Shown: positions 1-40,575 of the stretch, piece after piece
Numbering within the stretch: position 1 is the stretch's first letter
How the letters are laid out: every line of letters starts with the position of its first letter
Source: an uncultured Pirellulaceae bacterium
Lineage (GTDB): Bacteria; Planctomycetota; Planctomycetia; Pirellulales; Pirellulaceae
DNA length: 40,575 nucleotides
NCBI GenBank assembly: GCA_938036435.1
Contig: CALHPU010000113.1
Location: 1-40,575, forward strand
Direction: 5' to 3'
Notes under the pieces: generated by a model
What the model was told of the DNA's origin: nothing
Databases searched by the model: none
The model's input: only the letters and a program-made list of their open reading frames with translations
Translations under genes and position numbers: made by a program

Positions 1-61
1 CCGAGAGATAGTGGCCGCCGTCTCGTTAAACGGAGCAATGCCGTGCTAGGGTCCACACCAG

Positions 62-75
62 ACGGCTCACGCCGT
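62..75. repeat. Short palindrome ACGGC-TCAC-GCCGT
   Basis: A perfect 5-bp inverted repeat with a 4-base loop lies in the spacer downstream of ndk. It resembles the GC-rich palindromes found elsewhere in this window and, as I recall, dispersed in Pirellulales genomes. No function can be read from it. Confidence 0.4.
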
Positions 76-117
76 AACGCTTCAGGGCGCGGTGGCCTTG
101 CTGCATGTTGTTGAAAT

Positions 118-141
118 GGGCTTTGCACCTTGCAAAGGCCC
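118..141. repeat. Hairpin downstream of ndk (CTTTGCA/TGCAAAG)
   Basis: The 7-bp stem CTTTGCA/TGCAAAG has a 3-base loop, and the flanking GGG/GCCC extends it with one bulged base. There is no T-tract, so it is not a classical terminator. It may belong to the same intergenic repeat cluster as the hairpins at 62-75 and 203-223. Confidence 0.4.
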
Positions 142-202
142 TCTGGCATAAGTGTCTAGCGGCATTTTCGCAAGTATTACATGCGGATTACAATCGCTGC
201 GT

Positions 203-223
203 CCCTCCCGTCCAGCGGGAGGG
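203..223 (-). terminator. GC-rich hairpin 3' of ndk
   Basis: The perfect 8-bp stem CCCTCCCG/CGGGAGGG with a 5-base loop starts 17 bases past the ndk stop. It lacks a T-tract on the minus strand, so transcript-end processing or stabilisation is possible but intrinsic termination is unproven. It could also be a dispersed palindrome. Confidence 0.4.
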
Positions 224-239
224 CAGGGCGGTGGACGAC

Positions 240-698
240 TTATTCGTCGTCTGCGCGGCACCAAGAAACCATGCAAGAATCGAAATCGCAGATCTCGTCT
301 TGAGAGAAATACAATGCAATCTCGCGAGCAGCCGCTTCGGCTCCGTCAGAGGCATGCACCAAATTCATCTGACGGCTGCTGCTGAAGTCGCCGCGAATGG
401 TTCCCGGAGCGGCGCTCAATCCGTTGGTAGCACCGAGCATTTCTCGGATCACGCGGACCACATCCAACCCCTGTGCCACAATGGCCACCACGGGAGCACC
501 GGTGATGAACTCTTCTAAACCGGGATAAAATGGCTTTTCGACGTGCTCTGCGTAGTGCTGTTTGGCAAGATCAGGCGTAACCTGCATCAGTTTCATCGCG
601 ACAATCTCGATCGCTTTGTCTTCAAAACGCGAGATAATTTTGCCCATCAGGCGACGCTGAACGCAATCGGGCTTCAGCAGTACAAGAGAACGTTCCAT
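240..698 (-). CDS. ndk: Nucleoside diphosphate kinase
   Basis: This cytoplasmic enzyme moves the gamma phosphate of NTPs to NDPs through a phospho-histidine and balances nucleotide pools. The 152-residue product has the usual bacterial length. It opens with ERSLVLLKPD, where the Lys-Pro-Asp element belongs to the nucleotide-binding site. The active-site segment is NLVHASDGAEAA, with the catalytic histidine at residue 115. The common form is NxxHGSDS, so the Gly-to-Ala change and the final Ser-to-Gly change are mild variations. The ATG at 698 gives a complete N-terminus; no strong ribosome binding site precedes it. The gene stands alone, divergent from korA. Confidence 0.96.
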   Translation of the reverse strand: MERSLVLLKPDCVQRRLMGKIISRFEDKAIEIVAMKLMQVTPDLAKQHYAEHVEKPFYPGLEEFITGAPVVAIVAQGLDVVRVIREMLGATNGLSAAPGTIRGDFSSSRQMNLVHASDGAEAAAREIALYFSQDEICDFDSCMVSWCRADDE

Positions 699-1089
699 CA
701 GATCAGATCCGAAATTCTAAGAGAGTGAATAATTTGAACTATCAACACAGTTTAACAAGGGATTCCCCCTTCCGAAAACGGGGGCTTTGAACCAAAATAT
801 TTATTAATCTGGGCTCGTCCCACGCTCGTCAAGCAGGTATCGTCTCGACTATGGTTTTGTCTGAAGGCGATAACCTAGCTACAGCAAGTTTTATAGCAAC
901 ATCCTGAACAACGGCCCGCTGATATATTTTGTAGAGAAATTGAAAATCTCAGCACAACCGTTTGCCCGCGCGCTATCATTGTAGCGCTTAATCGTTGTCA
1001 CGATGATCTTGACCGTTTCTCGGCCGCCAATATTTCCCCAACGTCCGCGTGGTGATTCGTTTGGAAAACCACTTCGGCAATAAAATTCA
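699..1089. other. Divergent spacer between ndk and korA
   Basis: This 391-base non-coding spacer must hold the promoters of ndk (minus) and korA (plus). It contains a C5/G5 hairpin (CCCCC at 765-769, GGGGG at 780-784) flanked by AT-rich DNA. No convincing -35/-10 pair and no conserved small gene are seen. Confidence 0.5.
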
Positions 1090-2958
1090 ATGACAAGTCC
1101 AGCAGAACTTTTTCCTCCGACAAAAAAACCCGCCGAAGCCCTTTCAGGAGTCACCGTGCGACTCGCCGGTGATTCGGGTGACGGCATGCAATTGCTTGGA
1201 ACACAGCTGACTAACACGTCGGCACTTTCAGGAAATGACGTGGCCACGTTCCCTGACTTTCCTGCCGAGATTCGCGCTCCGCGCGGAACACGCGCTGGGG
1301 TCAGCGGTTTTCAGGTTCAGTTTTCCGCCGAGGAGATTTTTACGCCCGGCGATGGCGTCGATACGCTGATCTGCATGAACCCTGCGGCGTTGGTAACCAA
1401 CATCGGCGATCTGCGTCGCGGTGGAATTTTGATCGTTAACTCTGACGGTTTTGGCGATAAAGATCTGAAGCTTGCCAAACTGGACGTCAATCCTTTGGAG
1501 GACGACACGACCGAAGGTTACCGTGTGATCAAAGTTCCAATGACGACCATGACACGTGACTCGGTTGAGCCCACGGGACTGTCGGCGAAATTTGCCGATC
1601 GCTGTAAGAACTTTTTTGCGATGGGATTGGTGTTCTGGCTGTACGGACGCGACGTTGAGCCAACATTGCGATTCATCGAAAACAAATTCTCCGCCAAACC
1701 TGACGTCGCCGAAGCCAACCGACTGGCGCTCAAAGCGGGTTGGAACTACGGCGAGACCACCGAAAATTTCGCTTCTACGTACTCGGTGCCGGCCGCTGAA
1801 CTTGAACCGGGTGTCTACAAGAACGTGATGGGAAATCAGGCGTTGGCTTGGGGACTGATCACGGCAGCTGAATTGAGCGACAAAGAACTGTTCCTTGGCT
1901 CTTACCCGATCACACCAGCCAGCGACATTTTGCATGAACTGGCCAAACACAAAAACTTTGGTGTCCGCACATTTCAGGCCGAAGACGAAATCGCAGCCGT
2001 TTGTTCGGCTGTCGGTGCGGCACTCGGTGGCAGCATGGCGATCACCACCAGCAGCGGCCCCGGCATCGCGCTCAAGGGCGAAGGCATTGGTCTTGGACTG
2101 ATCTTGGAGCTGCCCTTTATTATCATCGACGTTCAGCGCGGTGGTCCAAGTACGGGCCTGCCAACCAAGACCGAGCAATCGGACCTGTTGATGGTCATGC
2201 ATGGCCGCAACGGTGATTCGCCGCTGCCTGTGATTGCGGCGCAGAGCCCTGCAGATTGCTTCAACGTCGCCATCGAAGCCTGGCGAATTGCAACCAAATA
2301 CATGACTCCCGTGTTCATTCTTTCCGACGGCTACATCGCCAACGGTTCAGAGCCTTGGAAGATTCCGGAAGTTGATTCGCTTGAGAAGATCGAGATCAAC
2401 CATCCGGGGCCACGCAGCCCTGACGATGCTCCATTTATGCCTTACTCGCGCGACGAAAATCTTGCTCGTCCATGGGCGTTGCCAGGAACTCCGGGCCTGA
2501 TGCACCGAGTCGGTGGTCTTGAGAAACAAGACGGAACAGGTAACGTCAGCTACGATCCGGACAACCACCAGCACATGGTTCAAACTCGTGCTAAAAAGGT
2601 TGAGCTGGTTGCCGATTCGATTGATGATGCTGAAGTCTTTGGTAAGACCAAAGGGACTTTGGTGCTGAGCTGGGGCGGGACTTACGGTGCCTGCCGCACG
2701 GCTGTGAAAATGGCCATCGAGGAAGGCATCGAAGTGGGGCACGTACATCTGAGATGGATCAATCCTTTCCCCGCAAATCTTGGAAGCGTTCTTGGTCAGT
2801 ACGACAAAGTACTGATCCCCGAACTAAACACGGGCCAATTGAGATTGCTGATCAAGGACAAATTCCTGATCGACGCCACTGGGCTAAATAAGATCAAAGG
2901 CAAACCATTTCACGTTTCTGAAATCGTCGACAAGATCAAAGAAGTCTCTGGGAAGTAA
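1090..2958 (+). CDS. korA: 2-oxoacid:acceptor oxidoreductase, fused gamma/alpha subunit (KorA)
   Basis: With KorB this forms a CoA-dependent 2-oxoacid:ferredoxin oxidoreductase, most likely the 2-oxoglutarate enzyme of the TCA cycle. The 622-residue product is a gamma-alpha fusion. The gamma domain (about residues 20-205) starts with VRLAGDSGDGMQLLG. The alpha domain begins near residue 248 and carries the pyrimidine-binding signature SYPITPASDI (271-280) and the conserved segment RGGPSTGLPTKTEQ (350-363). korB follows after 66 bases, as expected for an operon. The ATG at 1090 has no clear Shine-Dalgarno site, but it leaves about 20 residues before the first domain. Substrate choice (2-oxoglutarate rather than pyruvate) is inferred from the two-gene KorAB layout. 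Confidence 0.93.
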   Translation: MTSPAELFPPTKKPAEALSGVTVRLAGDSGDGMQLLGTQLTNTSALSGNDVATFPDFPAEIRAPRGTRAGVSGFQVQFSAEEIFTPGDGVDTLICMNPAALVTNIGDLRRGGILIVNSDGFGDKDLKLAKLDVNPLEDDTTEGYRVIKVPMTTMTRDSVEPTGLSAKFADRCKNFFAMGLVFWLYGRDVEPTLRFIENKFSAKPDVAEANRLALKAGWNYGETTENFASTYSVPAAELEPGVYKNVMGNQALAWGLITAAELSDKELFLGSYPITPASDILHELAKHKNFGVRTFQAEDEIAAVCSAVGAALGGSMAITTSSGPGIALKGEGIGLGLILELPFIIIDVQRGGPSTGLPTKTEQSDLLMVMHGRNGDSPLPVIAAQSPADCFNVAIEAWRIATKYMTPVFILSDGYIANGSEPWKIPEVDSLEKIEINHPGPRSPDDAPFMPYSRDENLARPWALPGTPGLMHRVGGLEKQDGTGNVSYDPDNHQHMVQTRAKKVELVADSIDDAEVFGKTKGTLVLSWGGTYGACRTAVKMAIEEGIEVGHVHLRWINPFPANLGSVLGQYDKVLIPELNTGQLRLLIKDKFLIDATGLNKIKGKPFHVSEIVDKIKEVSGK

Positions 2959-3024
2959 TTCTCAGCAACCACCTCCACCGACGCGTTTAATTTTTTTCAC
3001 ACGCATTCATCCTTACGATCAACT

Positions 3025-4035
3025 ATGAGCACTGACCTTCCAGTACTTTCCGCCAAAGATTTCGCTTCCGACCAAGACGTGCGCTGGTGCCCGGGTTGCG
3101 GCGACTATTCCATTTTGGCTCAGATGAAAACCGTCCTTGCTTCAATGGGTAAGAAGCAGGAAGAAACCGTCTTCATCTCGGGGATTGGTTGCTCAAGCCG
3201 TTTCCCGTACTACATGAACACGTACGGCATGCACTCGATTCACGGTCGCGCTCCGGCGTTTGCCACTGGACTGAAGTCTACTCGCCCGGAGCTAGACGTG
3301 TGGGTGATCACTGGCGACGGCGACGCGCTGAGCATCGGCGGTAACCACTTTATTCACCTGATTCGCCGCAACGTTGATTTGAACATCATTCTGTTCAACA
3401 ACAGCATCTACGGTCTGACCAAAGGTCAGTACTCACCGACCTCAAAAGTTGGCAAGATCACAAAAAGTACGCCGATGGGTTCGATCGACCAACCGCTCAA
3501 CCCACTGTCTGTAGCGATTGCTGCTGAGGCGTCTTTTGTCGCGCGTTCGGTTGATTCCAACATCAAACATCTACGTGCCACGTTACAGCGTGCCAGTGAG
3601 CATCGCGGTACATCATTCGTGGAAGTCTATCAGAACTGCAACATCTTCAATGATGGTGTTTGGGATTACGCCAAAGCCAAGGCGACCAAAGACGATTCGA
3701 CCGTCGAGCTTCAACATGGCAAACCTTTGATCTATGCCGGTGGCAAAAAGGGCATCCGTTTGAATGGGTTCGCTCCCGAAACGGTTGATCTCGATGGTAA
3801 TATTGCTCAGGACGATCTCTTGTTCCATGACGAAAAAGTCGAATCATCACAACTAGCGTTTCTGCTAAGCCGCATGCGGTTTCCGGAGTTTCCCGAGCCG
3901 ATCGGTGTATTCCGCGCGATTGAGCGACCGACTTACGATACTCAGATTAACGCTCAGGTTGTTCAGGCCGCCGAAAAGAAGGGCAAGGGCGATTTGAAGA
4001 CGCTGTTCAAAAGCGGCGACACTTGGACGGTGTAG
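3025..4035 (+). CDS. korB: 2-oxoacid:acceptor oxidoreductase, beta subunit (KorB)
   Basis: This is the thiamine diphosphate-binding catalytic beta subunit, 336 residues long. WCPGCGDYSIL (21-31), Cys56 in SGIGCSSR and Cys205 in QNCNIFND supply four cysteines. Their spacing matches the ligands of the single [4Fe-4S] cluster in archaeal-type oxidoreductases. The thiamine diphosphate/Mg site is seen as GDGDALSIGGNH (97-108) followed by NNSIYGLTKGQ (125-135), where the LTKGQ segment is typical of this family. It follows korA closely and should be co-transcribed. Ferredoxin, the expected electron acceptor, is not encoded nearby. Confidence 0.94.
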   Translation: MSTDLPVLSAKDFASDQDVRWCPGCGDYSILAQMKTVLASMGKKQEETVFISGIGCSSRFPYYMNTYGMHSIHGRAPAFATGLKSTRPELDVWVITGDGDALSIGGNHFIHLIRRNVDLNIILFNNSIYGLTKGQYSPTSKVGKITKSTPMGSIDQPLNPLSVAIAAEASFVARSVDSNIKHLRATLQRASEHRGTSFVEVYQNCNIFNDGVWDYAKAKATKDDSTVELQHGKPLIYAGGKKGIRLNGFAPETVDLDGNIAQDDLLFHDEKVESSQLAFLLSRMRFPEFPEPIGVFRAIERPTYDTQINAQVVQAAEKKGKGDLKTLFKSGDTWTV

Positions 4036-4130
4036 CAGACAGGTAGGATGGGCACTTTGCCCGTCGCAACGATCTTTCTACACTCGGCCAAGAGAGGCCA
4101 AGCTACAGAAGGATAGCGGTCTGTTCTAAC
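4036..4130. repeat. Short palindromic elements between korB and the GT4 gene
   Basis: The spacer holds GGGCA-ctt-TGCCC shortly after the korB stop and a GGCC-aagaga-GGCC element followed by AAGCTACAG. Both look like fragments of dispersed intergenic repeats; the AGCTACAG string recurs twice near 27800-27900. They could also help end the korAB transcript. Confidence 0.4.
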
Positions 4131-5312
4131 ATGTCAAAAAACACCAAAACGCTGCTGGTCGTGTTTGAGTTTGATACGCTCAACGGCGGCGAGAATTCGA
4201 TGCTGGCCGCTCTATCGCTGCTGATCGAATCTCAATGGCAAATAATCGCCGCATTGCCGTGCCGTGCGGCGTCTTCGGCCTCCAGCCACCAAGTACTCGA
4301 CCAAACGCTTACCGGTCAGCTGATAAATCTGGGCATTGAAACGATTTCCTTGTCCACGCACCAGGACGATGGGACTCGAAAATCTCAGGACCAATATCGC
4401 GATGACTTCGCAGAGATTTTGAACCAGCAACGCCCTAACGTTGTGCTGTGCAACAGTCTCTCAACCAGTCGGCTCTGCGGGCCAGTTACGGCTCGGGGCA
4501 ATATTCGCGCAGCCGGTTATCTGCGCGACATCATCAAGCTAAGTTGCAAAGCCGTTGAGGACATCAACCAGTTGGACCGCATCATCGCCGTCTCGCATGC
4601 GACGATGGATTTCCATGTTGAACAAGCAATGGAAGCTCAAAAGATCCGCGTCGTTTACAACGGAGTTGAACTCGAGCAGTTTCATCCGCGTTTAAGGGCC
4701 CTTCCGCAAATGGCGGACTTAAAAGCAAGTCTTGGTATTCCCAAAGAGAGTCCGGTCGTATTGTACGTGGGCCAGATTGGAATGCGGAAAGGGATCGACG
4801 TATTGGTGAAGGCCTTCAATCTGCTGCTGGAGACGGTTCCAGAGTCACACTTGTTGATCGTTGGGCAACGCCACTCGCAGAAACAGGAGGCGATCGACTA
4901 CGAACGTCAGGCGTTACTTGCCAGCGCCGAATCTGGTCGCGTTCATTGGCTCGGCCGCCGCTGCGACGTAGCTGAACTAATGGCGATCAGCGATGTCTTG
5001 CTGCATCCGGCGCGGCAAGAACCATTGGGACGCGTCTTGCTTGAGGCCGCCGCCAGCGGCCTGCCGATTGTCACCACGCTTGTCGGTGGCAGCCCCGAGA
5101 TCCTTGGATGCAACGAGTCATTCGACTTGCTGTGCCACAAAGACGACGCCGCAGCCATGGCCACGCGCGTCGGTGAATTATTGACTAATGAAACAATCCG
5201 CCAAGCCGTTTCGTTGGAGTTAAGGAATCTGGCCGTCCGTCGATTCAACCGTAATGGCTGTGCTCAATCCTTATTATCGATCCTAGACGACCTTAATCGG
5301 CAACAGCACTAG
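4131..5312 (+). CDS. GT-B glycosyltransferase, family 4
   Basis: This 393-residue protein is a cytoplasmic retaining glycosyltransferase of the GT4 type that transfers a sugar from a nucleotide donor. The N-terminal half holds an acceptor-side Rossmann domain with the glycine motif LNGGENSML. The C-terminal domain starts at about residue 204 with VVLYVGQIGMRKGIDVLVKA. It carries the EX7E-type donor site near residues 295-330 (HPARQEPLGRVLLEAAASG) and GGSPEIL. The acceptor cannot be read from the sequence. A UDP-xylose-forming enzyme follows on the same strand, so a role in surface polysaccharide or glycolipid synthesis is likely. ATG 4131 lacks a clear ribosome binding site. Confidence 0.87.
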   Translation: MSKNTKTLLVVFEFDTLNGGENSMLAALSLLIESQWQIIAALPCRAASSASSHQVLDQTLTGQLINLGIETISLSTHQDDGTRKSQDQYRDDFAEILNQQRPNVVLCNSLSTSRLCGPVTARGNIRAAGYLRDIIKLSCKAVEDINQLDRIIAVSHATMDFHVEQAMEAQKIRVVYNGVELEQFHPRLRALPQMADLKASLGIPKESPVVLYVGQIGMRKGIDVLVKAFNLLLETVPESHLLIVGQRHSQKQEAIDYERQALLASAESGRVHWLGRRCDVAELMAISDVLLHPARQEPLGRVLLEAAASGLPIVTTLVGGSPEILGCNESFDLLCHKDDAAAMATRVGELLTNETIRQAVSLELRNLAVRRFNRNGCAQSLLSILDDLNRQQH

Positions 5313-5468
5313 TTCTCGCCCCTTTAAAGTGTTCATTGGTCCCTGATGCCGCCTGAGACGCTTTTTCACTCAAGCCAGTTGAGCAGATTTACCCGTTTGG
5401 GTTAGACGAAAAGGAACTATATTGACGTTCTCTCAGACTATTTTTTAACCCCCATTGAGCTTTCCGAA

Positions 5469-6443
5469 GTGGCAATTATCAAACGAGTTCTCGTAACCGG
5501 CGGCGCAGGTTTTCTCGGCTCTCATCTTTGCGAGCGATTGGTCGACCAAGGTCATGACGTCATTTGCTTGGACAACTTCTACACCAGTCAGAAGACCAAC
5601 GTCACGCACCTGTTGGACAAACCAAATTTCGAGCTAGTTCGGCATGACATTGTTGATCCAATTTTGCTTGAGGTGGATGAGATCTATAATCTTGCTTGTC
5701 CAGCGTCTCCCGGACATTACCAACATAACCCGATCAAAACGATGAAGATCAGCATTTTGGGGTCGATCAACATGCTGGGGATGGCCAGACGCTGTGGTGC
5801 TAAGATTTTCCAAGCCTCGACCAGTGAGGTTTACGGTGACCCGGAAGTCCACCCGCAAACAGAAAGTTACAAAGGATCTGTCAATCCGATTGGTATTCGC
5901 GCCTGTTATGACGAAGGAAAACGTGCAGCCGAAACACTGTTTTTCGACTACCACCGTTACAACAAGACTAACATTCGCGTCGCCCGAATTTTTAACACCT
6001 ACGGGCCAAGAATGCATCCGTTTGATGGGCGTGTGGTCAGCAACTTCATTCGCCAAGCTTTGGCCGGTGAAGACATTACCATTTTCGGCGACGGGAGCCA
6101 GACGCGATCTTTCTGCTACCGAGACGATTTGGTGGACGGATTTCTGAAGTTAATGGCAGCTCCAGACGAAGTTACTGGTCCGATCAATTTAGGAAACCCC
6201 GGTGAATACACGATCAAGCAACTGGCCGAGGAAGTGTTGGAGCTTGTAGGCAGCAAGTCAAAATTGGTCTACGGCCCACTTCCGGCGGACGATCCGACTC
6301 GTCGCCAGCCAGATATCACATTGGCGAAAAAGAATCTGGACTGGGAGCCAAAGGTTCCATTGCGTGAAGGTCTGGAAAAAACGATCGCATGGTTTAAGAC
6401 CATCGATCTGGATCATTACCGCCCGCCAACGCCGAATTATTAA
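5469..6443 (+). CDS. uxs: UDP-glucuronate decarboxylase (UDP-xylose synthase)
   Basis: This enzyme converts UDP-glucuronate to UDP-xylose through an NAD-bound 4-keto intermediate. The 324-residue protein is a short-chain dehydrogenase fold of the extended type. It has the NAD motif [11 protein letters not shown] (10-20), the [10 protein letters not shown] segment (116-125) and the catalytic pair Tyr147/Lys151 in [15 protein letters not shown] is typical of the C-terminus of UXS proteins. The start is GTG at 5469, which begins the conserved VLVTGG strand six codons in; no better upstream start exists. The preceding glycosyltransferase may use its product, but the 156-base gap leaves co-transcription uncertain. 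Confidence 0.93.
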
Positions 6444-6841
6444 TTGGATTTACGGATTTTCATGTCCGATTCAGTAGCCGATCTCACAAGAGATTGGAAA
6501 ATTGGCTCTCTGTCGATCAAAAGTCTTGCGACTTAGGCTACCAAAAATTCGAAGCAAACCCTACGCGGTGGTGTCGTGGCGAGCAGGATGCTCTCCCCAC
6601 TTTAGCTTTACGTAGCACGACTCTCCGAGTCGTTATATGCCGCACCATCACGACTCGGAGAGTCGTGCCACAGTCGTTTTGAAAACCCCTCTACTTCGCG
6701 CTGATTCTCGCGATACCGTTCCCATTTAAGTTTACTACCTAGCGGGCCGAAGACAGAGGTACATCATCGTCGAAGCACGGTAGTTTGACTGTCTCGCTTC
6801 TCACATCAGCGTTAATCTATTTCTTCAGGGGCAGACTCAGT
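6444..6841. other. Non-coding spacer carrying a dispersed palindrome
   Basis: No credible gene is seen in these 398 bases. The central part holds the long inverted repeat described at 6615-6668. The rest is unremarkable and should contain the promoter of the RdgC-like gene. Confidence 0.5.
6615..6668. repeat. Dispersed inverted repeat, copy 1 (ACGACTC family)
   Basis: Two perfect 19-base arms, GCACGACTCTCCGAGTCGT at 6615-6633 and its reverse complement at 6650-6668, flank a 16-base spacer. Each arm is also palindromic on its own (ACGACTC-TCC-GAGTCGT). The structure can therefore form one long cruciform or two short ones. A related element lies at 20887-20943, so this is a repeat family. There is no T-tract and no coding frame. 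Confidence 0.85.
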
Positions 6842-8023
6842 ATGGGGTTTCTTTCGGGCAGTGTAACCTTTCAACGCTATCGTATCACTGAAGACCCCAC
6901 TGGCGAATTCGACGAAGGCCATCTTGAAATTCTCAAGAAGCACGTATGTGGCAAATCCTCAGGCAACAACTACGAGACTCCCGGCGTGGGATTCTCTGGT
7001 GGTAGTCACCTGCTGGATACTGACTTCAGTTTTGAGAAAAACGTTATCGGTCAGGCCATGCACTTTGGGGTGCGAATCGACAGCTGCCAGATTCCTTCTC
7101 CGATAAAACGCGCGTGGATGCATCAAGCACTGGCCGGCGTAGTGGCTGATAATCCGGGCAGCAAACCGACGAAAGCTCAACGCACCGAAGCCAAAGAGGC
7201 CGTCGAAGACCGCTGTGCCCAAGAGGCCGAAAAAGGGAACTTCCAAAAGTTGTCGGAAGTATCTGTGTTGTGGGATGCCGTTGCAGACACGATTTATTTA
7301 GGCAGCACCAGCGAGAAGACCAGCGAAATGGTTTTGGGGCTGCTCGAACGCGCCTTTGGTATCGAAGTCTCGAAAGTCACCTGCGGAACAATTGCTGGCG
7401 AGATCGCCGAGGAACTTGGCCTCAACGCCCAGTTGTTCAGCATCGCCCCAACTGCCTTCAACGCAGATGCAACCGGAAATGTTGTGTGGTGGAATGGCAT
7501 GAGCGAAAACTATGACTACCTTGGCAACGAATTTCTGCTGTGGCTGTGGTGGCACTGGGAAACCAACAGCAACGTGATTCAATTGGCCGACCACAGCGAG
7601 GTGTCGGGCATGTTCGCCCGCAGTCTGAGTCTCGACTGTCCCGAAGGCGAACACGGCAAGGATTCCATTTCTTCGGAATCTCCGGTCGCGCTGCCTGAAG
7701 CAGCATTGGCTGTAAAGATGGGTAAACTTCCGCGAAAGGCTGGGCTGACTCTGGTACGCAACGACCTTCAGTTTGACTTTGCCCTTCAAAGCGAGATGTT
7801 CTCAGTGGGAAGTGCAAGGATCAGGGCAGCGGACGAATCGGCAACCGTGTCGCATGAGCTTGTCGATCGTGTCGCGCATGTGCGTGAACTGGCTGACACA
7901 ATCGACTATTTGTTTCAGGCTTTTTGCGAAAAGAGGCTCGGCCAGCCTTGGACCTCGGAACTAAAAAAAGTGCAAAAATGGTTGGGAAGTGAAACCCCGC
8001 TCCGGCGACAAAAAGCCGCCTAG
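6842..8023 (+). CDS. RdgC-like protein
   Basis: The 393-residue product resembles RdgC, a ring-shaped DNA-binding protein that modulates RecA in proteobacteria. Matching features are the N-terminal SGSVTFQRYRI, a mid-region pattern IPSP followed by a K.T..R.EAKEAV helix, and a strand of the type VLWDAVADTIYLGSTS followed by a helix ending in LERAFGI. These occur in the same order as in E. coli RdgC. The protein is longer than E. coli RdgC (about 300 residues). The chosen start is ATG 6842 with AGGGG about 11 bases upstream; an upstream ATG at 6785 would add a hydrophobic stretch unlike the family. The function is inferred from family resemblance only. Confidence 0.68.
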   Translation: MGFLSGSVTFQRYRITEDPTGEFDEGHLEILKKHVCGKSSGNNYETPGVGFSGGSHLLDTDFSFEKNVIGQAMHFGVRIDSCQIPSPIKRAWMHQALAGVVADNPGSKPTKAQRTEAKEAVEDRCAQEAEKGNFQKLSEVSVLWDAVADTIYLGSTSEKTSEMVLGLLERAFGIEVSKVTCGTIAGEIAEELGLNAQLFSIAPTAFNADATGNVVWWNGMSENYDYLGNEFLLWLWWHWETNSNVIQLADHSEVSGMFARSLSLDCPEGEHGKDSISSESPVALPEAALAVKMGKLPRKAGLTLVRNDLQFDFALQSEMFSVGSARIRAADESATVSHELVDRVAHVRELADTIDYLFQAFCEKRLGQPWTSELKKVQKWLGSETPLRRQKAA

Positions 8024-8105
8024 CCAACCGTTGGGCAAATGAATATTTCTTTGCCGAAGGTGGGCTACTCAAAGAACTGGTGGTTTTTCGACCGTCATGA
8101 TTATG

Positions 8106-8111
8106 TATAAT
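8106..8111 (+). promoter_or_regulatory. Candidate -10 box upstream of the HMA lipoprotein gene
   Basis: A perfect TATAAT lies 75 bases before the ATG at 8186 in an AT-rich stretch after the RdgC-like gene. The expected -35 position holds only a T-rich sequence with no TTGACA match. It would give the lipoprotein gene its own transcription start. Confidence 0.35.
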
Positions 8112-8185
8112 TCGAATTCACCGGGGACGCTCGCTTTCGCTGTTTTGGAACATTGAGTACCCCCGCTCCTGATGCGAGATCCATA

Positions 8186-8695
8186 ATGACAAAATTTCAA
8201 TTTCTGATTCCGCTGGTTTTGCTAGTGGCTTTGCTGCTGGTGGCATGCGAGCAGCAAACGGCAAGCGAAACGCCGGCAATCTCTGACGACAACAAGGCCA
8301 CTGCGTCGTTTGCCGTTCGTGGAATGACATGACCGGGGTGAGACAAACTTGTAGAGAAAGCTCTACTTAAGCTACCGGGCGTAGCTTCCGCAAACGCAGA
8401 CAAAGCCACCAAGTCAGTCTCGGTGGTTTATGACAAAACGATTTTCAAGCCAGAAGAACTCAGCACCCTTGGACGATACGCGTTCGAACTCGTTGATTCG
8501 GGCGAGGAGTCTGGGCAATCTGATGCTTCACTTTCCTCCACCGAGAAAACCGAAACGTCATCAGAGGCTGGCACCGAACCGCCAAGCCAGTTTGACTTAG
8601 GCGACTTCAGCAAAATGGAACCGGCTGAAACAGCCGATACTGGCGGTCAAGAAGATGAACTGCCATTGCTGGGCGGACCCGAAACCGAGAAGTAA
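8186..8695 (+). CDS. HMA-domain lipoprotein with two in-frame TGA codons (putative di-selenocysteine protein)
   Basis: Read through two TGA codons, this is a 169-residue lipoprotein. Residues 1-21 are a signal peptide ending in the lipobox LVAC (lipidated Cys21). Residues about 40-105 form one complete heavy-metal-associated domain: ASFAVRGMT-x-PG-x-DKLVEKALLKLPGV, then VSVVYDK and LSTLGRYAFELVDS. The two x positions, residues 49 and 52, are exactly the metal-binding cysteines of GMTCxxC, and both are TGA (8330-8332, 8339-8341). The remaining 60 residues are an acidic, Ser/Thr/Glu-rich tail. Selenocysteine at both sites (UxxU) is the best reading. A periplasm-facing role in binding soft metals or in redox chemistry is inferred. 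A gene caller would report only the part from GTG 8423. The alternative, a pseudogene, needs two nonsense changes at just these codons. Confidence 0.85.
8330..8341 (+). other. Recoded UGA pair: U-P-G-U at the HMA metal site
   Basis: The codons are TGA CCG GGG TGA, following GGA ATG ACA and preceding GAC AAA. Family alignment demands Cys at both TGA positions, and TGC or TGT differs from TGA by one base. Neighbouring genes such as ileS and the sarcosine oxidase end in TGA, so TGA is a normal stop in this genome and is not globally reassigned. Confidence 0.85.
8351..8366 (+). promoter_or_regulatory. Candidate bacterial SECIS hairpin 1
   Basis: The perfect 6-bp stem GTAGAG/CTCTAC closes an AAAG loop. 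The loop starts 24 bases after the first TGA and 15 after the second. Bacterial SECIS elements lie inside the coding region, usually with the apical loop about 16-37 bases after the UGA and a G early in the loop. If the top G-C pair opens, the loop reads GAAAGC and meets this rule. SelB recognition is inferred. Confidence 0.55.
8369..8387 (+). promoter_or_regulatory. Candidate bacterial SECIS hairpin 2
   Basis: The perfect 7-bp stem AAGCTAC/GTAGCTT closes the loop CGGGC, which has G at its second position. The loop begins 34 bases after the second TGA, inside the usual bacterial range. It follows hairpin 1 after two bases, so each TGA could have its own hairpin, or the two could stack. Confidence 0.55.
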
Positions 8696-8723
8696 TGCTT
8701 GACCGGTGAATGCCTTTAATCAC

Positions 8724-8762
8724 AAACACTGACAAACCGTCCGCGGCTGTCAGTGTTTTTTT
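8724..8762 (+). terminator. Intrinsic terminator of the HMA lipoprotein gene
   Basis: The 11-bp stem AAACACTGACA/TGTCAGTGTTT is followed by an unbroken T-run to 8762. It lies 28 bases after the stop at 8695 on the coding strand. It marks the end of a genuine transcription unit, which argues that the TGA-containing gene is expressed and not decayed. Confidence 0.88.
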
Positions 8763-8799
8763 GTGGCTGATGAGTTTCGAGATCCATTTGGAAACCGCA

Positions 8800-9951
8800 A
8801 TGGAAAACAATCACTTCGACTGCATCGTCATTGGTTTCGGTGGCGTGGGCAGCGCCGCGTTGCGATACGCGGCGCTAAATGGTTGGAAAGTTATTGGCAT
8901 CGATCGATTCGGGCCGGCACACAATCATGGCAGCTCTCACGGACAAACGCGTGTCATTCGAAAATCCTATTTCGAGCATCCCAATTACGTCCCGCTGTTG
9001 CAAGACGCCTATAAAATGTGGGATGAATTAAACAAGCGGCATCGGACGGCTCCTGAAATAAAAGAACTCTTGACGCAGTGTGGCGTTTTGCAAATTGGCC
9101 CCGCTGGGGGCAGCGTTGTCTCGGGAGTTCTCAACAGTGCCAAAGAACACAACATTAGCGTCGAGCAGTTCTCGGCAGAGGATGTTCATAAGCGTCTTCC
9201 GATCATAAATGTCCCCGAGGGGCATGTTGGCGTCTTTGAACCTGACGGCGGTTTCCTCCGTGTGGAGCTTTGCGTAGCAGCAATGATTAAGCAAGCGTTG
9301 GCTGCCGGTGCAACGATAAAATCTGGGGTCTGCATCGACCGTTGGAACGTGGACGTTTCGGGAGTAGTTCGTGTCCAATCAGAACAAGGTTCATGGTCGG
9401 CCGATCGCATGATTGTTTGCGCGGGAGCTTGGACCAGTGACGTTCTTGGCAATTTGAACTTGCCGCTAAAACTTCTCGCCAAACAACAACACTGGTACCA
9501 ACTCGATCGAGTCGAACAGAAATTGGTAAACCAGTTTCCTTGCTTTCTTTTTGAGCAAGACGACGGGGCGTGTTTTTATGGCACTCCAGAACTGGATACC
9601 CTTGGGATGAAGGTCTGCGAACACAGTGGAGGTCTGCCTATCGAATCACCCCATCAGCTGGATCAGAGCATCGATTCGGAACAACAGGCGCGAGTCGAAG
9701 GCTTTCTGGATCAAAATTTTCATTTCACCAAGAAACGCTTGGTTCATCACTCCATGTGTATGTACACGATGACGCCTGCCTCACACTTTATTCTGGACAT
9801 TCACCCCGATCATTCACAAATCGCCTACGCGGCAGGGCTTTCGGGGCACGGATTTAAGTTTGCGCCGGTGCTGGGCAAACGTCTGGTCGATATGCTCGAT
9901 GGAGAAGTCGATCCTCGATTCGATTTTCTGCGTAATCCCAAATCAGCATGA
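8800..9951 (+). CDS. Sarcosine oxidase/N-methyltryptophan oxidase-family FAD oxidoreductase
   Basis: This monomeric flavoprotein belongs to the MSOX family, which oxidises secondary or N-methyl amines and yields H2O2. The 383-residue length fits monomeric sarcosine oxidase. The N-terminal FAD-binding Rossmann motif is VIGFGGVGSAA (10-20), followed by HGSSHGQTRVIR (43-54), typical of the family. Cys320 in MCMYTMTPASHF aligns with the cysteine that carries FAD covalently in MSOX. GLSGHGFKFAPVLG (346-359) closes the FAD site. The start chosen is ATG 8800. An in-frame ATG at 8710 lies before the terminator of the preceding gene and would add 30 unrelated residues. The exact amine substrate is unknown. 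Confidence 0.88.
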   Translation: MENNHFDCIVIGFGGVGSAALRYAALNGWKVIGIDRFGPAHNHGSSHGQTRVIRKSYFEHPNYVPLLQDAYKMWDELNKRHRTAPEIKELLTQCGVLQIGPAGGSVVSGVLNSAKEHNISVEQFSAEDVHKRLPIINVPEGHVGVFEPDGGFLRVELCVAAMIKQALAAGATIKSGVCIDRWNVDVSGVVRVQSEQGSWSADRMIVCAGAWTSDVLGNLNLPLKLLAKQQHWYQLDRVEQKLVNQFPCFLFEQDDGACFYGTPELDTLGMKVCEHSGGLPIESPHQLDQSIDSEQQARVEGFLDQNFHFTKKRLVHHSMCMYTMTPASHFILDIHPDHSQIAYAAGLSGHGFKFAPVLGKRLVDMLDGEVDPRFDFLRNPKSA

Positions 9952-10051
9952 ACAATTGCGAGGGAGATCAGTTGTTTAAGTTACGCAATACCTTGAAGCG
10001 ATGTCCCCTCGCATAAGCGTGAGAATGTACAAGCCCGACGCGCGAGTTTTG

Positions 10052-10213
10052 AAGTTGCACATTTGAGACTCAATTTCACATTCTATTCGACAAAACGCTA
10101 GTCAATTTGGAATCGCGCAGCGTTTCAATACGAGCCCGACGCGCAAGCGAGGGATGCCGAAATCCTCGAAAATATCCGCTCGCTTGCGCTTCGGGCTAAT
10201 ATTTGTGCAACTT
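10052..10213. repeat. Outer inverted pair AAGTTGCACA/TGTGCAACTT
   Basis: A perfect 10-base inverted pair (10052-10061 and 10204-10213) encloses the inverted repeat at 10133-10197. Together they form a nested symmetrical structure of about 160 bases. This may mark the edges of a small mobile or REP-like unit. Confidence 0.5.
10133..10197. repeat. Dispersed inverted repeat (AGCCCGACGCGC family)
   Basis: The arm AGCCCGACGCGCAAGCGAG (10133-10151) and its reverse complement at 10179-10197 differ at one position. They are separated by 27 bases. Partial copies flank it on both sides. I recall elements of this type as common in intergenic DNA of Pirellulales; this cannot be tested here. Confidence 0.8.
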
Positions 10214-10503
10214 GAAAAAGCGGAAGCGAGGAAATATTCACAGGCTTAGCGATTTCCGTGCTCGCGCTTCGGGCATGTGCTTAAACGCTTCTCGATTTCC
10301 AATCAGAGAGCGTTTCTTGAGCAGAATGCGAAGTTCAATAAAAAATCCACAAATTAAAAAGCTGACCCGGCGGATTACTACAGCACTCAACTTCAAGAGC
10401 TGATCTGCTCAGTGAATCATTCGAGTACGATTGCAGAATCGCCGACCAGCGGTAAAAATGGTCATAATTCAGCGATTAAACATCAATCAGATACGGAACA
10501 GCG

Positions 10504-11886
10504 ATGACGGATATAAGCACAGACGCAGTGGTCATAGGAACTGGCCCCGGTGGCGAGGGCGCCGCCATGCAATTGGCCAAGGCGGGCAAGAACGTTGTCG
10601 TGGTCGAGCGTCATAGCCGTATCGGTGGCGGCTGCACTCATTGGGGAACGATCCCCAGCAAGGCACTCAAATTCGCCATCTCTCAGCTGACTGACGCAAT
10701 CAACAATCCCATTCTGATGGAATGTGGTATCAAACCCAAACCAACGATCGCTCAGTTGACCGCCACGGCGCAAAAGGTCATCTCAGAGCAGGAGGCGATG
10801 CGGCGAACGTTCTACTCGCGCAACAACGTCGAACTGATTTCGGGACACGCAAGATTTGAAGACGCCAACACGATTTCTATTGAAGACGGGCCGACGATCA
10901 AAACAGAAAACGTTGTGATTGCCGTCGGATCACGGCCCTATCATCCCCCGGATCTTGATTTTGAGCATGAGCGGGTTTTTGATAGCGACACTATTTTAAA
11001 TCTAGAAAAAAAGCCAATGTCGCTGACCATTTTCGGGGCCGGTGTGATTGGATGTGAGTACGCTTCGATGTTCCGCAACCTGTCGATCAAGATCAATCTG
11101 ATCAACAGCCGTGGCGTGCTGCTTGATTTTCTCGACAACGAGATCAGCGATGCGCTTTCGTATCACATGCGCGAACGGGGCGTCGTGATTCGTCACAACG
11201 AATCGCTAGATCGGGTGGAGACTCTCGATGATGGAGTCATCGTTCATCTCAAAAGTGGTAAACAAGTGAAATCTGACGCGCTACTGTGGGCCGCCGGACG
11301 AACGGGAAACACCAACAATCTAGGCCTTGAGACGATTGGAATTGAGCCTGACAGTCGGGGTTACGTCTCGGTCAACAATTGCTATCAAACGGAAGTCGAT
11401 AATGTTTTTGCCGTCGGCGACGTCGTCGGATTCCCCTCTCTGGCGAGTGCGGCCTATACGCAAGGCCGCGCGGCCGCCATGGCCATTCTCAAGAGCGATA
11501 ATGCGGCCTGCAAATTGGACGAGATTCCATCAGGCATTTACACAACGCCAGAAATTTCCTGCATCGGAAGAACCGAAGAGCAACTGACCGAAGACAAAGT
11601 GCCTTATGAAGTCGGCATCTCCAATTTCAAGCAACTGGCTCGCGCTCAGATCCTCCGACAAAATGTCGGTATGCTGAAGCTGTTATTTCATCGGGAGACG
11701 CTGGAGGTCTTGGGCGTACATTGTTTTGGTCCGAATGCTTCTGAGATCGTGCATATTGGCCAAGCCGTCATGTCCAACCCAGCTGTTAATAGTGTGAACT
11801 ACTTCGTCAACACAACCTTTAACTACCCGACGATGGCCGAGGCCTATCGGGTGGCGGCATTAAACGGAATCAACCGACTGTTTTAG
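10504..11886 (+). CDS. sthA: Soluble (Si-specific) NAD(P)+ transhydrogenase
   Basis: This cytoplasmic flavoprotein passes hydride between NADPH and NAD+ and balances the two pools. The 460 residues match the family length. The FAD motif is [10 protein letters not shown] (12-21). The segment [16 protein letters not shown] keeps only one cysteine of the disulfide found in dihydrolipoamide dehydrogenase and glutathione reductase; the second is Thr. GTIPSKAL with a lone Cys is the mark of the soluble transhydrogenase. An NAD(P)-binding motif [13 protein letters not shown] and the second FAD segment [15 protein letters not shown] follow, then the dimerisation domain. ATG 10504 is preceded by a weak purine stretch. 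The gene appears monocistronic. Confidence 0.93.
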
Positions 11887-11888
11887 TG

Positions 11889-11981
11889 CCTAGTCGGCCT
11901 GATTGAATTTTGGGTATTAGTTATCCTCGCGCCTTAAAGCGAATCGGCAACCCGAAAATTGAATCAGGATGAATCACTAGG
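11889..11981. repeat. Large imperfect inverted repeat downstream of sthA
   Basis: The left arm (11889-11915) reads CCTAGT..CCTGATT.AATTTT.GGGT. The right arm (11950-11981) is its near reverse complement, with a few extra bases near the outer end. It starts 3 bases after the sthA stop and could form a long 3' stem-loop that stabilises or terminates the mRNA, or be a degenerate repeat. Confidence 0.6.
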
Positions 11982-12025
11982 TGGTTCGCGTCTTTTCGAT
12001 TTTCCAGATAAACGTTCGATGTAAA

Positions 12026-12058
12026 AAAAGCTGCCTTGCATGACACAAGGCAGCTTTT
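12026..12058. terminator. Bidirectional intrinsic terminator
   Basis: The perfect 13-bp stem AAAAGCTGCCTTG/CAAGGCAGCTTTT has a 7-base loop. The minus strand has a T7 run after it, directly beyond the stop of the cysteine-rich gene (12082). The plus strand has T4 and could end sthA transcripts. Confidence 0.88.
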
Positions 12059-12081
12059 CACGTTTGAAAACGAACGCTTGA

Positions 12082-12807
12082 CTACTTTTCCAGTGGAGGA
12101 CGTGGAACGTCATCCAAGGCTGCTGCAGGATCTGAAAGTTCTAGAACTCCTGTCGTTTCAGCAGAGGGATCGGGATAGCTTATCACACCTTCTGTGTCGC
12201 TTGGCACGGGCTCGTGCCCCATCATCGGTTCAGCTGGCTCTGGCTCTTTATATTCTTCGGGCTCGTGAACACTCCACTTGTACTCGCAGGTCTTCCCCTT
12301 GTATTTTTCCGTCTTCAGCACATTTACGGTCCGCACACGCGATTTTTTCGGAGGGCAGCACTTCTTCCACGGTAGACGAACGGCGGGGATGCAAACTTCA
12401 TCTTGTTCTATGGCAAAACGTTTCTTGTCTACCTCGACCTTTTTCGTCTTCAGCTCACAGTATTGGCAATCGCACTGTGTCTTTGGCTTGCCGCTTTTGC
12501 AAGACAGGCACGATTTCCGCGTTTGGCACGAGGTACACGATTGACAACCCTGAACCGCTGGCCCCGTCGCAACTTCGACTTCCGGTCCGTAGACTGTACT
12601 TACGATTGGGTCATCCGCATTAAATGCGACTTCGTGACCCATTCGACGGTTTTTCAGTCCCGCAAGACAACCACCGCAATTCGGTTTTCCGCAGCCGCAT
12701 ACCTGAGCCGACGCTGTGGGGAGCACTGACAAAGTCGAAAACTCGACCGAAGCAAAAATGGCGACTACTCCAAGTAGCCCCGCACCAATTTTCAATCCAT
12801 TGATCAT
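12082..12807 (-). CDS. Cysteine-rich secreted protein, function unknown
   Basis: The 241-residue product has an N-terminal hydrophobic signal segment (about 5-35, ending ASA-QVCGCG). Two cysteine-dense blocks follow: CGCGKPNCGGC near the N-terminus and CQSCTSC..CLSCKSG..CDCQYCELK in the middle. A basic region, KKCCPPKKSRVRTVNVLK, and an acidic Pro/Glu-rich tail complete it. The middle part resembles secreted proteins I associate with planctomycetes, but I know no assigned role. The CxC and CxxC spacing would suit metal binding or disulfide cross-linking. It lies 120 bases downstream of the porin gene on the same strand and has its own terminator. Confidence 0.72.
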   Translation of the reverse strand: MINGLKIGAGLLGVVAIFASVEFSTLSVLPTASAQVCGCGKPNCGGCLAGLKNRRMGHEVAFNADDPIVSTVYGPEVEVATGPAVQGCQSCTSCQTRKSCLSCKSGKPKTQCDCQYCELKTKKVEVDKKRFAIEQDEVCIPAVRLPWKKCCPPKKSRVRTVNVLKTEKYKGKTCEYKWSVHEPEEYKEPEPAEPMMGHEPVPSDTEGVISYPDPSAETTGVLELSDPAAALDDVPRPPLEK

Positions 12808-12927
12808 GATATGTTTACTCGATAATTAGTTTTTATTGATAGACTGAGCGGCGGTCGAGTGAGCGTCGATCAACTCACCCGACATGTTCTCTCGTCGCCC
12901 CAGCATGGTTTTGGGTGACGTGTCACT

Positions 12928-14565
12928 CTAGAAGTCAACCATCCAACGCACTCCGAAGATTTGGTAGTCAGCGTTGTCTGCAATCGGCGAGCGTTCGACT
13001 TGTCCAACGATGTAGTTAGCTTGGACACGTGCGTTTGGATTCCACCACCAGTTCACACCCAAGGTAAATGACTCGCCTTTACCGCCGGTGATGTCCTCAT
13101 CCTGCAAATCAGCATACGAGTACCGAGCAGCGATCTGCCAAGCTCCGAGGCCAGTGCCGCGATTGCCATCTCCGTCTCTAACAGTAAAGAAGTTCTCGAA
13201 TGGCTTTACGCGTCCCAGCGTACCGGTCTTACGTACCCAAGGAGTATGTTCCCCGGTCAGGAAGTAAGCGGCCTGAATATAGCCACCACCGAAATTGAGA
13301 TCTCGCCCGACCGTTGGGTTGCGATTGACAAAGGTCTGCAAGTATTCAGCGGTCATCTGGAATGCACCGACGTTGAATACCGTCTCCAAACCAATCAATG
13401 AATTCTGTTCAGCTCCATCAATGAAATCAGTGCTCAGGAAACGTGAAGTGGTACGTGATTCTGGACGAGTTCGATAGCGAAGCACGTTGTCCGGGCTACC
13501 GCCATCAGGTGTTCCCCAAGATCCAGATACCGCCCAGTGGAAATAACCACGTCCGCCTGAAGACTCGTCGTACCACGCGGTATTGGCCAGACGTCCGGCA
13601 ATTTCCGACTGATAGTGATTACCTTGCCAACCTGCGCGTGTCTGCGTCAGTTCCTGATTCCATAAACCGTATCGCCAGTTCCAAGCTTGGTCATCAGAGA
13701 CACCGTTGCTAGAGATACCTAGTCGACGAGCATCTTCATTGAAGGCTTCGACGATAAATGGACGCTCTGTAAACACGTTGTAACGGCTACTGTTCAAGTG
13801 ATCCAAACCATATGGACGCTTGTGATTACCGATAATCACTGTGTTGAACTTTGGCAGGTTCTTGATCCCGATGAACGCATCGCGATAGCTACTAGCCACG
13901 CCACCGGCAAATTCACCTTCGTATTTGTAGAAAACGTTATCGTTCAAGTCGCCTTTGATACCAATCCGCATCCGGCGAAACTCAACACGATCCAAGGGAT
14001 CCTCGCCCTCCAGCGCCGCAACACCCTCATCGGCGTCTGGGAAGGCCCAGTAGTCCAAGTGAATCCGTCCAAAGAAGGTGGCTTTAGGTTTCTCGTGCCC
14101 TGAATGAATAAGACCCGGGATCGTAGAATCAATCTTGTCGATCGACTTTCCCTGTTTTTCGAACCCCTCTTCAAGCTTCTTCAAACGCTTGTCGGCGTCT
14201 TCGTAGTCGCCTTCTGAGTCGTCTTCAGCGGCTTTGGCTTTCTTGACTTTCTTGGAAACGTCATTTTCCAACTCACGCAAACGCAAGCTCATCAGCTTGA
14301 CTTGTTCACGAAGTTCTTCAATCGTCGCTGCTTCGGAGGCAGCCTCGTCGGCTTCGTCGGCTTCGTCGGCTTCCTCAACCGCAAGATCGACGACGCTTTC
14401 CTGACTTCCTTCGGAGCCACCCGCTTCTTGGTTGGCGGTACCAAAACTGACGGTAGTGAAATTACCCGAAACGGTTCGATCCGTTGAATAATATTCTTGG
14501 GCAGTGGCGGCACCAGCTGTAAGCAAACTAATTAGTGCTACAGCCAAGCTGGTTCGCATCAACAT
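12928..14565 (-). CDS. Outer-membrane porin, OprO/OprP (phosphate-selective porin) family
   Basis: The 545-residue product has a signal peptide (MLMRTSLAVALISLL, cleaved near ATA-QEYY), then an acidic linker with an EAD tandem repeat. A predicted coiled coil (about residues 68-135, with IEELREQVKLMSLRLRELE) could anchor to peptidoglycan or trimerise. From about residue 150 it reads as a beta-barrel with FFGRIHLDYWAF, RRMRIGIKGDL and IGNHKRPYGLDHL, which are typical of the OprP family, and it ends in aromatic MVDF, the usual barrel terminus. Start ATG 14565 is chosen for AAAGGA 9-12 bases upstream and the signal peptide; the longer frame to 14649 adds 28 unlike residues. Substrate (phosphate, pyrophosphate or other anion) is not certain. 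Confidence 0.85.
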   Translation of the reverse strand: MLMRTSLAVALISLLTAGAATAQEYYSTDRTVSGNFTTVSFGTANQEAGGSEGSQESVVDLAVEEADEADEADEAASEAATIEELREQVKLMSLRLRELENDVSKKVKKAKAAEDDSEGDYEDADKRLKKLEEGFEKQGKSIDKIDSTIPGLIHSGHEKPKATFFGRIHLDYWAFPDADEGVAALEGEDPLDRVEFRRMRIGIKGDLNDNVFYKYEGEFAGGVASSYRDAFIGIKNLPKFNTVIIGNHKRPYGLDHLNSSRYNVFTERPFIVEAFNEDARRLGISSNGVSDDQAWNWRYGLWNQELTQTRAGWQGNHYQSEIAGRLANTAWYDESSGGRGYFHWAVSGSWGTPDGGSPDNVLRYRTRPESRTTSRFLSTDFIDGAEQNSLIGLETVFNVGAFQMTAEYLQTFVNRNPTVGRDLNFGGGYIQAAYFLTGEHTPWVRKTGTLGRVKPFENFFTVRDGDGNRGTGLGAWQIAARYSYADLQDEDITGGKGESFTLGVNWWWNPNARVQANYIVGQVERSPIADNADYQIFGVRWMVDF

Positions 14566-14878
14566 TGCAGAAATCCTTTTCTTTGCGTTGTTGGTAAAAT
14601 TACTGTGGGCACCATCATTTTCGGTTTTTTCCGCACGGCTGGAACACAAGGCCTTAATGAAATCCTCCTAGATCACAAACATTAACAATGAGAACTGGCA
14701 CAGGCGTTAAAGTTCCCCACTCCTATCCGACTTAACTGAAACAGCCGTTAAAGTTTTAACCTCACACTTCGGTCAACGAGACCTATCGAAACGAGAAATA
14801 AGATCGTTGCCAGTATTCTCTTCCGCATTACCCTCCGGCGGATCGTCAACCCAAGAGTCACTTTTGAGAGTTACTGGG
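14566..14878. other. Upstream region of the porin gene
   Basis: This 313-base spacer carries the presumed porin promoter and the twin direct repeats at 14693-14755. I see no gene and no terminator for the upstream class V enzyme gene. Confidence 0.5.
14693..14755 (-). promoter_or_regulatory. Twin 22-bp direct repeats upstream of the porin gene
   Basis: The units at 14693-14714 and 14734-14755 match at 19 of 22 positions, both reading AACTG..ACAG.CGTTAAAGTT on the plus strand. They are offset by 41 bases, close to four helical turns, and lie 128-190 bases upstream of ATG 14565. The arrangement fits binding of a dimeric response regulator to one face of the helix. Given the porin family, a phosphate-responsive regulator is a reasonable guess. 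Confidence 0.6.
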
Positions 14879-16033
14879 TCAACCGGCAGCGATTTCTCTG
14901 ATGGCCGCGACCGCGATCTCAACTTGCTCAGCGGTATTGAAATGCCCAATGCTAATCCGCACCAGCCCATCGACATCGGTCCCCAGAGATTGGTGCAACA
15001 ACGGCGAGCAATGAAAACCAGAGCGCGTTTGAATTTGGAATGAGCTATCGAAAATTCCTGCTATCGTCGCCGAATCGTATCCATCGACCGAAAAAGCAAT
15101 CACTGGCATCCTGTCCACATTGGGTTCTGGCCCGAAAACTCCCACACCCGCGATCTTGCTTATCACGCAAAGCGCATCAGTGGCCAGCTGTTTGCTGCGT
15201 TGAACTCCAGCGCGTCCTTCTGCTGATTCAAGGAACCCAATACCTGCGCCCAACCCTGCGATTGCTGGCACGTTCAGGCTGCCGGCCTCAAGCATTGCCG
15301 GCATCGTGGTCGGCTGCCCTTGATCAACGCGCTCGCTGCCGGTTCCACCGAACCTTAGCGGCCTTAGGCGATCAGTCACCGACGGGGCACAATACAGTAT
15401 TCCCGTTCCCAGCGGGCCTAGCAGTCCCTTATGCCCCGCGCAGGCAAGAAACTGACAATTGATCGATTGGACATCGACCGGTAGGTGCCCCAAAGTCTGC
15501 GCGGCGTCCAGCAAAAAAGCCACTTCGCGCGAGGAGCAAATCTCACCGATCTCTCGAGCGGGTTGAATCGTCCCCAGCACGTTGCTGGCATGCGTCACGG
15601 CAACGAGCGTGGTTTTCGAAGTAATCGCATCGGCGATAGCGCTCGATTGAACGAAGCCCTCTTCATCGCAATCGACGATGGTCAGTTCGATGACGCCGGC
15701 ATCTCGCAATTCGATCAACGGGCGTACCACAGAGTTGTGATCTACCGTTGTCGTGATCGCGTGGTCACCCTGCTTCAGGAAACCGAAAATGGCGGTGGAC
15801 AGCGAATCGGTGCACCCGCTGGTAAACGCGACGCGGCTTGCATCTTCAACACCAATCAGACGGCTGACGCTTTGCCGCGTTTGTTTGATGATCTTTCCTG
15901 CCTCAACGCTGCTTGAGTATCCGCCACGCGCCGCAGAAACGCCGACGCTGCGCAGCGTCTCATCGACCGCAAGATAAACCGATTCGGGCTTAGGCCAAGA
16001 GGTTGCTGCATTGTCGAGATAAATTCGAGGCAT
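14879..16033 (-). CDS. Class V aminotransferase, cysteine desulfurase family
   Basis: This PLP enzyme of 384 residues probably releases sulfur (or selenium) from cysteine (or selenocysteine). Visible sites are IYLDNAATSWPKPE near the start, His99 stacking on PLP, Asp177 in LLDAAQT, and the Schiff-base Lys202 in ACAGHKG. The mobile-loop catalytic Cys342 is in RSGFHCSPLLH. The opening YLDNAATSWPKPESV resembles the cysteine desulfurase family defined around Enterococcus EF2568 more than IscS or SufS; some members of that family sit with selenium-dependent enzymes. ATG 16033 directly precedes the conserved strand; ATG 16066 is an alternative. No iscU or suf genes are near, so its acceptor is unknown. 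Confidence 0.82.
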   Translation of the reverse strand: MPRIYLDNAATSWPKPESVYLAVDETLRSVGVSAARGGYSSSVEAGKIIKQTRQSVSRLIGVEDASRVAFTSGCTDSLSTAIFGFLKQGDHAITTTVDHNSVVRPLIELRDAGVIELTIVDCDEEGFVQSSAIADAITSKTTLVAVTHASNVLGTIQPAREIGEICSSREVAFLLDAAQTLGHLPVDVQSINCQFLACAGHKGLLGPLGTGILYCAPSVTDRLRPLRFGGTGSERVDQGQPTTMPAMLEAGSLNVPAIAGLGAGIGFLESAEGRAGVQRSKQLATDALCVISKIAGVGVFGPEPNVDRMPVIAFSVDGYDSATIAGIFDSSFQIQTRSGFHCSPLLHQSLGTDVDGLVRISIGHFNTAEQVEIAVAAIREIAAG

Positions 16034-16145
16034 GGAGATCGGTGTTCTTTCGCGATCGAGAAACATTCATTTTAGTCTCAAGCCAGCAAAATTTCGATAG
16101 CCCACTCGATCGCGGCAGGATTTCAACCGTTGGCTACGTTGTTTC

Positions 16146-16170
16146 CTGAAGCACCCAAGGTGTGCTTCAG
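16146..16170. repeat. Hairpin CTGAAGCAC/GTGCTTCAG
   Basis: A perfect 9-bp stem with a 7-base loop lies about 115 bases upstream of the PLP-enzyme gene. It has no T-tract. It could be an operator for a dimeric repressor or an unclassified palindrome. Confidence 0.45.
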
Positions 16171-16486
16171 AGCGGAGTATTTCCAGCAGTGGTGCGGGGG
16201 GATTTTTTCTTTCTGACGCAACCCCAACAGCGGGTGATTGCTATCTGGATCGCGCTCGCTTTAGGCAGGCGCGCGTCGATAAACCGACTATCGATTGCGT
16301 AACACAAATTCGGTTAAGTCTTATACCCTTTCTCATGCAAGCAAGAAGAGTTGTATGCATTGGCACATTCTATTTTCAAAATTCAGCGTTAGTTTGATGG
16401 TTTTAGAAAACACAAATTCCATTTAAGAATTCTTCGTAAGCAAACAGGATAGAGGTCATCTAGTAGGGATCACTCGAACGAATGAT

Positions 16487-16540
16487 GTGTGCGATGTTTT
16501 GATTGTTGAGTTCATTGTGAACAATCCAAACGATGCACAC
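16487..16540 (+). promoter_or_regulatory. Long hairpin upstream of the propeller gene
   Basis: Arms at 16487-16507 and 16520-16540 pair as GTGTGC/GCACAC, an internal loop, GTTT/AAAC, a mismatch, and GATTGTT/AACAATC. An inner alternative GTTCA/TGAAC is possible. It lies about 100 bases before ATG 16642 without a T-tract, so it may be a 5' leader structure. Confidence 0.45.
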
Positions 16541-16641
16541 GCGTACCCACAGTCTGCTCGCGGCGGCCAGTGCCTAGGAGGCCAAAGGGAAAGTCCTCCC
16601 CCCGACCGCAGCAATTTACCGATTTTCATTTTGGAGAAGAG

Positions 16642-19497
16642 ATGAAGTTAAGATACTGGAGTAGTTTATTATTTGGTTCTGCAACCTTCTTGGCAGTTTC
16701 CCTCGGGCTCAACACAGTCAACGCTCAGGTGCCTCAAGGTGCAGTTTATGTTCAAACCAATGCGTTAGATGGCAATGAGATCGCGGCGTTCGGCAGAAAT
16801 TTGAATGGAAGTTTGTTCCACATCGGTGACTACGCCACAGGTGGCCTTGGTTCAACTGAATTTGATGGCGGAGAAGGCCTAGACCCGCTAATTTCTGCTG
16901 ATTCGGTGATCGCAGTCATGAATGAACAGTTTTTGGTCACCGTCAACGCCGGCAGTGACACGGTAACTTCATTTCGAATTGAGCCCGATTTCTCCCTGAC
17001 CAAAATTTCAACAGTCGCCAGTGGCGGCGTTGGCCCAAATAGTCTGGCATATAGCAACGGGCGACTCTTTGTCTCCAACATCGACCGCGACGGTTTCGCT
17101 CTCGGTGATCCCAGCACTCCTCGTGGCGAGCCTAATGATGAAGGAAACATCACTGGATTTTTCATGAATGAATCGGGCATCCTGACTCCGCTGGCTGATT
17201 CAACCATCAATCTAGACAATCGTCCGGCCGACATTGGTTTTTCGGCCGATGGCACAAAGTTGATCGTTACTTCAATCACAGCCGGATCGGCGGCTCTGCC
17301 CGGTCCTAATGCGGCCAATTCAGTCGCCGTCTATGAAGTCGATATGGACGGTTCGGTGTTTGGATTAGTAGGTGCGGCAACGGGAACAGAAGTAGGGAAC
17401 CCCGCAGGCCGAAACCTTGCCAGCGCAATCGACTTCGACACAACCGTTGTCAATGGTCGAGAGTTTGTCGTTGTCACGGAGGCTCGTGAATTCAACTCGG
17501 CCGGCGCGCCGCCGGCGCTACCTGCTTTGCAAGCAGGATCAGTTTCCGTCTATGAACTGTTGGCCGATGGAAGTCTTGCTGAAACCGAAGCGGATTTCTC
17601 GATTGGTAATCCAGCTGGAAGCCCGTTCGATCCGACGAACCAGCTGACAACCTGCTGGATCGACTTCGCTCCTGATGGTCAAACGTTTTTTGCCAGCAAC
17701 GCCATCAACGCCACCGTCAGCAGCCTGTACCTGACAGAGGACGGTGAGTTAAACCTACTTGAGGCGACCGCTGCAGCAGGCGTCTCTGGATTTTCCACCG
17801 GTGGTACAACTGGGCCAGAAGTATTTGGAACGACCGACGGCTTTATTGACTTGGACGTTTCGGCTGATGGACGCTACCTCTATCAGCTCGAAGGGCTTAG
17901 TGGAGAGATCAGCGTCTACGCGATCGAAGGTGGGACATTGAGTTTGATCCAAGAGCTCAGCGGATACCTTCCAGAGATCGACACCCAAGGCTTGGTGGCT
18001 GTTTCTGGACCGCCGATCGCAGGGGCCGTCTACACGATGACCAATGGGTTATTGTCCAACGAAGTGGTCGCCTTTGGCATCAACCCCGGGGGGCAGCTTG
18101 CATATATCGGTGGCTTCCCCACTGGCGGAGCCGGATCCACTGAATTCGATGGCGGCGAAGGTCTCGATCCGCTGATCTCGGCGGACTCGATTATTGTCAC
18201 CGAAGACGAGTGCGTGGTTTGCGTCAATGCGGGTAGCGATACGATTTCTTCTTTCACCATTGAGGACGATTTTAGCCTAACTTTGGTCAGCACGATCAAC
18301 TCCGGTGGAGTTGGTCCAAACAGTTTGGCATACAGCAACGGACGGGTGTTCGTATCGAACATTGACCGAGACGGTTTTGCGTTGGGGAATCCTTCTGTTC
18401 CACGTGGCGAGCCAAATGACGAAGGCAACGTTACCGGATTTACTATCAATGCCAACGGCATCTTAGTGCCTATTGCGGGTTCGACCTTCAATTTGGACAA
18501 CCGTCCAGCTGACCTTGGTTTCTCGGCTGATGGAACGAAGCTGATTGTGACTTCGATCACTGCTGGTTCTGCCGCTCTGCCCGGCCCGGAAGCTGCAAAC
18601 TCCGTTGTCGTTCTGGACGTTGACAGTGCTGGAGCAATCACCGGCATGGTGGGTTCTGCGACCGGAACACAAGTTGGTAATGCGGCCGGACGCAACCTCG
18701 CCAGCGCAATCGACTTTGACACCGCCGTTATTGGCGGACGTGAGTTCGTCGTTGTGACTGAGGCGAGGGAATTCAATGCATTGGGCGCACCTCCAGCACT
18801 TCCTGCACTTCAATCGGGTTCGGTATCCGTCTACGAACTGTTGGCCGATGGATCGCTGGTCACCACAGAGGACGACCTTGCTCTGGGCGATCCACTTGGA
18901 GGTCCGTTTGATCCGGGCAACCAGTTGACTGCCTGCTGGATTGACTTTGGTAGCGACGGATCGACCTTCTATGTATCCAACGCAATCAACGCATCAATTA
19001 GCCGATTGGAATTGCTGAGTGACGGTTCGGTTGTTCTTCTCGAGCAGATTGCTGCCTCGGGCATTTCTGGTTTTGCCAATGGCGGAACAACAGGTCCTGA
19101 AGTGTTTGGAACGACTGATGGCTTTATCGATCTTGATGTAACTGATGATGGAAAGTACTTGTACCAACTAGAAGGCCTCAGCGGCGAGATCAGCGCTTAT
19201 GCGATCAACGCTGACAACAGCCTGTCTTTGGTTCAGGAAGCTGCAGGATTTCTTCCAGAGATTGATACTCAAGGTCTGGTCACATTCCAGCGACATGGGC
19301 TTGGCGAAGATTCGGCGATCACTGCAATCGTCAAAGGAGATGTCGACTTGAGCGGCGTTGTCAACTTCGAGGATATCCCGGCATTCATTGCAGTTCTATC
19401 ATCTGGCAGCTTCCAAGCTGAAGCGGATTGTGATGAGAACGGCGCGGTCGACTTCCAAGATATCCCCGTGTTCATCAGCTTCTTGAGCGGCCAATAA
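16642..19497 (+). CDS. Secreted double beta-propeller protein with dockerin-like C-terminus
   Basis: The 951-residue protein has a signal peptide (residues 1-28, ending NTVNAQ). Two near-identical halves of about 430 residues follow (from about 32 and about 460). Each holds GAVY.. TN, FDGGEGLDPLISADS, NAGSDT, GGVGPNSLAYSNGR, NIDRDGFALG, and ends in YQLEGLSGEIS.YAI and GFLPEIDTQGLV or close variants. Such repeated strands suggest lactonase/YncE-type seven-bladed propellers. Residues about 897-951 carry two calcium-loop motifs (DVDLSGVVNFEDI, DCDENGAVDFQDI), like the dockerin repeats of planctomycete exported proteins. Start ATG 16642 has GGAGAAGAG just upstream; the earlier frame start lacks a signal sequence. 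The ligand or enzymatic role is unknown. Confidence 0.8.
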   Translation: MKLRYWSSLLFGSATFLAVSLGLNTVNAQVPQGAVYVQTNALDGNEIAAFGRNLNGSLFHIGDYATGGLGSTEFDGGEGLDPLISADSVIAVMNEQFLVTVNAGSDTVTSFRIEPDFSLTKISTVASGGVGPNSLAYSNGRLFVSNIDRDGFALGDPSTPRGEPNDEGNITGFFMNESGILTPLADSTINLDNRPADIGFSADGTKLIVTSITAGSAALPGPNAANSVAVYEVDMDGSVFGLVGAATGTEVGNPAGRNLASAIDFDTTVVNGREFVVVTEAREFNSAGAPPALPALQAGSVSVYELLADGSLAETEADFSIGNPAGSPFDPTNQLTTCWIDFAPDGQTFFASNAINATVSSLYLTEDGELNLLEATAAAGVSGFSTGGTTGPEVFGTTDGFIDLDVSADGRYLYQLEGLSGEISVYAIEGGTLSLIQELSGYLPEIDTQGLVAVSGPPIAGAVYTMTNGLLSNEVVAFGINPGGQLAYIGGFPTGGAGSTEFDGGEGLDPLISADSIIVTEDECVVCVNAGSDTISSFTIEDDFSLTLVSTINSGGVGPNSLAYSNGRVFVSNIDRDGFALGNPSVPRGEPNDEGNVTGFTINANGILVPIAGSTFNLDNRPADLGFSADGTKLIVTSITAGSAALPGPEAANSVVVLDVDSAGAITGMVGSATGTQVGNAAGRNLASAIDFDTAVIGGREFVVVTEAREFNALGAPPALPALQSGSVSVYELLADGSLVTTEDDLALGDPLGGPFDPGNQLTACWIDFGSDGSTFYVSNAINASISRLELLSDGSVVLLEQIAASGISGFANGGTTGPEVFGTTDGFIDLDVTDDGKYLYQLEGLSGEISAYAINADNSLSLVQEAAGFLPEIDTQGLVTFQRHGLGEDSAITAIVKGDVDLSGVVNFEDIPAFIAVLSSGSFQAEADCDENGAVDFQDIPVFISFLSGQ

Positions 19498-19834
19498 TTC
19501 GAAAGGTAAAACGGCCAGAATATGCTTCCGGTTTGGTTCCTGTGGGATTTATGTTCAAGGGCATCTGTTGTCTAAGCAACGTCAGTAATCTCCACAGCGC
19601 ACTAAACCGAAAATCGGAAACCAAGTCCTCAAAGTGGGGGCTTGGTTTTTTATGTTTAACGCTCTACTAAAGCTCAAAAAGAAGAGTAAGCATATTGCTT
19701 GCCACTACTGTATTGACGGTTCTCAAACGAAGAGCGTTAGAAGCCTCCGCCACGGAAAGCTATCCCAAACCCAGTTTGGAAAGACTCATTGGACTCTTGC
19801 ATGGCAGGAGTTATCAAGCGTCTCGCCGATCGAT
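19498..19834. other. Convergent spacer between the propeller and cyclophilin genes
   Basis: These 337 non-coding bases hold the strong terminator at 19618-19651 that ends the plus-strand gene. No second clear terminator for the minus-strand cyclophilin is seen, and no gene. Confidence 0.5.
19618..19651 (+). terminator. Intrinsic terminator of the propeller gene
   Basis: The 11-bp stem AAACCAAGTCC/GGGCTTGGTTT includes one G-T pair and has a 9-base loop. Its right arm runs into a T6 run on the plus strand, about 120 bases after the stop at 19497. Confidence 0.85.
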
Positions 19835-20626
19835 TTATTGACCGGTCAAGATTGCGATGAAGGCTGGGATATCGGCAAAGTCAAGCGTTGCATTTTGATC
19901 GCAATCCGCTTCGTTTTGATAACTGCCAGTAGTTAGAAGGTCGATAAATATGGGGATGTCCTCAAACGAGACGGCACCGTCCAAGTTTACATCTCCCAAC
20001 AGCACAGAAACAACCGTGATAGTGTTAACGATCACAAAATTCGATCCGTCATTGATCAATGGAACGTTGTCAAAAGTTCCGGGATCTTCGGCATCAAGAT
20101 TAAACGTATCGACGGCTTCAATCGCATCGACGATGTTCATACCTGACACCACGGTGCCAAAAACGGTAAAGCCACCGTTTTGGACATCTAGATTTGCGCT
20201 ATTGTCGGCGGTATTGAAAAACCACTGGTTGGTCGCACTGTCGGGGTTGCCACCAAGTTTTGCAAAAGCAAGGGTGCCACGAGTGTTAGAAATCCCAAAC
20301 TCGTTCCGGATCGGGGGCATTGAAGGCACGGAATTGGCGACACCATTTTCAGGAAGATAAAAGCCTCCACCTTGAATGATGAAGTTACTGATAGAGCGAT
20401 GAAAAAAGGTACCGTCGTAGTTGCTGCCCGCGGGTGCATTCACATACGACAAGAAATTAGCCACCGCGATCGGCGCGTCATTGGGGTGAAGCTGGACTTC
20501 GATGTTTCCCACGTTCGTCTCGAACCGAACTGTTTGACCGACGACCTTTGAAGTTAATCCACTGGATCCAAAGGCAACCAAAATGCCAGCGACGACAAAA
20601 AACAAAACTTGCTTGAGGTGGTACAT
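19835..20626 (-). CDS. Secreted cyclophilin-type peptidyl-prolyl isomerase with dockerin-like tail
   Basis: The 263-residue protein begins with a signal peptide (MYHLKQVLFFVVAGILVAF). The cyclophilin domain (about 32-185) shows VRFETNVGNIEVQLHPNDAP, then the active-site arginine segment FHRSISNFIIQGGGF, then GTLAFAKLGGNPDSATNQWFFN. Trp is present in NQWFFN where many bacterial forms have Phe. The last 55 residues hold two calcium-binding loops (DVNLDGAVSFEDI, DCDQNATLDFADI). These are almost the same tail as in the neighbouring propeller protein, so both are probably exported to the same place. ATG 20626 is preferred because it starts the signal peptide; an upstream frame to 20671 is less likely. 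Confidence 0.88.
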   Translation of the reverse strand: MYHLKQVLFFVVAGILVAFGSSGLTSKVVGQTVRFETNVGNIEVQLHPNDAPIAVANFLSYVNAPAGSNYDGTFFHRSISNFIIQGGGFYLPENGVANSVPSMPPIRNEFGISNTRGTLAFAKLGGNPDSATNQWFFNTADNSANLDVQNGGFTVFGTVVSGMNIVDAIEAVDTFNLDAEDPGTFDNVPLINDGSNFVIVNTITVVSVLLGDVNLDGAVSFEDIPIFIDLLTTGSYQNEADCDQNATLDFADIPAFIAILTGQ

Positions 20627-20949
20627 GGAAGGACTGTTCAACGAGGAGTTTTGGAGGGGCAGCGATATCATTAGTATAGACGACGTTCCTTTTGGCCAGA
20701 TAAATTTAGGTCAAAAATCCGCGAAACACACTATCATGCCAGCGTTTAGCGGCCCCAAACAGGAGTTGGGATCGCGAATTGCCGATCAGATTACAACGCA
20801 GTTTCTGACTCGGGCGCTTGCAGTGGTTAGTTGAACTACAAAACGGTCGTAGCAAGGTTAAAACTCGAGGGCACTTCAAAATCATCGTGGCTCGACTCTC
20901 CGAGTCGTAGTAGCACTAAAAACGACTCAGAGAGTCGTCCTACATTATG
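20627..20949. other. Spacer with dispersed palindrome copy 2
   Basis: This 323-base spacer lies between two minus-strand genes. Apart from the inverted repeat at 20887-20943, close to the protease stop, and the presumed cyclophilin promoter, nothing is recognised. Confidence 0.5.
20887..20943. repeat. Dispersed inverted repeat, copy 2 (ACGACTC family)
   Basis: The left arm (20887-20908) contains CGACTCTCCGAGTCGT and the right arm (20922-20943) ACGACTCAGAGAGTCGT, separated by 13 bases. Core and arm order match the element at 6615-6668, with a few substitutions. It ends seven bases before the protease stop codon, so it may double as a 3' stem-loop for that mRNA. Confidence 0.85.
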
Positions 20950-22845
20950 CTACTCGCGAATTTTTCCGTTCCTACAAACTCGACATCTTATGGCATCGTC
21001 GCCGCCGCAAGTTGAACAGCGTTCGTAGGATCGTACCCATCGATAAAATTTCTTTCCCGTGTTGGGATCAATTCTTGCCAACACCTGCTTGCGATCTTGA
21101 ACCTGACCACGTTTGCAGAATTGGTTGGTACACCTACAGACTGCAGTTCCATTGCAATGCGGGCACCAGTCATCTGGGTACAGCCGGTTCTCCTTCAACG
21201 TCGCAAACTCTTTGATAATATCTCGTCGCGGTTCTGGCCGCAGAACGTCGTAAGCGCTGCGAGATCGATTTTCGAATCGCTCGGTAGGAGATTTCCACGA
21301 CTTGACCAACAATACAGAATCCCGAACGTTGGCCGTAAGAATCTGACGACTGGGCAAAGCTTCTTCCAAAGGCGTCAGAAAATTAAACTCACTATCGTAC
21401 GCCTTCAAAAATTCGATCAGCGGCTGAGCTTTTACCACCACACCACGATCGTGATACATCCTTGCACCGCTGGAAAGTTTCTCAAGGTTTGTCACCGCAA
21501 ACGCGACGCCAACGACGTTACCATACCGATCTACACACGGACCACCGCTGTTACCGTTTTCCAGTTGAGCAGAAACGTAGTACCAAGGCCGTTCGTTGTC
21601 AATCGAACGCACTGATCCGCCAGAAGCAAGAATGTGCTCTCCCTTCTCGAACGCGCGTGGGAACCCCAACACGGTAACCTCTTCGTCCTCAACGACCTCT
21701 TCACTGTAAATTGGCAAAGGCCGGCCGCCGATGGGTTTATCCAGCTTGATCAGCGCGAGGTCTTCTTCGAGAACAGGTGAACGCTTGACGATCGATCCAC
21801 CAACCAAGGTACGTTTTCCGTCATCGGTCACTTGAACGATCGTGTAAGAAAGATTGTTTGTTTTCGATTCAATAACATGTCGATTGGTTACCAGAAGCCG
21901 AGGCGACACTAGAAAACCGGTACCCTGTAAATGTTCGGTATACCCTTTGTCTCGCAACTGTTTTTCAGTTTGAAAGACGCTTCCACTCAATGCAGTAAAC
22001 TTCTCGCCAGTTGCCAACAGCGCTTCACCATTCTCCAGCTGTTGAATTTGGTCAAGCGAATAAGGCAAATCCCATTCCAACAGATAGAGAAAGAGACGGG
22101 GCACTTCGAAGCCAGGATTCTCTGGAGGGGTCGTTGCAAGAATTGACACGATTTTCTTACGTCCTGCCTTTGTCAATGAGATTCCATGCCGAACATCACC
22201 TGCCAGATCTAATGCCAGCGTGGCATTGTGGTAAGTGCAAAATGGAATCGAGTCCAACTCGCCCGCCTTTCCGGCAAGAAAACTGGCTCCTTTGTCAGCT
22301 GCGCCGCTCTTAAAAGCGCATACGGCAATATTATTGCGAACTGCCGCGGCGGTCATTTTATGGAAACTTGTACCCAAAACCTCTTGCCCGGCCTTAATCG
22401 ACTTCTCCGCCAACTTGAAGTACTTGACCCCATTTTTATAGTCTGATTTTCCAGACGCATAAGCCAATCCGATCATCGCAGACGCATACGGTGCGTCCGG
22501 ATGCATCTCGTGAATCTGCAGCAAGATCTCCAAAACGGCAGTCGGACTCTCTCGATACCGCTCAAGATGAGGCGCGACAAGTTTGTATTGCTGCTGCTCG
22601 CGCTGAAAAATGGCCAGAGCTTTGACATGCTTCCGGTCAGCATCGGCCAATTTCGCGATCGGAACATTTTTCATCCCGTTCGCCGTTTTCAGAACAATGT
22701 GGCGTTTCTGGATTTGCTGGAGGACACCAGTCGTTTTAAATTTGCCACTCTTATCAGACCACTCGCGTTCGGTTTTCGGCAGTTGAGCGGATACTTGCGA
22801 AGAAAAGACAAACAGCAACAAGCACAGAAGGTATTGCAGACGCAT
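20950..22845 (-). CDS. Secreted trypsin-like serine protease with SHD1 and zinc-finger-like domains
   Basis: The 631-residue product has a signal peptide (1-21). An SHD1-like domain (27-75: REWSDKSGKFKTTGV, VPIAKLADADRKHV) and a helical, probably TPR-like region (about 85-230) follow. The S1-type protease domain has catalytic His323 (LLVTNRHVIES), Asp362 (EEDLALIKLDKP) and Ser433 (LENGNSGGPCVD). The last 70 residues hold CxxC pairs (WCPHC, CRC, FCKRG, CSTCGG, CRVC) like a DnaJ zinc-binding region. This combination points to a quality-control protease of the cell envelope, by inference. ATG 22845 is chosen because it begins the signal peptide; a longer frame reaches 22986. A motif shared with the next gene lies about 100 bases upstream. 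Confidence 0.85.
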   Translation of the reverse strand: MRLQYLLCLLLFVFSSQVSAQLPKTEREWSDKSGKFKTTGVLQQIQKRHIVLKTANGMKNVPIAKLADADRKHVKALAIFQREQQQYKLVAPHLERYRESPTAVLEILLQIHEMHPDAPYASAMIGLAYASGKSDYKNGVKYFKLAEKSIKAGQEVLGTSFHKMTAAAVRNNIAVCAFKSGAADKGASFLAGKAGELDSIPFCTYHNATLALDLAGDVRHGISLTKAGRKKIVSILATTPPENPGFEVPRLFLYLLEWDLPYSLDQIQQLENGEALLATGEKFTALSGSVFQTEKQLRDKGYTEHLQGTGFLVSPRLLVTNRHVIESKTNNLSYTIVQVTDDGKRTLVGGSIVKRSPVLEEDLALIKLDKPIGGRPLPIYSEEVVEDEEVTVLGFPRAFEKGEHILASGGSVRSIDNERPWYYVSAQLENGNSGGPCVDRYGNVVGVAFAVTNLEKLSSGARMYHDRGVVVKAQPLIEFLKAYDSEFNFLTPLEEALPSRQILTANVRDSVLLVKSWKSPTERFENRSRSAYDVLRPEPRRDIIKEFATLKENRLYPDDWCPHCNGTAVCRCTNQFCKRGQVQDRKQVLARIDPNTGKKFYRWVRSYERCSTCGGDDAIRCRVCRNGKIRE

Positions 22846-22945
22846 CGGTAACCCTAAATTGTTGCGCCAGCTTTGAACAGTCAGATACACCGAAGGTATT
22901 GAAGAGGCGCTAGTAGACAGGAAGTGTGACGTAAGTTTTAACAAA

Positions 22946-22968
22946 GCCACGGTGCAGAAGCAAATAAA
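22946..22968 (-). promoter_or_regulatory. Shared upstream motif, copy 1
   Basis: This 23-base element (GCCACGGT-GCAGAA..CAAATAAA on the plus strand) matches the one at 23748-23770 except for two one-base indels. It lies 101 bases upstream of the protease start. Similar position and direction before two adjacent genes suggest a common promoter or operator. Confidence 0.55.
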
Positions 22969-23032
22969 TTCCGACACCGCGACCAAACAACTTCTTGCAT
23001 ATAATCGCTAAAATCAAATAGGTTTTTCACGC

Positions 23033-23644
23033 TTATTCTTGTTCAACGGTTTCTGCTTCCACAGCCTCGGGCTTTTCCTTCTTCTCGGGCTCCTTTTCCT
23101 TCTTCTTTTTGGGATCCTCAACTCGGAAAAATTCGCGAGAGGAACGCATACTGGCTCGCCTCTCCAGCGCTTTCAAACGTGAAGACCATACCGATTCGTC
23201 AGACCACTCTGATGAATCCTTCATGCGACCAATGCAGTCCTTTTGAAATTCGCGATCTCGATCAGCATGCAAAATCAGGAGATAAAACTCTACCGCTGAC
23301 CGCTGGCCAATTTGCGAAGGATCCGGGAAACCAAATTTGGAAATCTGCTTCTTCAACCATTTCAGATTATTCTCGTCTACATCCGAAGCCCTTTTCGCCA
23401 ATCGAAAATACTCTTTCTCGTCTTTGGGTTCGGCACCCGGCTTACGGGATTCTTGATTGAAATCGATGAGGGCATATCTAACTCCCTGATCCTTCACAAC
23501 GCGCTTCGCCAAATCCTTTTGAAATCTAGCCAATGCTTTATCGCCATCCACTCGCTGTCCACTAGCAAGATCAGACGCGATCAACAGTGAAATAGCGGCA
23601 GAAGAAATGAACACGATGGTGTGGAAAAGTCTGAACAACCGCAT
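23033..23644 (-). CDS. Secreted DUF6624-like protein
   Basis: The 203-residue protein has a signal peptide (about 1-30, ending DLASGQ). Its body contains DQGVRYALIDF, then DVDENNLKWLKKQISKFGFPD, then IGQRSAVEFYLLILHADRD. This order of motifs (DQ..R, D..N...L, G.P, G..A....LL..HAD) matches the DUF6624 family, whose function is not known to me. The C-terminus is a highly charged Lys/Glu/Pro tail that is probably disordered. ATG 23644 begins the hydrophobic signal. It lies upstream of the protease gene on the same strand, 187 bases apart, with its own copy of the shared upstream motif. Confidence 0.68.
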   Translation of the reverse strand: MRLFRLFHTIVFISSAAISLLIASDLASGQRVDGDKALARFQKDLAKRVVKDQGVRYALIDFNQESRKPGAEPKDEKEYFRLAKRASDVDENNLKWLKKQISKFGFPDPSQIGQRSAVEFYLLILHADRDREFQKDCIGRMKDSSEWSDESVWSSRLKALERRASMRSSREFFRVEDPKKKKEKEPEKKEKPEAVEAETVEQE

Positions 23645-23747
23645 AAGAACACCCGAGCATTTGCCTGCAGTATGCCAGCCCCTGCCGACAAACTGAGAAG
23701 ATTGAAGCAACGTTGAAAGAGAAGACTTTTTTCAGCATCGTACCAGA

Positions 23748-23770
23748 GCCACGGTCGCAGAACAAATAAA
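23748..23770 (-). promoter_or_regulatory. Shared upstream motif, copy 2
   Basis: This element lies 104 bases before the DUF6624-like start. It has the same 23-base length as the copy at 22946-22968 and the same distance to the start. Conservation at this distance in otherwise unlike upstream DNA suggests a regulatory site. Confidence 0.55.
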
Positions 23771-23871
23771 ACGCGCGGGTGTTCTAGCAATTAAAAAACG
23801 CTAAGGCGAGTAAGTCTATCTTTCTGTCAAAATGGGATTGCGGCTGCGATTTTATGCGATCGCTCTATCTT

Positions 23872-25863
23872 TCACTTTTCACGGTCGCTTCCACGTCTTA
23901 AGAAAATTTTCTCTTCGTTTGGCAGGCACCCGAGGAGAAAATCGCTTTCGGCCGGAACTATCTTGCCACCCCCATCACTAAACACCAAGAAATCGAACGA
24001 GCCGCTGGCCTTATCGATTGCTTTGAGATTGGGGAAAACGTAGGAGACATCGTGTTGTAAGTGATCGCCGTAAAAGGGAAACAAGTAGTGATTCCCCGAA
24101 AGTGCGAGCGTCACCTTCGCCTTTGCTGAAACTTGGTTTTCATAGGCCCTGATCACATCTGCCAACGCTGGGGTGTTCCTAGTAAGCTGATCAACGCGGT
24201 CCATCGCAAAGATAGATTGCTGCTGATTCTTTTCAACAAGAAAGCTGTTGGTGCGGTACAAGAGAGCTCTGCCAGAGGTTAGACAAATAGCGATGGTTGC
24301 GAGCATCAAAAATGTCTGCCCAACGCGATTGCTTAACAGAGCTTTGATCGTGAAAGCCACTGGCACTACTACCATTGGTGTGGCCCACGTGAAATATCTC
24401 CCGCGCCACGGATCGTATTGTGCATAACCTTGGCAAAGCAAGAAAACGAGAAACGCCAACGCGCACGCAAACGCCATCCTGTTTCGTTCAAAGGCGCAGA
24501 TCGAGTAGAGAACAGATGGCCATATTAACAGGACGCTCGCGATGCCCCACCATGAATAGTCCTCGTGATTTCGGTATGGTCGAGTTAAGAAAAACTTGCG
24601 TTTGCTATGATCGTTCGCCTCAAGGTCTACCTCAATATTTTTGAGCGCACTTGCCAAGGTTGTGATGACACCATCTCGCCATTTGTCGATTTTACCACCC
24701 TGCTTCATTCCTTCGAAGGAAGTCGAATCAATCAAGTATCGCAACGCGTTTTTCCCGGACTCTTCCAGTTGTTCTTGGGGCGTTAGTCCGACTAAAGTAT
24801 GACCGGTTCGCACATGCTCAACGCCAAGCACATGCCCATAGCGGAAAATGTTTTGGACATACCCAGTGGGAAGGGCCGCTGTCACCGCAATTAGAACGCT
24901 TGACGCGACTAAGACGAACGGAATGAATATCGATTCATGATGTCGCACGCGGCGCGACAGGATGGTCGCCGCTGCGATAACCAAAAAGGCAGGAATCCAC
25001 AGCGCGACGGATGCCTTGATTCCAATGCAAATAAACAGTGGCACGGCAAGCAAGCTTAAATATCGTCTCGAACCGGATTGATACCACGCCGACAAAAAAT
25101 AGATTGCGGTGCCGCTTTGGACTGCAACCACAAGATCGTTTTGCGTGGTGGTTGCCATCAGCATCGAGTTAACCAACAACAGCGATAGCATCGCGGTGAC
25201 CGAAGCGATCTGGCGACTTTTTTGCAAGTTAAACACGATGCCCCATACGCAAACAGCAGACATGATCCATGCCGACAGATTCACCAATTGCGTGGCGTTC
25301 TCTCCGCCCAGCTTCCAAGCGCAAGCCAAAAGAACAGGGTGATTCCTCGGATGGCTTACTTGCGCCCACATATTGGTCGGATACCATTTGAGGTTTCCTT
25401 GTTGAAGGAAATGGGCCGTCCGTGCTAGATGGCAGGTGTGACTGTCGATATTGTGCGGAGCTGTAAAAATGGCAGTCAGTAGATTTGCGATGAAAACCAA
25501 TGTCACGGTGATCCCCAGTACAATTACCAACGGGTAATGTTTGGGTTCTTCGACTTCCACTTGCCCAGCTTCTGTCATGTCAACATCGACTCTTGGATCT
25601 CCTTCTGTATTTTTTCGATTTGACTTCCACCATGCAAACCAACCAGCCAACAGCGTCAACCCTACAGAAGCGGCCAACCATTGGTTGGCATCGTTTAAAT
25701 GCCCCAAAGCAGAGACTACATAGCCGCACAATAAGACTTGTAGTACGAAAAACAAATAACCGACGATTAATCGTTCTGCAAGCAGCTTTCGGCTGATTGA
25801 GATGCTCAGATACACGCTGCCGATCAGCAACAATATCAGCGCAAGAAACATGGCTGCATCCAT
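23872..25863 (-). CDS. Polytopic membrane protein, GT-C/GT39-like glycosyltransferase
   Basis: The 663-residue protein has about 11-13 hydrophobic segments. In the first periplasmic loop it carries HNIDSHTCHLARTAHFLQQG followed by a His-rich HPRNHPVLLA segment. An acidic residue in the first large loop (D-S-H..) is typical of GT-C glycosyltransferases of the ArnT/PMT group, which use a lipid-linked sugar donor. The C-terminal 100 residues form a soluble region with RTNSFLVEKNQQ and a later FDFLVFSDGG. It is the last gene of a minus-strand cluster with a GT2 and a STELLO-like transferase, starting 42 bases after the latter. The start is ATG 25863. The acceptor is unknown. Confidence 0.72.
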   Translation of the reverse strand: MDAAMFLALILLLIGSVYLSISISRKLLAERLIVGYLFFVLQVLLCGYVVSALGHLNDANQWLAASVGLTLLAGWFAWWKSNRKNTEGDPRVDVDMTEAGQVEVEEPKHYPLVIVLGITVTLVFIANLLTAIFTAPHNIDSHTCHLARTAHFLQQGNLKWYPTNMWAQVSHPRNHPVLLACAWKLGGENATQLVNLSAWIMSAVCVWGIVFNLQKSRQIASVTAMLSLLLVNSMLMATTTQNDLVVAVQSGTAIYFLSAWYQSGSRRYLSLLAVPLFICIGIKASVALWIPAFLVIAAATILSRRVRHHESIFIPFVLVASSVLIAVTAALPTGYVQNIFRYGHVLGVEHVRTGHTLVGLTPQEQLEESGKNALRYLIDSTSFEGMKQGGKIDKWRDGVITTLASALKNIEVDLEANDHSKRKFFLTRPYRNHEDYSWWGIASVLLIWPSVLYSICAFERNRMAFACALAFLVFLLCQGYAQYDPWRGRYFTWATPMVVVPVAFTIKALLSNRVGQTFLMLATIAICLTSGRALLYRTNSFLVEKNQQQSIFAMDRVDQLTRNTPALADVIRAYENQVSAKAKVTLALSGNHYLFPFYGDHLQHDVSYVFPNLKAIDKASGSFDFLVFSDGGGKIVPAESDFLLGCLPNEEKIFLRRGSDREK

Positions 25864-25905
25864 GGGGCCCTGAACCTCGACGTTCGGTGATTCGTTAGAA
25901 AAGTA

Positions 25906-26958
25906 TTAAGCAGCTTGCTTGCGACGCGAGCGTTGGAGCAGTTCAGATTTCTGCTGCATGCTATTTTCAACATCTTCGATCCAAGAAGATACCAGCTCAA
26001 TTTCTTTTCCCGGAAAGACATCAGCTTGAGCAAGAGCTTCGTAACAAGCATATAGATTGTTCGCTACATTTTCTTGCCCTTTTGCGAGGCAAAGTGATGC
26101 CAGCAGGTCGGTGATTTCCTGATTTTGAAGGTACCCTGTAATCTCACCTTTGAAATCGGTCATCAAGTTATGGACGTTCCGGTGCTGTATCGTGTCTGGT
26201 CCATGAAATACTACGCCGACCTCTAACTCCCACAGACAGCGTTGAGCGACGAAACTTCGCCAAATATCGGTTGCCCTGAATTCACAATTGCTTGGCAGGT
26301 ACAGCAGTGGATATGCCTCCGGACGCCACCAAGTATTCTGAGAGTTGAAGGGACACCACGTGCCGGGTTGGATCATCAAGCTTTTTCCAGCCTGAAAATA
26401 AACTTCGTGTCCAAACACCAGCCGCCAAACCGCATCGACATCTGGTGAGAGATCAATCATGCCTTGCTGAATTGGCGCATCGACAATTTTCTCAGCACTG
26501 ATGGTACCGACGCTTTTGTGTATTTCGTCCAATGGCATGCCTCTTGGCCATATTTGTTCGTCGGTGAAGAATCGAAATACATTCGCCCACTTGTCCCCTT
26601 GGACGACGGAAACGTTTTGCGTACGAGATCGGGATTTCCATGACTTGGTGGGCATGGTGTCGTCATCTGTTTCGTAAATGGCATCCGCGCCGCTACTGAT
26701 GGCTGACAAGAACCCCAGATTCTTCCGCGAGTAATGGTTCTCAGGAAGTTCGTTCGCCAACCTAAATCCAGTTGCCGACTGCTCTGACATCGGAAGAAAG
26801 TTCACCAACGATAGCGGATACGAAACCGGACCTTTCCGATCACCAACAACAACCAATTCATCCAACTGCTTTCCGCAAAAGGAATGGAGATGGCGAACAC
26901 AATCCGTTGGTGGAGCGATTGTCGTCAGAACGCCTACGACGTTTTCGTTTGAACTCAT
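25906..26958 (-). CDS. STELLO-like (DUF288) glycosyltransferase-family protein
   Basis: The 350-residue protein resembles the STELLO/DUF288 group known from plants and animals. Family-like features are YSRKNLGFLSAISSGADAIYETDDD (the DDD suits metal and nucleotide-sugar binding in a GT-A fold) and the motif NVFRFFTDEQIWPRGMPL. It also has WCPFNSQNTWW and FRATDIWRSFVAQRCLW, typical of the region after the donor site. The start is ATG 26958, with AAGGA about 8 bases upstream; a longer frame overlaps the GT2 gene. It follows the GT2 gene by 13 bases and is followed by the membrane transferase gene, so all three probably form an operon. The sugar and acceptor are unknown. Confidence 0.75.
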   Translation of the reverse strand: MSSNENVVGVLTTIAPPTDCVRHLHSFCGKQLDELVVVGDRKGPVSYPLSLVNFLPMSEQSATGFRLANELPENHYSRKNLGFLSAISSGADAIYETDDDTMPTKSWKSRSRTQNVSVVQGDKWANVFRFFTDEQIWPRGMPLDEIHKSVGTISAEKIVDAPIQQGMIDLSPDVDAVWRLVFGHEVYFQAGKSLMIQPGTWCPFNSQNTWWRPEAYPLLYLPSNCEFRATDIWRSFVAQRCLWELEVGVVFHGPDTIQHRNVHNLMTDFKGEITGYLQNQEITDLLASLCLAKGQENVANNLYACYEALAQADVFPGKEIELVSSWIEDVENSMQQKSELLQRSRRKQAA

Positions 26959-26971
26959 GGTATTCCTTTTC

Positions 26972-27700
26972 TTAAGCGGCGTTGCTGCGGACCTCGCGCG
27001 CCATAGTGACAAGATTCCGGACAGACTCCCAAATTACAGTACGATTGACACTGTCACTAGGACTTTCATAAACGATTGGGATCTCGTGACAGCGATGATG
27101 CCTGAGTAAGCATTTGATTTCTGTTTGAAAGAAATGTGCTCGGCTCCTGACGCCTCGGTCAACAACCTCTTGTAGCGAATCCCGACGAAAACACTGAAAT
27201 CCACCAGTCATATCCTTGAGCTTGGTGCCAAGCATCAGATTGGAGACAACGGTTCCCGTTCGGCTAATTAGGCGGCGCGAGAAGCTTCCTCTGTGGGCCC
27301 CCTCGGCATCAAACCTACAGCCGCCAATGTAGTCGAATTCGTCTTTACTGATTGCCTGTCTAAATTTTGGAATGTCTTCTGGCGAATGACTCATTCCACC
27401 GTCCATTTCCAATATCCAGTCGGCACCTACCTCCAGCGCGGATCGGTATCCTGCGAAATAGGCATCGACCACGCATTTGTTTTCCGGTGCCCATACACAT
27501 TTGACCCGAGAATCTAGCCGAGCATGTTGATCGACGATTTCACGGGTCCGGTCTTTAGAAGCCCTATCGAGAACGCAAAAGAAATGATCTTGGTCCTCGA
27601 GTTGCTGTGTTACGCGATCAAGAAAGGCCGCGATGGTCCTTTCTTCATTCGCCAGCGGTGTGACGACCGCTAATGTGTACTTTTTCTGAGGTTCGTTCAT
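26972..27700 (-). CDS. GT2 glycosyltransferase, polyprenyl-phosphate sugar transferase-like
   Basis: The 242-residue GT-A protein has LAVVTPLANEERTIAAFLDRV at its start, FFCVLDRASKDRT for the nucleotide, and ILEMDGGMSHSPEDIPKF as the DxD-like metal site. GGFQCFRRDSLQEVV and EIPIVYE follow, as in dolichol- or undecaprenyl-phosphate mannosyl/glucosyltransferases. It lacks C-terminal membrane helices. Such enzymes make the lipid-linked sugar that GT-C transferases use, which matches the membrane protein two genes downstream. ATG 27700 begins the conserved N-terminus; the frame continues back to 27733 with 11 extra residues. It is probably the first gene of the operon. Confidence 0.85.
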   Translation of the reverse strand: MNEPQKKYTLAVVTPLANEERTIAAFLDRVTQQLEDQDHFFCVLDRASKDRTREIVDQHARLDSRVKCVWAPENKCVVDAYFAGYRSALEVGADWILEMDGGMSHSPEDIPKFRQAISKDEFDYIGGCRFDAEGAHRGSFSRRLISRTGTVVSNLMLGTKLKDMTGGFQCFRRDSLQEVVDRGVRSRAHFFQTEIKCLLRHHRCHEIPIVYESPSDSVNRTVIWESVRNLVTMAREVRSNAA

Positions 27701-27956
27701 GCAATGCTGGCATACGCTGGCTGTGTGCTGCAACGCGACGCCAATCGCAACCTGTCGTGAATTTGTGGGTTCGAGGATGCAGAGGTTCCATCCTTTTCAA
27801 ACCGATAGCTACAGAACAAAAGAAGAGCCCGCAATAGGAAAAATCCCAAGGCGTCTGCCGTGCGCCCATTTCGCAACTTGAAAGCTACAGAAAAAACCGA
27901 ACATTCAATGCCAAGTAATAGCGAACGTGGTATTTTGAGGGCGTTCGTTTAAGCCG

Positions 27957-28571
27957 CTAGCGTCCCAACACCACGCGGCCTTCTACGGAGATCTTACCTC
28001 CAGCGATCCGATCGATGACTTCCGGATACAGTTCGCATTCTGCTGCGAATACACGTGCGGCAAGTGTTTGCGCGTCGTCACCATCAACGACAGCAACGCT
28101 GCGCTGCGCAATGATCGGGCCGTGGTCATACTCATCATCGACAAAATGCACCGTGCATCCGGTCAGCTTACAACCGTAATCCAACACCGCCTGATGTACA
28201 CGCAAGCCGTAATTACCTTTGCCGCAAAACGATGGAATTAGACTTGGATGGATATTGATGATGCGGTTTTCAAATTCCTTCGACACAGCCAGACGCCGCA
28301 AGAACCCGCCCATCACCAACAAATCCGGCGTCGATGGTCGAATCACGTCGTAGATTGCCGCACTGAAGTCGGCTGTCGAATCCGATGCGCGATGGTCAAC
28401 CACAAAGGTCTCTATCCCGGCCTCTTGCGCGAACGCCAATCCACCTGCATCGGCTTTATTGGAAACCACACTGGTGATCTCCCACGGGCAAGCCTCGTTA
28501 GCCCGTCGGTACTCGATCAAGTTTTTAAGCGTGGTGCCGCCGCCAGAGATGAATACGGATACGGAAAACAA
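27957..28571 (-). CDS. purN: Phosphoribosylglycinamide formyltransferase
   Basis: This enzyme uses 10-formyl-tetrahydrofolate to formylate GAR in purine synthesis. The preferred start is TTG 28571: it has GGAGGAG six bases upstream and lies one base after the ileS stop. This gives 204 residues beginning MFSVSVFISGGGTTL. Catalytic Asn106 and His108 in INIHPSLIPSF, and the aspartates of HFVDDEYDHGPII (145-146), fall at positions close to those of E. coli PurN, supporting this start. A longer frame to 28601 overlaps ileS by 29 bases and lacks a ribosome binding site of its own. CGKGNYG replaces the usual KG-(L/A)-(D/N)A loop. Translational coupling to ileS is likely. Confidence 0.88.
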   Translation of the reverse strand: MFSVSVFISGGGTTLKNLIEYRRANEACPWEITSVVSNKADAGGLAFAQEAGIETFVVDHRASDSTADFSAAIYDVIRPSTPDLLVMGGFLRRLAVSKEFENRIINIHPSLIPSFCGKGNYGLRVHQAVLDYGCKLTGCTVHFVDDEYDHGPIIAQRSVAVVDGDDAQTLAARVFAAECELYPEVIDRIAGGKISVEGRVVLGR

Positions 28572-28572
28572 G

Positions 28573-31500
28573 TCACGCTCCTCCAGAGGTGTGGCCAGCA
28601 ACTTCGATGTCCAATTGAATCTTCAGTTCGCCAATCTCTTTTTCGACGCCCCCACCATCAGCGGATGTATCCAACAACTGTGCGGTCAGCGTTTCGCTGG
28701 TGATGTATTCCTTGTTCTCTTGGATGGCTTGCTTCAGGTCGTCCGAATCGGTTTGGACCGTTAACACAATTCGATCCGTACGTTCCAAGTCTCGTTCCTT
28801 GCGGTAATCTTGAATCAGACGCACCAAATCACGCGCCAACCCGCCTCGAATTAACTCAGGAGTTAGCTCCGTTGCCAACACAACAACCGCTTCGGTTCCT
28901 TGCGACGCGGCCCAACCTTCGTTGGCCTTCAAGCGTACTTCAACATCATCGGCCGTCAGTTCAATGGATTCACCTTCCACTTCCAACGTTGCTGTACCTG
29001 ATAAAGAAAGCGACTCCAACATCGCCTTGCCATCGGCGGCACCAAAGGCCGCTTTGACTTTCGGCATCAACTTACCGACTCGCGGGCCAAGCAGTTTGAA
29101 ATTCGGCACAACTTGATAGGTCACAAAATCACCGGCGTCAGTCGTATAGGAGATTTCTTGAACGTTCAGCTCCTTCTTCAACAGCGCGTCGTGCGTCTCC
29201 AACCAAGCTTGATCGGTGGGGTCATTTAACACGACCGTCATCCCCGAGAGCGGCTGACGAACTTTCAGTTTCTCATTCATCCTCGCCGAAAGTCCCAGCG
29301 AGGCTATCTCACGAAGCAAATTCATCTGACGCGATAGCGCTTCATCGATCTTGCTCTCATCAGGATGCGGGTAATCGCACAAGTGAACGCTGTTGATCGT
29401 ATTGGCGTCGGCACCAAAAGCACCGGTCAAATTCTGCCAAATCGATTCTGTAACGAACGGTACGAACGGCGCAGCAAGTTTACATGTCGCCGCCAAACAT
29501 TCCAGCAACGTCCAATACGCGTCAAGTTTATCGGTATCCTCTTTGTCCTCAGCCCAGAATCGATCGCGACTGCGTCTGACATACCAGTTACTCAAACTAT
29601 CGACGAAGGCGCTTAACGTGGTGCATGCCACATAGTTATCGTAATTATCCATGCGCTCGACGATCGTCTTGGTCGTTCGGTTGAGCTCGCTGATGATCCA
29701 GCGATCGAGTTCGCTACGCTGTTCTACTGGACGATAGCCTTTTCCGGAGCCGAGTGATTCGGCGGAAAGTTGCTGCGGATTGGACACCGATGATGGGTCG
29801 AAGCCATCGATATTGGCATACTGGACGAAGAAGCTATACACATTCCACAAACGCAGCAAAAACTGAGGAATGCTCTCCTTGATTGCGCGGCTGCTGTAGA
29901 TGATTGACGTCCATGGCGGTTGGTTGGCAAAGAAATACCAGCGCAACGCATCTGCACCGAACGTGTCAAAGATCTCATTCGGGGCGCTGTAGTTCCGCAG
30001 ACGCTTGGACATCTTCTCAGTTTTGCGTTGGACCTTGCCACCACACTTTTCGCATTTTTTAACTGTCGACATGTGACGATGTTGGCACTTCACGCAAACA
30101 TGCCCTTCGGCCAACATCAACCCAAGCACGATGCAGTTTTCAAATGGATGTGGCAGCTTGACTTCTGGATCGTCGCTGAACAGCAGCGTGCTGATCGCCA
30201 ATTGACTGTAGAACCAACCGCGCGTCTGATCGAGTGCCTCGCTGATGAAGTCCGCCGGAAACTGCTGCTTGAAGTCTTCTTCGCCTTGATGCGGATAACC
30301 CCATTGAGCAAACGGCATCGCACCGCTGTCGTACCAGCAGTCGATCACTTCGGAGACGCGGTTCATCCGCGCACCGGACTCGAACGGCGAATCGTAAGTG
30401 ATCGCATCGATGTAGGGTTTGTGAACTTTGAGGTCGTCGACCAGATCCGGATTCGCAGCTTTGGCTTTGTCCCAAACTTCCGTGCCCGTCAGGCCCGGTT
30501 TGGCCAGCAGTTCATCGTAAGAGCCGACCGCTTCCATCTGGCCGGTTGATTGGCAAACCCAAATCGGTAGCGGTGTGCCCCAGTAGCGTTCGCGCGACAG
30601 CGCCCAATCAACATTCGAGCCCAAGAAATTCCCGAACCGGCCGTCCTTGATGTGTTCTGGCAACCAATTGATTTCTTGGTTGTTGGCCAGCATTTTGTCC
30701 TTGTACTCGGTCGTTTTGACGAACCAGCTGCGCCTCGGATACTGAATCAACGGATCTTCATCGGCCCGCCAACAGAACGGATACTCGTGTTCGTATTGTT
30801 CCAAGAGGTAAAGCTTGTTCTCTTCTTTCAGCTTCTTCGTGAGCGCTTTGTCGGCATCCTTGACCCACTGTCCCTCAAAATCGGGAACCTCATTGGTGAA
30901 CTTTCCGTTAGGACCAACAGGGCAAATCAAGTCAGGGCCTTGGCCGGGCTCGAAACGCGCTTGTTCGGAAACCAACAATTCATAATCGACCTCACCGAAG
31001 GCAGGTGCTTCATGAACGGCTCCTGTTCCGCTGTCGGTGGTCACAAAATCAGCCGAAGTGATCCGCCAAGCGAGCGGTTCAGTTTCACCGGACTTCAATT
31101 TCCCTGTTTTCTCGCCATCGGTTTTGTAAAAATAATCGAACGGAGGTTGATAGCGCAGACCAACCAATTCCTTACCTGAGCAAGTTGACTTGACTTCCAG
31201 CTCGCGCTTCATCTTGGTAGCGATTTTCTCGACGAGGTCTGCGGCAAAGACCAAGTAATGATCTTGTTCGGCATCGTAGACCGTCGCGTACTGGATATCT
31301 TCGTTGACCGCAGCAAACTGATTGCTCGGAAGCGTCCAAGGGGTGGTCGTCCAAACCAACAGGCTCGTGTTCTCGCGATCGAGCAGTGGAAATTTCACGT
31401 AGACACTGGGATCTTTTACCGTTCGGTAGCCTTGGCCAACCTCGCCAGCGCTTAGCGCGGTACCACCTTGAGCCCACCACCAGATAATTTTATGTCCTTG

Positions 31501-32040
31501 ATACAGCAACCCTCGATCAAAGAAACTTTTCAGTGACCACCAAACCGATTCGACATAGCTTTGGTGGTACGTGACATAGGCTTTGTTCAAGTCAACCCAG
31601 AACCCCAACCGCTCGGTCAGCTGTTCCCACTGCTGCATGTACTGCCAGACGGAGGACTGGCATTTCTGGATAAAGGGTTCAACTCCATAGGCCTCGATGT
31701 CTTCTTTGGAGTGGATGCCGAGCTCTTTACAAACTTCGACTTCCACTGGCAGTCCATGCGTGTCCCAACCCGCCTTACGTTCGCACAAAAAACCTTGCAT
31801 CGTTTTGTAGCGCGGGAATAGATCCTTGATGGCGCGCGTCAGGCAGTGCCCCGGGTGAGGTTTGCCATTAGCGGTCGGCGGGCCCTCAAAAAACACGTAA
31901 CGCTGCTGGTCTGAGCGTTGTTCGAGTGAGCGTTTGTAGATGTCGTTCTTTTTCCAAAATTCAAGAATCGATTGTTCTTGTTCTGGAAAATTAACGTTGT
32001 TGGAGGCCGCTTGGAAAGAGCCTTGTTCCTTCTCAGGCAT
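28573..32040 (-). CDS. ileS: Isoleucyl-tRNA synthetase
   Basis: The 1155-residue class I enzyme charges tRNA-Ile and edits valine. The HIGH-type motif is PHPGH (61-65) in [20 protein letters not shown]. The KMSKR loop starts at residue 676 in [10 protein letters not shown]. The editing (CP1) domain contains [11 protein letters not shown] and [15 protein letters not shown]. The long C-terminal part and KMSKRLRNY suggest the long type 2 form of IleS. Between the Rossmann core and KMSKR is an insert with Cys649, 652, 663 and 666 (CVKC, CEKC) that could bind zinc. The ATG at 32040 starts a typical N-terminus. purN begins one base after the stop, so the two form an operon. Confidence 0.95.
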
Positions 32041-32182
32041 AGAATCGCTCGAATGTTCAATCGAAAAATGTTAATCGCCGACGGCGGGTCTGCTGAAGAA
32101 AACTGGAAACCGGTATGTACCAACCGGAAGCAATAATATCCCTCAAAAGGGAGTTTCTGTAAATCAGGTACGCCTCAACGCA

Positions 32183-32211
32183 AACAACCGCTCTTATAGA
32201 GAGCGGTTGTT
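32183..32211 (-). terminator. Hairpin terminator-like structure 3' of the polyampholyte gene
   Basis: The perfect 11-bp stem AACAACCGCTC/GAGCGGTTGTT with a 7-base loop lies 64 bases after the stop of the 32275-32709 gene. The minus-strand continuation has only TTT then G, so termination strength is uncertain. Confidence 0.6.
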
Positions 32212-32274
32212 GATCGGTTAGGTTCGGGACCAGATTTAGCATGCTCCTGCGCTGGCGACCTGCAAAAACTCCCG

Positions 32275-32709
32275 TTACTTCTTGCGAGCAGGTTTCTTGA
32301 CCGGTTTTTTACCCGCATTGGCTTTCGCCTTCGCTTTGGCTTCGACCACTGCTTTGATGCCGGGCTTCTTTACCGAAGCACCCTTTTTGTCGGGGGGAAT
32401 CGGCTTGCCGTTGGCATCTTTTGCGACCGGAACAGGCGCCGGTTTCTCGCGCGTGGGATCGGTTAGGTGGCCAAAGGTATTATCGAACTCCTTGCCGTAC
32501 TGATCGTCCGCTAGATCGTATTCGCCCACGATTTCTTCTTCGAAATCGTCGTCGAAGTCCTCATCGAAATCATCCTCGTCGAATTCGTCGACGATATCGA
32601 TGTCAAGTCCATCGCTTTCCACTTCGGATAGCAAGCCGTCATCAGTATCGCCCGGTTCGCCCGAAATCAAAGTATCGTCATCGTCTAGCGGGGTGTCGTC
32701 GATTGACAT
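32275..32709 (-). CDS. Acidic/basic polyampholyte protein, function unknown
   Basis: The 144-residue product has an extremely acidic first half (runs such as DEFDEDDFDEDFDDDFEEE), a short neutral middle with EFDNTFGHLTDPTREKPAP, and a Lys/Ala/Pro-rich C-terminus (AKAKAKANAGKKPVKKPARKK) like histone H1 tails. There is no signal peptide or membrane segment. The start at ATG 32709 has GGAG about 12 bases upstream; a TTG 18 bases earlier is possible. It lies between argJ and ileS as its own unit with a hairpin downstream. Nucleic-acid or nucleoid binding by the tail is inferred; I do not recognise a named family. Confidence 0.72.
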   Translation of the reverse strand: MSIDDTPLDDDDTLISGEPGDTDDGLLSEVESDGLDIDIVDEFDEDDFDEDFDDDFEEEIVGEYDLADDQYGKEFDNTFGHLTDPTREKPAPVPVAKDANGKPIPPDKKGASVKKPGIKAVVEAKAKAKANAGKKPVKKPARKK

Positions 32710-33098
32710 CAGATTTTTACTCTCCAAGGACCTGAAAAATCGAAAGTTTATCCAGCCGGAATTTTACTCAGAAACTTAAACAAGACGATAGCTGAACAGG
32801 AAACATTTGCGAATCGGCCACAAAAAAAACGCCCCAACCAGATCTAGAGGGCAAAAGATTCTCAGGACATGAACATGATCGGATCGCAAAAACAAACCCC
32901 GCCGTTAGTTCAGCCTTACGAGTGTTTGAAACCCGAACCGGTGGGCAAGCCCGGTTTGCAAGAAACCGAATCCCCATTGAAATCCTCGGGGACACCTATT
33001 TTCGCTTCCTTGAAAACTGATCGCAGCTGAAGTCACGAGCCTTTACACCTCCCGGAGAGGAAATTCTCCAAGCCCTTGCAAGATCGCTACGAGACCAT
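32710..33098. other. Spacer between argJ and the polyampholyte gene
   Basis: These 389 bases hold the polyampholyte gene promoter, the candidate terminator at 32822-32852 and an imperfect hairpin around 32936-32956 (AACCGG..GGGC-aa-GCCC..GGTT). A 75-codon open frame on the minus strand crosses these structures and looks non-coding. Confidence 0.5.
32822..32852 (-). terminator. Candidate intrinsic terminator of the argCJ transcript
   Basis: On the minus strand GCCC pairs with GGGC across a 14-base loop and is followed by G and then eight T. The stem is short and lies 247 bases past the argJ stop, so confidence is moderate. Confidence 0.45.
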
Positions 33099-34283
33099 CT
33101 AAGTCGTATACTCAGAATTGAAACGGACGTAATCAACCGTTAAATCGCTGGTCCAGTGCCTAGACTTGCCGGCGCCTGATCCCACCGACAGTTCAATCTG
33201 GGTCTCAAAATTGTCCCCGATCGATTTGCTGACTTCAGCCGCATCAAACGCAACGGGCTGGCCAGCCGAAAACAACTCAAATCCATTGAGCACGAGATTG
33301 ATTTCATTGGATTGTAGATCGACTCCTGCATAGCCGACCGCTGAAACAATTCTGCCCCAGTTTGGATCGTTGCCGGTGACCGCTGTTTTTACCAGTGCGC
33401 TTGCGGCGACGGTGCGAGCAATTTGATCAGCCGCATCATCGCTTTGGGCCCCCGTCACATCAATTTGAATCAGATGACTTGCGCCCTCGCCGTCGGCGGG
33501 GATCATTTTTGCCAGTTCAATGCACACGTCGGTAACGGCCGCCGATAATTGTTGAATGTCGGTAGCTGAACTGATTTGCGATCCAGCCTTTCCACTGGCC
33601 ATGAGCAACACCGCGTCGTTGGTACTCATGTGCCCTTCAACGCTGATGCGATTGAAGGACGCCGCCGTTGCAGCGTCGAGTATTGCCTGCGCAACCTTGG
33701 GAGTAATTTGGGCGTCAGTCATCACGACGCCCAACATCGTCGCCATGCGTGGCCCAATCATTCCGGCTCCTTTGGCCATCGCGGCGATGGTTACCGTCTC
33801 GCCGTCGATGGCAACCGTCGCTTGAGCAGTTTTGGGAGATTTGTCCGTCGTGGTGATGGCCTCAGATGCTGCACAAAAATTGGCCTCGCCATCAGCAAGG
33901 CTAGTGGCAGCGTCCTGAATGCCTTTTTCAATTTTCTCCATAGGCAACTGCACACCAATAACGCCAGTGGACAATACGGCAACTTGCTCCGCTGTCACGC
34001 CCAACGCGGCACTGGTGGCCTCGGCCATTTGTCGGTTGTTGGCAATGCCTTCGTCGCCAGTGCAAGCGTTGGCATTGCCCGAGTTGACGACAACCGCACG
34101 GAACTGGTCGCTGGGGGTGATGGTGACATTCCAATCAATGCTGGAGGCGCGCACGATGTTTTGCGTGTAGACGCCGGCGACGGTCGCTCCATCGTCGCTG
34201 ACGATTAAGGCGATGTCTTTGTTGCCTGATGCTTTTATTCCAGCAGCGACACCGGAATAGCGAAAACCTTTTGGTAAATTCAT
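33099..34283 (-). CDS. argJ: Glutamate N-acetyltransferase/amino-acid acetyltransferase
   Basis: This enzyme recycles the acetyl group from N-acetylornithine to glutamate in arginine synthesis and may also use acetyl-CoA. The 394-residue precursor is expected to cleave itself between Ala181 and Thr182 in KGAGMIGPRMATML, freeing the nucleophilic threonine. RISVEGHMSTND is the conserved segment that in most members reads VEGDTSTND, so His-Met replaces Asp-Thr. TGNDPNWGRIVSAVGYAGV is typical near the C-terminus. The ATG at 34283 starts the usual N-terminus LPKGFRYSGVAAGIK. argC lies 47 bases upstream on the same strand. Whether it is bifunctional cannot be decided from sequence. Confidence 0.94.
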   Translation of the reverse strand: MNLPKGFRYSGVAAGIKASGNKDIALIVSDDGATVAGVYTQNIVRASSIDWNVTITPSDQFRAVVVNSGNANACTGDEGIANNRQMAEATSAALGVTAEQVAVLSTGVIGVQLPMEKIEKGIQDAATSLADGEANFCAASEAITTTDKSPKTAQATVAIDGETVTIAAMAKGAGMIGPRMATMLGVVMTDAQITPKVAQAILDAATAASFNRISVEGHMSTNDAVLLMASGKAGSQISSATDIQQLSAAVTDVCIELAKMIPADGEGASHLIQIDVTGAQSDDAADQIARTVAASALVKTAVTGNDPNWGRIVSAVGYAGVDLQSNEINLVLNGFELFSAGQPVAFDAAEVSKSIGDNFETQIELSVGSGAGKSRHWTSDLTVDYVRFNSEYTT

Positions 34284-34330
34284 GTTGGCTGTCTGACTTA
34301 TTGGTCGTAATGATTTGGCAGAAAAACGCT

Positions 34331-35341
34331 TTAGAGGATCCCCAGTGTCTCATCGAAACCAGACATGACATTAAAGTTCTGAACGGCGGCCCCGGAGGCA
34401 CCTTTTATCAGATTGTCCAAAGCGCTTGTGATTACGATGTTGTCCCCGCATCTGCTGGCCGACACATCGCAAAAATTTGTGTTGCTGACATGCTTGGTCA
34501 TTACCGGCCTCGCGGTCACGCGCACAAACGGCTGGCCCTTATAGAAATCGTTCCAGCAATCCATTACATCGTCGATACTCCCGCTGTCGGCAGGCGAAAC
34601 ATAGATCGTTGACAGAATGCCCCGGTCCATTGGCGTCAAATGAGGCGTAAAGACGACGTCGGTTTCACTTCCGCAGTAACGTTTAATGATCTGGTTAATC
34701 TCTGGCATGTGCCGATGCGTGCCGATACCGTAAGCCGAAATGGACTCGTTACACTCGGGATAATGAAATTTCAGATTGGCCTTGCGCCCCGCACCTGAGA
34801 TGCCGGTCTTAGAATCCACGATGATCGGCGCGGCCTTGATTAGGCCAGACTTCAGAAGCGGAACCAGTGGAATCAATGCTGAAGAAGGGAAGCAACCCGG
34901 GTTGGCAACCAAATCCGCACCGGTGATCGATTCACGAAACAGTTCCGGAATGCCATACGCCGTTTTCCCGACGCGATTTGGATCGGGGTGCGTGACGTTG
35001 TACCAAGTTTCGAAGGTCGAAACGTCGTTCAATCGATAATCAGCACTGAAATCAACAACCTTCAATCCATTGTCAATTAACTGCCCAACAATCTCAGCCG
35101 ACGCGGCATGAGGAAGGCAACAGAACGCAAAATCAACTTCGTCGCAAAATCTAGCCACATCTAGGGGAGAAAAATTCAGGTCCAACTGATCTCTGAACAG
35201 TGGATGTACTTCAGAAACGTGGGGCCGCTGCGGATCACGTGAAGTAAGGCTGGTAAGGGTTACCTCGGGATGCCTGAGCAAAATTTTTATCAGCTCAAGC
35301 GCCGTGTAGCCGGTCGCACCGACAATGCCAACTCGTATCAT
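34331..35341 (-). CDS. argC: N-acetyl-gamma-glutamyl-phosphate reductase
   Basis: This NADPH-dependent enzyme reduces N-acetylglutamyl-5-phosphate to the semialdehyde, the third step of arginine synthesis. The 336-residue protein begins MIRVGIVGATGYTALELIKIL, with the Rossmann GATGYT motif. The catalytic Cys150 lies in LVANPGCFPSSALIPL. The substrate-site histidine follows in GIGTHRHMPEI, and the C-terminal region has VRVTARPVMTKHVSNTN. ATG 35341 gives the family N-terminus; the open frame back to 35410 adds 23 residues unlike ArgC. There is no clear Shine-Dalgarno site. argJ follows after 47 bases, so they form an arginine operon. Confidence 0.94.
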   Translation of the reverse strand: MIRVGIVGATGYTALELIKILLRHPEVTLTSLTSRDPQRPHVSEVHPLFRDQLDLNFSPLDVARFCDEVDFAFCCLPHAASAEIVGQLIDNGLKVVDFSADYRLNDVSTFETWYNVTHPDPNRVGKTAYGIPELFRESITGADLVANPGCFPSSALIPLVPLLKSGLIKAAPIIVDSKTGISGAGRKANLKFHYPECNESISAYGIGTHRHMPEINQIIKRYCGSETDVVFTPHLTPMDRGILSTIYVSPADSGSIDDVMDCWNDFYKGQPFVRVTARPVMTKHVSNTNFCDVSASRCGDNIVITSALDNLIKGASGAAVQNFNVMSGFDETLGIL

Positions 35342-35529
35342 CGCGAATGTCTCAAGTAAAAAACGACTCGAAAGGGTGAAGCGGCGAAGGAACGAAATTG
35401 CCCTAACCACAGCGGGGCACTACCCCCAAGAAGAACTATTGGAGACGAAAAGGTTCACCCTGAAAAGGTTCGTCCGTTACGAGTGTCAGCCTAAATTGGT
35501 TTTCGCTACTTTTGCCGCTTTCGAGGCAA

Positions 35530-38253
35530 TCATTTTGAGGTGGACTGGGCGAGTTTGATTCTATGCCCATCCATATCGAAAAACACCTGAAACGGGATCT
35601 TAAGCCCATTTAGTTTTTCAATAATCTTGATGTAGTCGTCGCTGGTCTCTTTCTGCAGCGTGGCAAGCGTCGTGGCCTTGTTCGCCTTGCTGGAAATGTC
35701 GCTATAGTCACCTTGATCCTTGAGATTGGGGAAGATCTTGACCACGCCACTCTTGTTCTTGGCTTGTGCGATGACCGCTTGATAACGTTCCGCATCGGCT
35801 TTGCGTGCCGCCAATATATCGGCAAGCTGCAGGAAATCACTTTGCTTCTTTAAAGGTCGCGGCGTCCCATCGCCTCCCACCGCATACATCTGTGCTGTCA
35901 TCCGAAGCTTTGATCGAACGTCTGCGCCGACCTCGACAAAAAAGAACCTCAAATCCTTTTTCTCCCGAAAATAGATCAATCCCGGAACCTTTTTTGTGAC
36001 TTCTCGGGGAGAGTAAAACACTTTTCCTTTTACATGATTTCCCTGCTCCCTCTCCTCAACCTTAAGGGGATCCAGCTCGATGCGAACCACCTGTGGGTTT
36101 GGTAGCCAAGCAAGATCAATGTCCGTCTTCACGGACGTTCTTCCAGAAGGAAAAGCAAAACTCTGAATCTCAACGGGCTTACGAAATCCAATCCAACGAA
36201 AATCTTTCCCGGCGCTCAACCTGATTTTACAGTTCCGTATGTAGTTGGCGTCGTCAAACTTCTCTGCCGTCGGGAGCCAACGAAACGTAACCTCCGAAGG
36301 AGTTTTCTGGATTTGAGCCACCGGCAACGGGTCGTCACGCTTTCGACGCTGCATACGAATATCCCAAAGCTGTTTATCAGTCGCCGAACGTTTGAGGTCG
36401 TACACAAACTTGTGTTTACAAATCTCTGGACCAGCCAAAAGTTCGAGCCCCATCAAGAATTTTTTGTCGATCGCAAGGTCGGCAATCTTCAGGTCGCTGG
36501 TTTCTGACGAGGGAGGTAAGTCAACCATTTCTGGAAGGTCTTCAAAGGACTTAACTTTGCCCGTTGCAGACTTCTTCTTCGCTGGTTTGGCTACAGGTTT
36601 AGCCGTCGCCGGCTGGGCAGGTTTGTCTTTTGTTTGTGGAGCTTTTGTAACCGCCACGGTTTGCGTTTCTTTAGGATTTTCAGTCACCGGGTTGCTGGCC
36701 ACGGCCGCTGCCGCAGCCTCTCTTTCCACTTGCTTCCTCTTGGCTATTGTCGCCGCGTTCGATTCGGCGATCGATTCGGCGGTCGGCTTGGTCACCGGAG
36801 ATTTATTTTCCGCAGCATTGCGTTTGGCATACATCTCCTCAAACTTGCGTTTGGTTGCATCGGGGTCGAGCGCGTCTTTAGGTCGAGCAGCGGACAGCAA
36901 TCCATCACCGGCGGCCAGTTTCTCCAATTTGAATTCAGTTGGCTTTTGGATCGGTTTGGGCGAAACATTTTTTTCTCCGGCGGAAGTGGCCAAAGACGCT
37001 GGATTCATTCGCTCGCGATCCTTTTTTGACACCGCGTTGCCAGCGGCATCTCCGGCGGCAGAGGGGAGCGTCAACGAATAACCAGCAACACCGATTCCCC
37101 CAAAAAGCGTCAGCGCGGTAGCAGCGATCGCTGCGAGCGATAACACGCGTTTCTCGTTCCACATCTTTGAGAGAAAGCCAGCAGGTTCGGCCTCCGGTTG
37201 AGGAGCTGGATCCGCTTTCTTCTTCTTTGTCAGCTTCGTAACCGGCAGTCCCCCAACCGGCGTATCAAAATCACCCGATTGAGCCGATGCTGAATTGACC
37301 GGTTGAGCCATCGAAAGATTGTTGGCACCACCGGCGGCAGTGGCTCCCTGCACTCCGCTCGCCTCCACCGGAGAGGCAATGGGCGTTTTGGGAGCATACT
37401 TCGCCAACCACTGAGCCAACTTCAATTGCATCTTCTCAAGGTCGTCACCCTCGGCGGAAGCCAGCGCACCCACGACTTTCACCAACGCGTCATAGCCCTC
37501 GCCGCGCCGCTTGGGGGGAACTTCTTGAAGAACAGAACAACCCAATTGAGAGATCGCGACGAAGTCCTGTTGCTGACTTAAGTTTCCAGAGCTGCCGGAC
37601 ATTTCGCATCGGACGGCCGACGTCGGTAAGCCCTGAAGTTTGCCGCGACTCTGGGGGGTCACCAACACATTTTCTTGGAGAATACTTCCATGAATGACAT
37701 CTTCCTGATGAGCATATTTAACGCCGGTAATTAGATCGGCGACAACCGACGCAACGTCGGAGTCCTTTAGATCCCCCCGAGGCAGCTCAGACAGCGGTTT
37801 ACCATCAACAAATTCGGTTACGACAAAGTAGCGATCGCCTTCTTGATCAACGTCGTAGACATGAACCAAACCTGTGTGGTCCAGCTCCGTCATTTTCTGC
37901 ATGGCCTTTAACACGCGCTCTCGTAGTTCGTCGTTTTTGTTGATCGACGAGGGAAAGATCTGAATGACCACTTTACGACCCAACTGCGAGTGGATTGCCT
38001 CGAATCGATCCCCCAATTCATTTCGGTTGATGCGGGAGAGCAAACGGTAGTTGCCCAAGGTCAATCGCGACCGTCCAGAAAGCAGCAGTTTGGCCTGCCA
38101 CTTGGTAAGCATTTTGTCGCGCACCAGCTTCGTGGCGATTTTCTTCGGATCCTCGTCATCCACCCGCGACATCCAAGAATCAACAGCCTCGTCATCCACC
38201 GCCCTACTTTTTTTTAGGCAAGCGATAAATTGATCTCGTGAAAGAGCACTCAT
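35530..38253 (-). CDS. Kinase-fold membrane protein lacking catalytic residues (pseudokinase)
   Basis: The 907-residue protein starts with the planctomycete kinase leader LTKWQAKLLLSGRSRLTLGNYRLL (49-72) and a kinase-like domain (about 67-275). The glycine loop is absent, the beta-3 lysine of VAIK is Gln98 (KVVIQIF), HRDLKPEN reads HGSILQEN (188-195) so the catalytic Asp is Ser190, and no DFG is seen. It should therefore not phosphorylate in the usual way. A single membrane helix (about 370-395, SLAAIAATALTLFGGIGVAG) is followed by an Ala/Lys/Pro-rich linker and a large extracytoplasmic region of about 400 residues with no recognised domain. A sensing or scaffold role is inferred. Confidence 0.8.
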   Translation of the reverse strand: MSALSRDQFIACLKKSRAVDDEAVDSWMSRVDDEDPKKIATKLVRDKMLTKWQAKLLLSGRSRLTLGNYRLLSRINRNELGDRFEAIHSQLGRKVVIQIFPSSINKNDELRERVLKAMQKMTELDHTGLVHVYDVDQEGDRYFVVTEFVDGKPLSELPRGDLKDSDVASVVADLITGVKYAHQEDVIHGSILQENVLVTPQSRGKLQGLPTSAVRCEMSGSSGNLSQQQDFVAISQLGCSVLQEVPPKRRGEGYDALVKVVGALASAEGDDLEKMQLKLAQWLAKYAPKTPIASPVEASGVQGATAAGGANNLSMAQPVNSASAQSGDFDTPVGGLPVTKLTKKKKADPAPQPEAEPAGFLSKMWNEKRVLSLAAIAATALTLFGGIGVAGYSLTLPSAAGDAAGNAVSKKDRERMNPASLATSAGEKNVSPKPIQKPTEFKLEKLAAGDGLLSAARPKDALDPDATKRKFEEMYAKRNAAENKSPVTKPTAESIAESNAATIAKRKQVEREAAAAAVASNPVTENPKETQTVAVTKAPQTKDKPAQPATAKPVAKPAKKKSATGKVKSFEDLPEMVDLPPSSETSDLKIADLAIDKKFLMGLELLAGPEICKHKFVYDLKRSATDKQLWDIRMQRRKRDDPLPVAQIQKTPSEVTFRWLPTAEKFDDANYIRNCKIRLSAGKDFRWIGFRKPVEIQSFAFPSGRTSVKTDIDLAWLPNPQVVRIELDPLKVEEREQGNHVKGKVFYSPREVTKKVPGLIYFREKKDLRFFFVEVGADVRSKLRMTAQMYAVGGDGTPRPLKKQSDFLQLADILAARKADAERYQAVIAQAKNKSGVVKIFPNLKDQGDYSDISSKANKATTLATLQKETSDDYIKIIEKLNGLKIPFQVFFDMDGHRIKLAQSTSK

Positions 38254-38749
38254 GTGGGTTCGCCGGGGGTTACCGATGGTTTCTGACGACAGGGAAGGAG
38301 ATCGAGACGTTTGGTATTTTCGCAGGGGGCAATTAAAACTGCAAGGATGAATTGCCTATTCATCAAAGCCTTCAGCGAACGATGGCGACGGATTTTGCCA
38401 TATTCGGAGGTCATTGAGCAACCCTGCACAGGCAATTGCGGCACCTAAGGGTACTCACCAGACACTTGACTCAAAAATCCCCCAACTTTTTCCTTCCAAA
38501 CGTATTGAGCAGCATGTAGACAGGCTGGCTGCATCGAGACTCGGACAGGCTTTGACCTCAAACTCCGCAGAACAGCGCTGACCAACATCGGTTAGCATCG
38601 GCCTCAATGTACACTAAGGGGCGGATGACTCAAGAAAACGGTTAGAAACCGTCGAATAACTAACTATAAATCAACGAACTAACGAAAACTGGTCAAGTAC
38701 CAGTTTTAGAGTCACCATCACCACGAATTAAAATAGTCGGCGATCTTTC
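38254..38749. other. Divergent spacer between the pseudokinase and membrane-protein genes
   Basis: This 496-base spacer contains no supported gene. It holds a perfect hairpin at 38685-38707, a smaller ACGGTT/AACCGT hairpin near 38639, and AT-rich DNA with repeated AACTAAC strings near 38655-38685 that probably include the promoter of the plus-strand gene. Confidence 0.5.
38685..38707 (+). promoter_or_regulatory. Hairpin AAAACTGGT/ACCAGTTTT
   Basis: A perfect 9-bp stem with the 5-base loop CAAGT lies 42 bases before the ATG at 38750. It is either an operator-like palindrome or a leader hairpin; the T4 in its right arm is too short and too early for a clear terminator. Confidence 0.45.
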
Positions 38750-39322
38750 ATGTTGCGTAGCCTTCGATTTCTGTCCGCCTCCGTTGCCGCACGCGACTAT
38801 GCAGGACTCGGTCTATTGCTGATGATCTTGGCTGTTGCCACTTGGACGGTGTCGATCATCTTCTCACCGACGATGCGTGACATGGCGATGAAACGTTTTC
38901 ACCTTGGGTCAGATAGCTTTCCACTTTGGGCCGCACATCAGGCCGTCCCTTCGATGTACAACTTCGAAAATCGAGTCCAATTTACGAACCAATTGCTGGG
39001 CGACGCTCCGTTCGATCCGACGGAAAGCACATACAGCCAACACACTCTAAATCACTTCCCTGCTAGATTTATAACTTTTGGTGACCGAGTGCCGGGCTGT
39101 TTTTCAGAACAAAGACAGGGCACGTTCCAGATGAATTCAACTTTCGGCGAAACAGAGCTGGTAACGCGGTGGCAAATTCAGCAGGCTGATCCTCTTCACA
39201 CGCCGAAGACAAACAGCACCCCCAGTCCGATGATCATTGAGCGCGTTTCGCAAAATTGGAATCCGAAACCACAAACCTCACACACGCGGCAAGCAACCAC
39301 GTCGGGGGAAAACGATGAGTGA
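38750..39322 (+). CDS. Single-pass membrane protein, function unknown
   Basis: The 190-residue product has one hydrophobic segment (about 17-41, YAGLGLLLMILAVATWTVSIIF), preceded by a basic N-terminus. A mostly polar exported domain follows, with DAPFDPTEST and FPARFITFGDRVPGCF. I do not recognise a family. Its stop overlaps the start of the next gene by eight bases (ATGAGTGA), so the two are translationally coupled and probably act together. No clear ribosome binding site precedes ATG 38750. Confidence 0.6.
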   Translation: MLRSLRFLSASVAARDYAGLGLLLMILAVATWTVSIIFSPTMRDMAMKRFHLGSDSFPLWAAHQAVPSMYNFENRVQFTNQLLGDAPFDPTESTYSQHTLNHFPARFITFGDRVPGCFSEQRQGTFQMNSTFGETELVTRWQIQQADPLHTPKTNSTPSPMIIERVSQNWNPKPQTSHTRQATTSGENDE

Positions 39323-40166
39323 TTCACGGCTATCGATCGATGCGGACGCCAAAGCGACGGACCCCGAGAGCAGGTCGCTGTTGAAAGTGGTGCAGGCGGC
39401 GATTCTGATTTCATTGCTCTGGAAGACGGGCTACTTCATCCAGATTAATGCAATTCATAGCGCGTTCCCTTTAGAGGACCCCTTTTTCCCTTGGCCTCTA
39501 CAACGACCCGAAACGGTGCGTGTTGCTTGGATACTAGCCTCGGTCAGCGCAGCGCTGGTGCTGTTTGCCAAAACACAAAAGAACATTCTCCGTCTGTCGA
39601 TGCTCGGATTGGTGGCATTAGCAATTTTGAGCATACATCAAAAGAGCTTTAACGATGTTACATTTATGTGTTGCGCGTGGTCATCACTGTGGTGCGTGTG
39701 GATGGCGACTCGGTTGCATGAGCCGTTTGAAAATCTGTTCGAGCGTGCCGCGTGGCTGACGCATTTGATACTGTCATTGATTTTCATCGGGGGTGCCGTT
39801 GGCAAGCTGACCCCGGGCTACTGGGACGGGACGGTGCTTTACGAAATCTACTTTCGTGACCGGGATTTCTGGACCTACAACGTTGTGCGCAGCCTGTGCC
39901 CCGAAGAATCCTTACCCGCGATTGCAATGTGGCACTCACGAGTGGTCGTATGCGCCGAGTGGTTTTGCGGCTTCTTATGGTTGATGCCACGAAAGATTGC
40001 CTCAATAGTGGCGGTCGTCATGCTGTGCGGCATTGCGTTGACCAATAATTTCTACCTCTTCTCAGTGGTGACGTGTCTGATCGGCCTCGCACTGGTCGGT
40101 CTACATCAGAAGAAAGACTCAAGCGAATCTGGCCAAGTTGCCGTTTTTGAAAACGAAGCAAATTGA
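39315..40166 (+). CDS. Polytopic membrane protein, possibly HTTM/DoxX-like
   Basis: The 283-residue protein has about seven hydrophobic helices. The segments SLIFIGGAVGKLTPGYWDGTVLYEIYF and FWTYNVVRSL recall the HTTM/vitamin K-carboxylase-like and DoxX-like membrane families, where a Gly..Lys-Leu-x-Pro-x-x-W-x-x-G motif is common. The assignment is tentative. The start is ATG 39315 with GGGGG about 7 bases upstream, overlapping the previous stop; a longer open frame from 39237 is not needed. It is the second gene of a two-gene unit. Confidence 0.6.
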   Translation: MSDSRLSIDADAKATDPESRSLLKVVQAAILISLLWKTGYFIQINAIHSAFPLEDPFFPWPLQRPETVRVAWILASVSAALVLFAKTQKNILRLSMLGLVALAILSIHQKSFNDVTFMCCAWSSLWCVWMATRLHEPFENLFERAAWLTHLILSLIFIGGAVGKLTPGYWDGTVLYEIYFRDRDFWTYNVVRSLCPEESLPAIAMWHSRVVVCAEWFCGFLWLMPRKIASIVAVVMLCGIALTNNFYLFSVVTCLIGLALVGLHQKKDSSESGQVAVFENEAN

Positions 40167-40211
40167 CGCTTCATTTCCAGAACTGTTCCAACAGTGAAAC
40201 GGCTCTCACGT

Positions 40212-40575
40212 TTAGCTCAACTGATCCGCGAACTGAAGGCCGTCGTCAGTTAGCGTTACCGTCAAAGAATCTTGGTTTATCCAGCCTTGGTTTACACACT
40301 GACGCAGCGCGCGACGAAACTGCCTCTCGGTCCACATCACCGATTCGCTCAGCTCGTCGATGGCAACCGCCACCGGACTATCGCGTTTCAACCGGGCCAA
40401 CAACAAGTGTTGAAATAGATCGCTACGTTGGCGCCGCCGCAGACGCGCTTTGGCCAACACTCCCTGCCGTGGCGCAAAGACAACCGTCACCAGAAACACG
40501 AAGCCGGCAACCGTCGCGATCGGCCCCGTTGGCGAGATATCTAAAGAGTATCCCACTTGAAATCCAATCAGACTG
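40212..40575 (-). CDS. Metal ABC-transporter permease, C-terminal part (runs off the window)
   Basis: Only the last 120 or so residues are inside the window; the frame stays open to the window edge, so the start is missing. The visible part holds the final membrane segments of a ZnuB/MntB-type permease (GYSLDISPTGPIATVAGFVFLVTVVFAP), followed by a basic linker (KARLRRRQR). The C-terminal domain (AIDELSESVMWTERQFRRAL, LTVTLTDDGLQFADQLS) looks like a winged helix of the DtxR/MntR kind. This permease plus winged-helix fusion would let the transporter bear its own sensor-like domain. The transported metal (Mn, Zn or Fe) is unknown. Confidence 0.78.
   Translation of the reverse strand, partial: SLIGFQVGYSLDISPTGPIATVAGFVFLVTVVFAPRQGVLAKARLRRRQRSDLFQHLLLARLKRDSPVAVAIDELSESVMWTERQFRRALRQCVNQGWINQDSLTVTLTDDGLQFADQLS

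Follow-up and report, generated by a model that had tools for sequence, protein, structure and literature searches.

Can a bacterium place selenocysteine (Sec) at both metal-ligand positions of an exported heavy-metal-associated (HMA) domain? This question is raised by a gene in the window, the whole 40,575-nucleotide stretch analysed here, which comes from an uncultured Pirellulaceae bacterium represented by an assembly of 4.57 Mb in 176 contigs, with 89.75% completeness. A preliminary description of this DNA had reported a frame interrupted only by two TGA codons, one at each Cys position of an HMA domain. Its coordinates proved exact (Table 1), and a frame scan revealed no other in-frame stop between 8186 and 8695. 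When U was entered as C, the translation matched Pfam HMA (PF00403) over residues 42-92 with 49.4 bits, against a cut-off of 24.8, and a six-frame search scored the same domain at 33.9 bits. TGA codons 49 and 52 correspond to both ligand positions of the Pfam model, as had been claimed, and the ligand loop reads GMTUPGU, versus GMTCxxC in Cys HMA domains. As for the remaining parts, the full HMA domain, the acidic tail (~65 residues) and the terminator-like repeat were confirmed, while the signal peptide and lipobox LVAC were recognised by eye only. The protein is nevertheless very likely a lipoprotein, judging from its translation, and the lipobox Cys is nearly invariant across alignment A1, which consists of the window protein and 14 same-genus relatives (four UxxU and ten UxxxU). 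Scanned against Rfam with gathering thresholds applied, the window gave no match, and no tRNA genes were found within it.

Table 1. Coordinates of the gene, its predicted parts and its 3' flank in the window
Feature	Position	Strand	Remarks
Predicted double-Sec HMA lipoprotein CDS	8186..8695	+	169 aa with TGA read through, U49 and U52; start ATG 8186, end TAA 8693-8695
Putative signal peptide and lipobox LVAC	8186..8248	+	Read by eye; predicted lipidation Cys21 = codon 8246-8248
HMA domain, residues 42-92	8309..8461	+	Pfam PF00403
UGA, first metal-ligand position (Sec49)	8330..8332	+	TGA in 15/15 sequences of A1
UGA, second metal-ligand position (Sec52)	8339..8341	+	TGA in 15/15 sequences of A1; one codon farther (UxxxU) in 10/15
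Putative bacterial SECIS hairpin GUAGAG-AAAG-CUCUAC	8351..8366	+	Just 3' of second UGA
Acidic, low-complexity C-terminal tail	8462..8692	+	Ends LPLLGGPETEK; read from translation
Intrinsic-terminator-like inverted repeat	8724..8762	+	11-base perfect arms, 13-base loop, 7-T run; 3' of stop

The preliminary description had called for a search of homologues, and this spoke for an intact gene. Among 40 relatives searched, 25 gave matches. Four of the same genus (G001, G008, G011 and G013, each read in frame) encode a protein of this type, with GMTUPGU and both TGAs, nine (G002, G006, G007, G016, G017, G018, G019, G022 and G024) encode a shorter protein with GMVUGxAU that is missing the acidic tail, and G009 encodes a longer protein with GMVUGASU; in the latter ten, three residues separate the two Secs. 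One further two-TGA relative, G037, was discarded and its match not counted, because both TGAs sit beyond the HMA domain. In a search of a plasmid collection, four records matched, none covering >80% of the query. The 52 codons 3' of the second UGA are under purifying selection, with dN 0.196, dS 1.49 and dN/dS 0.13 between the window gene and its G001 counterpart. Six other pairs of the same type gave dN/dS values of 0.09-0.21 over this region, and the remaining three had saturated dS. In the comparison with G001, dS was saturated 5' of the first UGA and the tail gave a dN/dS of 0.34. The gene order epimerase, 412-aa protein, double-Sec gene, FAD oxidase and pyridine-nucleotide oxidoreductase is shared with G001, G008 and G013. 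In the latter two, the final pair of genes is separated by about 2 kb, and the short G011 contig retains the inner three genes of that order. The gene is thus not decaying, because the TGAs are kept in four genomes, selection is purifying after the second UGA and gene order is conserved. Decayed homologue frames, which had been named as evidence that would count against a selenoprotein, were not seen. Two related lipoproteins, G009:C105 (L227) with GMTUPGGU and G020:C4 (L219) with GMTUPGGC, suggest that the second ligand can switch between Sec and Cys inside a single genus.

We consider it probable that the gene encodes a selenoprotein, a Cys21-anchored periplasmic lipoprotein with both UGAs read by tRNA-Sec, that captures soft metal through its GMTUPGU loop. 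HMA loops are established binding sites for Cu(I), Hg(II) and similar ions, and as a ligand Sec is both softer and more acidic than Cys. The lipid anchor at Cys21 would hold the protein on the periplasmic side of the membrane, with one HMA domain tethered through a linker and followed by a flexible acidic tail. tRNA-Sec would read both UGAs, most likely with one downstream hairpin serving both codons. Outside the cytoplasm, the resulting selenolate pair would most likely capture a soft metal, e.g., Cu(I) or Hg(II), and could act as a buffer or hand-over site for it. The preliminary description proposed that such a soft-metal or redox site would be stronger than CxxC. In keeping with such a role, the protein matched 18 sequences of solved structure, metal-ATPase HMA domains (mostly for Cu, one for Zn) with MerP last, that is, metal carriers. 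The one genomic pointer to metal that we found lies outside the genus, in G230:C149 (L250, L096), where a gene for a UxxxU HMA-thioredoxin protein directly adjoins a MerT-HMA gene (Pfam MerT, 44.6 bits versus a cut-off of 32.9; MerTP, 106.6 bits versus a cut-off of 180).

The same selenium pair could instead serve redox chemistry, which we regard as unlikely: UxxU would cycle between diselenol and diselenide, in thiol-disulfide or peroxide reactions, on an HMA scaffold that carries no metal cargo. An oxidising periplasm could hold a selenol pair as diselenide, which would favour such a role. It is also consistent with redox chemistry that five other Sec genes of the host genome belong to the AhpC-TSA family, that the G230 Sec-HMA domain is fused to a thioredoxin domain, and that a scan of ten neighbours of the window gene, which include an N-methyltryptophan-oxidase-like FAD protein, a transhydrogenase-like flavoprotein and a porin, recognised no metal gene. 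The few other Sec-HMA neighbourhoods that were scanned named no metal. Against it, the scaffold is an HMA domain with a GMTxxxx loop rather than a thioredoxin fold, and the relatives of solved structure carry metals.

Whether the UGAs could be decoded was addressed by profile searches for the Sec machinery, which the preliminary description had proposed, and which gave a divided answer. The host genome has a tRNA-Sec (70.3 bits; anticodon UCA according to ARAGORN) and selD (269.4 bits), but neither selA nor selB scored above cut-off in its incomplete assembly. Among 24 other same-genus genomes, selA was above cut-off in 19, selB in 22 and tRNA-Sec in 21, and in 17 of the 19 genomes passing both, the selA and selB genes are on separate contigs. 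In G001, selB, selA and epmA adjoin; the host genome keeps the epmA-kdsB-pyrG block (gene names that we assign from their sequences) with a different gene upstream of epmA. We considered that selA and selB might be hidden in a contig gap beside epmA, and ruled this out as the host contig continues past it. Their placement thus varies between same-genus genomes, and incompleteness of the assembly is the simplest reading of the missing selA and selB. G003 (80% complete) also counts against decoding, having two one-TGA HMA genes and none of selA, selB and tRNA-Sec above cut-off.

The selD genes of G021, G023, G024, G026, G032 and G035 have one in-frame TGA and probably encode a Sec-containing SelD; in the host and the 21 remaining same-genus genomes SelD is free of TGA, with an open frame of 733-792 codons. 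Another gene that caught our attention, at 14879-16063 on the minus strand of the window, encodes a class-V aminotransferase that scores above the cut-off of the TIGR01977 cysteine desulfurase family and reaches 272.7 bits to the selenocysteine lyase SclA, below cut-off. It has a relative at the same place in G001.

The host genome also seems to contain other selenoprotein genes. Among its 21 AhpC-TSA matches, five have exactly one internal in-frame TGA, and these read WUPFC, FUPPC, WUPYC, GUPPC and TUPPF, which look like typical Sec sites. The TUPPF thioredoxin-like selenoprotein frame follows an EF-hand-like stretch, identified by eye (L236, contig C57). Failure to find selA and selB, either in the host assembly or at their G001 position, could mean that the selenium trait has been or is being lost, and that the window gene is a relict whose UGAs are now stops, leaving a 48-residue lipopeptide. 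This is very improbable given that tRNA-Sec and selD are present, the five other TGA-bearing genes have intact frames, dN/dS is low after the TGAs and the assembly is incomplete. An assembly or sequencing error, or a changed code in which UGA is read as Trp or Cys, found no support and has next to no likelihood, in view of the same two TGAs in other assemblies of the genus, the use of TGA as terminal stop by 5 of the 18 long ORFs of the window, and the ligand positions of the TGAs in the genus-wide HMA matches that were read. The earlier proposal that an exported, lipid-anchored protein has Sec at both of its HMA ligands is supported by kept TGAs, codon-level selection, Cys/Sec exchange, tRNA-Sec and other selenoprotein genes, and we attach a high probability to the double-Sec HMA protein being genuine. 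Of the marks by which bacterial selenoproteins are recognised, three were found: coding conserved to either side of the UGAs, Cys homologues that align at Sec, and a tRNA-Sec in the genome.

A SECIS element in the window gene is likely but not proved. Depending on register, the loop of the putative hairpin (Table 1) lies 23-24 or 22-23 nt from the first UGA and 14-15 or 13-14 nt from the second. The bacterial rule in the available text of PMC13188914 asks for 16-37 nt after the UGA, a G among the first two loop positions and a minimum free energy of -7.5 or lower. The window hairpin has the G in the 22-23/13-14 registers, its spacing from the second UGA is below the published 16 nt, and its energy is -5.8 kcal/mol alone and -7.5 for a 39-nt stretch, while the gene does not fold better than its synonymous shuffles (z -1.03, p 0.16). 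All five UxxU genes have a hairpin in a sliding register, its loop beginning 22-26 nt 3' of the first UGA. In 11 UxxxU genes (alignment A2), a 10-pair stem is paired in 82.7% of cells, with 4 of its 10 pairs changed on both sides, and six slid controls were all lower on every measure. Folding against codon shuffles gave a mean z of -1.30 for 36 Sec genes and -0.44 for 23 Cys sites (28 loci offered, five without the loop pattern dropped, three of the 23 fetched twice); the Cys sites lean in the same direction, with a summed z of -2.09, and such sums are not probabilities because the Sec genes are related. Eleven same-genus UxxC genes showed no excess folding (z -0.98 to 0.93). Another hairpin present in all five UxxU genes, AAGCUAC-CGGGC-GUAGCUU (loop +44), was rejected as a second SECIS: with a mean z of -0.15 over the 36 Sec genes, it is no stabler than synonymous shuffles, and conserved LPGV codons therefore explain it.

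How does this protein relate to known systems? The preliminary description knew of no described lipoprotein of this type with two Secs; double-Sec metal-binding proteins are, however, already catalogued. The available text of the 2026 review PMC13188914 lists NF041115, a UxxU family with two Sec, as a putative mercuric reductase, together with a mercuric transport selenoprotein and a UxxC metal ATPase; no word beginning with HMA or planctomyc was found in that text. The same UxxU entry is listed in the portion of PMC9312934 available, a MerP selenoprotein in that of PMC2398784, and selenoprotein genes in two other planctomycetes in that of PMC4807772. A search of the open-licence literature found no paper on planctomycete selenoproteins with a heavy-metal-associated domain, nor on Mariniblastus selenoproteins.

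NF041115 (UxxU_metal_bind, "metal-binding (seleno)protein") shares with the window protein an HMA/CopZ-like domain with Sec at both ligands and two residues in between. However, it is a short family with a 74-position model, whereas the window protein is longer, apparently lipid-anchored and ends in an acidic tail. The latter would work like this family but is not filed in it, because its score of 30.9 bits is short of the 95-bit cut-off, which none of 60 relatives pass. NF045683 (MerT_CopZ_Se), named as a heavy-metal transport selenoprotein, also has a CopZ-like part but differs in being a MerT/CopZ fusion-like protein (22.3 bits for the window protein versus a cut-off of 375). The periplasmic mercury-binding protein MerP (TIGR02052) is, like the window protein, an exported single HMA domain (32.4 bits versus a cut-off of 92.55). 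MerP uses Cys ligands and is not known to have a lipid anchor. Finally, CopZ and the HMA domains of Cu-ATPases (PF00403) share the domain and the GMTxxxx ligand loop but have CxxC, unlike the UxxU of the window protein. These domains are cytoplasmic. Double-Sec metal binders are thus already known, and the window gene is part of a wider Sec-HMA radiation that merits separate description.

That radiation is apparent within the genus. When 28 same-genus genomes were searched with Pfam HMA, 75 matches resulted, 30 without internal stop, 31 with one TGA, eight with two and six short; the short ones begin after the UGAs of UxxxU genes already counted in A1. The placement of TGA at HMA ligand codons is beyond chance, because it holds for all one-TGA genes (31/31, each read, the first ligand codon being TGA and the second ligand Cys) and all two-TGA genes (8/8, at both ligand codons). 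Sec-HMA genes occur in 23 of the 28 genomes. One of the 30 stop-free matches, G024:C34:3025-3207, shows two TGAs when the match is longer, and profile searching listed a further two-TGA HMA match at G430:C1:2437431-2437616. A UxxC Sec-HMA domain stands behind a YceI-like domain, Pfam-tested in L210 and recognised by eye in L209, L211, L213, L228, L237 and L238.

Searches of 392 genomes of the phylum and 149 of the family found further Sec-HMA proteins, many with three residues between the ligands, as in L089, L093, L249, L260, L261 and L264 (UxxxC or UxxxU). The distinct domains in all fetched DNA comprise 29 UxxC, 14 UxxxC, 13 UxxxU, five UxxU, 124 CxxC and one CxxxC. Three-residue spacing is thus seen in 27 of 61 Sec domains but in a single one of the 125 domains with Cys (Fisher p 1.5e-14, a value computed on related rows with kinship ignored, from a query that was itself partly UxxxU). 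The count leaves aside three-spaced stretches at L140, L121, L070, L184 and L187, judged by eye to be chance, and eight CxxC stretches that did not fit the loop pattern (132 to 124). The loop-length tree, from which loci L107-L162 were left out, has only two supported independent pairs, and a descent-corrected test therefore cannot reach significance. On this tree of short, poorly resolved sequences, the UxxxU label needs three changes, at least two of them forced by supported branches, and UxxU one.

The window protein belongs to a large exported Sec-HMA set in Planctomycetota, many members of which have an extra inter-ligand residue, and which is new. Tentatively, and with some doubt, this set of lipoproteins and YceI or thioredoxin fusions may form a selenium-based periplasmic layer for soft-metal handling, in which double-Sec arose more than once and selenium is linked to the UxxxU/UxxxC geometry, which is almost absent from the Cys HMA domains of this data set. 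Selenoproteins whose function is known are mostly redox enzymes. That an exported domain with two Sec ligands in its metal site is conserved strongly hints at selenium serving as an extracytoplasmic metal ligand, and the occurrence of UxxU, UxxxU, UxxC, UxxxC and CxxC forms in one genus offers natural variants for direct measurement.
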